Shown here: positions 1 to 64,000 of the stretch, piece after piece
Numbering within the stretch: position 1 is the stretch's first letter
How the letters are laid out: every line of letters begins with the position of its first letter
Origin: Halalkalicoccus sp. CG83
GTDB lineage: Archaea > Halobacteriota > Halobacteria > Halobacteriales > Halalkalicoccaceae
Direction of reading: 5' to 3'
NCBI RefSeq assembly: GCF_037081715.1
Contig: NZ_JAZDDH010000001.1
Coordinates: 1,116,001 to 1,180,000, forward strand
DNA: 64,000 bases
Program-made: the position numbers and the translations under genes
Notes under the pieces: model-generated
What the model saw: the letters and a program-made list of their open reading frames with translations, nothing else
The model's database searches: none
Told to the model about the DNA's origin: nothing

Positions 1-1
1 C

Positions 2-451
2 CGAATCCTCGTTCCGACCGACGGCAGCGAACAGTCCGCGCGCGCGACGGATCACGCCCTCGAGATCGCCCGACAGTTCGGAAGCGCCGTTCACGCGATC
101 CACGTCGTCGACGATCGGGGCGCGGGCCGCGCCGCGGAGGCGGTGAGCGATCTCTCGCCGAACTCCCCCGAGCGGCAGGCGATGGACGAACGCCGCAAGG
201 AGGCGGGCAACGAACTGACGGCCGCCATCACCGAACGCGCCCGCGAGGCCGGCCTCGACACCCACGGCGAGGTCATACACGGCGAGCCGGCCGACGAGAT
301 CACGGAGTACGCCCGAACGAACGACGTGGACCTCATCGTGATCGGTGCACGCGGGCGGAGCGCGGTCGGGAAGTTCCTGCTCGGAAGCGTCGCCGGCAAG
401 GTCTCGAGACACGCTTCGACGCCAGTGATGCTGGTCAGACCCGACCAGTAA
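2..451 (+). CDS. Universal stress protein UspA family (5' end cut by window)
   Basis: The reading frame is open from the first bases of the window and begins with an ILVPTDGS-type first beta strand, the usual N-terminus of UspA proteins, so only the start codon and a residue or two are missing. The C-terminal half carries the ATP-binding signature G-x2-G-x9-G-S (GARGRSAVGKFLLGS). These small cytoplasmic alpha/beta proteins bind ATP and act in stress responses, but the exact target cannot be told from sequence. A second UspA lies near 30.5 kb. An internal ATG at 143 would cut off the first strand and helix, so it is not the start. Confidence 0.93.
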   Translation, partial: RILVPTDGSEQSARATDHALEIARQFGSAVHAIHVVDDRGAGRAAEAVSDLSPNSPERQAMDERRKEAGNELTAAITERAREAGLDTHGEVIHGEPADEITEYARTNDVDLIVIGARGRSAVGKFLLGSVAGKVSRHASTPVMLVRPDQ

Positions 452-506
452 GCGGCGGATTGCCACCGTCGAAACTCCCTTTCCTCGCCCCCACGAACCA
501 CCGCAG

Positions 507-1481
507 ATGGCAGTTCGCGTCAAGACCGGAAGCCGGCTCCACTTCGGCTTCCAGAACCTCTCGCTGGCCCACGAGCGCCTCTACGGTAGCCTGGGCCTCG
601 CGCTCGACGCTCCCCGACTGGTCCTCGAGTGCGAGCGCGCCGAGCGAGTCGTGGCCGACCACCCCGACGTCGAGCGCTACGCCCGTCGGGTCGTCGACCT
701 GCTCGACCTCCCCGGCGCACGCGTGCGAGTGAGCGAGGCGCTTCCCCGCCACGTCGGCCTCGGCAGCGGCACGGGGTTCGCGCTCGCGACCCTCGCGGGG
801 ATCGCCCGGGCGTACGGCTGCGACTCCCGGATACGCGAACGGGCGCCGGCGTTGGGTCGCGGCGGGCGGAGCGGGGTCGGCATCGCCGCCTTCGAGGCGG
901 GCGGGTTCGTCCTCGATGCGGGCCACCCGACGACCCGCTTCACCGCCGAACGGCCGCGCGACGGCGCGTGGACGGTCCCCGCCGTGACCGCACGTCACCC
1001 GATCCCCGAGGCGTGGCGTTTCGTCCTCGTCCTCCCCGACGTCGAACCGGGGCGCAGCGGCGAGCAGGAGGACGCGAGCATGCGATCCGTGGTCGAGCGT
1101 GCCAGTCCCTCGATCGCGGACGAGGTCGCGACGATCTGCGCCCGGCGTGTCCTCCCGTCGATCGCCGAGGGTGACCTCCCGACGTTCGCCGACGCGGTCG
1201 CGGAGGTCGGCCGGCTCAACGGCGCGTGGTACGCCGACAGCCAGGGCGGGGTGTACCGCCCGCCGGTCGGCGAGGTCGTCCGCTCGCTGGAGTCCTCGTC
1301 GGCGATCGACGGCGCGGGCCAGTCCTCGTGGGGACCCGCGGTGTACGGCCTCACCGACCGCGACCGCACCGAGACGGCTCGGGAGGCCGCAAAGGGGGCG
1401 CTCGAGGCCGCCGACGTCGACGGCGACGTTCGGATCGCCCGCGGACGCAACGTCGGCGCCTCGATCGATCACGAGCGGTGA
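507..1481 (+). CDS. Beta-ribofuranosylaminobenzene 5'-phosphate synthase-like GHMP-family protein
   Basis: 324 aa. The N-terminal TGSRLHFGF stretch and the glycine-rich GHMP-type loop near residues 82-92 (HVGLGSGTGFA) match the archaeal RFAP synthase family, which condenses 4-hydroxybenzoate or p-aminobenzoate with PRPP in the methanopterin pathway. Haloarchaea carry homologues although they use folates, so the substrate here is uncertain. It starts 56 nt after the UspA gene on the same strand, with ATG just after a CCACCGCAG stretch. Length is normal for the family. The family assignment is firm and the reaction is inferred. Confidence 0.85.
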   Translation: MAVRVKTGSRLHFGFQNLSLAHERLYGSLGLALDAPRLVLECERAERVVADHPDVERYARRVVDLLDLPGARVRVSEALPRHVGLGSGTGFALATLAGIARAYGCDSRIRERAPALGRGGRSGVGIAAFEAGGFVLDAGHPTTRFTAERPRDGAWTVPAVTARHPIPEAWRFVLVLPDVEPGRSGEQEDASMRSVVERASPSIADEVATICARRVLPSIAEGDLPTFADAVAEVGRLNGAWYADSQGGVYRPPVGEVVRSLESSSAIDGAGQSSWGPAVYGLTDRDRTETAREAAKGALEAADVDGDVRIARGRNVGASIDHER

Positions 1482-1716
1482 TCGAGCGCTACGTTCGGTG
1501 TGGTGCGTTCCTTCGGTAGAGGCGCGTCAGTCCCGCGTTCGGCGTCGCTGGAGGGCGATTTTCCCATGGCTCCGATCCCTCCTTGTTCGATCCTTCACGA
1601 CCCTTCATCGTCCTCCCCGGATCTTCATTCCAACACGGATATGCCTGTGAAGAACCCTGACAGAAATGTCACCGGACCGAGAGACTTTTACCCGTCCGGC
1701 CAGTATTAACTCGTGT

Positions 1717-1806
1717 ATGAGTAAGACACAGAACTACCGACGATTCGCACAGGACGCAAAGAAGTGGGCCTCGAAGAAGATCAACGGCGACCAGCGCCGG
1801 TACTGA
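1717..1806 (+). CDS. 29-residue basic miniprotein, unknown function
   Basis: The ORF is MSKTQNYRRF followed by a Lys-rich amphipathic stretch ending GDQRRY. About a third of its residues are Lys or Arg, which is unusual in a haloarchaeon, where proteins are normally acidic; this suggests binding to RNA, DNA, the ribosome or an acidic partner. A TATA-like CTTTTAC at 1685-1691 lies about 31 nt ahead of the ATG, the spacing expected for a leaderless transcript. The gene stands alone between the RFAP-synthase-like gene and TFS. It is too short for similarity inference by eye, and the function is unknown. Confidence 0.55.
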   Translation: MSKTQNYRRFAQDAKKWASKKINGDQRRY

Positions 1807-1958
1807 AGCGGCTCGCACTCTTCTCCCCGATCTCCTCTCCCCGTCTCACCCGGTCCGATTTTCCACCTCGGTCGTCGACGCCGCGAGCGAGGCGGCTCCG
1901 ACGCCGGCTCGCCGTTCGAAGCGTTGTTAGTCCCCGCGGGCGTAGGTCGGCAAGACCG

Positions 1959-2282
1959 ATGAAGTTCTGCGAGGACTGCGGCTCGATGATGAAGGCCGAG
2001 GGCGAGGAGTGGGTCTGTGGCGCCTGCGGAGAGACGATGCCGCGCGACCGCGAGGAGGAGTCGGGGTTCGTCTCCACCGAGGCCCAGACCGGCGACGAAC
2101 TGATCGAGACCGAGGAGGGCGCGGAGTTCGAGGGCAAACCGACGGCGACGGACGTCGCCTGCGAGGAGTGTGGGAACACCGAGGCGTGGTACACGATCAA
2201 GCAGACCGGCGCCGCCGACGAGCCGCCGACGCGCTTCTTCAAGTGTAAGGAGTGCGGATACCGGTGGAGAGAATATAACTGA
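1959..2282 (+). CDS. tfs: Transcription factor S (TFIIS/RPA12-like)
   Basis: 107 aa. It has two zinc ribbons: C4/C7/C20/C23 at the N-terminus and C68/C71/C96/C99 at the C-terminus, with the acidic Asp-Glu pair at about residues 87-88 that in TFS/TFIIS reaches into the RNA polymerase active site. The protein stimulates cleavage of the transcript in backtracked archaeal RNA polymerase. The ATG at 1959 is chosen because the first ribbon starts at residue 4; a longer in-frame extension upstream is arginine-rich and not protein-like. The acidic linker between the ribbons is typical of haloarchaeal TFS. Confidence 0.95.
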   Translation: MKFCEDCGSMMKAEGEEWVCGACGETMPRDREEESGFVSTEAQTGDELIETEEGAEFEGKPTATDVACEECGNTEAWYTIKQTGAADEPPTRFFKCKECGYRWREYN

Positions 2283-2285
2283 GAT

Positions 2286-2354
2286 ACTGGCTTGACCAGC
2301 CGTAGTTGAGGAATAGAAGCGAAGAGGGGGAGTCTAGTGGTTTCAAGCCCCAGT
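2286..2354 (+). other. Possible mRNA hairpin between tfs and the LURP-one gene
   Basis: The arm ACTGGCTTGA (2286-2295) can pair with TCAAGCCCCAGT (2343-2354), leaving a two-base bulge, over a loop of about 47 nt. It begins four bases after the TFS stop and ends 20 nt before the next start codon. It could be a terminator or a leader structure, or chance. Confidence 0.3.
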
Positions 2355-2374
2355 CGACCAGTACTCGATACACG

Positions 2375-2953
2375 ATGGCCTCGAAGGACTACGACATCGC
2401 CGGCATCGACCTCTCAGACGATCGCTACACCGTCGTACAGAGCCTGATCCGGAGCAAGTACGACGTCCTCGACGCCGACGGCAACACCGTGCTCAACGGG
2501 AAACAGAAACGCTTCCGGATGAAGGAGCAGTTCCCCTTCGTCGACGCCGACGGGAACGAGGTCTTCAGCGTGAAGGCCGCCAATATCATCGACGTCGCGG
2601 GCGATTACCTCCTCACCGATTCGCGGACGGGTGAGGACCTGGTCGTGCTCGACAACGACTACTCCCTCTTCCGGGACACCTGGACGATACGTGACGCCGA
2701 TACGAGATCCAAACTCGCCGAGATCAAGTCCCGCGGGGCGCTGATGATACTGCTTCGCGAGAAGCTCCCGTTCGGCGAGTGGATCCCACCCAAATACGAG
2801 ATCACCGATGCCGACGGTGCTCACGTCGGCACCATCCGCGGCCAGTTCTCGCTGCGGGACCGATACGAGATCACCATCGACGACGCGAGCACGGCCCCGA
2901 AGGAGCCGATCGTCGCCGCCGCGATCGTCATCGACGCGATCCAAGGCCACTAG
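2375..2953 (+). CDS. LURP-one-related (DUF567) family protein
   Basis: 192 aa. It shows the repeated pattern of the LURP-one fold: short strands of the type KYDVLDADGNTVLNGKQ, FPFVDADGNEVFSVKA and YEITDADGAHVGTIRG, in which 'DADG' turns recur. The fold is a twelve-stranded barrel with a central helix, related to Tubby and scramblase proteins; haloarchaeal members have no proven role and may bind lipid. The ATG at 2375 gives the usual start just before the first strand. The final helix (PIVAAAIVIDAIQ) matches the family's C-terminal hydrophobic helix. Confidence 0.85.
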   Translation: MASKDYDIAGIDLSDDRYTVVQSLIRSKYDVLDADGNTVLNGKQKRFRMKEQFPFVDADGNEVFSVKAANIIDVAGDYLLTDSRTGEDLVVLDNDYSLFRDTWTIRDADTRSKLAEIKSRGALMILLREKLPFGEWIPPKYEITDADGAHVGTIRGQFSLRDRYEITIDDASTAPKEPIVAAAIVIDAIQGH

Positions 2954-3028
2954 AAGCCGGTAGAACGAGTGCGAGAGGTGCGGATAGCGGTGGCGGGGGA
3001 CGACTGATCGCGTTTCTCACGAGCACAA

Positions 3029-3664
3029 TCATCGACTCGACCGCCGCGACCTCGTGCGACGATACCGACGGGTGAGCAGCATCGTCGCCGCCAGCACACC
3101 GAGCACGAGCAGCGCGACGAGCCACGGCCGGTCCGCGGCCACGACACGAAGTGCCCGAGCGACCGACGACTCCTGGGCGTAGTAGACGAGCGCCCCGACG
3201 CTGGCGTAGAACGCGACGGTCCCGATTGCCGTGAGGACGCCAAACCAGACGGCGCTCATCCCGACGAGACCGGCCGGGATCGAGATGACGGATCGAAGCC
3301 CGGGGAGAAAGCGCCCCCATAGAACGGACGAGACGCCCCACTCGAGGAACCAGCGCCGGGCGCGTTCTTTGGACCTCTCGGAGACGTGGAGGTACTCGCC
3401 GAGCCGTCCGACCCCTCGCGATCCGGGCCCGCGAAAGACGTAGTAGGGGACGAACGCGCCGACCGTCCCGCCGACGCCCGCGGCCCCGACGAAGACGACG
3501 AACGACGCGGCATCCTGGACCAACACCGCGGCGGCGGCAGGGACGACGACCTCGCTCGGGAGGAACGGAAAGAGCATCGAGGCCTCGAGGAACGTGAAGA
3601 CGAGCAGCGCGAGCGGGCCGTAGAGCTGTACGAACCGAAGCGCCGTCGTCCCGAGGTCGACCAT
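3029..3664 (-). CDS. DedA / VTT-domain membrane protein
   Basis: 211 aa from the ATG at 3664. Several hydrophobic segments are visible, with the DedA features 'LPSEVVVPAAA' in the second segment, a G-x-V-G-A-F-V-P-Y-Y-x-F-R-G-P re-entrant stretch, and 'WGRFLPGLRSVISIPAGLVGMS' with the conserved F-x-R-x-x-P-x-x-R-type motif. DedA proteins are inner-membrane proteins linked to lipid flipping and proton-dependent membrane homeostasis. The C-terminus is a short Arg-rich tail. A longer start (3730) adds an arginine-rich stretch that looks non-coding. Confidence 0.88.
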   Translation of the reverse strand: MVDLGTTALRFVQLYGPLALLVFTFLEASMLFPFLPSEVVVPAAAAVLVQDAASFVVFVGAAGVGGTVGAFVPYYVFRGPGSRGVGRLGEYLHVSERSKERARRWFLEWGVSSVLWGRFLPGLRSVISIPAGLVGMSAVWFGVLTAIGTVAFYASVGALVYYAQESSVARALRVVAADRPWLVALLVLGVLAATMLLTRRYRRTRSRRSSR

Positions 3665-3951
3665 ACGCGTCTTCGCTCGCCGAGAAGCCAGTATCCTTCG
3701 CTCCAGGACGCCGCGACACCGACGGATCATCGACGTTGGGTCCGTGTCGATCGCGCTTCGGTCTCGAACCGGCGAAGCTTCGAACGGCCGACTCGACGAC
3801 GTCGTCGGTCCCTTCCCTCGTTCGGCCGCCGCTCTACCCGTCGAGTTCGCTGACGAGGGGCGTGGCCGCCGCGGGTCGCGCTTTACTCGTTTCCGTGTCG
3901 ACGCTTATCGATAACAGTAGGCTTTACCCCCGGGCCGTGTAGCCAGCACAC

Positions 3952-6657
3952 ATGGATGACGAGCTGCACAACCGCAGCGTCAATCAGGACGTCCGGGAGT
4001 TGGGGGCGATGGTCGGCGATACGATCCACGCCCAGGCCTCCCGGAACGACTTCGAGACAGTAGAGACCCTGCGAACCGCGTCGATCGCCTACCGCGACGG
4101 CGAGGCGGACTCCAGGGAGGGACTGCACCAGATCCTCGATCGACTCACCCCCGAGCGCGAGAGCATCGTCGCCCGCGGGTTCACCACCTACTTCGAGCTG
4201 ATCAACCTCGCCGAGGAGCGAGAACGGGTACGATCGATCCGAAGCGCCTCCCAGGAACGGACCCTCGGCGACAGCCTCGAGGTCGCTGCGGAAGCGCTCG
4301 CCGAGGAGGACCGCCACACCGCGGAGCGGATCCTCGAGGACGTTCTCATCGAGCCGACGTTCACCGCCCACCCCACCGAGGCCCGCCGAAAGACCGTCAA
4401 GTCGAAGCTTCGCTCGGTCGCGCTCGACCTGGAGACGCTCGACGAGCGGACGCTCACGAGAAAGGAGACCGGCCACATCGAGCGAAACATCGAGAGCGAG
4501 GTCGTCAGCCTCTGGCAGACGCCACAGGTCAGGTATCGCCGACCCGGGCCGTCCGATGAGGCGCGAAACGTTCAGTGGTACCTCGAGAACACTATCTTCG
4601 ACGTCGTCGGCGAGGTCTACGACGAGTTCGAGACCGCGCTCGAGGAGGCGGGCCACTCGATCGACGTCCCCAAGCTGTTCGAGTTCCGCTCGTGGGCCGG
4701 CTCGGACCGCGACGGCAACCCCTACGTCACCCCCGAGGTCACCGCGGAGACGCTCGAGCGCCAGCGTCGCGTCGTCCTCGATCGCTACCGGGACGCGCTC
4801 AAGCGCCTCTCGGGCGTGCTCAGCCAGGACGGCAGCCGAATCAGCGTGGGAGAGGCCTTCGAGAAGTCGCTCGCCGCCGACCGCGAACGCCTACCCGAGG
4901 TCGCCCGCGTGACCGAGGAGCGCTACCCGCGCGAGCCCTACCGCCAGAAGCTGAAACTGATGCGCGAGCGGATCAACCGGATCGACGACGTCCGCCCCGG
5001 CGGCTACGAGGACCCCGACGAGTTCCGCGCCGACCTCGACGTCATCGCCGAAAGCGCCCGGAACAACGGCGCCGAGAGCGTCGTCTCGGCCCACGTCGAC
5101 CCGTTGCGCCGACAGGTCGACACGTTCGGCTTCTCGCTCGCGAGCCTCGACCTGCGCGACCACCAGAAGAACCACACCGAGGCGGTCGCGGAAGCGCTCG
5201 CGCTCGAGGGGATCGACTACCGCGAACTCTCGGAGGAGGAGCGCGCCGAGACGCTCACCGAGGCGATCCTGCAGGACGAACGGGTGATCGACCCCGGTAC
5301 GCTGTATCGCGACGAGGAGGCGGAGCTCTCGGAGACCGCCCGGACGGTGCTCGAACTGTTCGCCCGGCTCGCCGACTGGCAGGCCGAGTACGGCGACGAT
5401 GCCATCGACACCTACGCCATCTCGATGACCGAGGAGCCGAGCCACGTCCTCGAGGTGCTCTTCCTCGCCGAACAGGCCGGCGTCATCGCGCTGCCGGATC
5501 ACGCCGGGATCGACGTCGTCCCCCTGCTCGAAACCGAGTACGCCCTCTCGGGCGCTCGCCGAATCATGGGCGAGCTGTTCGAGAACCCCGCCTACAGCCG
5601 GGCGCTCGAGGCCCGCGGCAACACCCAGGAGATCATGCTCGGCTACTCCGACTCGAACAAGGAGAACGGCTTCCTGGCGGCGAACTGGTCGCTCTATCAC
5701 AACCAGCGCCGCCTCGCCGAGATCACCGACGACTTCGACGTGACGATGCGGCTGTTTCACGGTCGCGGCGGTTCGATCTCGCGGGGAGGCGGGCCGATGA
5801 ACGAGGCGCTGCTCGCGCTGCCCAACGAGTCCGTCTCGGGACAGGTGAAGTTCACCGAACAGGGCGAGGCGATCGCCGAGAAGTACGCAAACCCCCGGAT
5901 CGCCGAGCGGAACGTCGAGCAGATGGTCAACGCGCAGGTCCGCTCGCGTCGGAAGGCGATCCACGAGCCCGAGGAGGCGGTCGAGGAGGAGTGGGTCGAG
6001 GCGATGGGAACGATGGCCGACGCCGCCCGCGAGGAGTACCGCGACCTGCTCGAGAGCGAGGGTTTCGTCCGCTACTTCGAGCAGGCGACGCCGATCACGG
6101 TGATCGAGGAGCTCAACCTCGGCTCGCGACCCGCCTCGCGCAGCGGCCAACGGACCGTCGAGGACTTGCGAGCGATCCCGTGGGTGTTCTCGTGGACCCA
6201 GTCACGGTGCATCATCACGGGCTGGTACGCGCTCGCATCGGGGATCGACGCCTACCTCGAGGAGGGAGACGTCGAGACGCTCCAAGAGATGTACGACGAG
6301 TGGCCCTTCTTCCGGACCACGCTGGACAACGCCGGGCTCGCGCTCGCGCGAACGGAGATGGAGATCGCCGCCGAGTACGCCGGGCTCGCGGAGGCCTCGC
6401 TGCGCGAGACGTTCTTCCCCCGCCTCAACGACGAGTACGACCGGGCGGTCGAGCTCGTGACCGAGATCACCGGCCGCGAGGGGTTGGTCCGCCGGGAGTG
6501 GCTCGAGGAGAGCCTCGAGCGGCGAAACCCCTACGTGGATCCGCTGAACCTGTTGCAGACCCACCTCCTGGGACAGACCCATCGGACCGACGCCGAGGAG
6601 CGGACCCTCCGACTCACGGTCAAGGGAATCGCCGCCGGGATGAAGAACACGGGGTGA
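3952..6657 (+). CDS. ppc: Phosphoenolpyruvate carboxylase
   Basis: 901 aa, full length. It adds bicarbonate to phosphoenolpyruvate to make oxaloacetate, refilling the TCA cycle. Visible signatures: the catalytic His at residue 140 in EPTFTAHPTEARRK; the FRSWAGSDRDGNP motif; GYSDSNKENGF; the HGRGGSISRGGG glycine loop from about residue 603; FTEQGEAI; and the conserved C-terminal NTG that ends at the active site. A TATA-like TTTACC near 3923 sits about 29 nt ahead of the ATG, consistent with a leaderless message. The gene is monocistronic here. Confidence 0.97.
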   Translation: MDDELHNRSVNQDVRELGAMVGDTIHAQASRNDFETVETLRTASIAYRDGEADSREGLHQILDRLTPERESIVARGFTTYFELINLAEERERVRSIRSASQERTLGDSLEVAAEALAEEDRHTAERILEDVLIEPTFTAHPTEARRKTVKSKLRSVALDLETLDERTLTRKETGHIERNIESEVVSLWQTPQVRYRRPGPSDEARNVQWYLENTIFDVVGEVYDEFETALEEAGHSIDVPKLFEFRSWAGSDRDGNPYVTPEVTAETLERQRRVVLDRYRDALKRLSGVLSQDGSRISVGEAFEKSLAADRERLPEVARVTEERYPREPYRQKLKLMRERINRIDDVRPGGYEDPDEFRADLDVIAESARNNGAESVVSAHVDPLRRQVDTFGFSLASLDLRDHQKNHTEAVAEALALEGIDYRELSEEERAETLTEAILQDERVIDPGTLYRDEEAELSETARTVLELFARLADWQAEYGDDAIDTYAISMTEEPSHVLEVLFLAEQAGVIALPDHAGIDVVPLLETEYALSGARRIMGELFENPAYSRALEARGNTQEIMLGYSDSNKENGFLAANWSLYHNQRRLAEITDDFDVTMRLFHGRGGSISRGGGPMNEALLALPNESVSGQVKFTEQGEAIAEKYANPRIAERNVEQMVNAQVRSRRKAIHEPEEAVEEEWVEAMGTMADAAREEYRDLLESEGFVRYFEQATPITVIEELNLGSRPASRSGQRTVEDLRAIPWVFSWTQSRCIITGWYALASGIDAYLEEGDVETLQEMYDEWPFFRTTLDNAGLALARTEMEIAAEYAGLAEASLRETFFPRLNDEYDRAVELVTEITGREGLVRREWLEESLERRNPYVDPLNLLQTHLLGQTHRTDAEERTLRLTVKGIAAGMKNTG

Positions 6658-6818
6658 GGGGGCCGAGGCCGGCGCGTCCTCGCTTCGCTCCGCCGCCGGC
6701 TCACCTCACGACCCGGCGAGCAACGACATCGAACGCGGTCGGCGAGCGAAAGACGTTCGGCGTCGATCGCGCGAGCGGGTAGCCCACGTCCGGGTTCGCT
6801 CCTCCGTTTTGACGAGAA

Positions 6819-7532
6819 TCAGTAGGTGAGCCGAAGCCCGTCGAGCCACGGATCCGTGGCGTTCGTCACCCAGTCGACCAGGCCGACGGCCTGGCGGATC
6901 GTCATGAAGTTGTAGGCGTCGTTCCAGGGAAACTCGATGTCGTAGCCCGCGCTGCCCTCCTCGTGGTACACGGCGGCCAGTCCCTGGTGGATCCCGCGGA
7001 CCTCATCGAACGTCTGATCGCGGACGTCCCGGAGGTCCGAGTCGCGCGCGCGCCACTTCTCCTCGTGGACCCGATCGAGCACCGTCTCCAGACAGGTCTG
7101 ACCGTCCGAGACGGCCTCCGGCAGAAACGCCCTGGGCTGGCCGAACTCGCTCATCGCGAAGAAGACGAGGTGACCGTCGAACTCGTCCTGGCGCTCGCGG
7201 AGGACCGAACGGATCGCCTCCTCGTCCAGGTTCGGGCGATAGGTCCGGCGGAGTTCCAGCTGTCGGGCGACGAGCTGGAGATACCGTTCGTTCGGGTCGC
7301 TCGCGTCGGCCCACGGCTGGCTCGGCTCCTCGCAGGCCAGGTGGGACTCGCCGCTCGACTCGCCGTCGAACGGGAGACGATCGCCGTCGCCGCCGAGCGG
7401 TCCGCCGGCGAGCGCGCCGACCGTTCCCGCGGCGGTGGTCGCCGCGAGTCCGCCGGCGACCAGACCGGCCCCACGAAGCAGCCGCCTCCGCGTCGGGGTC
7501 CCGTCGCTCGCATCGGCGTTACCGTCGTTCAT
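6819..7532 (-). CDS. Tat-exported protein of unknown function
   Basis: 237 aa. The N-terminus has a twin-arginine motif (TRRRLLRGAG) followed by an Ala/Gly-rich hydrophobic stretch, so the protein is probably exported folded. The mature part is acidic, with YLQLVARQLELRRTYRPNLDEEAIRSVL and a Trp/Tyr-rich C-terminus (WVTNATDPWLDGLRLTY); I do not recognise the domain. It is divergent from the large multicopper oxidase across a 338-nt gap, and Tat export of a cofactor protein next to a copper enzyme is suggestive only. A TATATA box lies 26-31 nt upstream. Confidence 0.75.
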   Translation of the reverse strand: MNDGNADASDGTPTRRRLLRGAGLVAGGLAATTAAGTVGALAGGPLGGDGDRLPFDGESSGESHLACEEPSQPWADASDPNERYLQLVARQLELRRTYRPNLDEEAIRSVLRERQDEFDGHLVFFAMSEFGQPRAFLPEAVSDGQTCLETVLDRVHEEKWRARDSDLRDVRDQTFDEVRGIHQGLAAVYHEEGSAGYDIEFPWNDAYNFMTIRQAVGLVDWVTNATDPWLDGLRLTY

Positions 7533-7557
7533 CGCCCGTCGCTACGGAACTCCACGG

Positions 7558-7563
7558 TATATA
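7558..7563 (-). promoter_or_regulatory. TATA box of the Tat-exported protein gene
   Basis: TATATA read on the minus strand. A start site about 31 nt downstream falls on the ATG ending at 7532, so the message should be leaderless. Confidence 0.6.
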
Positions 7564-7870
7564 GTTGACCACATTCGTGTGTAATTAATCGCGAAGATGG
7601 TCGCGACTCGACTGATTCGGCGTCGAAGCGGACCGAATCGGAGAGCATCGGCTAGTGGCCGACCCTCGGACCCTCTCCTACTGCAGACGCTTCGGTATCG
7701 CTCGGTGTCCGAAGGCTAGACCACATCTAGTAGTGAGATGATAATTCTCATTTGATTACTGTTTTCCCTCCCTAAGCCACGAATCTCCGCTTCGAATCGG
7801 CCGGTAGTGATCGTGGAAATCTGGGATTTAGGGTCTAGAGAGTCCCCATACGCCGGACGAAGGCGGGCGA
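7564..7870. promoter_or_regulatory. Divergent intergenic region ahead of the multicopper oxidase
   Basis: This 307-nt stretch has no credible gene. Around 7715-7765 it is AT-rich and contains small inverted repeats (CTAGA...TCTAG and GAGATGATAATTCTC-type). No clear TATA box sits 25-35 nt ahead of the GTG at 7871. The oxidase frame is open only back to a TAG at 7829-7831. Confidence 0.35.
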
Positions 7871-10800
7871 GTGCGCGAGTTCACGGTGCACGCGATCGAC
7901 GTGGATATCGTCTACAACGCCTTCGGCCAGCACCAGCCCAACGGCGTGATGTACGTCCTTGAGGAGAACAGGGAGGCTGCATGCCGTGCATCAGGGTGTA
8001 CGCCCGGGGAAGCCGACGTCGACACATCAGTGATCGAACCGCTAGTCATTCGCGCCAACCGAGGCGATATCGTCGAGATCGAGTTCCACAACGACCTCGA
8101 TCGCCAGGCGTCGATGCACCAGTTCGGTCTCCCCTACGAGGTCAACGAATCCGACGGGATGGCCGTCGGCTACAACGATGACACCACCGTCCCACCGGGT
8201 GAGTCGATCACCTATCGCTGGTACGCGGACGACCAAGGAACGCATTTCTTCAGCGATAACGCGAACCCTGCGATCTTCAGCGATCCCGAGGAACGGTTCG
8301 ACGACAACAACCTCCATACGCGCGGGCTGTTCGGCGCGATCGTCGTCGAGTCGCCCGATGCCGACTGGCGGGATCCCGAAACCGGTGAGGAGCTGCGAAG
8401 CGGCACGAAGGCCGACATCATCGAGCCCGACGGCGTGAGTCACCGCGAGTTCATCGTCTGCTATCACGACTCGATCGACGTCGTCAATGCCGATGGTAGC
8501 GAGCCGACGTGGCCCGGAACCGATACCCCACAGCACATTCACGCGATCAACTACCGCGCGGAACCGACCAGCGCCCGTCTCCAGGACGCGGCGGAAGAAA
8601 CCTTCTACAGCTCGTGGGTCCACGGCGATCCCGGCGGCGGCGATACCGTCTTTCCCTGCTATACCGGTGATCCCGTCAAGATGGTCGTCGTCGGCGCACA
8701 GGTCGAGGAGAACCACGTCCACCACCTCCACGGCCACCGCTGGAAGACGATCCCCGGTGAAACCGAGTCCGACACCATCGACTCCCAGACCATCGGCCCG
8801 GCATCGGCGTGGGAGGCCAGGCTCACCATCGCGCACGGATCCGGCTCCATCTCGCCGGATACCGAGTTCGACGAGGCCTTCGAAGTCGGGGCGGGCAACG
8901 GCGAGGACACGGGAGACTACCTGTTCCACTGCCATATGTTCCCCCACTACGGCGAGGGGATGAACGCGATCATGCGCGTACTCGATAAGGAACGCGACGA
9001 TCTCCAGACGCTGCCCAACAGCGACCCGCCGCTCGACGCCGACTCGGAGATCGCGGGGTTCCCCGAGTTCATCCCCGGCGAGGACGGTGAACTCCCGCCC
9101 AAGCCACCGGGATCGCAGGAGGAGGGTCGTGATCCCACGCCCGAGGAGGCCGAGGCGCTCGGCGACGTCGTCCCCGGCGCCCCCTACGACGATCCCTGCG
9201 ATCCCGAAGAGTACGATCCGGAGGTGCTCGGCGAGACCCGCGAGTACACGATCGTCGCGCTCCCGGCGAACGTCGTCTACAACGACGCTGGTGACCACGA
9301 TCCCGAGGGGAAGGTGTACGTATTGGAGGAGGACGCCGAGGCGGTCCGCAACGGCGAGATGAACCCCGAGCCGTTGGTGATCCGCGCCAACGTCGGCGAT
9401 TGCGTTGAGATCACCCTGAAAAACGAGCTCGAACGCGGGAAGGGAGTCCACCCCCACTTCGTCGATTTCGACCCGCTGGGATCGGACTCGGCGAACGTCG
9501 GCTACAACTACGATCAGGGTACCGACCCTGGCGAGGAGATGCAGTACCGTTGGTTCGCCAACGAGGAAGGGACGATCTTCTTCCACGACCACATCACCGG
9601 AATTCCGGAAGCCCAGAACGGGCTGTTCGCGGCGATCATCATCGAACCCGCCGACTCGACGTGGCACGATCCCCACACGGGTGAGGAGATCCGAAGCGGC
9701 ACGCAAGCGATCATCGATCCCGCAGACGAGCCCGCGTTCCGCGAGTTCGCGCTGCTCTATCACGACTTCGCGCCGCTCCGGAACCGCGACGGCGAGTTCA
9801 TCAACCAGCAGGTAGAACACAACCAGAACGCGGGCTTGGGCGCGATCAACTACCGGACCGCTCCCTATTTCCGCCGTAACGACGAGGGGAACGATCCGGC
9901 GTACGTCCACAGCTCGCGGCTGCACGGCGACCCGCCCACGCCGCTACTGGAGGCGTATTCCGGTGATCCAATCCGGCTTCGGGTGCTCCAGGGTCCCTAC
10001 GAGGAGCAGCACAACTTCGGGATTCACGGCCTCCGTGGCCAGCCCGACGGGCTTCAACGCGCCGAAACGACCTCCCAGATCATCGGTCCCTCGGAAGCGT
10101 TCACCTTCGAACTCCTCGAGGCGGACACCAGGATCGACGAACTTCCGAACCCCGATGGCCTGCCGATCTGGGATCACCTCTATGGCTCGGAGATCGTTCA
10201 GGACCTCTGGGAGGGGATGTGGGGGATCTTCCGGCTGTTCGGAAGCGAGGTCGACCATCTCCAGGCGCTTCCGGATCGAAACGCCCCCCGCGGGACGATT
10301 AGCCGAAAGGAGCTCGAGAAGATGGGCCATCCCGCCCCGTTCTCGGACTGGACCAAGCGGGGCCACAAGGACAAGCTGCTCTACGAGGAGGACGACAGTC
10401 GGTGCTACCCGCCGGACAGGGACGAACGCCAGAACGACAGTATCGGCGAACGTCCGCCCGAGTCCGTCGAACCGGGCGAGCCCTGTCCCGCGGGGACGCC
10501 CACACGGACGTACGACGTCACCGCCATTCAAACGGAGATCGAGTACAACGACTACGGCGATCACGACCCCCACGGCATCGTCTTCGTGCTCGACGAGGAG
10601 GTCGAGACGGTGCAGAACGGCGAGAACCCCGAACCGCTGACGATTCGGGCCAACGCCGGCGAGTGCATCGAGATCAATCTCACTAACGCGCTGGGCGACC
10701 TCGATGAGGATCACGCCCATCCGACGTTCGACATCGAACCCGACGCCGACTGGCAGCGCTCCCAGCGCATCTCGCTGAAGCCCCAGAACCTCCTGTTCGA

Positions 10801-11752
10801 CGACCAGGGGTCGGCCGGATCGGCGGTCGGGTTCAATTTCGATTCGACGGTCGCGCCCGGCGAAACGCGGACCTATCGGTGGTTCGCGGATCCCGCACCG
10901 ACGACCAATGGCGAGGTAGACGACGGCCAGCAGGCGCGCTCGCTCGGAACGGCGATAATCTCGGACTTCGCGGACGTGCCCAGCAACCGCCACCACGGCG
11001 CGTTCGGCAACCTGATCATCGAACCGACGGGATCGGCGTGGCTCGATCCCGAGACGGGCGAACCAGTGCGAAACGGAACTCGAGCGATAATCACAAACCA
11101 TGATGGTGAGGACTTCCGGGAGTTCGCGCTGATGTTCACGGAGGGCATGTTCATCGTCAACGATGACGAGGGCGTTTGTCCGATTCCGCGTGTTGGACTC
11201 GGCGAAGAGGGAGACGATGACATCGCGGACGTGCCCTGCAACCAGATCGGCGAGCAGGAGGATCAGGGGTTCCAAGGGATCAACTACCGCTCGGAGCCGT
11301 TCGCCCACCGGTTCGCGAACGACGAACGCCAGCACAAGGTCTACAGCTCGGAGGTACACGGCGATCCGAACACACCGCTGCTGCGCGCCTACACGGACGA
11401 CCCGGTGATGCTTCGCGTGAGCCAGCCTGCAGACCGGGGTAACGGAATCTCGTTCCACCTGGCGGGCCACCAGTGGCGACGTAACAACGTCCCGCAGGCG
11501 CGACTGGTCGGTACGCAATCCGACATCTCGACAGGGAAGGCTCACGAACTCCCCTTGGAGGGCGGTGCGGACGGAGTCGGCGACTACATCTATCAGGAAC
11601 GGAAGCTGGGACAGTACCTCGAGGGGGGACTCTGGGGAATCTTTCGGGTTCGGGACGGGCCGGCCGACTGCGAGGAGCCGATCCTTCCGCTTCCCGACCG
11701 AGAGAGCGAGTACGAACAGGAGGAGGGCCACCGGAAGGCGGCTCTCGACTGA
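7871..11752 (+). CDS. Very large multicopper oxidase, three tandem two-cupredoxin units (MnxG-like size)
   Basis: 1293 aa. Three homologous units of about 400-450 aa start near residues 1, 455 and 877, each opening with a (R)EFTVHAIDVDIVYN-type strand and each containing two cupredoxin domains. Copper ligands are split between units. Unit 1 ends with an intact type 1/trinuclear pair, H282-V-H-H-L-H-G-H289 and H353-C354-H355-x3-H359-x4-M364. Unit 2 begins with H527-P-H529 and H572-D-H574. The equivalent sites elsewhere are degenerate (SDN in unit 1; no HCH in units 2 or 3). The C-terminal-type motifs therefore precede the N-terminal-type motifs. Size and domain count resemble ceruloplasmin and the MnxG manganese oxidases. 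No signal peptide is visible at the GTG start, and the frame is closed 40 nt upstream. The family is certain; the substrate is unknown. Confidence 0.9.
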   Translation: MREFTVHAIDVDIVYNAFGQHQPNGVMYVLEENREAACRASGCTPGEADVDTSVIEPLVIRANRGDIVEIEFHNDLDRQASMHQFGLPYEVNESDGMAVGYNDDTTVPPGESITYRWYADDQGTHFFSDNANPAIFSDPEERFDDNNLHTRGLFGAIVVESPDADWRDPETGEELRSGTKADIIEPDGVSHREFIVCYHDSIDVVNADGSEPTWPGTDTPQHIHAINYRAEPTSARLQDAAEETFYSSWVHGDPGGGDTVFPCYTGDPVKMVVVGAQVEENHVHHLHGHRWKTIPGETESDTIDSQTIGPASAWEARLTIAHGSGSISPDTEFDEAFEVGAGNGEDTGDYLFHCHMFPHYGEGMNAIMRVLDKERDDLQTLPNSDPPLDADSEIAGFPEFIPGEDGELPPKPPGSQEEGRDPTPEEAEALGDVVPGAPYDDPCDPEEYDPEVLGETREYTIVALPANVVYNDAGDHDPEGKVYVLEEDAEAVRNGEMNPEPLVIRANVGDCVEITLKNELERGKGVHPHFVDFDPLGSDSANVGYNYDQGTDPGEEMQYRWFANEEGTIFFHDHITGIPEAQNGLFAAIIIEPADSTWHDPHTGEEIRSGTQAIIDPADEPAFREFALLYHDFAPLRNRDGEFINQQVEHNQNAGLGAINYRTAPYFRRNDEGNDPAYVHSSRLHGDPPTPLLEAYSGDPIRLRVLQGPYEEQHNFGIHGLRGQPDGLQRAETTSQIIGPSEAFTFELLEADTRIDELPNPDGLPIWDHLYGSEIVQDLWEGMWGIFRLFGSEVDHLQALPDRNAPRGTISRKELEKMGHPAPFSDWTKRGHKDKLLYEEDDSRCYPPDRDERQNDSIGERPPESVEPGEPCPAGTPTRTYDVTAIQTEIEYNDYGDHDPHGIVFVLDEEVETVQNGENPEPLTIRANAGECIEINLTNALGDLDEDHAHPTFDIEPDADWQRSQRISLKPQNLLFDDQGSAGSAVGFNFDSTVAPGETRTYRWFADPAPTTNGEVDDGQQARSLGTAIISDFADVPSNRHHGAFGNLIIEPTGSAWLDPETGEPVRNGTRAIITNHDGEDFREFALMFTEGMFIVNDDEGVCPIPRVGLGEEGDDDIADVPCNQIGEQEDQGFQGINYRSEPFAHRFANDERQHKVYSSEVHGDPNTPLLRAYTDDPVMLRVSQPADRGNGISFHLAGHQWRRNNVPQARLVGTQSDISTGKAHELPLEGGADGVGDYIYQERKLGQYLEGGLWGIFRVRDGPADCEEPILPLPDRESEYEQEEGHRKAALD

Positions 11753-11913
11753 CTCGCGACCGAACGCCCCTCTCTGGGATCACCCGTTTCCAGTGATCGA
11801 TCACGGATAACCGAGTCGATCCGACCTCCATTCCACGGGTCGAGCGACGTTCATCGACTCGTCACGTTCGTCCGTATCCGGACGCTTATCCCCACTGATC
11901 GTCTGTCGAGGGT

Positions 11914-12411
11914 GTGAAGCGCGTCGAGGTCCACCCCGGTCGCGAGGCGATCGTCGAGTTCGATCCCGGCCTTACCTTCGAATGCGTCGACGACTGCACC
12001 TGGTGCTGCCAGCACGGCGTGTTGCTCTACGAGGAGGACTTCGCGAACCTCGCCGACTACGCCGACCTCGCGGAGACGACCACATCCTTTCGCGGCGAGG
12101 AGTTCGTCCGCCGCGAGGGGAAGGATCGGGAGGAGCACGTCGACGAGGACGGCGCGGCCTGCTACTTCCTCCGCGATGACGGACTCTGTGCACTACACGC
12201 GGAACACGGCTGGAAACCGACCCGGTGTTCGATCTTCCCGCTCGCGGTGCGGAAACGCGACGGCGATCTCCGCGTCGACGTTCGCGAGAGCGCCCGCGAA
12301 CACTGCGAGGGACTCGACGTGAGCGAACGCCGGCTGATCGACAACCTCGAGGCCTTCCTCCCCGAACTGCTCTGGGAGCTCGACGACCCCGACACCCGCC
12401 GGGAGCTGTGA
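11914..12411 (+). CDS. YkgJ-family cysteine-cluster protein
   Basis: 165 aa from a GTG start. The N-terminal C-x3-C-x2-CC cluster (CVDDCTWCC) and a later C-x-L-H...TRCSIFPL motif are the metal-chelating signature of YkgJ/UPF0153 proteins, thought to bind zinc or iron. The role is unknown; relatives often sit with flagellar or modification genes, but here the neighbours are a multicopper oxidase and carotenoid genes. The C-terminal EHCEGLDV...RRLIDNLEAFLPELLWE is typical of haloarchaeal members. Confidence 0.85.
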   Translation: MKRVEVHPGREAIVEFDPGLTFECVDDCTWCCQHGVLLYEEDFANLADYADLAETTTSFRGEEFVRREGKDREEHVDEDGAACYFLRDDGLCALHAEHGWKPTRCSIFPLAVRKRDGDLRVDVRESAREHCEGLDVSERRLIDNLEAFLPELLWELDDPDTRREL

Positions 12412-12475
12412 TCGCGACCCACCGACGAGGCGGGCACTTCGGGATCCGAACTGACGGAAAACGCATCAGAGGCAC

Positions 12476-12507
12476 GGGTGGCGGCGTCGGGCATTACGCC
12501 GCCACCC
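12476..12507 (+). terminator. Perfect 12-bp stem-loop after the YkgJ gene
   Basis: GGGTGGCGGCGT (12476-12487) is the exact reverse complement of ACGCCGCCACCC (12496-12507), with an 8-nt loop. It lies 65 nt after the YkgJ stop. There is no T-run after it, so a classical terminator is not proven; it could also be an RNA-processing or protein-binding site. Confidence 0.45.
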
Positions 12508-12811
12508 CGCGTGTCTGGCTCGCTGCCAGCGAACATGTGTATGTCGTATTGACATATATTGGTTTCGGCCGACCGACACGTTCCCGGCTGAGGGCCGTGC
12601 CAATCGATTGATCCCGGTCGGGACGACCGGGCTATCGCGTCGCGCTTCACCGTTCCTCGAGACCGAGGGTTCGCCCGTCGAGTTCGGCAGGATCGAGCCA
12701 CGCCGCCCGGACGAACATCGGCGCGACGTCCGCCGGCTCGCGCCCGTGACCATCGCCGTTCCGTCCATGGCCGGGGTAGGGACGGCCCCTGCGTCCCCCG
12801 GTAACCGCGAT

Positions 12812-12817
12812 TTTATA
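12812..12817 (+). promoter_or_regulatory. TATA box of the carotenoid operon
   Basis: TTTATA begins 29 nt before the ATG at 12841, the archaeal spacing for a leaderless transcript of crtD-lyeJ. Confidence 0.6.
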
Positions 12818-12840
12818 CGCTCGCTGGCCAACGTAGCGCC

Positions 12841-14379
12841 ATGAAGCTGTCCGAGCAGTCGGTCGCGGTGATCGGGAGCGGGTTCGGCGGACTCTCGACG
12901 GCGTGCTACCTCGCGGACGCCGGCGCGGACGTCCACGTCCTCGAGAAGAACGAGTCGCTCGGCGGCCGTGCCTCTCGTCTCGAGTCCGACGGCTTCAGAT
13001 TCGACATGGGGCCGTCGTGGTATCTGATGCCCGACGTCTTCGAGCGGTTCTTCGACGAGTTCGGACGCTCGCCCGACGACTACTACGGCACCGAACGACT
13101 CGATCCTCACTACCGGATCTTCTTCAAAGGTAACGAGGGCCCACGACCCTCGCGTTCGACCGAGGACATCGAGGCGCGGCCCGACGGCGACCGGGTCGAC
13201 GTCTCGTCGGACCTCGAGTCGACGAAGGAGACGTTCGAGGCTTACGAGGACGGGGCCGGCGAGGCCCTCGAGCGCTACCTGGAGAAGAGCGAACTCAACT
13301 ACGAGGTCGGCATGGAGCACTTCGTCTACGAGGACCGCCCCCGGTTCCGAGACTGGGTCGACCTCGACGTGCTCCGCAACGCCCGCGGGCTCTCACTGAT
13401 CGGCTCGATGCAGGACCACGTCGAGGACTACTTCGAACACCCGAAGCTCCAGCAGATCATGCAGTACACGCTGGTGTTCCTGGGAGGGTCGCCGAACAAC
13501 ACCCCCGCGCTCTACAACCTGATGAGCCACGTCGACTTCAACCTCGGCGTCTACTACCCCGAAGGAGGTATCGGCGGCGTGGTCGACGGCATCGCCGAAC
13601 TCGGCGAGGAGCTCGGCGTGACCTACCATACGGACCAGCCCGTCGAGGCCATCGAGGGTCGCGCGGGCGGGTTCAAAGTCGAGGCCCGCGATACGTTCCT
13701 TCCGGATCTGGTCGTCTCGGACGCGGATTACGCCCACACCGAACTCGATCTCCTACCGTCCGAGAAACGACAGTACAGCGAGGAGTACTGGGAGTCGCGC
13801 ACCTACGCCCCCTCCGCCTTTCTCCTCTACCTCGGCGTCGAGGGCGACGTCGACCCGCTCGCCCACCACACGCTCGTTCTCCCGCCGGACTGGGAGGAGC
13901 ACTTCTCGCAGATCTTCGACGAGCCCGAGTGGCCCGAGGATCCCGCCTACTACCTGTGTGTGCCGAGCGAGACCGACGACGAGGTGGCTCCCGAGGGCCA
14001 CAGCAACCTGTTCGCACTCGTCCCGGTCGCACCCGGCCTCGAGGACACCCCCGAGATCCGCGAGCGCTACCGCGACCTCGTTCTCGACGACGTCGCCGAA
14101 CACACGGACGTCGAACTCAGGGATCGGATCGTCTTCGAGGAACGCTTCACGATCGACGACTTCGCCGAACGCTACAACAGCATGCACGGCAGCGCGCTAG
14201 GACTCGCTCACACGCTGGATCAGACCGCCGTGTTCCGCCCGCCGCACCGCTCGAAGGCGGTCGACGGGCTCTACTTCACCGGCTCGTACACCACGCCGGG
14301 GATCGGGGTGCCGATGTGCCTGATCAGCGGCCAACTGACCGCCGAGGCGGTCATGCAAGACCACCGACCGCAGGAATGA
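12841..14379 (+). CDS. crtD: Carotenoid desaturase of the CrtI/CrtD family (probable carotenoid 3,4-desaturase)
   Basis: 512 aa. The N-terminal dinucleotide-binding fold is clear (VAVIGSGFGGLSTA, residues 8-21; then LEKNESLGGRAS), and the C-terminus carries the FAD-contacting GLYFTGSYTTPGIGVPMCLISG signature of phytoene desaturase-type enzymes. The following gene overlaps by four bases and is the bisanhydrobacterioruberin elongase, with cruF beyond; in Haloarcula and Haloferax the desaturase in this position is CrtD, which acts at C-3,4 in C50 carotenoid synthesis. A phytoene-desaturase role (CrtI) cannot be excluded from sequence alone. Confidence 0.85.
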   Translation: MKLSEQSVAVIGSGFGGLSTACYLADAGADVHVLEKNESLGGRASRLESDGFRFDMGPSWYLMPDVFERFFDEFGRSPDDYYGTERLDPHYRIFFKGNEGPRPSRSTEDIEARPDGDRVDVSSDLESTKETFEAYEDGAGEALERYLEKSELNYEVGMEHFVYEDRPRFRDWVDLDVLRNARGLSLIGSMQDHVEDYFEHPKLQQIMQYTLVFLGGSPNNTPALYNLMSHVDFNLGVYYPEGGIGGVVDGIAELGEELGVTYHTDQPVEAIEGRAGGFKVEARDTFLPDLVVSDADYAHTELDLLPSEKRQYSEEYWESRTYAPSAFLLYLGVEGDVDPLAHHTLVLPPDWEEHFSQIFDEPEWPEDPAYYLCVPSETDDEVAPEGHSNLFALVPVAPGLEDTPEIRERYRDLVLDDVAEHTDVELRDRIVFEERFTIDDFAERYNSMHGSALGLAHTLDQTAVFRPPHRSKAVDGLYFTGSYTTPGIGVPMCLISGQLTAEAVMQDHRPQE

Positions 14380-15209
14380 ACCGGGCGGCGTACCTGCTGA
14401 AGCTCTCGCGTCCACGCTTCTGGATCTACCTGGCCGGGCCGGTGCTCGTCGGGGCGGTCTTCGGCGCCTCCTCCCCCCTCGATCTGCTCTCGGCGCCGAT
14501 CCTCGCCCTGTTCGCCTTCTTCCTCCTGCCGGCGAACGTCCTGATCTATGGCGTCAACGACGTCTTCGACGCCGACGTCGACCGGGCGAACCCGAAGAAG
14601 GACGATCGCGAGGCGAGATATACGGGTCAACGGTCCGTCGTGGTCGCGGTCGTCGCGAGCGGCCTGCTCGGCCTCGCGCTCGTCCCGTTGCTCCCGGCGG
14701 GCGCGCTGGTCTGGATCGCCGCGTTCTACACGTTGGGGATCGGCTACAGCACCCCACCAGCCCGCTTCAAGACCACTCCCGTGCTCGACTCGATCTCCAA
14801 CGGGCTCTACTTCACCCCGGGTGCGGCGGCCTACGTCGCCCTCGCAGGGAGCCAGCCGCCGGCCCTCGCCGTCGTCGGCGCGTGGTTCTGGACGATGGGG
14901 ATGCACACCTTCTCCGCGATCCCCGACATCGAGCCCGACCGCGAGGCGGGGATCCGCACGACCGCCACGGTGCTCGGCGAACGCCGGACCTACGCCTACT
15001 GTCTCGCGTGCTGGGCGCTCGCGGCGCTCGCGTTCGGCGCGCTCGACGTTCGGCTGGGCGCACTCTTCCTGGTGTATCCGGCGCTCGTCGCCGCGATCGC
15101 CACCGCGACTGTCGACGTCTCGCGCGCATATTGGTGGTTCCCCGCGATCAACTCCGTCGTCGGCGCGCTGTTCACCATGGGCGGGCTCTGGACGCTGGTC
15201 TACGGCTAG
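14376..15209 (+). CDS. lyeJ: Lycopene elongase / 1,2-hydratase-type UbiA prenyltransferase (bacterioruberin pathway)
   Basis: 277 aa with multiple membrane segments. The two aspartate-rich prenyl-diphosphate motifs of UbiA enzymes are present: N61-DVFDADVD and D184-IEPDREAG. The start ATGA overlaps the crtD stop, so the two are translationally coupled. In haloarchaea this enzyme adds C5 units to lycopene ends on the way to bisanhydrobacterioruberin. Gene order next to crtD and cruF supports the specific assignment over a quinone prenyltransferase. Confidence 0.88.
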   Translation: MNRAAYLLKLSRPRFWIYLAGPVLVGAVFGASSPLDLLSAPILALFAFFLLPANVLIYGVNDVFDADVDRANPKKDDREARYTGQRSVVVAVVASGLLGLALVPLLPAGALVWIAAFYTLGIGYSTPPARFKTTPVLDSISNGLYFTPGAAAYVALAGSQPPALAVVGAWFWTMGMHTFSAIPDIEPDREAGIRTTATVLGERRTYAYCLACWALAALAFGALDVRLGALFLVYPALVAAIATATVDVSRAYWWFPAINSVVGALFTMGGLWTLVYG

Positions 15210-15307
15210 GTCCTGCCGTAGAGCGACGTCCTCGGACGTGGTCGGTTCACGCGATTCGAACCGACCGCTTACGTGGGACAACGGACGCACGAAAAGCGAT
15301 CGGTCCG

Positions 15308-16144
15308 TTACTTCGGCCCACTGACGAACGTGAGTACCTCGGCGACGAAGCGTTCCGGCGCGGTGAGCATCGCCTCGTGTCCGTGTCCATCGAGGGTGAC
15401 GAGCCGGCTGTTCGGAAGTGCATCGTGGACCGCCATTGTCGCATCTCTCAAGAAGGGAGGACTCTCGCTTCCGGACAACAACAAGGTCCGCGTCGTCATC
15501 TCCGTGAATCGTGCAGCGTCGAACTCGTACTCGCCGATCGCCTGCACGCTGCGGGGCCAGACGTGGGCCGCGTCCACGAGGTCCTGCCAGTCCGGCGCCG
15601 AGCGTTGCGCGTCGATCTCCTCCGGCGTTGATTGGGCTATCTCTCGTAGAAACAGCACGAGGACCCGTTCGTTCTCGCCGTCGTCCAGCAGCCGCTTCAT
15701 TTCGGCGAGTACGTCCTCGTCGTAGAGTTCGTGGTCGCCGACCGGAATCGGGGGTTCGTACAGGACGAGTTCGTGTAGATCGTCGGTCCGCAGCGCCGCC
15801 TCCAGGGACAAGAGTGCCCCGGAGGAATGTCCGAGCAGCGTCACCGGCTCGTCGATCGACTCGACGACCGCGGCCACGTCCTCGAACTCCCGTTCCAGTT
15901 CGTACGCGGCGGCGTCATCGCCGCTCCCGCCGACGCCACGATAATCCATCGCGTACACCGTGTACCGTTCTGCGAACGTGGAACGGACGTCCGAGAGGTC
16001 CCAGAACCTGTGGTCACAGGCACCCCCGTGGACGAGGACGAGCGGTGGCCCGCTTCCCGTTCTCTCGAACGCGATCGCCGTGCCGTCAGCGGACGTGACC
16101 GTCTCTAGTTCCGTACTCGTGTCTGATGATCTCGTTTTGGCCAT
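15308..16144 (-). CDS. Alpha/beta hydrolase inserted between lyeJ and cruF
   Basis: 278 aa from the ATG at 16144; an in-frame ATG at 16183 would add 13 residues. It has the oxyanion HGGACDHRFW motif, the nucleophile Ser107 in GHSSG, an Asp in LLLSGSESP and a C-terminal GHGHEAM with the catalytic His. The substrate is unknown. It lies on the opposite strand to the carotenoid genes that flank it, splitting a gene trio that is normally contiguous, so it looks inserted. Its first 30 codons resemble the N-terminal leader of the MBL-fold gene near 24.0 kb. Confidence 0.88.
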   Translation of the reverse strand: MAKTRSSDTSTELETVTSADGTAIAFERTGSGPPLVLVHGGACDHRFWDLSDVRSTFAERYTVYAMDYRGVGGSGDDAAAYELEREFEDVAAVVESIDEPVTLLGHSSGALLSLEAALRTDDLHELVLYEPPIPVGDHELYDEDVLAEMKRLLDDGENERVLVLFLREIAQSTPEEIDAQRSAPDWQDLVDAAHVWPRSVQAIGEYEFDAARFTEMTTRTLLLSGSESPPFLRDATMAVHDALPNSRLVTLDGHGHEAMLTAPERFVAEVLTFVSGPK

Positions 16145-16398
16145 GGGATCTCGACGTCGTTCCTCTATGAGATACGGTAGCATGGAGTCATCTCGTGAAA
16201 GATCCGCACGGCCTGCACGGAGAGCGACGGGCTACGAGTCGGCCAGTGGTGAGCGATATCCTCGATGGGACACGACACGACCTCGCACTCGGACACCCGT
16301 CTCGTGACCCGCTCGAAAGAGGGACCGACCGGGGCGAAACGGGTGGGCTAAGTGATCGTCGCCCGAACGTCCGCCGATGACGACCGACGGTGAGCCGT

Positions 16399-17226
16399 AT
16401 GAGTGAGACCGTCGTCGCTCTCCCGACCCGTCGTCGGGTCGAGTCCACCCTCGAACGGGTCGTCGAGAACAACCGGTTCACGATCGCCGTCACCTTCCCG
16501 CTCGTGGGGGTAGCGATGCTGATCGCCGGACGGGAAGGGTTGCTCCCTCCCGAGTTCGCGATGCATCCCTACCTGTTGATCGGCGCGAACCTCGTGATGG
16601 TCTCGCCGCTGGTGGCGGGGATCGCCCCCCTCGTCGACCGGCGTGCGCTCTCGGGGCTCGCGTTCCTCGCGTTGTTCACCTGGGCGATCGAGACGGCGGG
16701 CGTGCTCACCGGACTGCCCTACGGCGAGTTCTCCTACGGGATCGCGCTCGGGCCGATGCTGTTGGATCTCGTGCCGCTCGGTCTGCCCGTCTTCTACTTC
16801 CCGATCCTGCTCAACAGCTACCTGCTCGCGCTGCTCTTCCTCCGGACTCGCTCCCTCCCGCGGCGTTTCGGGCTCACGCTGGCGCTCGTGCTGACGCTGG
16901 ATCTGATCCTCGATCCCGGCGCGGTCGCGCTCGGCTTCTGGGCGTGGGTCGACCCCGGTCCGTACTACGGCGTACCCGCGATCAACTACCTCGGCTGGCT
17001 GCTCAGCGGATCGGTCGCCATCGCGATCCTCCAGCTCTCGTTCGACCACGGGGCGATGCTGAAACGTCTCGACTCCTGTGGCTTCTTCCTCGATGACCTG
17101 GTGAGCTTCCTCGTCCTGTGGGGACTCGTGAACGCCTACTTCGGGAACTGGATCCCCGTCGCGCTGGCGGTCGGACTCGTGGTCACGTTGGTGCGTAGCG
17201 ACTGGTTCGACTTCGACGTGCTCTGA
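16399..17226 (+). CDS. cruF: Bisanhydrobacterioruberin hydratase CruF
   Basis: 275 aa, about seven hydrophobic segments. The DUF422/CruF signatures are visible: TWAIETAGVLTGLPYGEFSYG, LNSYLLALLF and LDPGAVALGFWAWVDPGPYYGVPAINYLGWL. The enzyme adds water to the C-1',2' double bonds of bisanhydrobacterioruberin to give bacterioruberin, the red C50 membrane pigment of haloarchaea. A GTG nine bases upstream (16390) is an alternative start. It is separated from lyeJ by the hydrolase, and crtB converges on it with 13 nt between the stops. Confidence 0.9.
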   Translation: MSETVVALPTRRRVESTLERVVENNRFTIAVTFPLVGVAMLIAGREGLLPPEFAMHPYLLIGANLVMVSPLVAGIAPLVDRRALSGLAFLALFTWAIETAGVLTGLPYGEFSYGIALGPMLLDLVPLGLPVFYFPILLNSYLLALLFLRTRSLPRRFGLTLALVLTLDLILDPGAVALGFWAWVDPGPYYGVPAINYLGWLLSGSVAIAILQLSFDHGAMLKRLDSCGFFLDDLVSFLVLWGLVNAYFGNWIPVALAVGLVVTLVRSDWFDFDVL

Positions 17227-17239
17227 GAACGGGACGCCC

Positions 17240-18190
17240 TCACCGGGCCGGGAGACTCTCGTGGTGCGGGGCTCGTGACGGACTCCGCGCTCCGCCGACG
17301 GCGCTCACCCGGCGGAACACCTCCTCCGGGTCGTTGCTCCACTGCCAGCGCCAGCGCGTTCTGACGACCAGCGAGAGCTTTCGAAGCGTCCCCAGTTCGG
17401 GCTCCTGGTTGAGCACGTCGTAGCCGCAGTTCCGGATCAGACGGTGGTGCTCGGCGTAGAGCACCGCCGCTAGCAACACGGGGAGCTGGCAGTCCTCGGG
17501 GAGGTACTTGATGCCGGCGACGCCCTCGCGGTAGAGCCGTTCGGTACGGGCGAGCTCCGCCTGCATGACGGCGGCGAAGTTCTCGTCCATCTCGAAGCGC
17601 TCGATCTGCTCGGCCGTGACGCCGTGTTCCGCGAGCGTCGTCTCCGGGAGATAGATCCGGTCGCGCTCGATGACGTCCTCGCGGACGTCGCGCAGGAAGT
17701 TCGTCAGTTGAAACGCCTCGCCGAGCGCCTTCGCGTGGGAACGGGCGGTCTCGGGGTCGTCGGGGTCCATCACGGCGGTCATCATCGAGGCGACGGCGAC
17801 CGCCGAACCGCCCATGTAGGCCTCGAGTTCCTCGTAGTTCCGGTAGCGACGTTTCCCGATGTCGGTCGCCATCGCGTCGATGAACTCCTCGACGGTCGCG
17901 TCGTCGATCCCGTTCTCGGCCCGCACCTCCTGGAACGCGGCCAGGACGGGGCTCTCCGGTTCGACCTCGCCGAGCGCCTCCGCGCGAAGCTCCTCGAGCC
18001 GACGACGCTGTTGCTCGGAGCTCACGCCGTCGGCGTCGTCTACGACCTCGTCCGCGACGCGGAAGAACGCGTACAGGACGTAGGTCGCGTTCCGAACGCG
18101 ATCCGGCAGCAGCCTCGTCGCGTAGTAGAACGTCCGTCCGGTTCGTCGATGGATCGCCTTGCTCTTCGTGATGTTGTCTTGTTCTACCAT
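17240..18190 (-). CDS. crtB: Phytoene synthase
   Basis: 316 aa. It condenses two geranylgeranyl diphosphates to phytoene, the first committed carotenoid step. Both Asp-rich magnesium motifs are intact: D47-EVVD51 and D168-VRED172 (FQLTNFLRDVRED). Other family signatures, YAFFRVADEVVD and RIYLPETTLAEHGV, are clear. Transcribed towards cruF, it completes the local set of bacterioruberin genes apart from the lycopene-forming desaturase and a GGPP synthase. Confidence 0.95.
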   Translation of the reverse strand: MVEQDNITKSKAIHRRTGRTFYYATRLLPDRVRNATYVLYAFFRVADEVVDDADGVSSEQQRRRLEELRAEALGEVEPESPVLAAFQEVRAENGIDDATVEEFIDAMATDIGKRRYRNYEELEAYMGGSAVAVASMMTAVMDPDDPETARSHAKALGEAFQLTNFLRDVREDVIERDRIYLPETTLAEHGVTAEQIERFEMDENFAAVMQAELARTERLYREGVAGIKYLPEDCQLPVLLAAVLYAEHHRLIRNCGYDVLNQEPELGTLRKLSLVVRTRWRWQWSNDPEEVFRRVSAVGGARSPSRAPHHESLPAR

Positions 18191-18281
18191 GGACGGCCCG
18201 AGTACTGCTCGTCGCTACGGAGGCCGGATTATTAGTCGTTCCTACGCGAAAAACAACGAAGACGGGTGAACGGCCGGGGGA

Positions 18282-19340
18282 TCAGTCGTCGCTTTCGGCC
18301 TCGGTGCTCTCGCCCTCGGCGGTCTGGAGGGTGTCGCGCTCCTCGGCGAACCCTTCCGAACCCTCGATCCTCGCTCTGGCCTCGGGGTCGAACTGCGTCT
18401 CGACGTCCTGGTAGCGGCTGACCTGCGAGAGCTCGTGGTGGGACTCGGTGGGGTGGCCGATGTAGCGGTCCTCGAGGTCGAACTGCGCCTGTTCGTCGTT
18501 CTCGGCGATGTTCTTGAAGTCCTCGTAGGCCGCATGGGCGCCCGAGTGCAGCCCGAACAGGGTGATGAAGATGTACTTATACCCCAGGTCGCCCAGCTCC
18601 TCGAACGTCAGCGGGTCCTCCTGTTCGGACCAGGCGAACGACGAGGAGTAGTTGAAGGCGAGGTCCAGATCGGGGTGGGTCTCGTGGATGGTCTCGGCGT
18701 AGTTCACCGCGTCCTCCCGGCTGGGGTCGGGCATCTCGGGCCAGACCAGGTCGACGCCACAGTCGGCGTAGAGTCGGCCGCGCTCGAGGTGTTCCTCCCA
18801 GTCACCGTTCGCGCTGCCGTAGGCGTCGGTGCGGGCGATGATCACCGTGTCGTCGGACTGCTTCGCGTCGACGGCCGCCGAGAAGCGCGCTTCGGCCTTC
18901 TCACGGGGGACGATCTGCTTGCCAGCGATGTGGCCACAGCGCTTCGGCGTGGTTTGGTCCTCGATGTGAATCGCCGCGACGCCGGCGTTCTCGTACTCGC
19001 GGACGGCGCGCCGGACGTTGTGGATGCCGCCGTAGCCGGTGTCACAGTCGGCGACGATCGGGATCGTACAGGCGTCGACCATCCGCTTCGCGTTCTCGAC
19101 CATCTCGGACATCGTGACCATCTCGAGGTCCGGGAAGCCGAACTGGCCCAGAACGGTGGAGTAGCCGCTCATGTAGGCGGCGTCGTGGCCGGTCATCTCC
19201 GCCAGGCGGGCGTCCAGGGCGTGGTAGACGCCGGGCGCGAACGTGAACGTCTGATCCTCGAGCTTCCGTCGGAACTCCCGGGCGGCGGGGTTGTCGACGT
19301 CGCGGACGGTGGTGTCGGTGTCGCCGATCTCGTCGATCAT
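18282..19340 (-). CDS. aceA: Isocitrate lyase
   Basis: 352 aa, the short archaeal/PEP-mutase-superfamily form. It splits isocitrate to glyoxylate and succinate in the glyoxylate bypass. The active-site KRCGH motif is at 133-137 with Cys135, and the metal-site stretch ADCDTGYGG is at 97-105. The C-terminus is acidic and looks disordered. Malate synthase (aceB), which is often adjacent in haloarchaea, is absent here; instead a 48-codon ORF overlaps the start by four bases. Confidence 0.93.
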
Positions 19341-19483
19341 CGGCGCTCACCCCGCGTGGGTCGGTCGGTCCGGTGGCTCCAGACGAGCTCTTCGAGGTTC
19401 TCGCGTCGGGTCTCGGTGTCGGTTTCGATCGTGCGGGTCATCGGGACGGTCGGGCAGCCGGTGTTGTCGGAGTCGGTGTACAT
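19337..19483 (-). CDS. Small ORF overlapping and preceding aceA
   Basis: 48 aa ([10 protein letters not shown]...). Its stop overlaps the aceA start as ATGA, the arrangement of a translationally coupled pair. The C-terminal half is charged and helical-looking ([16 protein letters not shown]). The frame stays open to an ATG at 19627 (96 aa), but the extra part is basic and not haloarchaeal in composition. It is not a recognisable piece of malate synthase. It could be a leader ORF controlling aceA or a small partner protein. Confidence 0.45.
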
Positions 19484-19823
19484 GTGTGGTGTCTCGTCGT
19501 TCGTTATCCGAGTCGATCTATCGGTGGTCTGCGGGCGGTGCGGTCGATCGAGGTTGATTTCCCCGCGGAGGGCGAGCGTACGTACATCATTGATCACTGC
19601 AGTCGTGTCGACTCGCGATCCCACCATAAATGTAACGATTAATCATATTATACTACTCCCCGAGACGGTAATGATCGTTAATGTATATTATTGGGAGCCG
19701 ATAGCACGGCACACAGGCGTGGAGGGGTCGTCGCTACGAGCGTCGGGAGTCCCGTACAGCGCGCTCGAGCGGGTCCGAACTCGCTCTAGAAGTCGAACAG
19801 AGAGTCGTCCCGTGGTCGCCGAG
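19484..19823. promoter_or_regulatory. AT-rich control region between aceA and the TIGR00300 gene
   Basis: From 19620 to 19700 the sequence is strikingly AT-rich for this genome, with TATA-like elements on the minus strand (GTATAATATG around 19643-19652 and ACATTTATGG) for the aceA unit. A dyad, TAACGAT (19633-19639) and ATCGTTA (19674-19680), flanks the minus-strand TATA box, an arrangement expected of an operator. No gene is visible between 19740 and 19823. Confidence 0.5.
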
Positions 19824-21107
19824 TCACTCCTCGAGCAGGCCGTCGGCGAGCAGGGGGACGAACGTGCCGATGTCGGTCACCATGCCGATCGCCTGGGCGC
19901 TACCTCGGTCGAGTAGCTGGGTGACCGTCGCGGGGTTGATGTCGACGCAGACCACCCGCGTCGTCGAGGGTAGACAGTTCCCGACGGCGACGGAGTGGAG
20001 CAGCGTCGCGAGCATCAACACGAGGTCGGCGTCGCGGACCTGTTCGCGGATGGCGTTCTGGGCCTCGACGGAGTCGGTGATCGTGTCCGGAAGCGGCCCG
20101 TCGTCGCGGATCGACCCGGCGAGCACGTAGGGGACGTCGTTCTCGACGCACTCGTACATGATCCCGTCGTCGACGATTCCCTCCTCGACGGCGGCCTCGA
20201 TCCCGCCGGCGCGGATGATCTCACTGATCGTGTAGATGTGGTGTTTGTGGCCCTTTCGCGGGTGTTTCATCGTCTCGACCTCCATCCCCAGCGAGGTGCC
20301 GTAGAGGTCACGCTCGAGGTCGTGGACCGCGAAGCCGTTGCCCGCGCTGATCGCGTCTATGTACCCCTCACGCACCAGCCGGGCGAGGTCGTTTCTGGCC
20401 CCCGAGTGGATCACCGCTGGACCGGGGACGCAGACCACCTTTCCGCCCCGTGACTTGGTCTCCTCGATCGCGTCGGCGACGTTCCCGATCTGGGTCACCG
20501 AGGGGCGCTCGCTACTGATGCCACCCTGCATGAACCCGAACGAGCCCTCGCTGCTTCGCGGGCGTTCGGGCGGGTGGACCCGGATGCCGGCCTCGCCGAC
20601 CACGACGCGATCGCCCTTTTCGATGGCGTTGAGCGTCTTCGTGTACGCGCGTGGCCCGTTGGCGCCGTCTCGATCCCCGGCCTCGACCTCCTCCGACGGG
20701 CGACGGTCGTCCGTGCGATCCGGCTCGACGATCACCGCACAGTCCATCTCGATGTGGTCGACCGACAGCCACTCGCCCTGATAGCGGATCTCGGTCGGGT
20801 GGTTGGTCGTCGAGTAGAACCCCGCGGGGACGACCTTGTCGTCGGGTGCGGGCTCGACCTGTGCGTCGATCGGGTCCTGTAGGGTCGCGCCGTTCTGATT
20901 GAGCTGATGGATGATCTCGCCGAGCGTCTCCTCCGATTCGGCGGAGACGCGCATCCGCGCGTAGGACTCCTCGTGTCGTCGCGTCCCGACGTCGAACTTC
21001 TCGACCGAGAACCAGCCGTCCATGTCCATGATGATGCCCATACACTGGCCCATCATCCCCGAGTCGATGATGTGGCCCTCGAGCTCGACGATCCGCGAGT
21101 AGCTCAT
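19824..21107 (-). CDS. Archaeal ornithine cyclodeaminase-type / LOR-SDH bifunctional domain protein (TIGR00300)
   Basis: 427 aa from the ATG at 21107. It opens with the family hallmark SRIVELEGHIIDSGMMG, has the N-terminal LOR/SDH region with FYSTTNHPTEIRY, and a C-terminal Rossmann-like part with PGPAVIHSGARNDLARL, DISAGNGFAVHDLE-like and KGHKHHIYTISEIIRAGG motifs. Members of this family include archaeal ornithine cyclodeaminase, which converts ornithine to proline with release of ammonia. An ATG 27 nt upstream (21134) is less likely because homologues begin at M-x-Y-S-R. The family is firm; the reaction is inferred. Confidence 0.88.
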   Translation of the reverse strand: MSYSRIVELEGHIIDSGMMGQCMGIIMDMDGWFSVEKFDVGTRRHEESYARMRVSAESEETLGEIIHQLNQNGATLQDPIDAQVEPAPDDKVVPAGFYSTTNHPTEIRYQGEWLSVDHIEMDCAVIVEPDRTDDRRPSEEVEAGDRDGANGPRAYTKTLNAIEKGDRVVVGEAGIRVHPPERPRSSEGSFGFMQGGISSERPSVTQIGNVADAIEETKSRGGKVVCVPGPAVIHSGARNDLARLVREGYIDAISAGNGFAVHDLERDLYGTSLGMEVETMKHPRKGHKHHIYTISEIIRAGGIEAAVEEGIVDDGIMYECVENDVPYVLAGSIRDDGPLPDTITDSVEAQNAIREQVRDADLVLMLATLLHSVAVGNCLPSTTRVVCVDINPATVTQLLDRGSAQAIGMVTDIGTFVPLLADGLLEE

Positions 21108-21690
21108 ACGCGGACCATCGAGGGCCCCCGTCAAATCCCCTGCGAACCGCTTCTCGCCCTTCGTTCATAGTGTGTTCGTGATCGGCGACGTTTCAGTAAG
21201 CACGAATTCGTTCGAGGGACGTCTCGGCGTTCTACGTACCGCTTCGCGGCCGTTGACCCGTTTTTCGTTCACAGAACCACGTTCGGACACCGCGTTTCCG
21301 ATGCGTTCGTCCCAGCGTGTTCCACACTTGCCAGCACGTCGGACCGCCCTACTCTGGTCGACCTGTCCGGTTGCTTCCCTAACGGAATCGAGCCCGTTTT
21401 GGAGTCGAGAGGGCCTCGAACTGTCGAAACTCGGGTACGTTCGTACCTGGTGCGTTGCACGAGGCTCGACATCGATGAACTCCTGTTTTCGTCGGGTTCG
21501 ACCGGGAGGAGTCCGACCGGCTCGAGGCATATCTGTCAGTCGATCACGCTCGTGGACTGACTCGAAGGTCGTACTGACGTCCTCCGCGGTCGAGAGAAGT
21601 GACGTGCTGAATAGCGAGCGTGTGTTCGTCGGAGTCGGACGACCGGGACGGAGGTACTACCCCTTTATCCCTCCTCGCCGTAGTAGCCGT
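21108..21690. other. 583-nt intergenic region, no supported gene
   Basis: Frames are open on both strands here, but the predicted peptides are Arg/Ser/Thr-rich without the acidic bias of real genes in this genome, and I recognise no motif. The right end carries CTTTATCC at 21663-21670, about 28 nt ahead of the bat-type regulator, a likely TATA box. Confidence 0.4.
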
Positions 21691-22323
21691 ATGTTAGTCG
21701 TTGAGTTCCGGGCGGACTCGCCAATCCTTCGAGACGCCCTCGATCACGCCCCCGAAACGATCGTCACCCACGAGGAGCAATACCACACCGCCGAGGGTAT
21801 CAACTACCTGTTTTGGGCGGAGGGGGGCGATCTTGCAGCCTTCGAGGACGGACTGGCCGCCGACCCCACCGTGACGAACGTGTCCCAACTCGCTGAAACG
21901 CTGAGCCGCCGCATGTATCGAGCGACCTTTACTGACTACGGAGAAAGCGTCGCCACCTTTCCGTCGTGGAGCGGGTTGGACATCAGCCTCCTTGATTCGA
22001 CGATCTCGCATGAGGGCTGGAACGCCCGAATGCGCATGCCCGATCGAGAGACGCTCTATCGGTACCGCGACGTGTGTGAGGAGAACGACCTTCACTTTCA
22101 CCTCACATCGATCTACGAGGAGAAGGAAGCCACCAGTAAGGCGGAAGCCCAGCTTACGACTGTCCAGCGAGAAGCACTGACCACCGCACGTGAGCTCGGT
22201 TACTACGAGATTCCTCGGCGGGCGACGTTGGCAGACGTCGCGGACCGCTTGGGAATCTCCTCGCAGGCACTCTCGGAACGACTCCGTCGAGGGACCGCTA
22301 CCCTCATCGATACGGCCCTGTAA
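21691..22323 (+). CDS. Bat-type helix-turn-helix regulator (bacterio-opsin activator HTH_10 domain)
   Basis: 210 aa. The C-terminus carries the HTH_10 signature: LTTVQREALTTARELGYYEIPRRATLADVADRLGISSQALSERLRRG. The N-terminal 150 residues are the variable sensor half seen in small haloarchaeal Bat-like proteins. The ATG at 21691 follows a TATA-like box; the frame is open further upstream but that part is basic and not protein-like. Target genes are unknown. A second regulator of the same type is at 41.2 kb. Confidence 0.88.
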   Translation: MLVVEFRADSPILRDALDHAPETIVTHEEQYHTAEGINYLFWAEGGDLAAFEDGLAADPTVTNVSQLAETLSRRMYRATFTDYGESVATFPSWSGLDISLLDSTISHEGWNARMRMPDRETLYRYRDVCEENDLHFHLTSIYEEKEATSKAEAQLTTVQREALTTARELGYYEIPRRATLADVADRLGISSQALSERLRRGTATLIDTAL

Positions 22324-22476
22324 ACGACGCTTACGTAAACACTGGAATATTCATGGAGTGAGTGAAAGTGGACGGACCACGAACTCGTAACCGGATACTC
22401 GGGGAGAGCACTGGCGTGTACCGTTATGGCTCCGCCGGTATCCAGCCTCTGACGGTGATCGATACACGACCGGGCG

Positions 22477-22593
22477 ATGGATGAGCTCCTTTCCCGGTTT
22501 TTCGCCTCGCTAAGTCACTGGCGCGTACCGTTCACTTTCGACTTCTTGGAACGGTTCCGTCGGGCGGATGAAGAACGTGAACGCGACGCCTGA
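22477..22593 (+). CDS. 38-residue ORF in the decayed region
   Basis: MDELLSRFFASLSHWRVPF then FDFLERFRRADEERERDA. The peptide is amphipathic, with an acidic/basic helical tail, and looks more protein-like than the surrounding frames. It overlaps the following fragment by 26 nt in another frame. No family is recognised, so it may be a remnant or a real miniprotein. Confidence 0.25.
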   Translation: MDELLSRFFASLSHWRVPFTFDFLERFRRADEERERDA

Positions 22594-22762
22594 TCACACG
22601 TCGCCCATCGACTCGCCGACCGTCCGTGTAGGATCGCCGAGCGACGACTTCGACGGCGTAGAAGGGCGTCTCAAAGCGCTCGAACGCGGCGAAGACGGGC
22701 AGATCACTCAGTTCGTCCAACACACGAACACGTACCTCTGGCGGGACGTCATCGGCGTCTAA
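22568..22762 (+). pseudogene. Truncated HVO_A0114-type DNA-binding protein (likely antitoxin remnant)
   Basis: 64 codons. The stretch PTVRVGSPSDDFDGVEGRL then KALERGED matches the N-terminal pattern of HVO_A0114-family winged-helix proteins, where a TVRVG...DDFDGV segment precedes a [DR]-A-L-[DE]-x-GE motif. Those proteins are about 120-130 aa and continue with an HTH; here the frame runs into unrelated sequence (QHTNTYLWRDVIGV) and stops, so the DNA-binding part is missing. In other haloarchaea such proteins pair with DUF6516-type toxins; I see no partner here. Recognition is by eye and moderate. Confidence 0.4.
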
Positions 22763-23046
22763 GGCTCGGTCCGATAGCGACACGGTACCTCACCGTTGCT
22801 TCGAACGGGTCTAACACGCAAATTCTCGGCCGGCTTCCATGCGAGATACGCACTGTATATCCTGCAGAGACTCAACGACATAACCAACTATTGATGTAAA
22901 TAGCGTGGAAGATACAGCGGATTCGAACACCCGATTTCTAATACATAGTGGGAGATTCTTGATATCCGGTAACGACATACCGCGTCGTTCCTCCAAATCT
23001 GATATGGGCTTGTGGGCGAGCAAATCTCCTGTTGAGAGCGCGGTCA
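22763..23046. other. Decayed, lower-GC intergenic stretch
   Basis: This stretch is AT-richer than the genome average and has no convincing gene. A 78-codon minus-strand frame (22811-23047) starts at a TAATG junction with the MBL stop, but its composition is not haloarchaeal and no motif is visible. Confidence 0.35.
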
Positions 23047-24018
23047 TTAATCAGCGGGAGTATGAACCTCCCCGTGATCTCCCTCCGATGGTTGAACGTA
23101 TTCCACGGGAGAATAAAGCTCCCCGAGATCTCCCTCCCATGGTTGAACATGTCCAGGCAGCAGGGTCATTTGGCCGAGAGCGGCCAATTTTCGTGCGGAG
23201 ACCTGTTGTTGCCCTTTATCGAAGTTAAACATGTTCCCTCCCCGCACGGGCTCGGGATCCACGGCTTTCCCACTCATGATATCAAACGTTAGCAGCGCGT
23301 CGCCAGCGAAGAGGATTCGAGAATCCGGCAACCAGAACGAACAGTGCCCCTTCCTGTGTCCAGGTGTATGGATCACTTCAGGCTGACCGGGGACGTCCAA
23401 TACCTGACCGTCAGTGAATGTGTTCACCTCAGCAATCGGTTCCTCGTCGCCCATACCAGCCTGCATCAGAGCGCGGATAAATCGCGCAAAAGCGGGTCGC
23501 CACATGAGGAGGAAGAATCCTAGAGGCGGCTTGCCTAGGCCTTCCACAGCTGCCTCGTACCCATCTTCGTGGATCCAAACGGGGATCCCCTCCTTCCGAA
23601 GCGGTTCAGCCAGCCCTATATGATCCGGATCTATGTGCGTTAGAATCAGCGCTTTAATGTCGGTTATCTCGGCCCCGATTCGTTCGAGGCCGGACTGCAG
23701 CAGTTCCATCTGAGCAGGTAATCCCGCATCGACCAGTGTCAGTCCATCATCGTCCTCGATGAGGTACATATTGGTCATGGCTGAGCAGAGCTGGTAGACA
23801 CCATCGGCCACTTCCGTGGCCACCCGCTCTTCTCTGAGATGGGATTCTATGTTCCAGGGGATTCTCACGACTCGTTCACCTCCTCCCCGGGGCGATTGAT
23901 GCCATCGATTCCGGACGAATTCGCCGCTCTCGGCTCGTTCGAATGCAATTGGCGTCCCATCGGCTGGTGTGACTGGGCCCATTTCCCTGTCTGTGGCTGC
24001 TGTAGTTACTTTTGGCAT
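23047..24018 (-). CDS. MBL-fold metallo-hydrolase with chimeric N-terminus and repeated C-terminus
   Basis: 323 aa. The metallo-beta-lactamase fold is clear from about residue 65: VADGVYQLCSAMTNMYLIEDDDGLTLVDAG, LTHIDPDHIGLA, HTPGHRKGHCSF, LFAGDALLTFD and LLPGHVQPW. The metal loop reads H-x-D-x-D-H where the commonest form is H-x-H-x-D-H. The first 30 residues (VTPADGTPIAFERAESG) are not MBL sequence but match the N-terminus of an alpha/beta hydrolase (compare VTSADGTAIAFERTGSG in the gene at 15.3-16.1 kb), so the gene looks like a fusion with a hydrolase stub. The last 34 residues are two 17-aa repeats. The substrate is unknown. Confidence 0.7.
   Translation of the reverse strand: MPKVTTAATDREMGPVTPADGTPIAFERAESGEFVRNRWHQSPRGGGERVVRIPWNIESHLREERVATEVADGVYQLCSAMTNMYLIEDDDGLTLVDAGLPAQMELLQSGLERIGAEITDIKALILTHIDPDHIGLAEPLRKEGIPVWIHEDGYEAAVEGLGKPPLGFFLLMWRPAFARFIRALMQAGMGDEEPIAEVNTFTDGQVLDVPGQPEVIHTPGHRKGHCSFWLPDSRILFAGDALLTFDIMSGKAVDPEPVRGGNMFNFDKGQQQVSARKLAALGQMTLLPGHVQPWEGDLGELYSPVEYVQPSEGDHGEVHTPAD
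23056..23157 (-). repeat. Tandem duplication, two 51-nt units
   Basis: Units 23056-23106 and 23107-23157 are clearly similar, sharing core TCTCCCTCC-ATGGTTGAAC (one mismatch in the middle). They encode the last two 17-aa units of the MBL-fold protein, HVQPWEGDLGELYSPVE and YVQPSEGDHGEVHTPAD. The unit is in frame, so the protein was extended rather than broken. Confidence 0.75.
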
Positions 24019-24474
24019 GGCTGGTTTCCGTTATCGGGAGAGTCCGTCGGCACAGTACACGTTGCCTGCCCGCCGAACCGAAGAACGCTCATCTCTCATA
24101 GGTCATGTACCATGTTAACGTTTCGTATTTCACGGGTGATCAGGCTGTTTCCGACAAGCGACGTTGCAATGAGCGAGTTGATGCTGATCTGTTCGAGTCA
24201 AATTTGCGGAATACGCGCCCCAGCCGCTGAGGAGTACAACGTGGCCGATGATATCACAACAGCGATGCCGATCACCGCGACCGATGAACGAGCACGGTTC
24301 GTGTCCGTGACGAGTAGACCTGATCTACCGTCTCGACTGTTCTACTGGTATACCACGAGGCTAGCAGGGCCTTCTCGGCGTAATCGTGGGCGTTACGGGC
24401 GAGAAGCCCGTGCGCTCCTGGTGATACCGGCTGGAACGCCGGAGCTTATGTCCCGCCGGCCCCTCTCTCAAATC
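24019..24474. other. 456-nt region without a supported gene, with an imperfect hairpin
   Basis: The frame of the following SRAP gene stays open upstream, but the peptide is not protein-like and the catalytic Cys2 fixes the start downstream. An imperfect inverted repeat spans about 24366-24411 (GGGCCTTCTCGGCGT against ACGGGCGAGAAGCCC), with an inner 6-bp stem ACGGGC/GCCCGT. It may be a leader hairpin or remnant. Confidence 0.35.
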
Positions 24475-25188
24475 ATGTGCGGACGCTACGGCATCTACAC
24501 GCCGCCCGACGAGCTCGGCGCGCGGTTCGCCGCGACCTCCATCGATCTGGAGCCGACGTACAACGCCGCTCCGCGGGAGCGGTTGCCGGTGATCCGTGAC
24601 GATGCCGACGACGCGATCACGACCGCTCGCTGGGGACTCGTCCCCGAATGGGCCGACGACGACTCGACGGAGTTCATCAACGCCCGCGCCGAGACCCTCG
24701 CGGAGAAGCCCAGTTTTCGCGACGCCTACGCGCGATCCGCAGAGCGGGACAGCGTGCCCTCGGCGGGCCGGTGTCTGGTGCTCGCGGACGGCTTCTACGA
24801 GTGGGTCGAGGAAGGGGACGGTCGAAAACAGCCCTACTACGTGACCCGCCGCGACGACGAGCCCTTCGCGATGGCGGGCCTCTGGAGTCGGTGGACGCCG
24901 ACGGTCGAGCAGACCGACCTCTCCGCGTTCGGCGCCGGCGAGCCCGCCGCTCCCGACCCCGTGGAGACGTTCGCGATCGTCACCACCGAGCCCAACGAAG
25001 TAGTCGAGGAGCTCCACCACCGGATGGCGGCGATCCTTCCGGGAGAGACCGAACGCGAGTGGCTCGCGGATGCCGAGGTGCCCGCGCCGATCGACGGCGA
25101 TGAACTGCGTGCCTATCCGGTCTCGACGAGGGTGAACAGCCCCGCGAACGACGGCCCCGAGCTCGTCGAGGAGGTGGCCCATGCCTGA
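24475..25188 (+). CDS. SRAP / HMCES (YedK) family abasic-site protein
   Basis: 237 aa. The protein must start Met-Cys because Cys2, exposed after Met removal, forms the covalent link to abasic DNA; MCGRYGIYTPP is intact. Other catalytic features are present: YNAAPRE, RWGLVPEWA, INARAET, DGFYEW and LHHRMAAIL with the active-site His. It shields abasic sites in single-stranded DNA. It overlaps the next gene by 8 nt, forming a likely operon with the HAD and FAH proteins. Confidence 0.94.
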   Translation: MCGRYGIYTPPDELGARFAATSIDLEPTYNAAPRERLPVIRDDADDAITTARWGLVPEWADDDSTEFINARAETLAEKPSFRDAYARSAERDSVPSAGRCLVLADGFYEWVEEGDGRKQPYYVTRRDDEPFAMAGLWSRWTPTVEQTDLSAFGAGEPAAPDPVETFAIVTTEPNEVVEELHHRMAAILPGETEREWLADAEVPAPIDGDELRAYPVSTRVNSPANDGPELVEEVAHA

Positions 25189-25876
25189 GTACGACGCAGT
25201 ACTCTTCGACAACGACGGCATCCTCGTCGAGCCCACCGATCGCGCGGTGCTGCGCGAGGCGATCCGGAAGACCTACGCCGAGTTCGACGTCGATCCCAGC
25301 GCCGAGGAGGTCGAGGAGCTGATGGGAATCACGACCGAGACGCTCGAGGGGATCGCCAACGAGTACGGCCTCGATCCGGCGGAGTTCTGGTACCGCCGGG
25401 ACATGAACGCCTCCGAGGCCCAGTGCGAGCTGATCCGAAACGGCGGAAAGCCGCTGTACGAGGACGTTCCGACGCTCTCGAAGCTCTCGGCCGATCTCGG
25501 CGTCGTCAGCAACAACCAGCACCGGACGATCGAGCACATCCTCGAGTTCTACGAACTGGACGGGCTGTTCGAGACCCACTACGGCCGCGAGCCGACGCTC
25601 GAGGGGATCGACCGAAAGAAGCCGAGCGCCTACTACCTCGAGCGCGCGCTGACCGACCTGGACACGCGAAACGCGCTGTACGTCGGCGACAGCGGCGTGG
25701 ACGTGCTCGCGGCCGCCGAGGCGGACGTCGACTGTGCGTTCGTCCGCCGGCCGCACCGCAATGGCTACGAGCTGCCGGCCGCGCCGGCCTACGAGATCGA
25801 GAGCCTGGAGGACCTCCACGCCATCCTCCGCGGCGACGGGGGCGCGTTCCGGCCGGACATGGAACCAGCTACGTAG
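25181..25876 (+). CDS. HAD-superfamily hydrolase (subfamily IA)
   Basis: 231 aa. The nucleophile motif is FDNDG with Asp10 and Asp12, followed by the helical cap, a motif II VVSNNQ (with Asn in place of the more usual Thr/Ser pair), a motif III Lys in DRKKPSAY, and YVGDSGVDVLAA as motif IV. It is probably a phosphatase of a small metabolite; the substrate cannot be told. It is translationally coupled to the SRAP gene by an 8-nt overlap. Confidence 0.88.
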   Translation: MPEYDAVLFDNDGILVEPTDRAVLREAIRKTYAEFDVDPSAEEVEELMGITTETLEGIANEYGLDPAEFWYRRDMNASEAQCELIRNGGKPLYEDVPTLSKLSADLGVVSNNQHRTIEHILEFYELDGLFETHYGREPTLEGIDRKKPSAYYLERALTDLDTRNALYVGDSGVDVLAAAEADVDCAFVRRPHRNGYELPAAPAYEIESLEDLHAILRGDGGAFRPDMEPAT

Positions 25877-25896
25877 CCCGAGTTCCGACACCCGGT

Positions 25897-26610
25897 ATGC
25901 GACTCGCACGCGCCCGAACCCGCGACGGCGTCGTCTCCGGTGAGTACGATCCCGACGGCAGTACCCTGGAGACCGACGACGAGAGCTACGAGATCGATTC
26001 TGAGGAACTGCTCGCGCCCTGCGAGCCCTCGGCGCTCTACTGCGTCGGCCGCAACTACGCGGAGACGCTCGACCAGATGGAGTACGAACGCCCCGAGGAG
26101 CCCGACTTCTTCATCAAGCCGCCCGTCTCCGTGATCCCTCCCGGAACGGCGATTCCCTACCCGAGCTTCTCGGAGGAGGTCACCTACGCCGGCGAGCTCG
26201 CGGCGGTGATCGACCAGGAGTGTACGGACGTCGCCCCCGAGGACGTTCCCGGCGTGGTCCGCGGTTACACGATCATGAACGACGTCGACGCGCTGGACCA
26301 GCCCGGGCGCACGGCGAGGAAGGCGTTCGACGGCTCGGGTCCGCTGGGGCCGTGGATCGAGACCGATCTCGACCCCTCGGGGATCGACATGCACACCGAG
26401 ATCAACGGGGAACGACGACAGGAGGCGAACACCGAGCTGATGCTGTTCGATCCCTACGAGATCGTCTCCTTCCTCTCCGAACGGTTCACGTTCGCGCCGG
26501 GCGACGTGATCGCGTTCGGCAGCCCGGCCAATCCGGGAACGATCGAGCCCGGCGACGAGATCGAGATCACCTACGAAGGGGTCGGCACGCTGCGCAACAC
26601 GGTCGACTAG
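25897..26610 (+). CDS. Fumarylacetoacetate hydrolase family protein
   Basis: 237 aa, single FAH domain. Signatures seen: YCVGRNYAETLDQM near the N-terminus, FIKPPVSVIPPG, then YAGELAAVIDQE, GYTIMNDVDALDQP, GPLGPWIETDLDP and a C-terminal PANPGTIEPGDEIEI. The family cleaves or decarboxylates beta-diketo and hydroxylated dienoic acids in aromatic and sugar-acid breakdown; the substrate is unknown. It lies 20 nt after the HAD gene on the same strand. Confidence 0.9.
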   Translation: MRLARARTRDGVVSGEYDPDGSTLETDDESYEIDSEELLAPCEPSALYCVGRNYAETLDQMEYERPEEPDFFIKPPVSVIPPGTAIPYPSFSEEVTYAGELAAVIDQECTDVAPEDVPGVVRGYTIMNDVDALDQPGRTARKAFDGSGPLGPWIETDLDPSGIDMHTEINGERRQEANTELMLFDPYEIVSFLSERFTFAPGDVIAFGSPANPGTIEPGDEIEITYEGVGTLRNTVD

Positions 26611-26950
26611 AGCTCGACCGGCCGGTCTCGGCCGACTCGCAGATCGCCGCCGTCGCCCGCGTGTCGATCAGCCCGTTCCGTCCGTCAGGTTCGGGTCCGC
26701 GACCCGTTCGGACGCGGACGGCGAGACGGCTCGCCTTCGCTGACGAACCGCTCACGAAGACCGTCGTCCGACAGTGATCCGCGGCGTCGGTCGCCGGAGC
26801 GCGAATCCGCCGAGGCCGACGACGGCGAACCGTCTCGAATCGTCCCGAATCCTCGACGGGGACTTCCAGTCGCGCGCCCGGGGTCGTCGAGGTGGGCTGC
26901 CAGCTCCATGCCGACTGTACGAGTCCGATACGAACTGCGTTCGCCCCGCG
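26611..26950. other. 340-nt intergenic region, nothing recognised
   Basis: This is the GC-rich space between two converging genes. Open frames on both strands are arginine-rich shadows. No repeat, TATA box or structured element stands out. Confidence 0.4.
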
Positions 26951-27787
26951 TCAACCCTCGATCCGTTTGCGTTCGATCTCCGAGAGGAACTCCGCGAGCG
27001 TCGCGTTGAACGCCTCGGGCTGGTCCTGGTTGACCATGTGTGCTGCGTTCCGAATCATGACCCCCTTCCCCCCGAGCGTACGTGCGAGCTCCTTGCTCTG
27101 CCCTTTGACCGGCGGGGCGTCCCGATCGCCGTACACGACCAGCGCGGGAACCGAGACGTCGTCGAGTGCGGGCGGCTCGAACGCATACAGCGCCTTGAAC
27201 ACTTTCTTGAACTCCGAGGCGGAGGTTTCCTCGACCGCCTGCAGAGCTTCCTTTCGGACCTCCGGATCGAGCGAGAGCCACGGCCCGCCCGTCACCGTGC
27301 GGATGCTCCCCAGCAGCGTCCGGAACGTCTGGCGGGTCCCCAGCATCGCCAGCGACGCGCCGAGGGGCGCGGCCGGTGAGAGGGCCCGCTTCATCGGTTT
27401 CGGCATCCGAACCGGGGGGAACGTCTGGATCGCCCCCGCGAGGACGATCCCCTCGACCCGCTCGGGATAGCGCGCGAGATACGACTGTGCGATCATCGAG
27501 CCCAGCGAGAGCCCGCAGATCACCGCCTGCTCGACCTCGAGCTCGTCGAGCAGCGCCTCAAGGTCGTCGACGAACAGATCGATGGAGTAGGTGCGTTGGT
27601 CGCTGGAGCCGGTCTTGCCGTGTCCACGCAGGTCGTAGGTGATGGTTCGGTGGTCCTCGCTGAACCGTTCGACCTGTGGCTGCCAGCTCTCGGCGTCCGA
27701 CCACGCGCCGTGAACGAAGACGAGCGCCGGCCCCTCTCCCTGATCGTCGTAGTGAACCTCCACGTCGGAAAGCGATGCCGTTGCCAT
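26951..27787 (-). CDS. Alpha/beta hydrolase
   Basis: 278 aa. It has the oxyanion HGAWSDAESW motif, nucleophile Ser94 in GLSLGS, Asp in VYGDRDAPP, and His in RNAAHMVNQDQPEAFN. The architecture with a four-helix cap after strand 6 is usual for esterase and C-C hydrolase members. The substrate is unknown and no operon partner is adjacent. The ATG at 27787 begins MATASLSDVEVHY, normal for the fold. Confidence 0.9.
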   Translation of the reverse strand: MATASLSDVEVHYDDQGEGPALVFVHGAWSDAESWQPQVERFSEDHRTITYDLRGHGKTGSSDQRTYSIDLFVDDLEALLDELEVEQAVICGLSLGSMIAQSYLARYPERVEGIVLAGAIQTFPPVRMPKPMKRALSPAAPLGASLAMLGTRQTFRTLLGSIRTVTGGPWLSLDPEVRKEALQAVEETSASEFKKVFKALYAFEPPALDDVSVPALVVYGDRDAPPVKGQSKELARTLGGKGVMIRNAAHMVNQDQPEAFNATLAEFLSEIERKRIEG

Positions 27788-28001
27788 TGTTCACCGAAGT
27801 GGACGCACGTCCCTCAATGGCTCGGTTCACGAACGACACGCGAGACCGAACCCGCCGGATTCGAGCGATCGTCGAACCCGACGCCGTCCGCGTCTCACGT
27901 CTCGAATCACGGTCCAGTAACGATCGAGGGTGATACGGTCCGACGAACCACGGCCGCGGCGGGTAGAAACCCTTTCGACCGCCGGCCGATCAAATCGGAC
28001 A

Positions 28002-29192
28002 ATGAGCTACCGGATCGGTCTCGTCGGCAAGCCCTCCGTCGGCAAGTCGACCTTCTTCAACGCCGCGACGATGAACGACGTTCCCGAGGGGGCCTACCCC
28101 TTCACGACCATCGACCCCAGCGTCGGAGAGGCGTACGTCCGTGTCGAGTGTGCCGCCCCCGAGTTCGATCAGTCGTGTACGCCGGAGACGGGGTTCTGTC
28201 GAGGAGGCGTTCGCTTCGTCCCGACGAAACTCGTCGACGTCGCCGGACTGATCCCGGGCGCTCACGAGGGCCATGGGTTGGGGAACCAGTTCCTCACCGA
28301 CCTCAACGAGACCGACGTGCTGGTTCACGTCGTGGACTTCTCGGGGACGACCGATGCCGAGGGCGAACCCACCGAGGGTCACGACCCGCGCGAGGACATC
28401 GACTTTCTCGAGACCGAACTCGACATGTGGTACCTCGAGATCCTCGAGAAGGGGATCGAGAAGTTCGAGAACCGCTACGCGGGCGAGGAGGCCGACGTCG
28501 AGGTCGAACTCGCCGAGCAGATGAGCGCCTTTCGGACGAACAAGGACGAGATCAAGCGGCTGATCCTCCGGCTCGACATCGGGTTCGATCCCGCGGCGTG
28601 GGACGAGGCGGACAGGGAGGCGCTCGCCCGCGAGATCCGCGTCGAGACCAAGCCGATGGTGATCGCGGCCAACAAGATGGACACCCCCGAGGCGCGGGCG
28701 AACTACGGGACGATCACCGACGACCCCGACTACGACCACCTGACGATCGTCCCCGCGAGCGCCCACGCCGAGAAGGCGCTCAAGCGGGCGGACGAACAGG
28801 GAGCGATCGAGTATCGCGCCGGCGACGCCGGCTTCGAGATCCGGGACGAGGTCTCCGACGAACAGGAGGCGGGGCTCGAACGCATCGGCGAGTTCGTCGA
28901 GGAGTTCGACGGCACGGGCGTCCAGCGCGCGCTCGAGGCCGCCCTGTTCGAGGAGCTCGACGCGATCGCGGTGTTCCCGGGATCGGCCAACGGCGAACCC
29001 GAGGACGGGAAGTTCATGCGTGACTGTTTCGTCCTCCCCGAGGGCTCGACCACCGAGGACTTCGCGTACTTCCTCCACTCCGACATCGGCGAGGGCCTGC
29101 TCCACGGGATCGACTGTCGCAGCGGCCGGCAGATCGGTGCCGATCACGAACTCGCCCACCGCGACGTCGTCGAGATCCTCTCGACGAACTGA
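28002..29192 (+). CDS. ychF: Redox-regulated ATPase / OBG-type GTPase (YchF family)
   Basis: 396 aa. The P-loop GKPSVGKST is at residues 8-16, DVAGLIPGA is the G3 region, and NKMD provides G4; the archaeal branch has the insertion with a Cys-containing EFDQSCTPETGFC stretch. The C-terminal TGS domain is visible (MRDCFVLPEGSTTEDFAYFLHSDIG). Members bind the ribosome and hydrolyse ATP or GTP. The ATG at 28002 is set by the MSYRIGLVGKPSVGKS start. Confidence 0.94.
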   Translation: MSYRIGLVGKPSVGKSTFFNAATMNDVPEGAYPFTTIDPSVGEAYVRVECAAPEFDQSCTPETGFCRGGVRFVPTKLVDVAGLIPGAHEGHGLGNQFLTDLNETDVLVHVVDFSGTTDAEGEPTEGHDPREDIDFLETELDMWYLEILEKGIEKFENRYAGEEADVEVELAEQMSAFRTNKDEIKRLILRLDIGFDPAAWDEADREALAREIRVETKPMVIAANKMDTPEARANYGTITDDPDYDHLTIVPASAHAEKALKRADEQGAIEYRAGDAGFEIRDEVSDEQEAGLERIGEFVEEFDGTGVQRALEAALFEELDAIAVFPGSANGEPEDGKFMRDCFVLPEGSTTEDFAYFLHSDIGEGLLHGIDCRSGRQIGADHELAHRDVVEILSTN

Positions 29193-29238
29193 GGACCGCT
29201 CGTCCTCGACGTCGCCGACCGCGGCGGCCCGTCCGCCC

Positions 29239-29757
29239 TCACTCGAACAGGTCGTCGTGGCGCGCCGCGAGGTTCGTGTACGCGCCTGAGGAGTGTTCCT
29301 CGAAGATGGCCTCGGGATCGACGTCGACCTCCTCGATCGAACTCATTCGCGCGGGCACGCCGCGGACGAACGACTCCGGGGGGATGGTTGCGTCCTCGGG
29401 GACGACGGTGCCGGAGGCGACGATGCTGCCCTCCCCGACCTGTACCCGGGAGTTGAGCGTGGCGTTGAACCCCACGAGCGAGGCGTCCTCGACGGTCGCC
29501 TCGTTGAGCACCGCGCCGTGGCCGATCATCACCTGGTCGCCGAGCGTCGAGGCGTGGATCGTCGCGTTGTCGCCGACGTGGGACTCGACGCCCACCCGCA
29601 CTCGGTCGACGTCGCCGCGAAGCACCACGCCCGGCCAGACGCTCGCGTCGGACTCGACGACGACCTCGCCCACCAGCGTTGCCTCCCGGCTGACGTACGC
29701 GCCGTCGTCGATCGTCGGCGTCTCCCCGTCGAAAGCGTACGATCTGCTGTCCGTCAT
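29239..29757 (-). CDS. Gamma-carbonic-anhydrase-like hexapeptide-repeat protein
   Basis: 172 aa. Left-handed beta-helix hexapeptide repeats run through most of the chain, with the family motifs WPGVVLRGDVDRVRVG and HVGDN, a first zinc His at 68 (TIHAS) and a second at 80 (IGHGA). The third expected His, in a V-L-H-G-C-type site, is replaced by Asn85 (VLNEA). The protein may therefore lack a normal zinc site and carbonic anhydrase activity. A short frame-shifted ORF lies upstream. Confidence 0.88.
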   Translation of the reverse strand: MTDSRSYAFDGETPTIDDGAYVSREATLVGEVVVESDASVWPGVVLRGDVDRVRVGVESHVGDNATIHASTLGDQVMIGHGAVLNEATVEDASLVGFNATLNSRVQVGEGSIVASGTVVPEDATIPPESFVRGVPARMSSIEEVDVDPEAIFEEHSSGAYTNLAARHDDLFE

Positions 29758-29779
29758 GCGACGTGATAACGCGGACCGT

Positions 29780-30010
29780 TCACAAAAGGGTTCCCCCCTC
29801 GTCGGCGCGTCGACCGTCTCTGGCCCGCCATCGCCGACGAGCGTCGTCGTGATCGGCATTCCGAGCAGCGGTACTAGTCCACAGAGTGCGCCGGTGTGAT
29901 CGGCGTCGGCCATGTTCACGAGACGTCTCGATCGCGTCGTCGTAGTCGACCGGCGGGAGCGCGCGGATCTCCGCCTCTCGCTCCTCGAGGAACCCGTCGA
30001 TCCACTCCAT
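29780..30010 (-). pseudogene. Possible gene remnant upstream of the gamma-CA-like gene
   Basis: The first 30 codons, MEWIDGFLEEREAEIRAL then PPVDYDDAIETS, look like a genuine acidic haloarchaeal N-terminus, but the frame then turns arginine-rich. A neighbouring frame picks up more protein-like residues (NMADADHTGALCGLVPLLG, about 29915-29860), which would fit a frameshift. No family is recognised and the interpretation is tentative. Confidence 0.25.
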
Positions 30011-30286
30011 CCGCCGAAGCTTCGACGCGATCCCGCCCGCGTTCGATTCCCACTTTTAACGCAACGCGCCGAACCGGTGGGTTGACGTTCGTATCCTCCG
30101 GATCGCTCGCGGTTGTAGACCTCCGCGGAGTCGATCCGGGGAGCGTCGGGGCCGACGCGATCGTCCGAACGGGGTCGTGCGGGGACGTGAGGTCGTTCGG
30201 TTTCGAGGCGTGCGACCGGGCGTTTGATCACCGGTGGAATATCTACTCCCGGCGTGTGCAAGGGAAGGAGCCCCTATCGTACACGA

Positions 30287-30294
30287 TTTATAAT
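30287..30294 (+). promoter_or_regulatory. Strong TATA box upstream of uspA
   Basis: TTTATAAT in otherwise GC-rich DNA. Archaeal spacing predicts transcription from about 30312-30318, giving the UspA gene at 30467 a leader of about 150 nt. Confidence 0.6.
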
Positions 30295-30309
30295 CGGTGA
30301 AGGGAGAGC

Positions 30310-30462
30310 ATGGAAGATACCAAATCGGTCAACGGTGCCGGTCGAACGCGTCGGTGCAACTATGCCCGTCGGATCTGCGGCACGCCCTACCGGTCGGAAT
30401 CGGAGTTCTGCTACGATCGTGGGAGGAGCACCGTCGTGCCGATCGAGTACGTACGAGGCTGA
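30310..30462 (+). CDS. 50-residue cysteine-containing ORF in the uspA leader
   Basis: It reads MEDTKSVNGAGRTRRC... with three cysteines spaced C16-x6-C23-x10-C34. It ends four bases before the UspA start codon. Its ATG lies at or a few bases before the transcription start predicted from the TATA box, which weakens the case for translation. Either the TATA-to-start spacing is short and this is a small basic Cys protein, or the stretch is only a long uspA leader. Confidence 0.3.
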   Translation: MEDTKSVNGAGRTRRCNYARRICGTPYRSESEFCYDRGRSTVVPIEYVRG

Positions 30463-30466
30463 TTCG

Positions 30467-30946
30467 ATGGGAGAGAGCATCCTGGTCCCGATCGACGGCT
30501 CGCTGCCGGCCACCGCCGCGCTGGACCACGCGTTGGCGCGGTTCGCCGACGGGGAGATCACCGTTCTGTACGTGATCGACGCCGACGAACCGAACGACAG
30601 CCTTCGACAGCGGCTGCTGAGGGAGGAGTGCGAGGAGCAGCGCCGGATCGGTGAGGAAGCCGCAGGTCGAGTGCTCGAGGAGGCCTGGCGGCACGCCGAC
30701 GGTTCCGGCGTGGAGATCACGATGGTCACCGCGTTCGGCAGGCCCGCTCGGCGGATCGTCGCCTACGCCGAGGAGAACGGAATCGACGGGATCGTCATGG
30801 GTACCCACGGTCGCTCGGGGCTCTCGCGGCTGCTCCTGGGAAGCGTCGCCGAGGCGGTCTCGCAGGGCTCGTCGGTGCCGGTGACGACCGTACGCGAGGC
30901 CGGCGAGGTCGAGGAGACGAACCGCCCGGATCGCCTGACTGCGTGA
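30467..30946 (+). CDS. Universal stress protein UspA family
   Basis: 159 aa, complete. It begins MGESILVPIDGSLPATAALDHA and carries the ATP-binding signature G112-x2-G115-x9-G125-S126 (GTHGRSGLSRLLLGS). A long charged helix (residues 43-75) sits between strands 2 and 3. Cytoplasmic, single-domain. A TATA box about 175 nt upstream suggests a structured or coding leader. Confidence 0.93.
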   Translation: MGESILVPIDGSLPATAALDHALARFADGEITVLYVIDADEPNDSLRQRLLREECEEQRRIGEEAAGRVLEEAWRHADGSGVEITMVTAFGRPARRIVAYAEENGIDGIVMGTHGRSGLSRLLLGSVAEAVSQGSSVPVTTVREAGEVEETNRPDRLTA

Positions 30947-30958
30947 TCCGCGGCGAAC

Positions 30959-32563
30959 TCAGTCGCCGTCCTCGACCGGCCGGAGCTCGATGATCGTCCC
31001 CGCCGCACCGACCGCCACCGACGGCTCGCCGACGGCGACGCCGTGGAGGTTCGTTTCGACCGGCGTCTCGCGTGGCTCCCAACCACCGCCGGCTAGCTCG
31101 CGGATCGTCCCGCCGTCGCCGACGGCGAACCAGTCCTCGCCGTCGGTCGAGAGCGCGTCGAGCGCCACCTCCGCCGCGTGCAGCGGGGTCCAGACGCTGC
31201 CGTCGTAGCGCTGTACGGTCCCGTCGGTGTCCGCGACGGCGAGGGACTCCGGGCCGGCCGCGGCGATCGCGGTGAACGAGCCGCCGCCCTCGATCCCGAT
31301 CCGCTCGAAGGACTCGCCGTCGGTCGTCTCGTAGACCCCCGAGTTCGTATCACAGCAGTAGCCCGCCCCCTCGACGAACTCGATCGCGCTCATGCTCGAT
31401 CCGCTACCGGGTTTTACCGGCTCGCCCCACTCGACCTCGCTTCCGTCGAACTCGCCGGCGAGCACCTGGCCGGAGCCGTTCACGAGGTAGACGGCCGCCT
31501 CCTCGGCGGGACCCGCGACGGCGACGTCCACCCAGTTATCGGTGATCCCCGCGGGTGCCGAGTGGTCCGTGTGCCGGCCCGTTTCGGCGTCGTATCGCCC
31601 GAGCGCGCCGCTATCGCCCGTGAACCACACCGTCTTCCCGTCGTCAGTCGCGTCGACGCCGCGAAGCGCGTTCGACTCCGCCAACGGGCCGTGATCGAGC
31701 ACCGTCTCCCAGCTCTCCTCGCGCGCCAGCAAGCCGCCGTCGGAGCCGACCGCGAATGCGCCCGTATCGGTCGCCGCGACGTCCGAGAGCATCTCGTCGG
31801 TCGGCGAGTCGACCTCGACCCACTCGAGGCTCGTCGGCTCTCCGCCGTCCTCCTCTTCCGGCTCGCCGGGTTCGGCCGTGCCGTGGTCCCTCGATCCGGA
31901 GGCGGCGGGCTCCTGGGTCGATTCGGACGTCCCGCGCGTCTCGTCCTCCCGCTCGGCGTCCCTGGTGCGGTCGTGCGACTCGTGGGGGTCGGACTCCGAC
32001 GGCTCGTCGCCCTCATCACCTCTCTCTCCGGACTCTGAGTCCCCGACCGGTTCGATCGTTCCGTCCTCGGCGGTGCTCCCGGCAGCCGCGTCCGTCCGTG
32101 GTCGATCGTCCTCGTCCGCGGCGTCCCCGCCGCCGACGGCGGGTGCCGTCGTCTCGATCGGTCGGGTTGTCGCCGTCGAATCACCGCCGAGGACCGCCCC
32201 GCCCGCCGCCTCCGACGGTTCCGACGCTTTCGATGTCTTCGACGACTCGGCCGTCCCCACGCTCGCCCTCTCGCTCGTCTCCGCGGCGTCGGTCGCGGTG
32301 GTTTCGTCGGTGCTGGCACGCTCGTCGTCGGTGGCGTTCGACTCGGCGGAGTCCACCGTCTCGACCGACTCATCCCGCGTCAGGTAGAGGTAGATCGGGG
32401 GGAGGACGTAGACCGCGATCGCCAGGACGACGAACGCCCGGTGGACGAACGTCAGCAGCCCGAACGCGGTCAGTCCGGCAGTCGACGCGGCGTGGATCCC
32501 GGTATGGGTGTACTCGCGGTAGAACGTGAAGAAGCCCCGGTCGTTCTCGCCGGCCGTGCTCAT
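30959..32563 (-). CDS. Membrane-anchored beta-propeller-like protein with long acidic linker
   Basis: 534 aa. Layout: an N-terminal soluble stretch (GFFTFYREYTHTGIHAAS), two hydrophobic segments (about residues 29-62, AGLTAFGLLTF and VVLAIAVYVLPPIYLYL), then about 200 residues of Ser/Thr/Glu/Asp-rich low complexity, then about 280 residues of propeller-type repeats (SDVAATDTGAFAVGSDGGLL, GVDATDDGKTVWFTGDSGAL, AIAAAGPESLAVADTDGTV, GVAVGEPSVAVGAAGTI). The propeller is probably a binding or sensing platform on one side of the membrane. An ATG at 32590 is an alternative start. The function is unknown. Confidence 0.8.
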   Translation of the reverse strand: MSTAGENDRGFFTFYREYTHTGIHAASTAGLTAFGLLTFVHRAFVVLAIAVYVLPPIYLYLTRDESVETVDSAESNATDDERASTDETTATDAAETSERASVGTAESSKTSKASEPSEAAGGAVLGGDSTATTRPIETTAPAVGGGDAADEDDRPRTDAAAGSTAEDGTIEPVGDSESGERGDEGDEPSESDPHESHDRTRDAEREDETRGTSESTQEPAASGSRDHGTAEPGEPEEEDGGEPTSLEWVEVDSPTDEMLSDVAATDTGAFAVGSDGGLLAREESWETVLDHGPLAESNALRGVDATDDGKTVWFTGDSGALGRYDAETGRHTDHSAPAGITDNWVDVAVAGPAEEAAVYLVNGSGQVLAGEFDGSEVEWGEPVKPGSGSSMSAIEFVEGAGYCCDTNSGVYETTDGESFERIGIEGGGSFTAIAAAGPESLAVADTDGTVQRYDGSVWTPLHAAEVALDALSTDGEDWFAVGDGGTIRELAGGGWEPRETPVETNLHGVAVGEPSVAVGAAGTIIELRPVEDGD

Positions 32564-32621
32564 TGACGGGTCTACTCGCGGTACGGCCATCAGGCTTTTC
32601 GTTGCGTTCCCCTCGCGGCGT

Positions 32622-33272
32622 TCACTCCTCGCGAAGCGCCCCGTAGATCCGACGGGCGCGGCCCTCGCCGATGCCGTCGATCGACCGCAGCTCCTCTACC
32701 GAGGCCGTGAGCAGCGTCTCCATCGACGGGTAGGACTCGTAGAGCGCCGCGGCGAGACGGGGGCCGATCCCGTCGATGCAGGCGTACATGCGTTTCGCCG
32801 TCGGCTCGTTCCTGGCGGTGACCGCCCCCGTCGGCAGTCGCCGGTTCGAGGGCTCCTCGACGTGCTTCCGTCCTAGTCGAGTTGCCATGTCGACCAGCCG
32901 CTCGCGGTCGGAACACGGGATCACCGCCACGCCGAGGCGTGCCGTAATCGACGCGATCGATCCCCGGATCGCGCTCGCGGGCACGCCCGTTCGAAGCTCC
33001 TCGAGATCGTCGAGGTTGCCCTCCAAGAGGACGTACGCGTGGGCGTAGCGCTCGTCCAGTCGCCGTACCTGGTCGTCGAGATCCGACCCTGAACGCCCCA
33101 TCGCGGAGCCTACGTAGTCCGAAAGCGTCTTTCGCTCGAAGCCGACGCTCCCGATCGCGAGGTCTCCCGCGGGGAGGTGGGCCACCTCGACGCTCTCGAC
33201 GTCGGGATGCTCGCGGACCGCCCGGATCAGCGATGCGGGCTCGCGGTCGTCGATCGTGACGTCGATCTGCAC
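32622..33272 (-). CDS. ERCC4-domain (XPF-type) nuclease with helix-hairpin-helix tail
   Basis: 216 aa. The nuclease core is intact: D9-R-E11, GDLAIG (Asp37), E46-R-K48 and Asp52, the metal-binding G-D-x(n)-E-R-K-x3-D motif. The C-terminal 50 residues are two helix-hairpin-helix motifs (DGIGPRLAAAL, DGIGEGRARRI). Unlike Hef there is no helicase domain, so it is a stand-alone XPF-like nuclease, probably cutting branched or flap DNA. It starts MQIDVTIDDREP, normal for the domain. Confidence 0.92.
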   Translation of the reverse strand: MQIDVTIDDREPASLIRAVREHPDVESVEVAHLPAGDLAIGSVGFERKTLSDYVGSAMGRSGSDLDDQVRRLDERYAHAYVLLEGNLDDLEELRTGVPASAIRGSIASITARLGVAVIPCSDRERLVDMATRLGRKHVEEPSNRRLPTGAVTARNEPTAKRMYACIDGIGPRLAAALYESYPSMETLLTASVEELRSIDGIGEGRARRIYGALREE

Positions 33273-33651
33273 CGGGACGGGGTAGGTCGCCGACCGGCGT
33301 AGGGATGTCGCTTCCGGAACCCGTCTCGTCCCGCCCGATCCTCCCCCCGCTGGGAGCTACATTCCTCGTGAGCATGAACCGGGACCATGACCGATCCCGC
33401 CGATCACTCGACGGACGAGCACGTCGTCGATGAGAGCGAATCGACGAGGAAGGTGGCGCATGGCGAGGGGCCCTTAGGACGACGCGAGGACGTTCAATGC
33501 CGGCGACGACCCCCGCCGATCGGCGCTCCGCCGACGTCGACCGCCTGCCCGATCGACGAGGCGAAGCCCGTCTTCTGGGAGGCGCGGACGTACTGATCGC
33601 TGGTACCGAGAGGACCGGAACGCATAGCATCCGCGGGGGTCTCCTATCGGT
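33273..33651. other. 379-nt intergenic region
   Basis: Only a 69-codon plus-strand frame (33387-33596) has an acidic, protein-like start (MTDPADHSTDEHVVDESEST), then turns Arg/Pro-rich. I do not call it a gene. No clear promoter is visible for either neighbour. Confidence 0.35.
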
Positions 33652-34143
33652 ATGCTCCGTGCCCGCGAGATCATGACGGCGGACGTCGAGACGGCGAGCC
33701 CCGACGACGAGGTCGGCGACGTGCTCGAACGCCTCGCGAGCGCCCACTTCAACGGCTTTCCGATCGTCGAGGACGAGCGCGTCGTCGGGATCGTCACGCA
33801 GGGCGACCTCGTGCGCCTGTTCCGCAAGCAGGACCGCGTCGTCTGGATCCCCATCGGCGTCCCGCCGTTCAGCGAGACGCTCCCCTACGCGTTCGACCTC
33901 CCGTTCGACGACCTCGACATGGGGATCGACTTCGCCAAGGCCGCGGGCAAGCCCGTGAGCGAGATCATGACCCGCGACGTCGTGACCGTCGATGCCGACG
34001 ACGGCGCCGACGAACTGCTCGAGATCCTGGCCGGCGAGGAGCGCGACATCAACCGCGTTCCCGTCCTCGAGGGCGGGCGCCTCGTCGGCATCGTCACCCG
34101 CGAGGACCTCCTCCGGGCGCTTCGCGACGAACTCGACTGGTGA
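33652..34143 (+). CDS. CBS-domain pair protein
   Basis: 163 aa with two CBS motifs: residues 1-60 (AREIMTADVETASPDDEVGDV, GFPIVEDERVVGIVTQGDL) and 95-160 (SEIMTRDVVTVDADD, INRVPVLEGGRLVGIVTRED). CBS pairs bind adenylate-type nucleotides and sense energy state. The linker between them (WIPIGVPPFSETLPYAFDLP) is typical of archaeal stand-alone CBS proteins. Partner unknown. Confidence 0.92.
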   Translation: MLRAREIMTADVETASPDDEVGDVLERLASAHFNGFPIVEDERVVGIVTQGDLVRLFRKQDRVVWIPIGVPPFSETLPYAFDLPFDDLDMGIDFAKAAGKPVSEIMTRDVVTVDADDGADELLEILAGEERDINRVPVLEGGRLVGIVTREDLLRALRDELDW

Positions 34144-34200
34144 GCGCCGGCGGATCCACGCCACGGGAGCGTAACCTTCTCTACGCTGGGTGATCTATCA

Positions 34201-34857
34201 GTGAGCGTACTAGAGGACATGTTCGAACTAGGAGGGGTAACCGTCACGTGGGGCGCGATCGTGCTCGGGCTCTGTCTCGTCGCGGCGGCGGGCTGGGTGC
34301 TGTGGCGCCGTCCGCTCGCCGTCGTCGTTCCCGCCGTCCTGATCGCCGGCGTCCACGTTCTCGCGTACGCGACGACGTATCTCGATCCCGCCCGCCTCGC
34401 GAGCGCTCGGGAGACGGCGATCGGGCTGTCGACCGCCGCGTTCCTCGCGGTCGCCGGCGCGCTCGACGCCGTCTTCGCCGCGACCCGGCGGGCGGTCGTG
34501 TGGCTCCTCGAGGCGCTCGACGCCGTCTCGATGCCGGGGGCGGCCGTCTCCGTTCTCGAGTTCGGGGGCTTCCTGCTGGCGGTGGCGATCGTGAGCGCGT
34601 TGGTCTGCGGGGCCCTGGTCCGGATCGTCCGGTGGGCCGATGGCGAGCCGCTGGGCGGGTGGCTCGCCGGCCTGGGCGTCGTCTTCGGGGCGAGCGGCGT
34701 CCTCTGGACGTGGCTGCCGGTTCCCCTCGCCACGCTCGCCGCGCTCCACGCGCTGTTGGTCGTCGTCGCGATCGTCGTCGGCGTCGCCCTCGGTGCCCTC
34801 GCGACGGGGGGTTCGACGGTACCGGCGGTACGAGAGCGCGTTCGGACGTATCGGTAG
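34201..34857 (+). CDS. Multi-pass membrane protein of unknown function
   Basis: 218 aa with about five or six hydrophobic segments (for example VTWGAIVLGLCLVAAAGWVLW, VVPAVLIAGVHVLAYATTYL, LLAVAIVSALVCGALV, LHALLVVVAIVVGVALGAL). It has no recognised motif and few charged residues in the membrane spans. The GTG at 34201 starts MSVLEDMFELGG; an ATG at 34219 is an alternative. It follows the CBS gene by 57 nt on the same strand. Confidence 0.75.
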   Translation: MSVLEDMFELGGVTVTWGAIVLGLCLVAAAGWVLWRRPLAVVVPAVLIAGVHVLAYATTYLDPARLASARETAIGLSTAAFLAVAGALDAVFAATRRAVVWLLEALDAVSMPGAAVSVLEFGGFLLAVAIVSALVCGALVRIVRWADGEPLGGWLAGLGVVFGASGVLWTWLPVPLATLAALHALLVVVAIVVGVALGALATGGSTVPAVRERVRTYR

Positions 34858-34915
34858 GGCGTCGATCACGCTCGAGGGCAACCTCCCGTCTCCTGCGGTG
34901 TCTCTGCTCACGTGG

Positions 34916-35659
34916 TCACGATTCGGACAGCCGCGACCGGATCAGCCGCTCGTAGATCACCGCTCCGTCCTCGACCCCGTGCAGGCTCACCACCGGGTTG
35001 ACGTCGATCACGTACCAGTTCTTGTGGACGACGACGTCCATCTCGAACAGCGAGAGGCCGAACAGCTCGACGATCCGGTCGGTGAGCCCGCGTATCCGGG
35101 CCGTGGTCTCGACCTCTCTGGTCGTCTCGACCTCCTTGACGGCGCGGACCGCCTCGCCGACCCGGTGGATCTTGTAGCTGCGGCGGGGGGCGACGAACTC
35201 CTCGACGAGGCGTTCGCCATCGAACGAGGGCGCGCCCGAACGGACGATCGCGAACTCGTGGCCCCCCTCCTGGAGCTCCCAGCGGGGTTTGACGATCACC
35301 GGCGGCTCGAGCGTGATTTCGGCCGCGCGTCCGTACTGGAACTCGGGGGCGCGAACGCCACCACGTCGGCGGATCTGTCCACAGGCGAGCCTGTCGGCGG
35401 TCGCCCGTGCGCCGTAGTAGGGGTTGATCGTCCGCACGCTCGTCCGATCCGCCCGCCGGAGGTCTCGGAGTGCCTCGGGGTACCAGCCGGCCATGTGGTA
35501 GAGGTCGAACCCCCGCTCCGCGAGGTCGGGATGCTCGGTCCGTGGATCGAACAGGGTCACCTCGGCCCACTCCCGAAGCGCGTCGAGCAGCCGGCGCTTG
35601 GTCGGGTTCTCGCGGTCGGCCCAGTGGGAGATCGCGATCGACGGCGCGGCGTCGCTCAC
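34916..35659 (-). CDS. ATP-grasp (RimK-like) protein
   Basis: 247 aa. It shows the pattern of RimK-like ATP-grasp ligases: a variable N-terminal domain, PPVIVKPRWELQEGGHEF (nucleotide-binding Lys and Gly loop), then LVEEFVAPRRSYKIHRVG, and a metal site near the end, FEMDVVVHKNWYVIDVNPVVSL, with Glu/Asp/Asn ligands. Such proteins join a carboxylate to an amine with ATP; haloarchaeal homologues have unknown substrates. Confidence 0.85.
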   Translation of the reverse strand: MSDAAPSIAISHWADRENPTKRRLLDALREWAEVTLFDPRTEHPDLAERGFDLYHMAGWYPEALRDLRRADRTSVRTINPYYGARATADRLACGQIRRRGGVRAPEFQYGRAAEITLEPPVIVKPRWELQEGGHEFAIVRSGAPSFDGERLVEEFVAPRRSYKIHRVGEAVRAVKEVETTREVETTARIRGLTDRIVELFGLSLFEMDVVVHKNWYVIDVNPVVSLHGVEDGAVIYERLIRSRLSES

Positions 35660-35839
35660 GCGATCCCTCCGGTTCGTCCCGACGTCATACGTCTTCCACT
35701 CGGTCGGGAGCGTAGAAGCTGTCGGAAGCCGTCGTTCGCTCGAACGTCGCCCTCGATCCGTTCGACCGGCGTGCGGTCGAGCACCATCGATCGAACCGGA
35801 CGCCCGGCGCTTTTCCGCCGGCGACGTCTACCGACTCGT

Positions 35840-36226
35840 ATGTCCGACGTCCCCTCCGAGGCCGAACGGCTGCTGACGAGCGAGCCGGTGATCGCCCACC
35901 TCGCGACGTGCGTCGACGGCCGGCCCCACGTCGCGCCGGTCTGGTATCACTACGCCGACGGCGTCGTAGAGTTCCTCACGACCGGTCGGAAGCTCGAGAA
36001 CCTCCGGCGCAATCCCCGGGCCGCGCTCTCGATCCAGAAGGACGAGGGCGGACGGACGGAGTGGATGGTCTCGATTCGGGGGACCGCTACCGTGATCGAG
36101 GACGAGGCGGCGATTCGCGAGGCCGCCGCCCGCATCAACCCGCGGTACGGCGCGAGCGAGGACGCCTGGTCCGAGAACGTCCTGGTGCGGATCGACGTGG
36201 GTTCGGCGAGCTACGAGACGTACTGA
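35840..36226 (+). CDS. Pyridoxamine 5'-phosphate oxidase-like flavin/F420-binding protein
   Basis: 128 aa. The split beta-barrel signature is clear: IAHLATCVDGRPHVAPVWYHYADGVVEFLT, then RKLENLRRNPRAALSIQ and a final IDVGSASYETY. Such small proteins bind FMN, F420 or heme and act as reductases or oxidases; haloarchaea make F420, so a deazaflavin cofactor is possible. The substrate is unknown. Confidence 0.9.
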   Translation: MSDVPSEAERLLTSEPVIAHLATCVDGRPHVAPVWYHYADGVVEFLTTGRKLENLRRNPRAALSIQKDEGGRTEWMVSIRGTATVIEDEAAIREAAARINPRYGASEDAWSENVLVRIDVGSASYETY

Positions 36227-36282
36227 CCTCGATGGCGCGGCCTGGCCGAGACGTTAACTTCGTCGCGTCCCGACCCCCTGGG

Positions 36283-36951
36283 ATGCTCGTCCTCGGCGAC
36301 GCCCACGCCTCCGAACCGGAGAAGCGCGACGCCCTCCTCTCGACGTACCGTGCACTCGAGCCGGCGGCCGTCCTCCAGGCCGGCGACCTCCAGCGCTACG
36401 ACCTGCCCGCGCCGACGTGGTTCGTCGCCGGCAACAACGAGGACCTCGACGTTATCGACGCGCTCCGAGCCGGAGAGGAACCCCCTGGAACGCGGAACGC
36501 ACACCTGCTCGCGAGCACGGTCGCCGAGGTGGAGGGGGTACGCGTCGCCGGACTCTCGGGCAACCACGCGCCGACGAGGTACGACCTGCCCCGGAGCGAG
36601 CTCTCCGGCGACCGGCGCAGACACTTCACCCACGAGGACGTCGAGCGGGCCGCGGCGCTCTCGGACGTGGACGTCCTCCTCGCCCACGAGGCTCCCGAGG
36701 GGCTGCTCTCCTACGGCTACGATCCCGGCTGCGAGCACGTGAATACGCTGCTCGAAACGCTCTCGCCGGACCTCTGTCTCGTCGGCCACCATCACCGTCA
36801 CCGCGAGGCGGAGATCGGGGGCGCGCGCGTCGTGAGTCTCGCGCCGGCCTGGGAGCGCGTCTACACGCTCGAGACCGACGATCTGTCGCTCGACTCCCGG
36901 CCGACGCCGGCGGGAAACTCCGAGGAAACGACGGAACGGTCCGGACCGTAG
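36283..36951 (+). CDS. Metallophosphoesterase (calcineurin-like)
   Basis: 222 aa. Metal motifs are in order: GDAHASEPEK (D-x-H), LQAGDLQRYD (GD), WFVAGNNEDLD (GNxE), VLLAHEAP and LVGHHHRHR (GHxH). The C-terminal tail is disordered and charged. It is a dinuclear-metal phosphatase or nuclease; the target is unknown. The ATG at 36283 places the first metal motif at residue 6. Confidence 0.9.
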   Translation: MLVLGDAHASEPEKRDALLSTYRALEPAAVLQAGDLQRYDLPAPTWFVAGNNEDLDVIDALRAGEEPPGTRNAHLLASTVAEVEGVRVAGLSGNHAPTRYDLPRSELSGDRRRHFTHEDVERAAALSDVDVLLAHEAPEGLLSYGYDPGCEHVNTLLETLSPDLCLVGHHHRHREAEIGGARVVSLAPAWERVYTLETDDLSLDSRPTPAGNSEETTERSGP

Positions 36952-37044
36952 CCGACGTCGAGGGAATCGCTCGGTTCAGGCCTCCCCTCGCGTGAGTGTG
37001 AGCGAGCGCAGTCTCCGTTCGAGACCGCCTCGATCGGTGAGCGC

Positions 37045-38043
37045 TCAGGCGACGAGTGGCGGTTCTACCGCTTCGGCCTCCCCTTCGCCGCCTCGGGTCC
37101 AGAACTCGCTCGCCTTCGACTCGCCCCGCTCCATCAGCGCAGCGAGGAACGCCGGGTCGCGGTCGCGCTTGGAGAGGAGGTCGAGCTCCATGCCGAGTTC
37201 GATCTCACGGATCTCGATGCGCTTGTACTCCTCGTCCGTGATGACGCCCTTCTCGATGAGGCCGTTGATCGACTCGATCATGTGCTTCTCCTGTTCGAGC
37301 GAGAGGTTGCCCGAGAGATCGCTGCGCCGATCCGCGATCTCGTCGAGCGATCGCGGTACCTCCCCCGTCGCGATCGGGTCGATCCGGACGATCCAGATCT
37401 CGTCGGGCTTCCCTTCGGTCGGCACCTCGCTCATGAAGTGTCGGATCGGCGGGTTCTGCGAGAACAGCCCGTCCCAGTGGCCCGACCCGTCGATCTCGAC
37501 GGCACGGAAGAGGCTCGGGATCGCCGCGGACGCAAGCAGCGCGTCGGCCCCCTTCTCGCCGTCGGAGAACACCTCGAACGAGCCGGATTCGACGTCGACC
37601 GCACCGACGAACAGGTGCGGTGGCGACGTCGGGACGGGGTCGTCGAACCCGACGTGTCGTTCGATCGTCTCGCGTAGCTGTCGCTGGGCCGTGACGGACG
37701 CGGGAGTGGCGTACGGGCTGGCGCCGAACGAACCGAATCGGCTCGCCGAGCGACTCGCCCACAGCGTCCAGTAGTTCGCAAAGCGGTCCCAGGGCGTCCT
37801 CGCGGCCATGTCGTTCCAGAACCCCTCGAGGCGATCGATCGCGCCCGCCACGTCGTTCCGCCGTAGCCCGTCCCATGCGAGCGCCGCGCACATCGCGCCG
37901 CCGGAGGTACCGCTCAGCGCCACGATCTCGTACTCGTCCGGAAGGTTCCGGAGGATTCCTCGGAGCGCACCCGCGGTGAACGCAGTGTGGCTGCCGCCGC
38001 CTTGACACGCGATCGCGACCGTCGTCTTCTCTGTATAGCACAT
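37045..38043 (-). CDS. Patatin-like phospholipase
   Basis: 332 aa. The oxyanion hole is CQGGGSHTAFTAG, the nucleophile Ser47 is in G45-TSGG49, and the catalytic Asp191 is in the DG pair of HWDGLFSQNP, so the Ser-Asp dyad is complete. It is likely an acyl hydrolase acting on lipids or other esters; archaeal ether lipids are not substrates, so the natural target is unclear. The C-terminus is long and charged. Confidence 0.92.
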   Translation of the reverse strand: MCYTEKTTVAIACQGGGSHTAFTAGALRGILRNLPDEYEIVALSGTSGGAMCAALAWDGLRRNDVAGAIDRLEGFWNDMAARTPWDRFANYWTLWASRSASRFGSFGASPYATPASVTAQRQLRETIERHVGFDDPVPTSPPHLFVGAVDVESGSFEVFSDGEKGADALLASAAIPSLFRAVEIDGSGHWDGLFSQNPPIRHFMSEVPTEGKPDEIWIVRIDPIATGEVPRSLDEIADRRSDLSGNLSLEQEKHMIESINGLIEKGVITDEEYKRIEIREIELGMELDLLSKRDRDPAFLAALMERGESKASEFWTRGGEGEAEAVEPPLVA

Positions 38044-38686
38044 TAAATAATGAACGACTCGCGAGGATAATACCCTTTCTACCGCTGCTCCTCGTCCTGC
38101 TGTGCGAGTGGAACGGGATCTCTACTCCTCGAGACGTTTCAGTCGTCTTCCCCTCCCGTCCTCGGCACCGCCTGGTTGTGGTCGTCCATCAGGTTCGCAA
38201 GCCGTCGTCGACACCCCGGATCGAACGTCGCGGGACCGCGGTCCGTCGTGGACGTGGCGTCGGTCGGCGTTGGTGAGTCGGTACTGTTCGGCTGCGTGGG
38301 CGTGGGTCGCGTGTGAGTGCTCATTGGTGTCGGTTGTGGTCTTCCGAGAAACGGTGCTCCGGACGGCCGTCGGGTCGGAGTTCAGTCGCGTACGTGTACA
38401 ACCGACATGTACCCGGGTCGAGACGGCGGTACATAATAAACGTTCGGGAAGAAATCCGCCGGGACGAACGCGTCGTTCCGGTTCCGTCGCCAGCAGTGAG
38501 GACCGAACGGACCGCCTCCGATCGTCTCCGGTCCGATCGCCGTCGCTCCCGGTTCGCCGGCGTGCTTCGGGTGCGGATTGAACGGCGGAGCCGACGAGGG
38601 ATCGGCACACACGGATCCGCGTGCCGACCCTCGCCCAACCGGTGCAGCGCCAACATTCAACCGTCTCCGTTTCGAACCCGGACTCG
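38044..38686. other. 643-nt intergenic region
   Basis: This region holds one candidate small minus-strand gene (38139-38324) and, upstream of it on that strand, a TATA-like GTTTATTATG around 38425-38437. The remainder has no supported coding. Confidence 0.4.
38139..38324 (-). CDS. 61-residue Thr/Pro-rich small ORF
   Basis: It starts MSTHTRPTPTQPNSTDSPTP, a disordered Ser/Thr/Pro tract common at haloarchaeal N-termini, and ends with CRRRLANLMDDHNQAVPRTG then GEDD, a more structured, charged stretch. A TATA-like element lies about 105 nt upstream. It has no family match by eye. Confidence 0.35.
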   Translation of the reverse strand: MSTHTRPTPTQPNSTDSPTPTDATSTTDRGPATFDPGCRRRLANLMDDHNQAVPRTGGEDD

Positions 38687-39463
38687 ATGGAAGGACTGCT
38701 CGAGACGCTTTCGGACGTGTCCGGCGTATCGACGGGCGACAACGGCCAGGTGGGCGTGATCGGCGGTAGCGTCGAGTACCCCAACCAGCCGGCGATAAGC
38801 GCGATGGCGGCGCTCCGGACGGGGACCGACGACGCCGAGGCGCTGGTCTCCGAGGAGATCCACCCGATCGTCGCGAGCCACTCGCCGAACCTCCTCGTCG
38901 ATCGGTTCGCCGGCGTGCAGTTCGACGAGAGCGCGGTCGACCGGGCGGTCGAGCTCGGCGAGTGGTCGGACGCGGTCGTCATCGGACCCGGACTGGTCGA
39001 CGCCGAGTCCGACGCCATTCGGGAGACGATAACGCGCATCGACGTTCCCGTGGTGGTCGACGCGCTCGCGATCGATCCCGGGATGGAGGCCGACCTCTCG
39101 AACACGGTGTTCACGCCGGCGAGCGAGGAGGCGGAGTGGATCACCGAGGCGTACGGCTCGATCGAGGAGCTCTCGGAGGAGACCGACGCAGTCGTGGCGC
39201 TGACCGGCGACGTCGATACGATCGTCGCCGACGGCGAGCGCACGACCAACGAGACCGGCACCTCGGCGCTCACCGTCGCCGGCACCGGCGACACGATGGC
39301 CGGCATCATCGCCTCGCTGCTCGGACAGGGGATGGACCGCGCGGACGCGGCGGAGCTCGGGGCGTGGATCCTCGGGAAGTCGGGCGAGCTCGCGAGCGCC
39401 GAGTACGGCAAGGGCGTCGTCGCCACCGACGTTATCGAGCGGATCCCGAAGACGATCCACTGA
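38687..39463 (+). CDS. ADP-dependent NAD(P)H-hydrate dehydratase-like protein
   Basis: 258 aa, ribokinase-like fold. The signature GVIGGS near the N-terminus, VVIGPGLVDAES, VVVDALAID and the phosphate loop TVAGTGDTMAGIIASLLGQG match the C-terminal (NnrD) domain of NAD(P)HX repair enzymes, which use ADP to restore hydrated NAD(P)H. The usual epimerase (Nnre) domain is not fused, so this is a stand-alone dehydratase-type protein. The ATG at 38687 is chosen over an upstream in-frame start with an unlikely leader. Confidence 0.85.
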   Translation: MEGLLETLSDVSGVSTGDNGQVGVIGGSVEYPNQPAISAMAALRTGTDDAEALVSEEIHPIVASHSPNLLVDRFAGVQFDESAVDRAVELGEWSDAVVIGPGLVDAESDAIRETITRIDVPVVVDALAIDPGMEADLSNTVFTPASEEAEWITEAYGSIEELSEETDAVVALTGDVDTIVADGERTTNETGTSALTVAGTGDTMAGIIASLLGQGMDRADAAELGAWILGKSGELASAEYGKGVVATDVIERIPKTIH

Positions 39464-39694
39464 CGCCCGTTCGCCCGACCTCCCGGCTCGCTCGGATGTT
39501 CGTAGGCGACCCTCGGACCTCCGCAGTCGGCCCACGGCCCGGACCGCGAGACCGGCCGGGACGTCCGCCGATCCACGAGCCGTAGGGCCGCGTTCGGCGG
39601 TCCCGGGCGTTCGACACCGAACGGTGGGCGTTCCCGTCCCGGCACCGTGGAGATCGACACCAATCCTTATGCGACCTCGCCACCCAGAACGGGG

Positions 39695-39835
39695 ATGGGA
39701 CTCTTCAGAGAGGCGGGACGGCGGATCGAACGGTTCAAGAAGGACGCAGAAGAGGCGGCGGAGGAGGAGACCGACGAGGACGAGGAGTCGGACGTCGAGG
39801 ACAGGGAGAGTAACAGGAATGACGACGATCCGTGA
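39695..39835 (+). CDS. Small acidic haloarchaeal protein (MGLF...RRIERFK type)
   Basis: 46 aa. It begins MGLFREAGRRIERFKKDAEE and continues as an Asp/Glu-rich tail. Haloarchaea have small proteins with the same MGLFxxAGRxxExFK start followed by a zinc ribbon; here the ribbon is missing and only the helix plus an acidic tail remains. A CTTATG box near 39666 is about 29 nt ahead of this ATG, supporting it over the ATG at 39647. Function unknown. Confidence 0.55.
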   Translation: MGLFREAGRRIERFKKDAEEAAEEETDEDEESDVEDRESNRNDDDP

Positions 39836-39898
39836 CCGATCAGTCGGATACGATCCACCGATAGAGCGTCGCCGTCGCCGCACCTACGCCGGGGCGAG

Positions 39899-40102
39899 TC
39901 AGATGGGGTTCCGAGTCTCGCCGCTCTCCCTCAGTGCTTTCAGCTCCTTCAGCCGGGCGAGGAGTGCGTCGACGGAGCTCTCATTGACGTACTCGATCCG
40001 ACCCTCGTAGTTCGGTCGGCGATCGTTCGGCCGGGTGTCGATCGAACTGATCATTCTCTCGCGGCGCTCGTACTCCTGGTGATCAAACGTTCCCATTGAC
40101 AT
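39899..40102 (-). CDS. DUF5786-type small haloarchaeal protein
   Basis: 67 aa. It begins MSMGTFDHQEYERRERMI, contains YEGRIEYVNESSVDALLARL and ends in a charged helix; this is the pattern of haloarchaeal DUF5786 proteins (MSMGxFD...ERRE, then Y-E-G-x-V-E-Y and a -LL--- helix). Function unknown. A longer frame upstream to 40210 is basic and excluded. Confidence 0.7.
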   Translation of the reverse strand: MSMGTFDHQEYERRERMISSIDTRPNDRRPNYEGRIEYVNESSVDALLARLKELKALRESGETRNPI

Positions 40103-40359
40103 CGAGAATTCCTCTGTGGTAGTAATTGGCATCGTGAGGATAAGAACACAGCGGTCGAAACCGCCGGCGGTTCTGCGACGAACGACGCGTTGTGTCGGTC
40201 GAACCATCACGTTCGAGACGGCCCGGCCGGTCGTTTCTCCTCCCGACGGAACTACGAGGCGAACGACACGAACGCAACCGCCCGCCGTCTACGGTTCGGT
40301 CGGTCGACGGGCACGCGTCAGGACCAGCGACCGGACGGACGGGGAACAGGTCACGGAGA
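40103..40359. other. 257-nt gap between small genes
   Basis: No gene is seen. A TCTTATCC element on the minus strand near 40138-40145 may be the TATA box of the DUF5786 gene. Confidence 0.3.
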
Positions 40360-40710
40360 TCAGTCCACCACTTCCAGGCGCTCCACTGCGGCAACCCGCC
40401 GCGTCGTCCGCTCGCCGTCGTCGTTCGACTCGGCCATCAGCGCTGAGAGGGTCGGATCGCCCTCCTCCGGCACCTCCATCTCGAGGTAGTACAGGTCGGC
40501 GCCGTCGTCCCCCTCAGGGGGTGTGAACTCGGCGCGGTAGGTGATCATCATGTCCGCGTCGTCGCGCCGGCTGTGGACCCACTCCACCTCGGTCTCGAAT
40601 GGATCGTCCGGCTGCCGCTCCTCGTCGGCGACCTCCCCGAGCAGCAGCCGCGCCCGTTTTCCGCGCTCCAGTTCGTCGAAGGCCTCGACGGGTGGTTTCG
40701 ATCCGGCCAT
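40360..40710 (-). CDS. Conserved-looking acidic hypothetical protein
   Basis: 116 aa from the ATG at 40710. It is acidic, with PVEAFDELERGKRARLLLGEVADEE, then a beta-rich centre (FETEVEWVHSRRDDADMMITYRAEF) and DLYYLEMEVPEEG, ending RVAAVERLEVVD. The composition and codon use are those of a real haloarchaeal gene, but I recognise no family. Longer starts at 40737 (ATG) and 40755 (GTG) are possible. Confidence 0.65.
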   Translation of the reverse strand: MAGSKPPVEAFDELERGKRARLLLGEVADEERQPDDPFETEVEWVHSRRDDADMMITYRAEFTPPEGDDGADLYYLEMEVPEEGDPTLSALMAESNDDGERTTRRVAAVERLEVVD

Positions 40711-41214
40711 ACCTCGGCCATGGACGTCGCGGCGCATGGCCGTTTCGCTCGTCACATCTTGTCACTCTCGTTTTGATACGAAACGGTTCACGCAGACGTC
40801 GAGGTGATGGTTGAACCGGGAACGACGGGGTTCGTATGGGCCCTCGTTGATGAGCTTCCACGCCATTCGATTGTAGCGCAGATATTCTTTATGAGCTTTC
40901 CGTGTACGCGAACAACGTCTTCTAACCAAAAAAAGCGAGATCGAGGCTGCGTGGCCTACTCCTCCTCGTCGATAAATGGCGACTGTCCTCTCTCAGAGGG
41001 TAGTAGACGCGATTCTCTGACGTTCGTTCACTTCTCTTCGAAAATGTATGGATAGAAAGCTGGCCTCGGCACTCATAGGGCTCTTCATCGCGCGGGTGCC
41101 ACCCCGCGCTCGGGCGGGTGCGCTCGTCATCGGCCATCGAAGAGTTGGCGGCGGCGCCACAAGTCGGTTCCCGTTCACGACAAGGGGATAGTCACTGGCG
41201 ACGTACCCTCGCCG
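40711..41214. other. 504-nt intergenic region
   Basis: AT-richer than its neighbours around 40760-41050. Open frames on both strands lack acidic bias and motifs. I see no convincing gene or structured element; a GTATCAAAAC element near 40772-40785 could be the minus-strand promoter of the preceding hypothetical gene. Confidence 0.35.
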
Positions 41215-41874
41215 ATGAGCGTCGTCATCGAGTTCACTGTTCCCACGAACGCCTGTGCGCTGGGACGTTCGCTCGGCGACGATCCGGACGCGCTGCTCGA
41301 GCTCGACCGGATCGTCCCGACCGACGACAGCGTCATGCCCTTCTTCTGGGTGTGGGAGCGAGACACCGAGGTCTTCGCGGAGGCCGCGCGGGCGGAGCCG
41401 GCGATCGACCGCATCACCGTCGTCGACCGCGTCGACGGCGGGACGCTGTTCGCCGCGGAGTGGAACCCCGACGCCGCGGGGACGCTCCGCGGGATCGCGG
41501 AGACCGACGGCACGCTCCTCGACGCCCACGCCACCAGCGGCGAGTGGCGCTTCGAGGTCCGGTTCGCGGACGCGGCAGCCACGAGCGAGTTCCAGCACCT
41601 CTGTGACGAGCGAGGCGTTCCGCTCTCGCTCGTTCGCGTCACCACCTCGCCCGAACCGCCGGACCGCCACTACGGGCTCACCCCCGAGCAGCGCGAGGCG
41701 CTCGTCGTCGCCTACGGGATGGGCTTCTTCGAGGAGCCGCGGCGTGCCACCCTCGAGGACGTCGCGAGCGAGATCGGCATCTCCGCCCGCGCGGTGGCCG
41801 GGCGGCTCCGCCGCGGCCAGACGACGCTGCTCGAGCGCACCGGCCTGATCGACGGTTCGGAGGGCGCGGCCTGA
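41215..41874 (+). CDS. Bat-type helix-turn-helix regulator
   Basis: 219 aa. The C-terminal HTH_10 domain is clear: LTPEQREALVVAYGMGFFEEPRRATLEDVASEIGISARAVAGRLRRGQTTLLERT. The N-terminal half (MSVVIEFTVPTNACALGRSL...) is the bacterio-opsin-activator-associated sensor region. Next to a glycosyltransferase and deoxyhypusine synthase; targets unknown. Start ATG at 41215. Confidence 0.9.
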   Translation: MSVVIEFTVPTNACALGRSLGDDPDALLELDRIVPTDDSVMPFFWVWERDTEVFAEAARAEPAIDRITVVDRVDGGTLFAAEWNPDAAGTLRGIAETDGTLLDAHATSGEWRFEVRFADAAATSEFQHLCDERGVPLSLVRVTTSPEPPDRHYGLTPEQREALVVAYGMGFFEEPRRATLEDVASEIGISARAVAGRLRRGQTTLLERTGLIDGSEGAA

Positions 41875-42251
41875 GAAAATCGCAGCGAGTATATAAGGCG
41901 ATTCAGCGCTGAACGAACAGATCCATTCCTCGACGCGTGATACCGATCTGTGACGAGACGACCACGAGCGACCCCCGTCGCGGACGGACCGACGGAACGG
42001 GGCGTGGACTGCCGGGCAGCGGTCCTCCCCATCGGGCGTCGTACGATCGGACCATCCGTACGTGGGAGATCTCGTCACCCCTCCCCTCCCTCGTTCGAGG
42101 ACGTCGGCGGGCGCGGGGACGGCGTCCGATCGGGGTTCGCTCATCCACTCCGATCGAACCGCTCGACCCCCACGACCGTCCCCGAGTTCGACCGCAGGCT
42201 GCGACCGCCGGCAGAACGCATACCCCCTTCTCCTCCCGAGTTACGTTCACG
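41875..42251. promoter_or_regulatory. Intergenic region with an orphan strong TATA box
   Basis: TATATAA at 41890-41896 predicts transcription from about 41920, yet the next credible gene (glycosyltransferase, GTG 42252) is over 330 nt further. No ATG-started ORF with haloarchaeal composition follows it. The region could be a long leader or encode a non-coding RNA. Confidence 0.45.
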
Positions 42252-42923
42252 GTGAGCCAGACGGAACCCTCCCCGACGGTGAGCGTCATCGTCCCCGCTC
42301 GTAACGAGGCGGAGTACCTCTCCGCGACCCTCGAGAGCCTCCGCGCCCAGACGACCGACCGTTCCTACGAGCTGATCGTCGTCGACGGCGACAGCGAGGA
42401 TCGTACGCCGGAGATCGCTCGCGAGTTCGACGCGCGACTCGTCTCCGGTCCCGGCAGCGCCATCGGCCACGGCCGCCACCTCGGCGCATGCGCGGCCCGC
42501 GGGGAGTGGCTCGCGTTCGTCGACGCGGACACGATCGTCGTTCCCGAGTATCTCGACGCCATGCTGGAGTACGCCGACGAGGAGGGGCTCTCGGCGGCGA
42601 GTTCGCGCTGTCGCATGCGCGGCGGTCGTGCGACGCTGATGGAGGCCGTGATCAATCACGTCTTTCCCCGGCTGAAGCGGCCGATCCTCCCGGGGTTCAA
42701 CTTCTTCGTCGAACGCGAAGCCTACGAGGCCGCCGGCGGCTTTCCCGACGTTCCGAACGAGGACACCGCGTTCAGCCGCCGACTGGCGCGCAGCGAGCCG
42801 ACGGGCTACGTGCCCGCGACCCTCGTCGAGACCTCCCCACGGCGGATCAGCGAATCGGGGCTGACCGGCACCCTCTGGCACTACGCGCGCCTCGACTGGG
42901 GGCGCTACCGTACGGACTACTGA
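42252..42923 (+). CDS. Family 2 glycosyltransferase
   Basis: 223 aa from a GTG. GT-A fold features: PTVSVIVPARNEAEYLSATL, ELIVVDGDSEDRTPEIA, the acidic FVDADTIVVPEYLD (D-x-D), and GFNFFVEREAYEAAGGFPDVPNEDTAFSRRL, the acceptor-side ED motif. No membrane segments, so a soluble or membrane-associated sugar transferase; the sugar is unknown. Its stop overlaps the convergent deoxyhypusine synthase by 7 nt. Confidence 0.88.
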   Translation: MSQTEPSPTVSVIVPARNEAEYLSATLESLRAQTTDRSYELIVVDGDSEDRTPEIAREFDARLVSGPGSAIGHGRHLGACAARGEWLAFVDADTIVVPEYLDAMLEYADEEGLSAASSRCRMRGGRATLMEAVINHVFPRLKRPILPGFNFFVEREAYEAAGGFPDVPNEDTAFSRRLARSEPTGYVPATLVETSPRRISESGLTGTLWHYARLDWGRYRTDY

Positions 42924-43924
42924 TCGCCCTCGATGCGCTCGCGTGCGGCCGCCACCACGAGCGGCAGCGTGATCGTCGCGTCGGCGTAGACGGAGGCGTT
43001 CTCGCCGGCCTTCTCGATCTTCCCCCACGAGCGCGCCTCGTCGAGCGTCGCCCCCGAGAGCCCGCCGGTGTTCGGCGAGTCCATCGTGAGTTGGACGGCG
43101 TAGTCGTAGGCGGTGGGCGTCACCAGCATCGTCTGGAGCACGTAGTTCTTCGGAACGCCGCCGCCGACGACGAACGCGCCGGTACGGTCGGCCTCGTAGG
43201 CGACGTCGTTGAGGTGGGTCATGTCGCCCAGCGCGTCGAGCGAGAACTCCGAGGTCTGGGAGTAGATCCACGCCTGCAGTCCGAGCACCGAGTCCTGGAT
43301 CGCCGGACAGTAGACCGGCACGTCCTCCTCGAACGCCGCCGCGGCGATTCCGGCGTCCTCCTCGATCCCCTCGCTAGCGTTGATCTCGGCCGTCGCGCGG
43401 CCCAGCTCCGCGGTGAGCTCACGGATCGTCACCGTCCGTTCGAGCTCGGGAAACACCGCCGCGCGGAGGTGTTCCTCGAGCAGCGTGAAGTGCTCCTGGG
43501 GGAGATAGACGTCGTAGATCCGGTCGACCCACTCGTCGCGCAGGGTCTCGTCGTGCTCCCGAAGCGACCCCTCGCCGTGTTCGCGGCCGTGGTGGTGTTT
43601 CCCGCCGATCCCCTCGATCGCGTCGTGGGTGAGGTTCGCGCCGGTCGTCACCAGCGCGTCGATGTAGCCGTCGCGGATCAGGTCGACGACCAGACGTCGC
43701 ATCCCGGTCGGCACCATCGCGCCCGCCAACCCGAAGAGGACGCTGGTCTTCTCCTCGCCGAACATCGACGCCGTGATCCCGACTGCACGGTGGAGATCGG
43801 ACGCGCCGACGCCGGCCTTCCCGTACTCCGCCGCGAGCTCGCCGACGGTCATGCCGGCGCGGGCTCGGGCGTGTTCGATCGGGTCGTGTGTGAACTCCTC
43901 CCTCTGAGGGGTGTCGTCGCTCAT
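42917..43924 (-). CDS. dys: Deoxyhypusine synthase
   Basis: 335 aa. The catalytic Lys302 sits in EARSWGKIEKAG, and the NAD/spermidine-site stretches LVTTGANLTHDAIE, VYCPAIQDSVLG and VVGGGVPKNYVLQ are intact. The enzyme transfers an aminobutyl group to the lysine of aIF5A. The aIF5A gene and an agmatinase-family gene lie 1.1-2.3 kb away on the same strand, so the modification enzymes and substrate are neighbours. Length is normal. Confidence 0.95.
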   Translation of the reverse strand: MSDDTPQREEFTHDPIEHARARAGMTVGELAAEYGKAGVGASDLHRAVGITASMFGEEKTSVLFGLAGAMVPTGMRRLVVDLIRDGYIDALVTTGANLTHDAIEGIGGKHHHGREHGEGSLREHDETLRDEWVDRIYDVYLPQEHFTLLEEHLRAAVFPELERTVTIRELTAELGRATAEINASEGIEEDAGIAAAAFEEDVPVYCPAIQDSVLGLQAWIYSQTSEFSLDALGDMTHLNDVAYEADRTGAFVVGGGVPKNYVLQTMLVTPTAYDYAVQLTMDSPNTGGLSGATLDEARSWGKIEKAGENASVYADATITLPLVVAAARERIEGDQ

Positions 43925-44276
43925 AGCGGTGCTGGGTCGGCGGGCGGTTTCAACCGCCCGGTTCCGTCGTTCGGCGTCGGAGGAAAACGGAACGGTCGGT
44001 GCGAGCGCGGCCGCGTCGTCGGATGGTTGGATGGTGGCGGTCGCGCTCGCCCGACGGTGTGCCCGGACGATGCCCGGCGCGGACCGACGGCGCGCGCCGC
44101 CGGTCCGTACTCCTCGACCGGTCGGGGATCAGGGGGAACGCGTCCACCGGTCGGGGAATACGGTTCATCGGTACTCGCGAAGGAGACATTACTATTCACT
44201 AGCTAAAACCGTTCGTTCTAGAGGTGACGAGCGGAAACGCTATCCGATCGGGATTAGCGTCGCGTTTACTTCCGGG
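43925..44276. other. 352-nt intergenic region with short direct repeats
   Basis: ACCGGTCGGGGA occurs at 44117-44128 and 44146-44157, and ACCGGTCGGGG again at 44283-44293 inside the Nif3 gene end. Each has the palindrome ACCGGT. The 44190-44240 part is AT-rich. No gene is supported. Confidence 0.35.
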
Positions 44277-45041
44277 TTACAGACCGGTCGGGGCGTCGAT
44301 CCACGCGGTCCCGAGCCCCCAGTCCTCGGCGAGCGACTGCAGCGAGCGGACGCCGAACGTCTCGGTGGCGTAGTGGCCCCCGAGTGCGACGGTCACGCCG
44401 GCCTCGCGCGCGTCGTGGTAGGCCTGCTGTTTGCCCTCGCCGGTCACCAGCGCATCCGCGCCGATCTCGGCCGCCTCCTCGAGCCAGTCGATGCCGCTGC
44501 CGGTGACGATCGCCACGTCCTCGATCTCCTCGGGGCCGAACTCGAGCAACCGCGGCTCGCGTCCGCCGGTGTCGAGCGACGCGAGTCGGTCGCGGATCCC
44601 GTCGGCACCGAACGCCGAGGCCGCTCTCCCTCGGAGCCCGATCGTCTCGTCGTCGAGCGATCCGAACGGCTCGCGCGCCTCGAGACCGAGCAGGTCCGCG
44701 ACGCCGGCGGCGTTGCCCAGTTCGGGGTGAGCGTCGAGCGGGAGGTGCGAGACGTAGAGCGCCAGGTCGTTCTCGATCAGCGCGGCGATCCGGTCGTGGG
44801 TGCGGCCGGTGACGCGCTCGAAGCCGTCCCAGGAGAGGCCGTGATGAACCACGAGGACGTCCGCGCCTTCCTCGGCCGCCCGCTCGATCGTCTCGAGGGC
44901 GGCGTCGACCGCGTATGCGACGCGTTCGATCTCGCGCTCCTCGGGGCCGACCTGGAGGCCGTTCGCGCTCGCGTCGATCTCGGCGAACGCCCCCGTACGC
45001 AGGCGTTCGTCGTAGCGCTCACACAGCGTCGTCAGTTGCAT
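44277..45041 (-). CDS. Nif3-like dinuclear metal centre protein
   Basis: 254 aa. Metal-ligand motifs of the NIF3/DUF34 family are present: VVHHGLSWDG near the N-terminus, LYVSHLPLDAHPELGN, then EGADVL-type and GHYATETFGV near the C-terminus. Members form hexameric toroids with a dinuclear metal site and are linked to metal insertion or GTP cyclohydrolase-like chemistry; the role is unproven. The ATG at 45041 overlaps the end of the agmatinase gene by 23 nt, so they are co-transcribed. Confidence 0.9.
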   Translation of the reverse strand: MQLTTLCERYDERLRTGAFAEIDASANGLQVGPEEREIERVAYAVDAALETIERAAEEGADVLVVHHGLSWDGFERVTGRTHDRIAALIENDLALYVSHLPLDAHPELGNAAGVADLLGLEAREPFGSLDDETIGLRGRAASAFGADGIRDRLASLDTGGREPRLLEFGPEEIEDVAIVTGSGIDWLEEAAEIGADALVTGEGKQQAYHDAREAGVTVALGGHYATETFGVRSLQSLAEDWGLGTAWIDAPTGL

Positions 45042-45864
45042 TGGCACGTGCGTGTGTAGAGACGAACTCCCTGAGTAGCTTTCCCCCGAGCGCGGCGGCC
45101 TGGCCGTCGTCGCGGTCGTTCACCTCGACCACGTCGAAGCCGACGCAGGCGGGCGCGACCGCCCGGACGACCGCTCGCATCTCGCGGGCGGCGAGGCCGA
45201 ACGGTTCCATGGTTCCGGTTCCCGGCGCGAAGGCGGGGTCCGCGGCGTCGATATCGACGCTGAGATACGTCGAGCGCGATCCGATCGGGTCTCGCGTCCC
45301 CTCGGCAAGCGCATCGAGCCAGGAGTCGACGTCCTCGGGCGCGACGACCGTCACGTCATCGACCCCGGCGCGCTCCCACTCGGCCTCGCTTCCGGTGCGC
45401 GCTCCGAGGACGATCGCCTCCTCGACCACGTCGAGGACTCGTCGCGTCACGCAGGCGTGGCTCCACTCGTCGCCGTCGTACGACTTCCGGAGGTCGAGGT
45501 GGGCGTCGAGACAGACGAACACGTCGGGATCGGCGGCGCGGACGCCCGCCGCGCTCACGGTGTGCTCGCCGCCCAGAAGCAGCGGGATCGCGTCGTCCCA
45601 CACGACGTCGGTGAGGACGCCCTCGAGATACGAGACGTACTCCGCCGCGTCGTTCCACGCGTGGACGTCGCCGTGGTCGTGAACGGAGAGATCGGAGAAG
45701 CGTCGATCGGTGCGTCGGTCGTAGTCGTCGAACGTCTCGGCGAACCGTCGGATCCGGTCGGGGCCGAAGCGGGTGCCGGGCTGGAACGTCGTCGAGACGT
45801 CGAGCGGCGCACCGACGACGACGTAGTCGGCGTCCTCGCGGGCCGTGGCGGCCCCGGGGAACAT
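45019..45864 (-). CDS. speB: Agmatinase / ureohydrolase family enzyme
   Basis: 281 aa. All manganese motifs are intact: GGEH (98-101), DAHLD (120-124) and DID (204-206) with SVDIDAADPAFAPGTGTMEP. It hydrolyses a guanidino group, classically agmatine to putrescine. It starts one base before the aIF5A stop ends (TGATG coupling) and overlaps Nif3 downstream. In Haloferax volcanii the equivalent linkage led to the proposal that agmatine is attached to aIF5A by DHS and then trimmed by the agmatinase-like enzyme. Confidence 0.92.
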   Translation of the reverse strand: MFPGAATAREDADYVVVGAPLDVSTTFQPGTRFGPDRIRRFAETFDDYDRRTDRRFSDLSVHDHGDVHAWNDAAEYVSYLEGVLTDVVWDDAIPLLLGGEHTVSAAGVRAADPDVFVCLDAHLDLRKSYDGDEWSHACVTRRVLDVVEEAIVLGARTGSEAEWERAGVDDVTVVAPEDVDSWLDALAEGTRDPIGSRSTYLSVDIDAADPAFAPGTGTMEPFGLAAREMRAVVRAVAPACVGFDVVEVNDRDDGQAAALGGKLLREFVSTHARANATDDAV

Positions 45865-46244
45865 CAGCCGAGGATCTTCCGCTGGTTCTCCATCTCGAGG
45901 AACTCGATGTTCTCGTCGGAGGAGAGGTCGACGTCGTCGGGCGTGCTGATCGTGATCGTCTCGTAGGTGTCGAGGTCCATCACCTGCGCGACGGTGTCGC
46001 TCTCGACGCTGATGACCTGACCCTGCTTTCGCTCGATGATCGGCACTCGGATCTTGGCGTCGACCGGCTGTGAGAAGCTTCGCTTCTTCCCGTCGAAGAC
46101 GCCTCGGCCCTCGACGCGGGCCTTTGCGCTTCCGTGTTTACCCGGTTTGGCCGTGCTGTAGGCGGTGATCTTGCACGCGGCTCCGTCCATCATGACGTAG
46201 CTGCCCTCCTGCAGATCGCGGACCTGCTTCTGCTGCGTTACCAT
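45864..46244 (-). CDS. eif5A: Translation initiation factor aIF5A
   Basis: 126 aa. The N-terminal SH3-like domain holds the modification loop [14 protein letters not shown] with the hypusine lysine at 36; the C-terminal OB domain has [21 protein letters not shown]. It helps the ribosome at stalling sequences such as polyproline. First gene of an aIF5A-speB-nif3 unit, with a TATA box exactly placed for a leaderless start. Confidence 0.96.
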
Positions 46245-46268
46245 GGTCGTCGCTATCCACGGAGGCCG

Positions 46269-46274
46269 TATAAA
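46269..46274 (-). promoter_or_regulatory. TATA box of the aIF5A-speB-nif3 operon
   Basis: TTTATA on the minus strand, about 31 nt before the ATG ending at 46244, predicting a leaderless transcript for the whole unit. Confidence 0.65.
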
Positions 46275-46324
46275 CGGTTTGGAACGATCCCATTTCCTTT
46301 GTTGGTCCCGGTCGTACGGAGCGT

Positions 46325-47167
46325 ATGGCGCCCCACGACGACTGGCGTGAGCGACAGGAGTCGGCGACCGTAACCGTCGAGGGTCACGAGCTGGAGGTGG
46401 CCTACTACGACGAGGGCGACGGGCCGGATCCGCCCGTGCTGTTCGTCCACGGGATCCCGACCTGGTCGTTCCTCTGGCGCGACGTCGCGCCCGCCTTCGC
46501 GGGCGATCGGCGGGTGATCGCTCCCGACCTCGCCGGCTACGGCGAGTCCTCGATGTACGACGGGTTCGACCGTTCGATCCGCGCCCAGGAAGCGGTGCTC
46601 GGGGCGCTGCTCGACGAACTCGGCGTCGACTCGTGTGTTCTCGTCGGTCACGACATCGGCGGCGGGGTGGGCGTGCGTCTGGCCGTCAACGACCCCGGGC
46701 GGATCGAGGCGCTCGTGCTCTCGAACGCGACGGTCTATGACTCCTGGCCGATCGAGTTCATCGTCGACCTCGGTCTCCCGTCGACGATCCGAACGATGAG
46801 CGTCGAGGAGTGTCGGGAGACCCTCTCGGAGGCCTACCGCGACACCCTCCACGGCGATCCCACCGAGGCGTTCGTCGAGGGGATGTGTTCCCAGTGGGAC
46901 ACCGAGGAGGCGGTGGTCTCGCTCGGCCGAAACGCGATCGCGACCAACACCAATCACACCACCGAGATAGCGTACGGGGAGATCGAGGCCGAGACCCTCC
47001 TGTTGTGGGGCACGGAGGACGACGAACAGCCGATCGAGGACGCGGAACGGCTCGCCGAGGACCTCCCGAACGCGACGCTCGCGCCGGTCGAGAACGCCGG
47101 CCACTGGGTCCCCGAGGATCGTTCCACGGAGTATCGCGAGCGGCTCGCGGCGTTTCTCGATAGCTGA
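46325..47167 (+). CDS. Haloalkane-dehalogenase-like alpha/beta hydrolase
   Basis: 280 aa. The oxyanion region [13 protein letters not shown] and the nucleophile Asp110 in VGHDIGGG (Asp rather than Ser) place it with haloalkane dehalogenases and fluoroacetate dehalogenases or epoxide hydrolases. The acid and base appear in [10 protein letters not shown] and [10 protein letters not shown]. The true substrate is unknown; an aspartate nucleophile excludes simple esterase chemistry. Confidence 0.88.
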
Positions 47168-47168
47168 C

Positions 47169-48239
47169 TCATCGTCGACGATCGATGATGCGACCTACCC
47201 GCCGGAGCCCCTCCTCTAGCTCGTCGGTCGGGAGGCCGAACCCGATCCGGAAGTACCCCTCGAAGCCGAACAGCCCGCCCGGCGCGAGCACGACGCTCTC
47301 CTCCTCGACGACGGCCCGGCAGAACGACTCGCCCGATTCGAACTCGTTGGGGATAGCAACGAACCCGTTGACGCCGACGGGTTCGTGCCACTCCAGTCCG
47401 TGTTCGGCGACCCACTCGTCGACGCGCTCGCGGTGCTCCGTGGCGAGCGTTCGGTTCTCCGAGAGGATCGCCCTCTCCTCGTCGCCGAGCGCCTGTCGGG
47501 CGACGTGCTGGCCGACGATCGACGGCGAGATCGTGGTGTAGTCCTTCCAGCGGACCGCACCCTCGATCACGTCTCGGGGACCGACGATCCAGCCGAAGCG
47601 GAGCCCCGCGAGCCCGTAGGCCTTCGTCAGGCTCGTCGTGCTGATTCCCCGATCGCCCATCGAGGCCACCGGCGGGAGGGGCTCCTCCGCGAGCAGTCGG
47701 TAGACCTCGTCACAGAGCAGGTAGGCGTCGTTCTCCGCCGCCAGGTCGTAGAGCGCCTCGACCGTCGCTCGCGAGTGGTGTTTCCCGGTGGGGTTGTTCG
47801 GGTTGTTCAGCACGACCAGGCGGGTCTCGGGCCGCATCGCCTCCCGGACGGCGTCGACGTCGAGTTCCCAGGCGGGCGGAGAGAGGCTCACCCGCGAGAC
47901 GTCACAGATTGACTCGGGGACGGCGTGGAGCGCCTGATACGTGGGCGTGATCACGACCGCGTGATCCCCCCGATCGAGAAGTGACTGAAAGACGAGGTAG
48001 TTCGCCTCCTGGGTGCCACACGTGAAGCAGACCTCCTCGGCGCTCCGGTCGTAGCGTGCCCCGACCGCGGCGCGGAGTTCGGGATCGCCGTCCGTGGGAA
48101 TCACGTAGTCCAGGTCGCCGGGATCCAGGTCGAACCGCGAGGCGGGCAGGCTCCGGATGCCGCTCTCCGCGAGCATGACGTCGGCGTCGTGTTCGTACTC
48201 GTCGAACCAGCGTTCGAGGCCGAAGGGGGCGATCTCCAT
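47169..48239 (-). CDS. Pyridoxal-phosphate aminotransferase, class I/II
   Basis: 356 aa. The PLP lysine is Lys206 in SLTKAYGLAGLRFGW; NNPNNPTG (145-152) and DEVY (177-180) are the usual cofactor contacts. It resembles the capreomycidine-synthase/aspartate-aminotransferase-like branch, but the amino donor and acceptor cannot be read from sequence. It converges on the dehalogenase-like gene with 1 nt between stops. Confidence 0.92.
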   Translation of the reverse strand: MEIAPFGLERWFDEYEHDADVMLAESGIRSLPASRFDLDPGDLDYVIPTDGDPELRAAVGARYDRSAEEVCFTCGTQEANYLVFQSLLDRGDHAVVITPTYQALHAVPESICDVSRVSLSPPAWELDVDAVREAMRPETRLVVLNNPNNPTGKHHSRATVEALYDLAAENDAYLLCDEVYRLLAEEPLPPVASMGDRGISTTSLTKAYGLAGLRFGWIVGPRDVIEGAVRWKDYTTISPSIVGQHVARQALGDEERAILSENRTLATEHRERVDEWVAEHGLEWHEPVGVNGFVAIPNEFESGESFCRAVVEEESVVLAPGGLFGFEGYFRIGFGLPTDELEEGLRRVGRIIDRRR

Positions 48240-48273
48240 ACGGCCGGGTCGTGACGAGGGAGGATAAACCGGA

Positions 48274-49938
48274 CTACTCGCCGCGGCGCTTCCGGAGGTT
48301 CTGACGGGTGAACTGCGGCTGTGCGCTGATCCCCTTTCGACGCCCGCGGAACGACCGGTAGAGCAGGAAGACGATGACGAGCGAGAGCAACGCCGGAACG
48401 ACCGCGGGCTCCCACGCCCGGAACGCGAAGATGATCGACGTCGAGACGAGCATCACCGAGAGGAGCAGTCCGTAGATCAGCCGCTTCGCCAGCCGATCGA
48501 AGACGCTCTCCGGGTCCTGGACGTCGACGTTGATCGTGACGTCGCCGCGTTCGAGCCGACCGAGGGTGCGGTCCGCCGTCTGGGGGAGCCGGATCGACGC
48601 CTGGGCGGATCGCCAGAACTGCTGGCCCGCCTCCTCCGCGTACTGCTGGGCGGTCTCCTCGCGATAGCCCTGCTCGGAGAGGTACTCCGTCGCGGTCTCG
48701 ATGAAGTCGAAGTCGGGATCGAGCGTCACGCAGACCCCCTCGACGACCGTCGCGACCCTGAGAACGAGCGCGAGGTTCGAGGGCAGTCGGAGGGGGAACT
48801 CGTAGATGGTGTTCTCGATCTGGCTCACGATCTGCTGGACGCGGTACTGCTCGATCTCCTCGCCGCGGGCGTCGGCGATCGCGAGCTCCATCACGTCGCC
48901 CATCACCTGCCGGTCGGCCTCGGGCGAGAGCGTCCCGAGGTCGATCAGCGCATCGAGGATGGCGTCGGTGTCCTGGTTCGCGACGGCGACGTAGAAGTCG
49001 ACGATCTTCTCCTGGACGTAGGCGTCGACCCGCCCGCTCATCCCGAAGTCGTAGAAGACGATCGTGCCGTCCTCCTGGACCGCGAGGTTCCCCGGGTGGG
49101 GATCGGCGTGGAAGACGCCGTCGTCGATGATCATCTGGAGGTACGCCTCCTGGAGCGTCTCTGCCACCGCGCTCCGGTCGATCTCGAGTTCGTCCAACTT
49201 GCGGGTGTTGCTGATCTTCGTTCCGCCGACGTACTCCATGGTGAGCACGCGACCCGTCGAGTGTGAGTCGATGATCGCGGGGATCAGGATCCGTCGGTTG
49301 TTCTCGAAGTTCGCCCGGATCTCCCGGAGCATCTCGGCCTCCCTCGAGTAGTCCATCTCCTCGCGGATCGTCTTCGCGAACTCGTCGGCGAGGTTCTCGA
49401 GCGAGAACGCACGGGCCTCGCCGACGAATCGCAACAGGAGCGGCAGCGAGAACTTCACCACCCGAAGGTCGGCCTCGACGAGCGACTCGATGTCGGGTCG
49501 CCGAACCTTCACCGCGACGAGTCGGTCGTCGACGTACGCCCGGTATACCTGTCCCAGGCTCGCGCCGCTGATGGCGTCGCGGTCGAACTCGACGAACGCC
49601 TCGTCGACGGGGCCGAGCTCCTCCTCGAGCACCTGCCGTGCGTCCTCCCATTCGGCGGGAGGGACCTCGTCCTGGAGTTTCGAGAGCTCGTCGATGTAGG
49701 CGGGCGGTAGCACGTCCGGCCGCGTCGAGAGCAGCTGGCCGAGCTTGATGAACGTCGGTCCGAGCGTCAGCAGCGACTCGAGCAGCCGCCCGGCGCGCCG
49801 TCGCTGGGTCTCGACGTCGACCTGGCGCGGGCTACCGAACAGCAGATACCGACGCCGATCACGCGCGTACGCCAGCAGCAGCGGGAGGAACTGCCAGGCG
49901 ACGACGAAGAAGCGTCGATAGGCGTGCAGCCATGCCAT
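48274..49938 (-). CDS. ABC1/UbiB (AarF) family atypical kinase
   Basis: 554 aa. The family KxGQ motif is present as FIKLGQ (residues 63-68), the Ala-rich loop is SGASLGQVYRA (124-134), the nucleotide Lys is in LVAVKVRRPDIE (about 144), HADPHPGNLA gives the catalytic stretch and VFYDFGMSG the metal motif. Two hydrophobic segments end the protein (LLLSVMLVSTSIIFAF and LLSLVIVFLLY), anchoring it to the membrane. These kinases support quinone and lipid metabolism. Confidence 0.93.
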   Translation of the reverse strand: MAWLHAYRRFFVVAWQFLPLLLAYARDRRRYLLFGSPRQVDVETQRRRAGRLLESLLTLGPTFIKLGQLLSTRPDVLPPAYIDELSKLQDEVPPAEWEDARQVLEEELGPVDEAFVEFDRDAISGASLGQVYRAYVDDRLVAVKVRRPDIESLVEADLRVVKFSLPLLLRFVGEARAFSLENLADEFAKTIREEMDYSREAEMLREIRANFENNRRILIPAIIDSHSTGRVLTMEYVGGTKISNTRKLDELEIDRSAVAETLQEAYLQMIIDDGVFHADPHPGNLAVQEDGTIVFYDFGMSGRVDAYVQEKIVDFYVAVANQDTDAILDALIDLGTLSPEADRQVMGDVMELAIADARGEEIEQYRVQQIVSQIENTIYEFPLRLPSNLALVLRVATVVEGVCVTLDPDFDFIETATEYLSEQGYREETAQQYAEEAGQQFWRSAQASIRLPQTADRTLGRLERGDVTINVDVQDPESVFDRLAKRLIYGLLLSVMLVSTSIIFAFRAWEPAVVPALLSLVIVFLLYRSFRGRRKGISAQPQFTRQNLRKRRGE

Positions 49939-49944
49939 CCCGGC

Positions 49945-50301
49945 TCAGGCGTCCTCGATCGGAATGGTCGTCGCCGCATCGCCGGTTCGACGGGGGACGT
50001 GTAGCTCGAGCACCCCTCGGTCGATGGTCGCGCGCGCCTCGTCGCCGATCGCGTCCGGCGGTAGCGGGAGGTCGGCATCGAGGAACAGCGAGCGGTTCTC
50101 GCGGACGTACGAGAATCCCTCGGGGACGTCCTTCTCGCGCCGCGCCTCGATCCGAACGCGACGGGCCTCGGCCGTCACCTCGGTCGTCTCGCCGGTCGCG
50201 CCCGGCAGGTCGAGCACGATCAGGTACTCCTCGTCGTGTTCCAGCAGATCCGCGAACACGGCTTCGGGCAGCTCCTGGAGTGCCTCGCGCAGCGCTGACA
50301 T
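49945..50301 (-). CDS. Hsp20/alpha-crystallin-like protein
   Basis: 118 aa. A short helical N-terminus is followed by a beta-sandwich pattern: YLIVLDLPGATGETTEVTAEARRVRIEARRE, then YVRENRSLFLDADLPLPPDA and a final IDRGVLELHVPRR close to the crystallin-domain GVL motif. It is shorter than most small heat-shock proteins and lacks the C-terminal I-x-I. The stop lies 6 nt upstream of the ABC1 start on the same strand. Confidence 0.75.
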   Translation of the reverse strand: MSALREALQELPEAVFADLLEHDEEYLIVLDLPGATGETTEVTAEARRVRIEARREKDVPEGFSYVRENRSLFLDADLPLPPDAIGDEARATIDRGVLELHVPRRTGDAATTIPIEDA

Positions 50302-50524
50302 GTCCTTCGGTAGGGTCGCGGGGGCGAAAAAGCCCGCGATCACACGACGAGAGCGAGCGCTAGCACGAGCGTCACCACCGCCCCCTCCCCGAGATACACG
50401 AAGGGTCCGAGACGGGTCGGTGGCTCCACGGACGCTCACGGCCCACACTCGGGACGGCGCCGATGGGTGAATCGGATCGAGGAGTAGCCCACCGACTTTT
50501 GTCGTTCCGACCGTACGTCCACGC
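50302..50524. other. Divergent promoter region of the Hsp20-like and moeA genes
   Basis: 223 nt without a gene. CGACTTTTGTCG at about 50493-50504 lies roughly 25-30 nt before the moeA ATG and may serve as its TATA element. Confidence 0.35.
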
Positions 50525-51742
50525 ATGAGCCAGGACGATCTCCAGCGGTCGGGATTCAAGGACCGGACGCGGATCGACGAGGCCCGCGGTCGGCTGCTCG
50601 AGGCGGTCTCGACGCACGGCCGGACCGAGCGAGTGCCGCTCGGGAGCGCCGACGGACGAACGATCGCCGCCCGAGTGACGGCCCCCAACCCGGTCCCGGG
50701 CTACGACCGGGCCGCGATGGACGGCTACGCCGTGCGTGCGGAGGACACCTTCGGCGCGAGCGACCGATCGCCGAACGTCCTCCGGACGGGCGAGGAGACC
50801 GGTCCCGAGGTCGCCGCCCGGGTCCACACCGGCAGCGACCTCCCCGCTGGCGCCGACGCCGTCGTGATGATCGAGCAGGTCGAGGAAGTCGGGGCGGAGA
50901 TCGAGGTGTTCGACGCCGTCGCCGAGGGGGAGAACGTCGGTGATGCCGGCGAGGACGTCGCTGAGGGCCAACGGCTCTACGAACCGGGCCATCGGGTCCG
51001 CCCCTCGGATCTCGGCCTGCTGAAGTCGGTGGGACTCGACGCCGTCGAGGTCGCCGAACGGCCGACCGCCGCGGTGGTGCCGACCGGCGAGGAGCTCGTC
51101 CAGACCGACCCCGGCCCGGGTGAGATCATCGAGACCAATGGGCTGACGGTCTCCCGGTTCGTCGACCGCTGGGGCGGCCGGCCCGTCTACCGGGACGTCG
51201 TCACCGACGACCGCGAGGCGCTCCGGGCGGCGATCCAGCGCGACCTGACGAAGGACGTGATCGTCACCACCGGCGGCTCCTCCGTGGGCGAACGCGACCT
51301 CATCCCCGAGGTGGTCGACGACCTCGGCGAGGTGCTCGTCCACGGCGTCGCGCTGAAGCCGGGCCATCCGGTGGCGCTCGGCGTCGTCGAGGACACGCCC
51401 GTGATCATGCTTCCGGGCTACCCCGTCGCCTGCATCGTCAACGCCGTCCAGTTCCTCCGTCCGGCGCTCAAACGCGCAGGCGGGATGCCGATCGAGGACC
51501 ACCCGGCGACGGCAGCACGCCTCGAGCGGAAGATCCGCAGCGAGCCCGGCGTTCGGACGTTCGCCCGTGTGAAGGTCGAGGAGGAGGACGGCGAGAGAAC
51601 CGCCGAGCCGACGCGCGTCAGCGGCTCGGGCGTGCTCTCGAGCGTGGCGCTCGCGGACGGCTGGGTGGTCGTCCCCGAGGAGAGCGAGGGGATCGCGGCG
51701 GGCGAGACCGTCGCCGTCGAGAACTGGGAGTGGTCGGCGTGA
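50525..51742 (+). CDS. moeA: Molybdopterin molybdenumtransferase MoeA
   Basis: 405 aa, complete MoeA: N-terminal domain with PGYDRAAMDGYAVRAEDT, the GADAVVMIEQVE loop, the catalytic MoCF-biosynthesis domain with PTGEELVQ, ETNG, TTGGSSVGERD and LKPGHPV, and the small C-terminal beta barrel. It inserts molybdenum into adenylylated molybdopterin. It sits 80 nt upstream of a second, longer MoeA, the usual paired arrangement in archaea. Confidence 0.94.
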   Translation: MSQDDLQRSGFKDRTRIDEARGRLLEAVSTHGRTERVPLGSADGRTIAARVTAPNPVPGYDRAAMDGYAVRAEDTFGASDRSPNVLRTGEETGPEVAARVHTGSDLPAGADAVVMIEQVEEVGAEIEVFDAVAEGENVGDAGEDVAEGQRLYEPGHRVRPSDLGLLKSVGLDAVEVAERPTAAVVPTGEELVQTDPGPGEIIETNGLTVSRFVDRWGGRPVYRDVVTDDREALRAAIQRDLTKDVIVTTGGSSVGERDLIPEVVDDLGEVLVHGVALKPGHPVALGVVEDTPVIMLPGYPVACIVNAVQFLRPALKRAGGMPIEDHPATAARLERKIRSEPGVRTFARVKVEEEDGERTAEPTRVSGSGVLSSVALADGWVVVPEESEGIAAGETVAVENWEWSA

Positions 51743-51821
51743 GCCCCGCCGAACGCGTTCACGCTCGCTTCGCTCGCCCGGCCCCGTTGGACGCCCTCAC
51801 GCTCGCACGGGAGGTGCTCGC

Positions 51822-53750
51822 GTGAGCCGAAAGGAGTTCCGCGACCTGGCTCCGCCCGAGCGCGCCCGCGAGACCATCGACTCGCTCGACCTCGGCGGCG
51901 GGGTCGAACGCGTTCCGCTTCGGGAGGCGCGCGGTCGCGTGCTCGCCGAACGGGTCGACGCCGGGATCGACGTCCCCGGCTTCGACCGTGCCAGCATGGA
52001 CGGCTACGCCGTCCGCGCCCGCGACACGTTCGGCGCCGACGAGGCCGACACCGCCGTCCTCGATCTGGTGGGGGCGGTCCACGCCGGTGCCGAACCCGAT
52101 GTAGTCGTCGAGGAGGGGACCGCCGCGGAGATCTCGACGGGCGCGGTGATGCCCGAGGGGGCCGACGCGGTGGTGATGGTCGAGCGGACCGACGAAACCG
52201 ACGCTGGCGTCGAGATCCGCACCTCGCTCGCGCCGGGCGATCACGTCATGTTCGCGGGTGCGGACGTCGCCGCCGGCGAGCGGGCGCTCGGTCCCGGCAC
52301 ACGGCTGACGCCCCGCGAGATCGGCCTGCTCTCGGCGCTCGGGGTGAGCGAGGTGCCCGTTCGCGACCGCCCGCGTGTCGGCATCGTCTCGACGGGCGAC
52401 GAGCTCGTTCGGCCCGGCGGCGAACTGCAAAGCGAGCAGGGCCAGATCTACGACGTCAACAGCTACACCATCGCGACCGCCGTCGAGGACGCCGGCGGCG
52501 AGGCGGAACTCTACCCCCACGTCGGCGACGACTACGAGGAGATGGGCCGCGTGATGGTCGAGGCCGCAGAGGAGTGCGACCTCGTCCTCTCGTCGGGTTC
52601 GACCTCCGCGAGCGCGGTCGACGTGATCTACCGGGTAATCGAGGAGCGGGGCGAACTCCTGCTCCACGGCGTCGCGGTCAAGCCCGGCAAACCGATGCTG
52701 ATCGGAACCCTCGAGGAGTCGGCGTACGTCGGTCTTCCAGGATATCCCGTCTCCGCGCTGACGATCTTCCGGACGTTCGTCGCGCCCGCGGTCCGGCGGG
52801 CCGCCGGTCTGCCAGAGCCCCGAACGGCGACCGTCGAGGCGCGCATGGCCGACCGCGAGCGCTACGAGGGCGGCCGAAAGCGGTTGATGCCCGTTGGCCT
52901 GGTCGAGAGCGGGCCGTCTCCCGACGTCGGGGAAGCCGACGGCGACGAGGCTGGAACCGACAAACCCGTGACGCTCGCCTACCCGGTCGACAAGGGGTCG
53001 GGCGCGACCACCAGTCTCGTCGAGGCCGACGGCATCGTCGAGGTCGACGCCGACACCGCCTACCTCGACGCGGGCGAACCCGTTTCCGTCCGGTTGTTCT
53101 CGCCCGACGTCCGTCCCCCGACGGTGTTCGGCGTCGGCGAGGACGACCCCGCGCTCTCGGCGCTGCTCGACCGGGTCGAGCACCCCCGCTATCTGGGGAT
53201 CGGCAGCCGTCAGGGACTGCGTCGGCTCGGCCGCGGCACGCCGGACTTCGCCGTCGTCACCGGTTCCATCGATCGCGACGTCGAGGCCGTCGATCTGGGC
53301 GGCTGGACCCGCGAGTGGGGGCTCGTCGTTCCCGAGGGCAACCCCGACGGGGTCGAGGGGCTCGCCGACCTGGTCGAGCGCGACCTGCGGTTCGTCAACC
53401 GCACGACCGACTCGGGACTCCGGACGACGCTTTCGAACGCGCTCGCCTCGGTCGCCGAGGAGCGCGGCTCGACGCGCCACAAGCTGGTCGAGTCGATCGA
53501 CGGGTTCGACCTGGCCGTACGTGCTCACGAGAGCCCCGCTCGAAAGGTCGTCGCCGGGCGGGCGGACGCCGGGCTCGGGCTACGGACGACGGCCGAACGG
53601 CTCGGTCTAGGGTTCGTCTCGCTGGGCGAGGAGCGGGTTTCGGTGCTCGGAAACCCCGATCGCATCGAGAAGGGGGGGATGGAGCGGCTGCGAGAGGCGA
53701 TCGACGAGTGGTCGTTCGAGGACGAGACGCTACCGGGCTACCGGCGATAG
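51822..53750 (+). CDS. MoeA fused to a periplasmic-binding-like (PBP/LysR-substrate type) domain
   Basis: 642 aa from a GTG. Residues 1-420 are a full MoeA (PGFDRASMDGYAVRARDT, EGADAVVMVER, STGDELVRP, DVNSYT, SSGSTSASAVDVI, VKPGKPM). Residues 440-640 form a PBP-like domain (FGVGEDDPALSALL, GTPDFAVVTGSIDRD, VGRADAGLGLRTTAERLGLGF-type) found in ModE/LysR-type sensors and in archaeal MoeA fusions, probably binding molybdate or tungstate. The two paralogues may serve Mo and W or divide the steps. The 3' end overlaps the convergent HAD gene by 21 nt. Confidence 0.9.
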   Translation: MSRKEFRDLAPPERARETIDSLDLGGGVERVPLREARGRVLAERVDAGIDVPGFDRASMDGYAVRARDTFGADEADTAVLDLVGAVHAGAEPDVVVEEGTAAEISTGAVMPEGADAVVMVERTDETDAGVEIRTSLAPGDHVMFAGADVAAGERALGPGTRLTPREIGLLSALGVSEVPVRDRPRVGIVSTGDELVRPGGELQSEQGQIYDVNSYTIATAVEDAGGEAELYPHVGDDYEEMGRVMVEAAEECDLVLSSGSTSASAVDVIYRVIEERGELLLHGVAVKPGKPMLIGTLEESAYVGLPGYPVSALTIFRTFVAPAVRRAAGLPEPRTATVEARMADRERYEGGRKRLMPVGLVESGPSPDVGEADGDEAGTDKPVTLAYPVDKGSGATTSLVEADGIVEVDADTAYLDAGEPVSVRLFSPDVRPPTVFGVGEDDPALSALLDRVEHPRYLGIGSRQGLRRLGRGTPDFAVVTGSIDRDVEAVDLGGWTREWGLVVPEGNPDGVEGLADLVERDLRFVNRTTDSGLRTTLSNALASVAEERGSTRHKLVESIDGFDLAVRAHESPARKVVAGRADAGLGLRTTAERLGLGFVSLGEERVSVLGNPDRIEKGGMERLREAIDEWSFEDETLPGYRR

Positions 53751-54392
53751 CTCCGCAAGGTCGGCGAAGCTCCGTACGCGGTGGTCGCCGAGGACGCAGA
53801 CGCCGCGTCTGTCGGGGCCGTGGCGCTCGACGTGGATCGCGTCGAGCCCGGCGTTCCAGGCCGCGCCGACGTCGTTCGCGCCGTCGCCAGCGAGGACGCC
53901 CCGCCCCTCGGCGTCGAGCTCCGCCATCGCCCGCTCGACCGGCGTCGGATCGGGCTTCCAGCCCAGATCATCGGAACAGCAGACGACGGCGTCGAACCAG
54001 TCGTCGATGTCGAGCGTCCGGAGGACGGGCTCGGTGAGAAAAGGCTGACAGTGGGTGACGAGCCCCACCGGGCGGTCGAGGTCGGCGACGAACGCGGCGT
54101 CGTCGTAGAGCGTCGTCGCCTCGACGCGCTCGGCGGGGCTCTCGACGGCGTCGAACGCCGCCCAGAACGCCTCCTGGTCGAGCCCCAGCGAGCGGATCTG
54201 TGTCTCGCGGTCCGCGCCGAGGCCGTACCAGAGGCCGCGGGCCTGCTCGTCGGTGAACGTTCGGCCGATCCGGTCGCCGACGCGGTCGAACGTCTCGCGG
54301 ACGTAGGACCACTCGACGTCGACGAGCGTGCCGTCGAGGTCGAGCAGCCAGAAGTCGTAGTCGTAGTCGTCTCGGTACGCTTCACCGCTCAT
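53730..54392 (-). CDS. HAD-superfamily hydrolase
   Basis: 220 aa. Nucleophile motif LLDLDGTLVD with Asp18 and Asp20; motif II VGLVTHCQP, motif III Lys in LGWKPDPTP, motif IV LAGDGANDVGAAWNAG. It is a subfamily-IA-type phosphatase with a helical cap. The substrate is unknown. It overlaps the 3' end of moeA2 on the opposite strand, and is followed on its own strand by nothing co-directional. Confidence 0.9.
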   Translation of the reverse strand: MSGEAYRDDYDYDFWLLDLDGTLVDVEWSYVRETFDRVGDRIGRTFTDEQARGLWYGLGADRETQIRSLGLDQEAFWAAFDAVESPAERVEATTLYDDAAFVADLDRPVGLVTHCQPFLTEPVLRTLDIDDWFDAVVCCSDDLGWKPDPTPVERAMAELDAEGRGVLAGDGANDVGAAWNAGLDAIHVERHGPDRRGVCVLGDHRVRSFADLAELSPVAR

Positions 54393-54420
54393 TCAGGACG
54401 TCCTCTAGGCGTTCCCTGGA

Positions 54421-54798
54421 TTATGAGCGTTCCGGCCGGACGTCGATCGAGCTCCCGAAGTACTTGTTCACGACCTCGTCGACCGAGTCGGCGTTGAACT
54501 GCTCGAGGTCGTCCGCGATCGCCTCCTTCAGCTCCCGGTAGCCCGACTCGCTCGTCTCGAAGCGACGATACTCGACATGCTCGACCGGCACGCCGAGCGC
54601 CTCCTCGGTCAGCTCGCGGAGGTGATCGGGCGAGTTGAGCTCTCCGCGCCAGAGGTTGTCCCGGAAGAAGAGCCAGCCGTCCTCGCCCGGCTCGTCGGCG
54701 TCTCGATACAGCGTGGTCTCGAAGCGTGCGGGCTCGACGCGTACGCCTCGGCCGGGGGCGAGACGGAAGCGAACCGCGAGGACGTAGCGCCCGCTCAT
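54421..54798 (-). CDS. LWR-salt protein
   Basis: 125 aa. It carries the family's naming motif in FFRDNLWRGELNSPDHL, an N-terminal GRYVLAVRFRLAPGRGVRV strand and a helical C-terminus (FNADSVDEVVNKYFGSSI). The family is restricted to haloarchaea; its function is unknown. The stop of the pterin dehydratase gene is 10 nt upstream, suggesting one transcript with hemA as well. Confidence 0.85.
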   Translation of the reverse strand: MSGRYVLAVRFRLAPGRGVRVEPARFETTLYRDADEPGEDGWLFFRDNLWRGELNSPDHLRELTEEALGVPVEHVEYRRFETSESGYRELKEAIADDLEQFNADSVDEVVNKYFGSSIDVRPERS

Positions 54799-54808
54799 CT
54801 CTCGCTTT

Positions 54809-55084
54809 TCACGCCTCGTCGTTCGTTCGCTCGGCCATCTCGACGTCCTGATCGGTGATGCCGCCCTCCTCGTGGCTGGTGAAGCGGACCTCGACCTCCT
54901 CGTAGCCGACGATCATCTCGGGGTGGTGGAACTCCTCCTCGGCGAGCTCTCCCACACGCTGGACGAACTCGACGCCCGCGAGGTAGTCGTCGAACTCGAA
55001 CGTCCGAACGATCTCGTCGCCGTCGCGCTCCCAGCCGTCGGGCAGCCGTTGCTGGATCTCGTCGTCGTCGAGTAGCTCCGCCAT
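54809..55084 (-). CDS. 4a-hydroxytetrahydrobiopterin dehydratase (pterin-4a-carbinolamine dehydratase)
   Basis: 91 aa, normal length. The motif EEFHHPEMIVGYEEVEVRFTSHEEGGIT contains the active-site H53-H54-P55 and the third His in the T-S-H segment. It dehydrates 4a-hydroxypterins; archaeal copies occur without phenylalanine hydroxylase and may assist other pterin or molybdopterin chemistry. Lies between hemA and the LWR-salt gene, 52 nt after hemA. Confidence 0.92.
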   Translation of the reverse strand: MAELLDDDEIQQRLPDGWERDGDEIVRTFEFDDYLAGVEFVQRVGELAEEEFHHPEMIVGYEEVEVRFTSHEEGGITDQDVEMAERTNDEA

Positions 55085-55136
55085 GTGCTGAACGACGACG
55101 GCCAGACGAATAAAGGTCGGTCCTCGGACGGTCGGA

Positions 55137-56462
55137 TCAGTCGTCCTTGAGCCGGGCGGCGACCTCGGGTGGCATCGTCGCCTCGGCGGGGTCGACGCCC
55201 CCGGGCGATCCGACGGCCCCGGTCTCGAACTCGGGGTCGAACAGCTGGATCGCGGTGTTGATCGTCTCCCAGTCGTCCTCGGCGGCGGCCTCCCGGAGGC
55301 TATGGGTCGGCGCGGCGAGCAGTTGGCTCACCAGCGCGTCGGCCATCGCCTCGACGGTCTCGCGCTGTTTGTCGCTTAGCCCGCCCTGGGATTCGAGCTT
55401 CGAGAGCGCGGTCGAGAGCTCCTGGCGTTTCGCCATCTCCGCACCCTCGTACATCGCGCCGATCACCTCGTCGGCCTGTTTGCGCTTGAACTGCCCGATG
55501 AGGTGATCGAGCTCCCGATCGATCATCGACTCGACCTCCCGGGCGGCGGCGGCACGCCTGGCCTCGGTCCGCTCGGTCACCGTCTCTAGATCGTCGAGGT
55601 CGCGAACCACGACGCCCTCGACCGCGTCGGACTCGGGATGGACGTCCCGCGGTTTCGCGATGTCGATCACCAGCGTCTCGCCGCTCGCCTCGAGCAGCGC
55701 GGGGTCGAGGATCGGCTCGGCGCTTCCCGTCGCCGTGATCACCACGTCGGCGCTGTCGATCGTCGTCGACAGCGCTGCGAGCGGGACCGCCTCCGCGTCG
55801 ACCGAGACCTCGCTCGCGACGTGCTCGGCCCGCGAGAGGGTTCGGTTCGCGACCAGCAGTCGCTCGAGGTCGCGGCGGTCGAGCGACTGGGCCGCGAGCG
55901 TTCCCATCTCGCCGGCGCCGATCACGAGCACCGTCGCATCCTCGAGCGGGCGTTCCGCGGCGGCGAGCGCAACGGCGGCGCTGCCCAGCGAGACGACCCC
56001 CTCGTTGATCGCCGTCTCGGTGCGGGCGCGCTCGCCGACGTGGATCGCCTTCAACAGCGCGTCCTCGAGGATCGTTCCGATCGCACCCGCGTCGCGGGCG
56101 TCGGCGTAGGCCTCCCTGAACTGGCCGATGATCTGGTCCTCGCCGAGGACGAGCGACTCCAGACCCGCCGCCACCCGAAGCAGGTGACGCAGGCTCTCCT
56201 CGTGGCCCGTCCAGCGGACGGCCGCCGTCGGAAGCTCCGAGACCCGCGGTTCGAGCGCCGCCCGTCCGGCGGCCTCGTCGGGCGTGACGACGTACGCCTC
56301 CGCCCGGTTGCACGTCTGGAGGCAGAACGCCTCCGAGACGCCCTCGTGGGCCAGGAGCTGCTCGACGAGCCGGCGCTGATCGGGATCGCAGGCCGCCTCG
56401 ATGGCGTCGACCGACGCGGTGTCGTGGGCGATCCGGATCCCGGTGATGACGCCGCCGCTCAC
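55137..56462 (-). CDS. hemA: Glutamyl-tRNA reductase
   Basis: 441 aa from a GTG at 56462, whose GTGA overlaps the siroheme synthase stop. The catalytic Cys is in FCLQTCNRAEAYV, the Rossmann domain has VLVIGAGEMGTLAA, and the dimerisation helix domain follows. It reduces glutamyl-tRNA to glutamate-1-semialdehyde, the first step to all tetrapyrroles. The upstream in-frame extension to 56552 is not homologous and lies inside the neighbour gene, so the GTG is preferred. The C-terminus is extended and acidic. Confidence 0.94.
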   Translation of the reverse strand: MSGGVITGIRIAHDTASVDAIEAACDPDQRRLVEQLLAHEGVSEAFCLQTCNRAEAYVVTPDEAAGRAALEPRVSELPTAAVRWTGHEESLRHLLRVAAGLESLVLGEDQIIGQFREAYADARDAGAIGTILEDALLKAIHVGERARTETAINEGVVSLGSAAVALAAAERPLEDATVLVIGAGEMGTLAAQSLDRRDLERLLVANRTLSRAEHVASEVSVDAEAVPLAALSTTIDSADVVITATGSAEPILDPALLEASGETLVIDIAKPRDVHPESDAVEGVVVRDLDDLETVTERTEARRAAAAREVESMIDRELDHLIGQFKRKQADEVIGAMYEGAEMAKRQELSTALSKLESQGGLSDKQRETVEAMADALVSQLLAAPTHSLREAAAEDDWETINTAIQLFDPEFETGAVGSPGGVDPAEATMPPEVAARLKDD

Positions 56463-57106
56463 GGCGACCCCTCCTCTCGATTCACTGCTCTCTCGATCAC
56501 GTCTGCAACCACTTGCGAGCGCTTCGAGTCCCCCGAACGTAAATCCTTCCAAACGGCCGGCGTCTCGATCACCGATCGGATCGCCTCGCGACGGGTCTCC
56601 GGAGCCAGCGACCGGAGTTCCTCGCGGAGCTCCGCGGTCAGCTCCGCCATCTCGCCCGCTCCCTCGAGTTCGGGCTCGATGCGCTCTCTGAGGTGTTTGC
56701 TCAGCGCCGGGCTCCTCCCGCCGGTCGAGACCGCCACCACTACCGGATCCTCTCGAACCGTCGCGGGAACGACGACGCTCCCCGGCTCGCGCCCGCCGTG
56801 CTCGTCAGCGCGGTTGACGAGCACGCCCCGCTCGCGGGCCTCGCGTTCGATCGCGGCGTTCAGTTCGGCGTCGTCGGTCGCCGCGACGACCAGCGCCGGC
56901 GTCGCCCGCTCGAACCACGCGGCGAGGTCCGCCGGCTCCGGAGCCGCCCGCACCCGCTGTGCGCCGTCGAACTCCCCGTCGAAGGCGGGGCTCACGACGA
57001 TCGTGCGGGCCTCGCGGGCGAACCGCCGGGCCTTACGCGCGCCCACCGTCCCGCCGCCGAAGACGAGCACCGTCCGCCCCGAGAAGTCGTGAAACAGCGG
57101 GATCAT
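56459..57106 (-). CDS. Siroheme synthase N-terminal-type enzyme (precorrin-2 dehydrogenase / ferrochelatase)
   Basis: 215 aa. It starts MIPLFHDFSGRTVLVFGGGTVGARKARRF, an NAD-binding fold, with VNRADEHGGREPGSVVVPATV and STGGRSPALSKHLRE, the signature of Met8p/CysG-N/SirC proteins. It oxidises precorrin-2 to sirohydrochlorin and may insert iron to give siroheme. It overlaps hemA by four bases and follows the siroheme decarboxylase gene, so substrate and product enzymes are adjacent. Longer starts upstream run into hairpin DNA. Confidence 0.92.
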   Translation of the reverse strand: MIPLFHDFSGRTVLVFGGGTVGARKARRFAREARTIVVSPAFDGEFDGAQRVRAAPEPADLAAWFERATPALVVAATDDAELNAAIEREARERGVLVNRADEHGGREPGSVVVPATVREDPVVVAVSTGGRSPALSKHLRERIEPELEGAGEMAELTAELREELRSLAPETRREAIRSVIETPAVWKDLRSGDSKRSQVVADVIERAVNREEGSP

Positions 57107-57130
57107 CGCCGCCCACCTTTTCTCCCCTCG

Positions 57131-57244
57131 GGTCCGCGAAGCGGACCGCTCGCGCAAAAAATCTGGAGGAAGAAACACCGCTCGCTCCCGGCGGTCGTCA
57201 CCGCCGGCGAAGCCGCCGGTTTCCAGCGGGACCGTCGGTCCCGC
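57131..57244 (-). promoter_or_regulatory. Three consecutive perfect hairpins between the siroheme genes
   Basis: Stems: GCGGGACC/GGTCCCGC (57226-57233 with 57237-57244, 3-nt loop), CCGGCGGT/ACCGCCGG (57188-57195 with 57200-57207, 4-nt loop) and GGTCCGC/GCGGACC (57131-57137 with 57141-57147, 3-nt loop). On the transcribed minus strand they lie between the decarboxylase stop and the siroheme synthase start, with a T6 run between the second and third. They could terminate, attenuate or stabilise the messages. Confidence 0.55.
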
Positions 57245-57266
57245 GCGGCTCGCGGTCGTGGGATGA

Positions 57267-58331
57267 TCACTCGTCGCCCTCGCTCGTGTTCGCGTCGGCG
57301 CGCTCCTCGAGGCGGATGCCGGTCTTCTTCAGGATCCGCGTCGAGAACAGCGTGTCCCAGTCCTCCTCTCCTACGTCCCAGAACTCCGCCATGCGCTCGC
57401 GGACCTGCTCGATGCGTCGCTCGCTCTCTTCCTCGCTGCGCCCGTGGGTCATCGCGAAGAAGTTGTACGGCCAGACGCCCTCGTGGCGCGGGCGCTCATA
57501 ACAGTGGGTGACGAACGGGAGCGAGGCGATCGCGGGGCCGACCTCCTCGACGAGGTCGTCGGGGACGTTCCAGACGGTCATCCCGTTCTCGGTGTAGCCC
57601 AGCGCGTAGTGGTTGGGGATCACCCCCACTCGGCGGACCTTCCCCTCCTCGTCGAACCGCTTGATCGTCCGGCGGACCCAGTCGGGATCCGCGCCGATCG
57701 CCTCGTAGGGTCGCTCCACGATCGGGAGCCCACCCTGGATCTCGGCGACGAGGTCGCGCTCGTCGGGCGTCAACGACGACCGATCGGAGGGCTCGACCGC
57801 GGGACCGAGATCGGAGAGATCGACGTCGCCCTCCGGGATCGGCCCGTCGAGCATGAACTTCGCCTCGACGCGGAACTCCCGTATCTTCGGCAGGTCGTAC
57901 GTCTCCTGGCCGGTCTCGCGTTCGATCTCCCTGAGTACCTCCTCGACGCGCGACTCGTCGGCGACGCTGAGGACGAACCACATGTTGAGGTGGGGGTGCT
58001 CGCGTTCGTAATTGTGCGCCACCTCCCGGTGGGCGTTCACCCGTTCGGCGACCTCCTCGTAGCGCTCCTCGGGGGCGTGCATCGCTACCAGCGTCGCGGT
58101 GCCGCCGATCTCCCCCGCGTCGATCAGCGCGCCGAAGCGGGTGAGCACGCCTTCCTCGTCGAGGCGTTTGACCCGGGCGAGCAGCTCCGATCCGTCGAGG
58201 TCGATCCCCCGCTCGCGGAGGGCGGCGGCGGCGCGCTCGAACGGCTCCTCACAGACGGGAAAGCCGCCCTGGAACGCGTTGAGAAGGGCGCGATCGTACT
58301 CGTCGAGGTCTCCTACCTGCGCCCGGTCCAT
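57267..58331 (-). CDS. Siroheme decarboxylase, AhbA-AhbB fusion (AsnC/Lrp-like)
   Basis: 354 aa made of two similar halves, each an Lrp/AsnC winged helix followed by an alpha-beta sandwich: residues 1-165 (DEYDRALLNAFQGGFPVCEEPF ... ARVKRLDEEGVLTRFGALI) and 185-345 (ERDLVAEIQGGLPIVERPYE ... IKRFDEEGKVRRVGVIPNH). In the alternative (siroheme) heme pathway AhbA and AhbB decarboxylate siroheme to didecarboxysiroheme; usually they are two proteins, here one chain. The conserved His/Tyr stretches ANYEREHPHLNMWF-like and YERPRHEGVWPYNFF are in place. Adjacent to siroheme synthase and hemA, so the heme role is well supported. Confidence 0.9.
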   Translation of the reverse strand: MDRAQVGDLDEYDRALLNAFQGGFPVCEEPFERAAAALRERGIDLDGSELLARVKRLDEEGVLTRFGALIDAGEIGGTATLVAMHAPEERYEEVAERVNAHREVAHNYEREHPHLNMWFVLSVADESRVEEVLREIERETGQETYDLPKIREFRVEAKFMLDGPIPEGDVDLSDLGPAVEPSDRSSLTPDERDLVAEIQGGLPIVERPYEAIGADPDWVRRTIKRFDEEGKVRRVGVIPNHYALGYTENGMTVWNVPDDLVEEVGPAIASLPFVTHCYERPRHEGVWPYNFFAMTHGRSEEESERRIEQVRERMAEFWDVGEEDWDTLFSTRILKKTGIRLEERADANTSEGDE

Positions 58332-58437
58332 GCTCGGGTCTCGGGGTTCTCGGTCCTTAAGGGTCGCGTTCGGGACGATCCTCGCTCGGCGTGCGTGCTC
58401 GCCTTCGTCGTCCCCGTGGCCGACTCGCCCGGAGGAG

Positions 58438-60432
58438 CTACCGCCGGTGGACGTTCAGACACTGCTTCCAGAGCCCGTCGCTGCCGGGCGACGGAACGTC
58501 GGCCATGAATCCCGCGTACTCGCCGGCGTTGACCGGCCACCGCGACGGCGGATAGTCCCTGACGAGCGTGGGCGCCTCGAGGTACAGCCGCTCCGCGACC
58601 CGTCGGACGAGCGCGTCTCGCCGTTCGTCGTCGAGTTCCCGGCGCATCGCGTCGATCTCCTCGTCGGCGCCCGCCAGCCCCTCGAGCCCGTAGCCCGACG
58701 CGTTGTACGCGAAGCTGTCGAACGTCGAATCCGCCGCGTGGGCGTTGTCGCTGTGAAAGAGACGATACAGCGAATCGGCCCCCTGCGACGAGAGGCTCGA
58801 CCACTCCATCGGATGGACGTCGAACTCGGCCTCGAGGAACGCCCGGTCGGCCATCACGCCGGCGGTGACGATCTCCTGTCGGATCGGCACGCCGAGCCGA
58901 CGGAGGTTCCCGACGTACTCCTGCGTGAACTCGACCACCCGCGGGCGTTCGTCGGGCGGGTAGTTCAACATCGTGAGCGGTCCCTCGTTGCGTTCCTCGA
59001 TCGTCTGGCCGTCGACGTACAGCTCCGCGTCCGCGCCGGCCTCCCGGAGGACGTCCGACCGGACCTCGCCGAACTCGTAGTCGTACGCCGCCTCGGTCTG
59101 GGCGGTCTCGCCGACGTCGGTGAGGCTGCCGGGGTACTCGACGCCGGCGTACGTGCCGCCTCGCCCCGAGATCACCTCGCCCGACCGGAGGAACTCACGA
59201 ACGGCCTCGACGTCCAGCGCGCCGTCCCCGGTCCCGCGGAACCGGAGCGCCTCGAGCGCGGGGTGGGCCTCCTCGTCGGGCGACTGCTGGACCGGCTCGT
59301 CGGCGGCGGTCTCGGGTCGGAGGTGCTCGTAGGCGGGCGGGACGACGACGCTGCCGGCTACCGCGGAGTCGCGTGCCATCTCCCGGACCCACCGGGGCCC
59401 GTCCATCGCCATGCGCATCGCCTGGCGAAACGCCTGGTCGTCGAACGGCGTCACCCGCATGTTCACGGTGTAGTGGCCGTAGCCGTCGGCCCGACCGTCG
59501 ATCAGGTCCAGCCCGTCCCGGTCCTCGAGGGTCCCCGTTCGGCCCGGGTCGAAGGCGTCGTCGTGGATCGCGTCGACGTTCCCCGCTACGAACTCCCGAT
59601 GGAGCGCCGCGTCGTCGAGGACGCGAAAGCGGATCGAATCGAGGTACGGTCCCTCGGCGAGGAACAGGTCGTGCTCGTCGACCCAGTCGTAGCGGGTCAG
59701 CGGTGACTCCCCGTCCAGCGAGACGTCGATCGCCGTGTCGGGCTCCAGCCTCGTGATCCGGCCCGGACCCAGCCCGACCGGCTCGTCGCTCCCGTGGGCC
59801 GTGTGGTCGTCGACGCCCTCCCAGACGTGACGGGGCAAGAGGTGGAGCCCGAGCTGTTCGACCTCCCAGGTTCCGACCGCCTCGCTCAGTTCGAGGCGCA
59901 CGTCGAACCCGTTGTCGGCCTCCGAGACCGACTCGATCGGGTCGATCGCCGCGCGATACCGCGTCGGCTCCCGGTCCATGTAGTACTCGTAGGTGAACAG
60001 CGCGTCGTCGACGGTGAACGCCTCGCCGTCGGTCCACCGCAGGTCGTCGTTGACGCTGAAGCGGATCGTCATCCTCCCCTCGCGCTCCTCGGCGTCCCAC
60101 TCGGTGAACGCCCACGGCATCACCTCGAACGCCTCGGGCTCGACGAAGACGCCGGTCTGATGGACCAGTTCCAGCACGCTCCAGGTGTAGGCCGAACTCG
60201 CCGTCAGCGGGTTCGGCGCCTCGATCGCGCCGGGGAGACCGACGGTGAAACTCCCCCCGCGTTCGATCTCGTCGGGCTCGGTCTCTCCGGACTCCGGTAC
60301 CCCCGTCCCGCCGTTGCCGTCGCCGTCCTCACCGCCGTCGGCGTCGAGACAGCCGGCCGCGGAGACCGCGGCCACGCCGGCTCCGCTCGCCCGCAGAAAC
60401 GAACGTCGCGTCCTTCCCCTGTGACCCGACAT
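58438..60432 (-). CDS. Tat lipoprotein solute-binding protein (SBP family 5)
   Basis: 664 aa. The signal has twin arginines R9-R10 in TRRSFLRASG and a lipobox ending AAGC with Cys28, so it is exported folded and lipid-anchored. The mature part follows SBP_bac_5 proteins: FTVGLPGAIEAPNPLTASSA, the WTDGEAFTVDDALFTYEYYMD motif, and long alternating domains. Normally a permease and ATPases follow; none are adjacent, so it is an orphan component. The ligand is probably peptide-like or nickel-type but unproven. Confidence 0.9.
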   Translation of the reverse strand: MSGHRGRTRRSFLRASGAGVAAVSAAGCLDADGGEDGDGNGGTGVPESGETEPDEIERGGSFTVGLPGAIEAPNPLTASSAYTWSVLELVHQTGVFVEPEAFEVMPWAFTEWDAEEREGRMTIRFSVNDDLRWTDGEAFTVDDALFTYEYYMDREPTRYRAAIDPIESVSEADNGFDVRLELSEAVGTWEVEQLGLHLLPRHVWEGVDDHTAHGSDEPVGLGPGRITRLEPDTAIDVSLDGESPLTRYDWVDEHDLFLAEGPYLDSIRFRVLDDAALHREFVAGNVDAIHDDAFDPGRTGTLEDRDGLDLIDGRADGYGHYTVNMRVTPFDDQAFRQAMRMAMDGPRWVREMARDSAVAGSVVVPPAYEHLRPETAADEPVQQSPDEEAHPALEALRFRGTGDGALDVEAVREFLRSGEVISGRGGTYAGVEYPGSLTDVGETAQTEAAYDYEFGEVRSDVLREAGADAELYVDGQTIEERNEGPLTMLNYPPDERPRVVEFTQEYVGNLRRLGVPIRQEIVTAGVMADRAFLEAEFDVHPMEWSSLSSQGADSLYRLFHSDNAHAADSTFDSFAYNASGYGLEGLAGADEEIDAMRRELDDERRDALVRRVAERLYLEAPTLVRDYPPSRWPVNAGEYAGFMADVPSPGSDGLWKQCLNVHRR

Positions 60433-60545
60433 GGGTCGCACGATACGCCATCGTCCATTGAGTTTTTTGATACCATTCGGGTATCGTATCGACCCCGGGC
60501 GGCTCGCTTCGAACCGGGACGATCGTGGCGGGATCGGCGTCTCGA

Positions 60546-60950
60546 TCAGTCCTCGCGCACTCCCGTCACCTCGAAGCCACGCTCGCGGATCCCCTCGAGG
60601 ATCGACTCGTGGTCGGCGCTGGCCTCGTAGTAGAAGACGACGTCGAAGGTCCCGTTTCGCAGCAACTGCTGGCACTCCCAGACGAACTCGTCGCCGTCGA
60701 GGGTCAGTCCCTGGTGCTGGTTCGAGGCGAAGTCGGTGTCGTCGGAGCCGGAGTAGACGTACGTGTCCTTCGGGTCGTGTCCGGCCCCCTCGGCGATGAT
60801 CTCCCCGACGTCGACCGTCGCCTGGTGCATCTCGATGTCGTCGCTGCCCTCGAGATCCGTGTGGACGATCGCGCCGGCCAGCGCTATCTCCCCGGGCTCG
60901 AGTAGCCGCTTGGTGCGCTCGTAGAGGTCCTCATCGATCACGTCGCTCAT
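60546..60950 (-). CDS. DUF5778-family haloarchaeal protein
   Basis: 134 aa. Acidic; MSDVIDEDLYERTKRLLEPG, HTDLEGSDDIEMHQATVDVG, then DEFVWECQQLLRNGTFDVVF and YYEASADHESILEGIRERGF. This matches haloarchaeal DUF5778; function unknown. A TATA-like GGTATAGG on the minus strand at 60973-60980 is about 31 nt before the ATG at 60950, supporting that start. Confidence 0.75.
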   Translation of the reverse strand: MSDVIDEDLYERTKRLLEPGEIALAGAIVHTDLEGSDDIEMHQATVDVGEIIAEGAGHDPKDTYVYSGSDDTDFASNQHQGLTLDGDEFVWECQQLLRNGTFDVVFYYEASADHESILEGIRERGFEVTGVRED

Positions 60951-61064
60951 GCCTACTGCTGGGCGAGGCGTACCTATACCGTTCACGGTCGCGTCGCTGG
61001 CCGGGTGGAAAACGTGATGAAGGCTCGTTCGCGGGTTGCCCCGACGATCGTCCGATGACGCCGC

Positions 61065-61259
61065 TTACAGTCGCTGCAGGTTGACTGCTCGCGGGCCCTT
61101 ATCGGCCTGTTCGATGTCGAATTCCACTTCCTGCCCTTCCTCTAAGTCCGGGCCGCCGACGTCCTCCATGTGGAAGAAGACGTCCTCCTCGGAATCCTCG
61201 GTGTCGATGAAGCCATAGCCGCCAGTGTCGTTGAAGAAATCGACCGTACCTTTCGCCAT
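61065..61259 (-). CDS. cspA: Cold-shock domain protein
   Basis: 64 aa. RNP-type motifs are clear: GTVDFFNDTGGYGFIDTE and DVFFHMEDV, then VEFDIEQADKGPRAVNLQ. It binds single-stranded nucleic acid and acts as an RNA chaperone. A TTTTTAAC box on the minus strand at 61285-61292 and a GGGGAG purine run just before the ATG at 61259 support the start. An upstream start to 61301 is unlikely. Confidence 0.95.
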   Translation of the reverse strand: MAKGTVDFFNDTGGYGFIDTEDSEEDVFFHMEDVGGPDLEEGQEVEFDIEQADKGPRAVNLQRL

Positions 61260-61352
61260 TGCGTTCTCCCCTTCGCTCTCCTCTGTTAAAAATGTGCGCA
61301 CTGATCGGCGGTCATAAGGCTCATTGCAGTCGGTTGCGTTGCCGCCGAACGG

Positions 61353-62243
61353 ATGGCATCGCTGCGGAACCTGACGTCACAGGCCTACGAGAAGCTCCTC
61401 CTTCGCGAGATCGACGACGGCCCGGCTCACGTCGCCGTCATTCAGGACGGCAACCGCCGCTACGCGCGCAAGCGCGGCGAGAAGGCCACCGACGGGCATC
61501 GAGCCGGCGCCCGCACCACCGAACGGGTGCTCGACTGGTGTGAGGAGCTCGGCATCGAGGAGCTAACGCTGTACGCGTTCTCCACGGAGAACTTCAACCG
61601 ACCCGCCGAGGAGCGACGGGCGCTCTACGACCTGCTCTGTGAGAAGCTCGTCGAGTTCGCCGACGCGGAACGCGTCCACGACGGCGGCGTCAGGATCCGC
61701 ACCCTCGGGAACATCGAGGCGCTCCCCGATCGGGTCCAGGAGGCCGCCCGCTACGCCGAGCGCCGGACCCGCGGCTACGAGACGTTCGTCCTCAACATCG
61801 CGCTGGCCTACGGCGGCCGGGCCGAACTGCTGCGCGTCGCGCGCAACGTGACCCGCGCGGTCGCGGAGGGCGACCTCCCGGCCGACGAGATCGACATCGG
61901 AGAGATCGACCGCCGCCTCTACGACGACGAGATCCGGGACGTCGACCTGATCATCCGCACCGGCGGCGACGAGCGCACCTCGAACTTCCTCCCGTGGCAC
62001 GCCAACGGCAACGAGGCCGCGGTCTTCTTCTGTGCGCCGTACTGGCCGGAGTTCTCGAAGATCGACTTCCTGCGGGCGGTCCGAACCTACCACAACCGCG
62101 AGAGCTCCCGGCGCCAGACCAGAAGCCGGCGCGCGCTGACGCTCGTCCGCGCGCTCTCGGACGTCGACCTGCCGAAGGCACGGGACGTACTCGACGGGGA
62201 GGCCGAGTCCCCCGCCGAACCGGCCACGCCCGTCGAGCGATGA
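61353..62243 (+). CDS. uppS: Cis-polyprenyl (undecaprenyl/dolichyl) diphosphate synthase
   Basis: 296 aa. The catalytic Asp32 sits in VIQDGNRRYARKRG (canonical M-D-G-N-R-R-W with substitutions), followed by H-R-A-G, LTLYAFSTENFNRP and IIRTGGDERTSNFLPWHANGNEAAVFF...YWPEF. It elongates allylic diphosphates to the polyprenyl lipid carrier, used for N-glycan assembly of the S-layer in haloarchaea. The C-terminus is charged and extended. Confidence 0.93.
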   Translation: MASLRNLTSQAYEKLLLREIDDGPAHVAVIQDGNRRYARKRGEKATDGHRAGARTTERVLDWCEELGIEELTLYAFSTENFNRPAEERRALYDLLCEKLVEFADAERVHDGGVRIRTLGNIEALPDRVQEAARYAERRTRGYETFVLNIALAYGGRAELLRVARNVTRAVAEGDLPADEIDIGEIDRRLYDDEIRDVDLIIRTGGDERTSNFLPWHANGNEAAVFFCAPYWPEFSKIDFLRAVRTYHNRESSRRQTRSRRALTLVRALSDVDLPKARDVLDGEAESPAEPATPVER

Positions 62244-62515
62244 TACTCACGGAAGCGTCCCCGATACCGCCCGGAGATCACCGTCGCTACATGCGCATCC
62301 GAAATCGAACGTCCGCTTGACGACGGCAGTCGGACCGCAGCCAGCGCGCCCACGACTCGTCGGGCGGTCGTCGGTCGCCGATACGGGGTCGCGGACGCCC
62401 CCGTCCGTTCTCCCTGCCGATCGCAGCCGGTGACCGCCTTGCGGACGGTGCGGGACGAGCGCCCTCCGCACGGATCTCACTAGATGACTACATCTCCTCT
62501 CGATCGGTAGGTACC

Positions 62516-62941
62516 ATGGGTGAAGATACCATGACACGAACGTACGAGGAAACGGTGACGGATATCGAGGAGCATCTCGGTCTCCTGCCGGGCTATCTCG
62601 AGGCCCTACCCGAGCAGACGCTGGTGAACGAATGGCCGAACCTGAAGCGATTCCTGTTCGGCGAGACCGCGATCGATCCGGAGACTCGCGAACTCGTCGG
62701 GCTCGCGGTGGCGGCGGCGATCGGCTGTGAGTTCTGCAGGCACTTCCACAAGGGAGCGGCGCAGCTCCACGGCGTGAGCGAGGAGGAGCTCTCGGAGCTG
62801 TTCTTCCTCGCGAGCTACACGCCACGCTACAGCGCCCTCATCCAGGCCCAGGACTACGACGTCGACGTCTTCAAAGAGGAGGTCGCCGAGAGCGCCGCGT
62901 ACATCCAGAAGCAGGCGGCCGTGACTGACAGCGGACGGTGA
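62516..62941 (+). CDS. Carboxymuconolactone decarboxylase / AhpD-like protein
   Basis: 141 aa. The C71-E-F-C74-R-H-F-H78 motif is the AhpD-type thiol centre (C-x2-C with a nearby His), in an all-helical fold of the CMD family. It is likely a disulfide or peroxide-handling enzyme. An internal ATG at 62531 (MTRTYEE) would start just before the fold; both are kept as options, with 62516 used here. It is 6 nt upstream of the ArsM-like gene. Confidence 0.9.
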   Translation: MGEDTMTRTYEETVTDIEEHLGLLPGYLEALPEQTLVNEWPNLKRFLFGETAIDPETRELVGLAVAAAIGCEFCRHFHKGAAQLHGVSEEELSELFFLASYTPRYSALIQAQDYDVDVFKEEVAESAAYIQKQAAVTDSGR

Positions 62942-62947
62942 TCGAGG

Positions 62948-63733
62948 ATGGCTCAATCACTCGACGTCGATAAGCTCGAACGTGAGGTGAAGACGGTCTA
63001 CCGCGAGGTCGCCGAATCCCCGGACGAGGAGTTCCACTTCGAGATGGGACGACCGCTGGCCGAGCGTCTCGGCTATCGGCCCGAGGACCTCGATCGGGTT
63101 CCGAGCGACGCCATCGCCTCCTTCGCCGGCGTGGGCTACCACTTCGACCTCGCCGATCTGCAGCCGGGCGACGACGTGCTCGATCTGGGCAGCGGGTCGG
63201 GGACGGACGCGTTCATCGCGGCGCTGCACGTCGGCGAAACCGGCAGCGTGACCGGCCTCGACATGACCGACGAACAGCTGAGAAAGGCACGACAGCTCCG
63301 TGACGACGCGGGCTTCGAGAACGTCAGCTTCGAGAAGGGGTACATCGAGGCGGTGGCGTTCGACGACGCGACGTTCGACGCCGTGATCTCGAACGGCGTG
63401 ATCAACCTCTCGGCGGAGAAGAGCCGTGTCTTCACGGAGGCCCATCGCGTTCTCCGACCGGGCGGCCGACTGGCGCTCTCGGACGTCGTGAGCGAGGCGC
63501 GAATGCCCGCGAGCATCAAGGACGACGCGGATCTCTGGGCGGCGTGTATCGGCGGGGCCGAACAGATCGACGACTACACGACGACGGTCGAAGCGCCCGG
63601 ATTCGACGTCGCCGAACTCCGGGCGAACGACGCGTACGCGTTCACCTCGGAGCGGGCGCAGGGTGCGTGTGACAGATACGGCGTGAAGAGCGTCTCGTTC
63701 GGCGCCCGCAAGCGAGGAGGGGACGACGAATGA
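62948..63733 (+). CDS. ArsM-like class I methyltransferase
   Basis: 261 aa. SAM motifs: VLDLGSGSGTDAFIAALHVG (motif I), GLDMTDEQLRKAR, FDAVISNGVINLSAEK and RVLRPGGRLALSDVV. The leader VYREVAESPDEEFHFEMGRPLAERLGY is that of arsenite methyltransferases, which methylate As(III); but the chain has only two cysteines, both in the C-terminal half, fewer than the three or four usual in ArsM, so the metalloid may not be the target. The ATGA overlap links it to the exported protein behind it. Confidence 0.8.
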   Translation: MAQSLDVDKLEREVKTVYREVAESPDEEFHFEMGRPLAERLGYRPEDLDRVPSDAIASFAGVGYHFDLADLQPGDDVLDLGSGSGTDAFIAALHVGETGSVTGLDMTDEQLRKARQLRDDAGFENVSFEKGYIEAVAFDDATFDAVISNGVINLSAEKSRVFTEAHRVLRPGGRLALSDVVSEARMPASIKDDADLWAACIGGAEQIDDYTTTVEAPGFDVAELRANDAYAFTSERAQGACDRYGVKSVSFGARKRGGDDE

Positions 63734-64000
63734 CCGACGAGACCGAACCGATCGCTGGCGTACTGCGCCGAACGGTTCTGCGGGCGAGCGCGGTCGCGGT
63801 GGGCACGCTCGGCACGCTCGGCACGCTCGGCACGCTCGGGACCGCTGTTGCAGACGATCACGGGGGGACGGGCGGCGATGACGGAGGCAACGGGAACGGA
63901 ACGGACGAGGGCGAAGACGACGGCGACGAGACGGCCGAGGCCGTCGACGAGCCCGACGGGTTCGAGGTCGAGATACTCGCCCCGCACGCGCCGTTCGTAG
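63730..64000 (+). CDS. Tat-exported acidic protein (3' end cut by window)
   Basis: At least 90 residues. The start MTDETEPIAGVLRRTVLRASA carries the twin-arginine motif, then a hydrophobic core built of repeated Gly-Thr-Leu, then an acidic Gly/Asp/Asn linker and the start of a domain (FEVEILAPHAPFV). It overlaps the methyltransferase by four bases (ATGA). Its identity cannot be told from the part visible. Confidence 0.75.
   Translation, partial: MTDETEPIAGVLRRTVLRASAVAVGTLGTLGTLGTLGTAVADDHGGTGGDDGGNGNGTDEGEDDGDETAEAVDEPDGFEVEILAPHAPFV
63802..63837 (+). repeat. Four perfect 9-nt tandem repeats inside a signal peptide
   Basis: GGCACGCTC is repeated four times without error, encoding Gly-Thr-Leu each time in the hydrophobic core of the Tat signal. 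The unit is a multiple of three, so copy-number change would lengthen or shorten the signal rather than shift the frame. Confidence 0.85.

Follow-up and report, generated by a model that had tools for sequence, protein, structure and literature searches.

A probably displaced, leaderless MnxG-type multicopper oxidase gene in Halalkalicoccus sp. CG83

Within a 64,000-nucleotide stretch of Halalkalicoccus sp. CG83 (hereafter, the window), one open reading frame encodes a chain of six cupredoxin domains whose copper motifs stand in the reverse of the order found in laccases. This raises the question of whether the protein represents a new architecture or a member of a known oxidase family, and whether the gene, at its present chromosomal site, can still yield a working enzyme.

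Copper motifs and family of the protein

The gene is an intact open reading frame with a GTG start and 1293 codons, and the gene, its units and its copper motifs are located as follows.

7871..11752, + strand: gene for an MnxG-type six-domain multicopper oxidase, leaderless; intact open reading frame matching MnxG in sequence and fold
7871..9235, + strand: unit 1 (domains 1-2, residues about 1-455), from the internal repeat alignment
8714..8737, + strand: motif C, residues 282-289, invariant in 29 sequences
8927..8962, + strand: motif D, residues 353-364, invariant in 29 sequences
9236..10498, + strand: unit 2 (domains 3-4, residues about 456-876), from the internal repeat alignment
9449..9457, + strand: motif A, H527-P-H529, both histidines invariant in 29 sequences
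9584..9592, + strand: motif B, H572-D-H574, invariant in 29 sequences
10499..11749, + strand: unit 3 (domains 5-6, residues about 877-1293), copper sites all decayed

An internal repeat alignment divides the chain, as a preliminary description of this DNA had proposed, into three two-domain units, which are mutually 36-40% identical. Within unit 1, domain 2 bears the type 1 copper together with one half of the trinuclear ligand set. By homology to the enzyme class, motif C (H282-x2-H285-x-H287) supplies H282 to the type 1 site and H285 and H287 to the trinuclear site, and motif D (H353-C354-H355-x3-H359-x4-M364) contributes H353 and H355 to the trinuclear site and C354, H359 and M364 to the type 1 site. 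Motifs A and B, in domain 3 of unit 2, supply the remaining half. All twelve residues of this split set, which the preliminary description had already picked out, are observed in the gene. They are invariant in 29 of 29 aligned sequences (the window protein, 27 haloarchaeal homologs and one Bacillota MnxG), so that the motif pattern is not attributable to chance. The matching sites elsewhere, namely motifs A and B in units 1 and 3 and motifs C and D in units 2 and 3, had been described as decayed, and were so in all eight sequences compared. Pfam matches were confined to Cu-oxidase_3 and Cu-oxidase_2.

The likeness to MnxG suggested earlier was borne out by both sequence and fold. The best match among solved structures was MnxG (9bxa), over its full length and with E=7.8e-204, and the third unit of the window protein was best matched by MnxG residues 813-1221, which is the third unit of MnxG. 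An AlphaFold2 model of residues 1-1200, built from 29 input sequences, had a mean pLDDT of 81.5 and a pTM of 0.82, with a poorly modelled loop at 290-344 between motifs C and D. Foldseek ranked 9bxa (the Mnx H340A complex of Bacillus sp. PL-12) first with a query-normalised TM-score of 0.82; the other matches listed had TM-scores of at most 0.50 and were led by coagulation factors and ceruloplasmin. The score against NCBIfam NF041487 (copper_ox_MnxG), at 227.6 bits, lay below the curated cut-off of 3100 bits. Assignment to the MnxG type is based on the full-length match to MnxG in sequence and fold, together with trinuclear ligands split over domains 2 and 3 and type 1 ligands in domain 2 only. 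By homology to 9bxa, the twelve ligands are expected to meet in one cluster at the domain 2/3 boundary.

The motif order C, D, A, B does differ from that of three-domain laccases, in which A and B come first and C and D last; a laccase of this type was rejected on that ground, and a ceruloplasmin type was rejected by motif order and site placement, the trinuclear sites of domains 1 and 6 being decayed here. The difference from laccases might be taken to favour a previously unknown architecture with permuted copper motifs. However, the same order is present in Bacillus MnxG, in homologs from Bacillota, Nonomuraea, Microvirga and Hymenobacter, and in the literature. In all of the six-domain bacterial oxidases analysed by Vasin et al. 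(2013, PMC3600357), the trinuclear site lies between domains 2 and 3 and type 1 copper is found in domain 2 only, with residual ligands elsewhere, and the MnxG-like cluster in that study includes proteins of Halorubrum lacusprofundi and Haloterrigena turkmenica. This site placement, taken with the 9bxa match, means that the motif order is normal for MnxG-type proteins, and it supports the domain 2/3 location of the trinuclear site that had been suggested for the window protein. A new architecture therefore has practically no probability and was rejected: the permuted order is real, but it is a family trait that has already been published and is no peculiarity of this protein. The window protein is very probably a haloarchaeal-branch MnxG-type oxidase with one catalytic unit left, encoded by a displaced and leaderless gene copy.

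Chromosomal site and missing export leader

The surroundings of the gene comprise two neighbours and an upstream stretch.

6819..7532, - strand: left neighbour, divergent gene with a Tat-like leader, adjoining the right neighbour in three related genomes (G029, G073, G065)
7533..7870, no strand: upstream stretch lacking the Tat leader and start codon seen in the four closest orthologs
11914..12411, + strand: right neighbour, CxxCxxCC-family gene, next to the left neighbour in the same three genomes

In these three genomes the two neighbours lie 143-175 bp apart, and the genes outside the flanking pair, at 3952-6657 and 12841-14379 in the window, are also conserved. Since the flanking genes are adjacent in relatives, the simplest reading of this gene order is that the oxidase gene would have been inserted between them in the window lineage. 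A search for mobile-element ends around the insert revealed weak short repeats only and no clear element end. An apparent carotenoid cluster adjoins the insertion at 12841-18190, consisting of a CrtI-type desaturase gene followed by open reading frames that, by eye, are prenyltransferase-like, membrane and phytoene-synthase-like.

The closest orthologs, four genes with 77-81% nucleotide identity, all carry an RR-E-F-M Tat-type leader, and the lack of this export signal in the window protein was absent from the earlier observations. Homology to these orthologs starts behind their leader: the first matching position is 7850-7853 with three orthologs and 7886 with the remaining one. Among haloarchaeal homologs, as judged by pattern and by eye, a Tat leader is present in 26 of 28, and the two lacking it form a sister pair (L037 and L060). 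A frameshifted leader upstream was ruled out, as a search of about 600 nt in three frames found none. The presence of a leader in all four closest orthologs could be held to indicate an assembly error that conceals a normal gene with an exported product. This is improbable: going upstream, the sequence leads directly into the gene that lies beside this site in relatives, and a search of the rest of the genome yielded no copy of the leader.

In a three-way comparison with L036 as outgroup, the window branch had a dN of 0.079, a dS of 0.42 and an omega of about 0.19, and omega was about 0.15 on the L042 branch. The reading frame remains open and under constraint, which is evidence against prolonged decay; as judged from these substitution rates, constraint has prevailed during most of its history. 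Bacillus MnxG begins at about the same residue without an added leader, so that an enzyme of this type without a leader is conceivable. Lacking a Tat leader, the window protein should remain in the cytoplasm. The window copy is probably displaced, leaderless and either cytoplasmic or decaying; it may be inactive or have only begun to decay. What is new here is the chromosomal site of this copy and the loss of its export signal, and these are the only local surprise.

Haloarchaeal relatives

Homologs were detected (E<=1e-10) in 25 of the 392 genomes of the order, in 16 of its 95 genera, and several are plasmid-borne, including one on plasmid 1 of Halalkalicoccus jeotgali. With few bacteria sampled in the tree, the haloarchaeal sequences join Bacillota MnxG and one actinobacterial sequence with a support of 0.994. 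N-terminal extra regions of about 270-320 residues are present in four homologs (L044, L046, L047, L038), and C-terminal extensions of about 90-300 residues, often beginning GVPxSDxG...AGAxYxF, occur in most other haloarchaeal homologs; both are absent from the Halalkalicoccus copies. Frame changes disrupt some homologs: in L059 (genome G239) the leader plus the initial 46 residues fall in a different frame, and in L041/L068 (genome G202) the gene is split into two open reading frames.

The genome of the window also retains part of a second mnxG-type gene as a remnant (L066:5325-6008; G000:C1, about 2570366-2570959), which matches residues 1077-1276 with 53% identity. Near this remnant are two CHRD-domain-like genes and, by eye, a DtxR-like regulator and a ferritin-like open reading frame. 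In the mnxG neighbourhoods compared, CHRD-domain-like genes also recur no more than a few kb away from the haloarchaeal homolog, at L043, L045, L055, L101, L040, L064 and L036.

Proposed mechanism and comparison with known systems

In multicopper oxidases, electrons enter at the type 1 copper and O2 is reduced at the trinuclear cluster. In the window protein, the six cupredoxin domains form three repeated pairs with one surviving catalytic unit, whose copper-site geometry is predicted by homology to Bacillus MnxG. Electrons from the substrate would enter at the type 1 copper of domain 2 (H282, C354, H359, M364) and pass via H353-C354-H355 to a trinuclear cluster shared by domain 2 (H285, H287, H353, H355) and domain 3 (H527, H529, H572, H574), where O2 would be reduced to water. 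This copy is probably displaced and lacks the 5' part encoding the Tat signal; the enzyme, if made, should be cytoplasmic.

A metal such as Mn(II) would be the first candidate substrate. In Bacillus, all of mnxEFG is required for activity (PMC5622069). Queries for MnxE and MnxF, taken from a Lysinibacillus operon and confirmed against 9bxa, gave no convincing match in 11 haloarchaeal genomes; as both are needed in Bacillus, we can only infer Mn(II) oxidation here. Kinship with MnxG, retention of every ligand and a constrained frame are consistent with a working Mn(II) oxidase that this organism exports and that acts alone or with unknown partners, but the absence of a Tat leader from any upstream frame and of MnxE/MnxF matches from those 11 genomes makes this unlikely. 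There is equally slight probability that haloarchaeal MnxG proteins are Mn(II) oxidases working without MnxE and MnxF, the leaderless form being active inside the cell; if true, this would amount to a simpler form of manganese oxidase in archaea. Since MnxG relatives are scattered in Halobacteria without MnxE/MnxF, partly on plasmids, a haloarchaeon could serve to test manganese oxidation by MnxG alone.

Among known systems, MnxG of Bacillus sp. PL-12 resembles the window protein in its six domains, full-length match, motif order, decayed third unit and core N-terminal start, but is partnered by MnxE3F3 (PMC5622069), for which no MnxE/MnxF counterpart was found in the haloarchaeal genomes searched. 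The haloarchaeal proteins Hlac_1576, Htur_3146 and the H. jeotgali plasmid copy (78% identical to the window protein over the chain) belong to the same family and share its ligand set. Unlike the window protein, the H. jeotgali copy and most other haloarchaeal homologs have a Tat leader, and many haloarchaeal homologs have a C-terminal extension. Ceruloplasmin-type oxidases likewise have six domains and one trinuclear site and are a weaker fold match (TM-score up to 0.50), but their trinuclear site lies between domains 1 and 6, and domains 2, 4 and 6 each have a type 1 site (PMC3600357).

Follow-up and report, generated by a model that had tools for sequence, protein, structure and literature searches.

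A metallo-beta-lactamase-fold gene of Halalkalicoccus sp. CG83 carries the beginning of an alpha/beta hydrolase gene at its 5' end

Chimeric genes can arise by deletion between neighbouring genes. For enzymes of the metallo-beta-lactamase (MBL) fold the textbook metal motif is HxHxDH, and variant motifs occur in the superfamily. How closely spaced genes are translated has been studied in the haloarchaeon Haloferax volcanii, where nine of nine tested pairs with overlaps or gaps of at most 10 nt were strictly coupled and internal Shine-Dalgarno (SD) motifs started no translation alone (PMC6728339). Reinitiation was down to 40–60% at 13/14 nt (one pair: 60% reduction) and absent or near zero at 22–23 nt in a second study (PMC10666635). 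The extended SD motif given for H. volcanii, GGAGGUGA, contains UGA, and the same paper describes SD motifs within the 5'-UTR as without effect (PMC3986360). Among the titles listed by our literature searches, which were not aimed at the arrangement by name, none concerned a hydrolase–MBL arrangement of the kind described here.

The gene lies in a 64,000-nucleotide stretch (the window; G000:C1:1116001-1180000) of a genome in six contigs. Its open reading frame (ORF), at 24018..23047 on the minus strand, encodes 323 aa and begins MPKVTTAATDREMGPVTPADGTPIAFERAESG. The original prediction held that the first 30 codons are not MBL sequence and represent the start of a hydrolase, and both statements were borne out. 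The Pfam domain Lactamase_B (PF00753; 113.6 bits against a curated cut-off of 22.7) spans only residues 81–290, and codons 1–32 (24018-23923) can be aligned gap-free with a set of haloarchaeal alpha/beta hydrolases at their N-terminus. The closest of these, which we call H1, is a paralogue in the same genome, 0.8 Mb from the window (C1:1,947,302; L030:3303-4136). These 32 codons with their ATG (23923..24018, minus strand) form an H1-type hydrolase stub, homologous to the N-termini of PF12697 alpha/beta hydrolases (E 1e-6 against H1). H1 itself matches PF12697, and its domain starts at residue 33–35; Pfam detected no hydrolase domain in the ORF, which keeps just the 32 codons and lacks the catalytic core of the fold. 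The stub is followed by 18 junction codons and then by the MBL's own start region. The resulting 50-residue leader contains no recognisable domain. A structure prediction was of no use (mean pLDDT 36.7). Five aligned relatives meet the window protein at residue 51/52; ahead of this point two of them, given from their own start, have nothing, and three have a different 16-residue leader.

The leader had been thought to match, also at the DNA level, the hydrolase gene at 15.3–16.1 kb (15308..16144, minus strand). This gene is indeed a related paralogue, but it is not the closest one. We scored the leader with BLOSUM62 against 29 collected hydrolase sequences, two of which are repeats, and ran 1000 shuffled leaders, each against 10 of the 29. 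The top score was 96, with H1, compared with 76 for the 15.3 kb gene and 54 for the best shuffle. Codons 1–32 are identical to H1 at 21/32 amino acids and 70/96 nucleotides and to the 15.3 kb gene at 17/32 and 58/96; tblastn over the 32 codons gave E values of 1e-6 and 2e-4, respectively. The DNA match to 16040-16144 turned out to be weak: with +2/−3 scoring it reached 21, below the nine best random window segments (28–33), and +1/−1 scoring gave 23, where shuffles reached at most 17. H1, by contrast, matches strongly at the DNA level (45 under +1/−1 scoring, with shuffles again no higher than 17). The mismatches between stub and H1 fall on codon positions 1/2/3 in the ratio 6/5/15, as expected of formerly coding sequence. 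We rejected the 15.3 kb hydrolase as donor in view of the closer relationship of H1, whose 5' flank is also shared. The H1-type group is expanded in this genome, which has H1 and H2 in tandem (L030:3303-5017) plus the 15.3 kb gene; the contigs of another genome, G009, contain eight matches to the group.

Homology between stub and H1 extends 117 nt 5' of the ATG (24019..24135, minus strand). In blastn, window positions 24135-23924 aligned with L030 3187-3397 over 212 nt at 71% identity (E 7e-34), and the 120-nt flank scored 47 against the H1 flank with a shuffle maximum of 18; neither the 15.3 kb gene nor H2, which adjoins H1, has a flank that it matched above shuffles. The segment 24019..24135 is a probable promoter region. 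Alignment of the hydrolase flanks revealed within it an element, GTTAWC-N25-GYGTTCTYCG (24079..24119, minus strand), about 60 nt 5' of the ATG. Exact copies number six in 146 genomes and none in a reversed control; the motif was written from five of these six, so the sole independent match is the copy in G009, which precedes a hydrolase. The window's own genome has only two exact copies, before the MBL stub and before H1. The element also precedes hydrolases in G022 (contig 54) and G037 as well as a small gene (L025:4387-3950, minus strand) that adjoins the MBL gene of G008. This small gene lies 3' of the MBL, starts MPKATAP and looks SnoaL-like by eye. The element marks a 5' region common to the H1-type hydrolase group. 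We also considered a regulon spanning the genome: with one or two mismatches allowed there are 26 copies (two in the reversed control), for which codon bias or further sites could be the cause.

The MBL and its leader are part of a 3.3-kb islet (21141..24435) that consists of an HTH_10 gene, the MBL and AT-richer flanks. At this site the gene at 19824-21134 and the SRAP gene flank a Na/Ca exchanger gene (PF01699) in five congeners (L099-L103); no match to the exchanger was found in window 21000-25000, nor in the short contig of a sixth congener. Other exchangers, 57% and 51% identical, are still encoded in the window's genome. The GC content of the islet is 55–61% in seven 500-nt bins; of the 23 other bins examined, 22 have at least 63%. 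Because the congeners have the exchanger and the GC content of the islet is lower, we conclude that the MBL unit is an acquired, species-specific islet and did not arise on the spot by a deletion among the neighbouring genes of the window. A further observation links the MBL to the neighbourhood of H1: the stub-MBL of genome G007 adjoins an aspartoacylase-like gene (PF24827), and an 85% relative of that gene adjoins H1 and H2 in the window's genome.

From its probable original start the MBL-fold hydrolase has 273 aa (23047..23868, minus strand) and matches PF00753 with 114.2 bits (E 9.9e-33). Queries from codon 52 gave 2zo4 as the best solved sequence by profile and reached the cut-off of none of the 25 NCBIfam models listed. 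We rejected the enzyme as a true beta-lactamase, with scores of 52.8 bits for class B3 and 24 for class B1 against NCBIfam equivalog cut-offs of 240 and 200. Its metal motif is THIDPDH (HxDxDH; 23620-23640, minus strand), and H-x-D-P-D-H is invariant in six open copies of the gene. The pairwise dN/dS ratios of these six copies from the original start (15 pairs) range from 0.08 to 0.31, indicating that the MBL is under purifying selection. As judged from sequence, the MBL is probably an active, constrained enzyme. The C-terminus (23050-23148, minus strand) has the appearance of an imperfect tandem duplication (VQPWEGDLGELYSPVEY / VQPSEGDHGEVHTPAD); a similar longer tail is present in G008, and the tail is short in G007, G239, Halomarina and G494.

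We collected eight close MBL loci: the window and those in G007, G008, G022, G239, G351, G494 and the Halomarina halobia plasmid NZ_CP119993.1. The first four come from 146 genomes, eight of which had any match at E 1e-20, G239 and G351 from 392 genomes (27 with any match at E 1e-25), and G494 from a search in which 2 of 170 genomes matched; searches of the family of G239 (1/125) and of a class-wide draw (4/391) returned known loci only. A further collection gave one close relative, on the Halomarina plasmid, and a distant one (23%); another collection and the viral contigs gave none. Matches were present in 59 plasmid records, with more than 60% identity only in the Halomarina copy; for some MBL queries, including this plasmid-record search, the query began at codon 52, one past the probable GTG start. 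The other matches of the 146- and 392-genome searches are 37–43% identical; in the tree, 13 of these cluster apart.

Recognisable hydrolase sequence stands ahead of the MBL in three of the eight loci, G022, the window and G007. G022, whose MBL is 66–70% identical, shows recognisable hydrolase coding sequence between positions −834 and −9, counted from the MBL start; the matches begin at codon 3 (of the 15.3 kb hydrolase) and end at codon 276 (of H1). This nearly full hydrolase is frameshifted, in three pieces in different frames, and its frame continues past the MBL start (ATGTGA), so that the 4-nt overlap is not intact; G022 is a draft genome, 78% complete, and both of its genes carry stops or frame changes. 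In G007 a 27-codon ORF, the first 14 residues of which match H1 at 10/14, precedes the MBL, and its TGA overlaps the MBL ATG (ATGA). G351 has a short leader ORF that ends 7 nt before the MBL start and is not recognisably hydrolase (best E 1.0; its tail 0.045). The remaining loci, G239, Halomarina, G494 and G008, have a 16-codon in-frame leader MATA… (L056:4636-4683(−), L085:4950-4997(+), L098:4923-4970(−), L025:5655-5702(−)), which we rejected as a hydrolase start as no match was better than E 0.33. We found no intact hydrolase–MBL pair, and a recognisable hydrolase body in one relative only, G022. A 633-aa open frame in G239 was considered as a full hydrolase–MBL fusion and rejected, as its upstream part overlaps a FAD-binding/berberine-like gene that is read in a different frame of that strand. 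Such an oxidoreductase gene lies near the MBL in both G239 and Halomarina (L056:4893-6290(−), L085:2051-3526(−)), and similar DNA is present near the MBL of G351 (L057); the orientations differ.

These loci bear on the possibility that the leader is an ancestral part of the MBL family, an outcome that we did not find among the MBL relatives. Four loci have a different, 16-codon leader, and the stub therefore does not belong ancestrally to the MBL. The search for MBL relatives without the leader was successful: in G007 and G351 stops separate the leader from the MBL start, and G103 and G135 (38–40% identical) have no such leader at the 5' end. The inner branches among the eight loci are mostly weak, and on the MBL DNA tree a bipartition of the loci by leader/tail type, tested after the first tree had been seen, was rejected (p-AU 0.013). 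The 5' ends were therefore probably exchanged or replaced more than once.

Comparison of the tail with the other loci also informed on the 18 junction codons (EFVRNRWHQSPRGGGERV; 23869..23922, minus strand). Their last 14 nt (23882-23869) match G022 at 12/14, G351 at 13/14 and G007 at 10/14 positions, compared with 3–6/14 in the four loci with the other leader, and the counterpart in G022 is hydrolase coding sequence from the 3' end of the gene. This tail is short and contains an SD-like motif that is possibly conserved for itself: GGAGGTGA (23876..23883, minus strand), an 8-nt match, ends 7 nt before the GTG at 23868. The preceding junction nucleotides, 23922-23883 (about 40), have no clear source. 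Codon 51 is this GTG (23868-23866), followed by RIPWNIESHL…; G007 and G351 have ATG there (MRIPWNIES). Between the leader and the MBL frame, these two loci have stops and no start codon, and hence their MBL must start at this place. The GTG at 23868 is the probable original start of the MBL. A +1-frame TGA overlaps it (GTGA; 23865..23868, minus strand) where G007 and G351 have ATGA, and this TGA is a probable relic of the hydrolase stop.

We infer that the ancestor was a pair of genes, an H1-type alpha/beta hydrolase and an MBL whose start lay at the very end of the hydrolase, and that the body of the hydrolase was probably lost by internal deletion. On the 5' side the deletion would have left the upstream region of the hydrolase, its ATG and 32 codons, and on the 3' side a short stretch with the last hydrolase codons, the SD-like motif and the stop overlapping the MBL start. 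The two hydrolase remnants would be mutually out of frame, yet the hydrolase ATG would have come to be in frame with the MBL, giving a single 323-codon ORF with a 50-residue extension, presumably transcribed from the old hydrolase promoter. The original prediction had likewise proposed that a deletion fused a hydrolase start to the MBL gene; in G022 hydrolase sequence runs directly into the MBL start, so that a deletion within such a pair would explain the fusion. Several points weigh against a deletion: G022 alone keeps a recognisable hydrolase body, the shared tail is short, the source of about 40 junction nucleotides is not clear, five of the eight loci have leaders without a recognisable hydrolase match, and the grouping by leader type conflicts with the MBL tree. 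As the main rival, recombination may have placed an H1-type promoter, start and first codons before an MBL without a hydrolase partner in this lineage. The leader types that deviate from the MBL tree fit such a capture, as does the 5' element before the unrelated gene beside the G008 MBL, which indicates that such pieces precede several genes. We nevertheless regard it as unlikely, because the tail is shared with the hydrolase end of G022 (12/14 nt) and its TGA overlaps the start, and because the same MBL adjoins a hydrolase body in G022 and a hydrolase stub in G007. That the leader resembles a hydrolase by chance is hardly credible: just 32 residues are involved, but their score of 96 far exceeds the best of 1000 shuffles, and the homology continues in DNA over 212 nt. 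An argument for selection from the reading frames of the stubs was discarded, since each of the three frames either stops at or close to the MBL start or continues into it, and the loci are few.

Given such a deletion, translation could begin at the hydrolase ATG, the new start proposed in the original prediction, yielding the fusion, or at the old GTG. On our analysis the hydrolase ATG is slightly more likely, because internal SD sites gave no de novo start in Haloferax; as the stop at the overlap lies outside the stub frame, a fusion from the hydrolase ATG would best fit the rules derived from Haloferax, a different genus. The leader might instead be a mere remnant; GTG 23868 would then be the sole start of the MBL, and the ATG in frame with it at 24018 would be accidental, though likely to be chosen by gene callers. 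We consider this a serious contender, somewhat short of an even chance; the estimate concerns translation and not origin, and does not compete with those for deletion and capture. The presence of GGAGGTGA 7 nt before the GTG argues for it, and G007 and G351, with their intervening stops, must start at the equivalent place. In addition, the last 19 leader codons including the GTG are basic (4 K/R, 2 D/E) and the MBL is acidic (42 D/E, 19 K/R); the basic junction residues look unselected. Against a start at the GTG alone stand the nine coupled H. volcanii pairs without de novo initiation at internal SD motifs (PMC6728339) and the ineffective SD motifs in the 5'-UTR (PMC3986360). The old start codon of G494 (L098), moreover, is CTG, and the ATG of the upstream 16-codon leader therefore seems to be needed there.

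A more general idea, which we offer tentatively and consider rather doubtful, is that coupled translation steers how genes in haloarchaeal operons die: as internal SD sites do not initiate alone, a lost upstream gene would have to leave behind a start codon that delivers ribosomes. If this were true, the different outcomes would be represented within this one MBL family, with the fusion in the window, the stump in G007, the leader ORF in G351 and the MATA leader. The TGA within the SD motif would then provide a stop near the start in the remaining frame, so that any deletion sparing the tail would work. A requirement to retain the upstream start would also help to account for the short leader ORFs of haloarchaea and for unusual N-terminal extensions of their proteins. 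More immediately, the window locus offers a readable example of a gene gaining a new front end, and the annotated MBL start calls for caution, as the 50 leader residues could be either a relic that is translated or not translated at all.

With the haloarchaeal coupled overlapping pairs (PMC6728339, PMC10666635) the locus shares an SD-like motif within the last part of the upstream frame and a stop and start that overlap by 4 nt (ATGA in G351 and G007, GTGA in the window). It is unlike them in that the upstream gene is reduced to its ends and its start reads into the MBL; the stop overlaps the downstream start in G007, and in the window, where it lies in the +1 frame, translation from the hydrolase ATG would not meet it. 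The MBL belongs with the PF00753 hydrolases by its family match and has THIDPDH where the textbook motif is HxHxDH. As in deletion chimeras, the start of one gene is joined in frame to a neighbour, but the addition is limited to a 50-codon leader and the MBL keeps its own start region. The locus is a well-documented chimeric gene in a family with several such 5' ends, and it is ordinary in kind.
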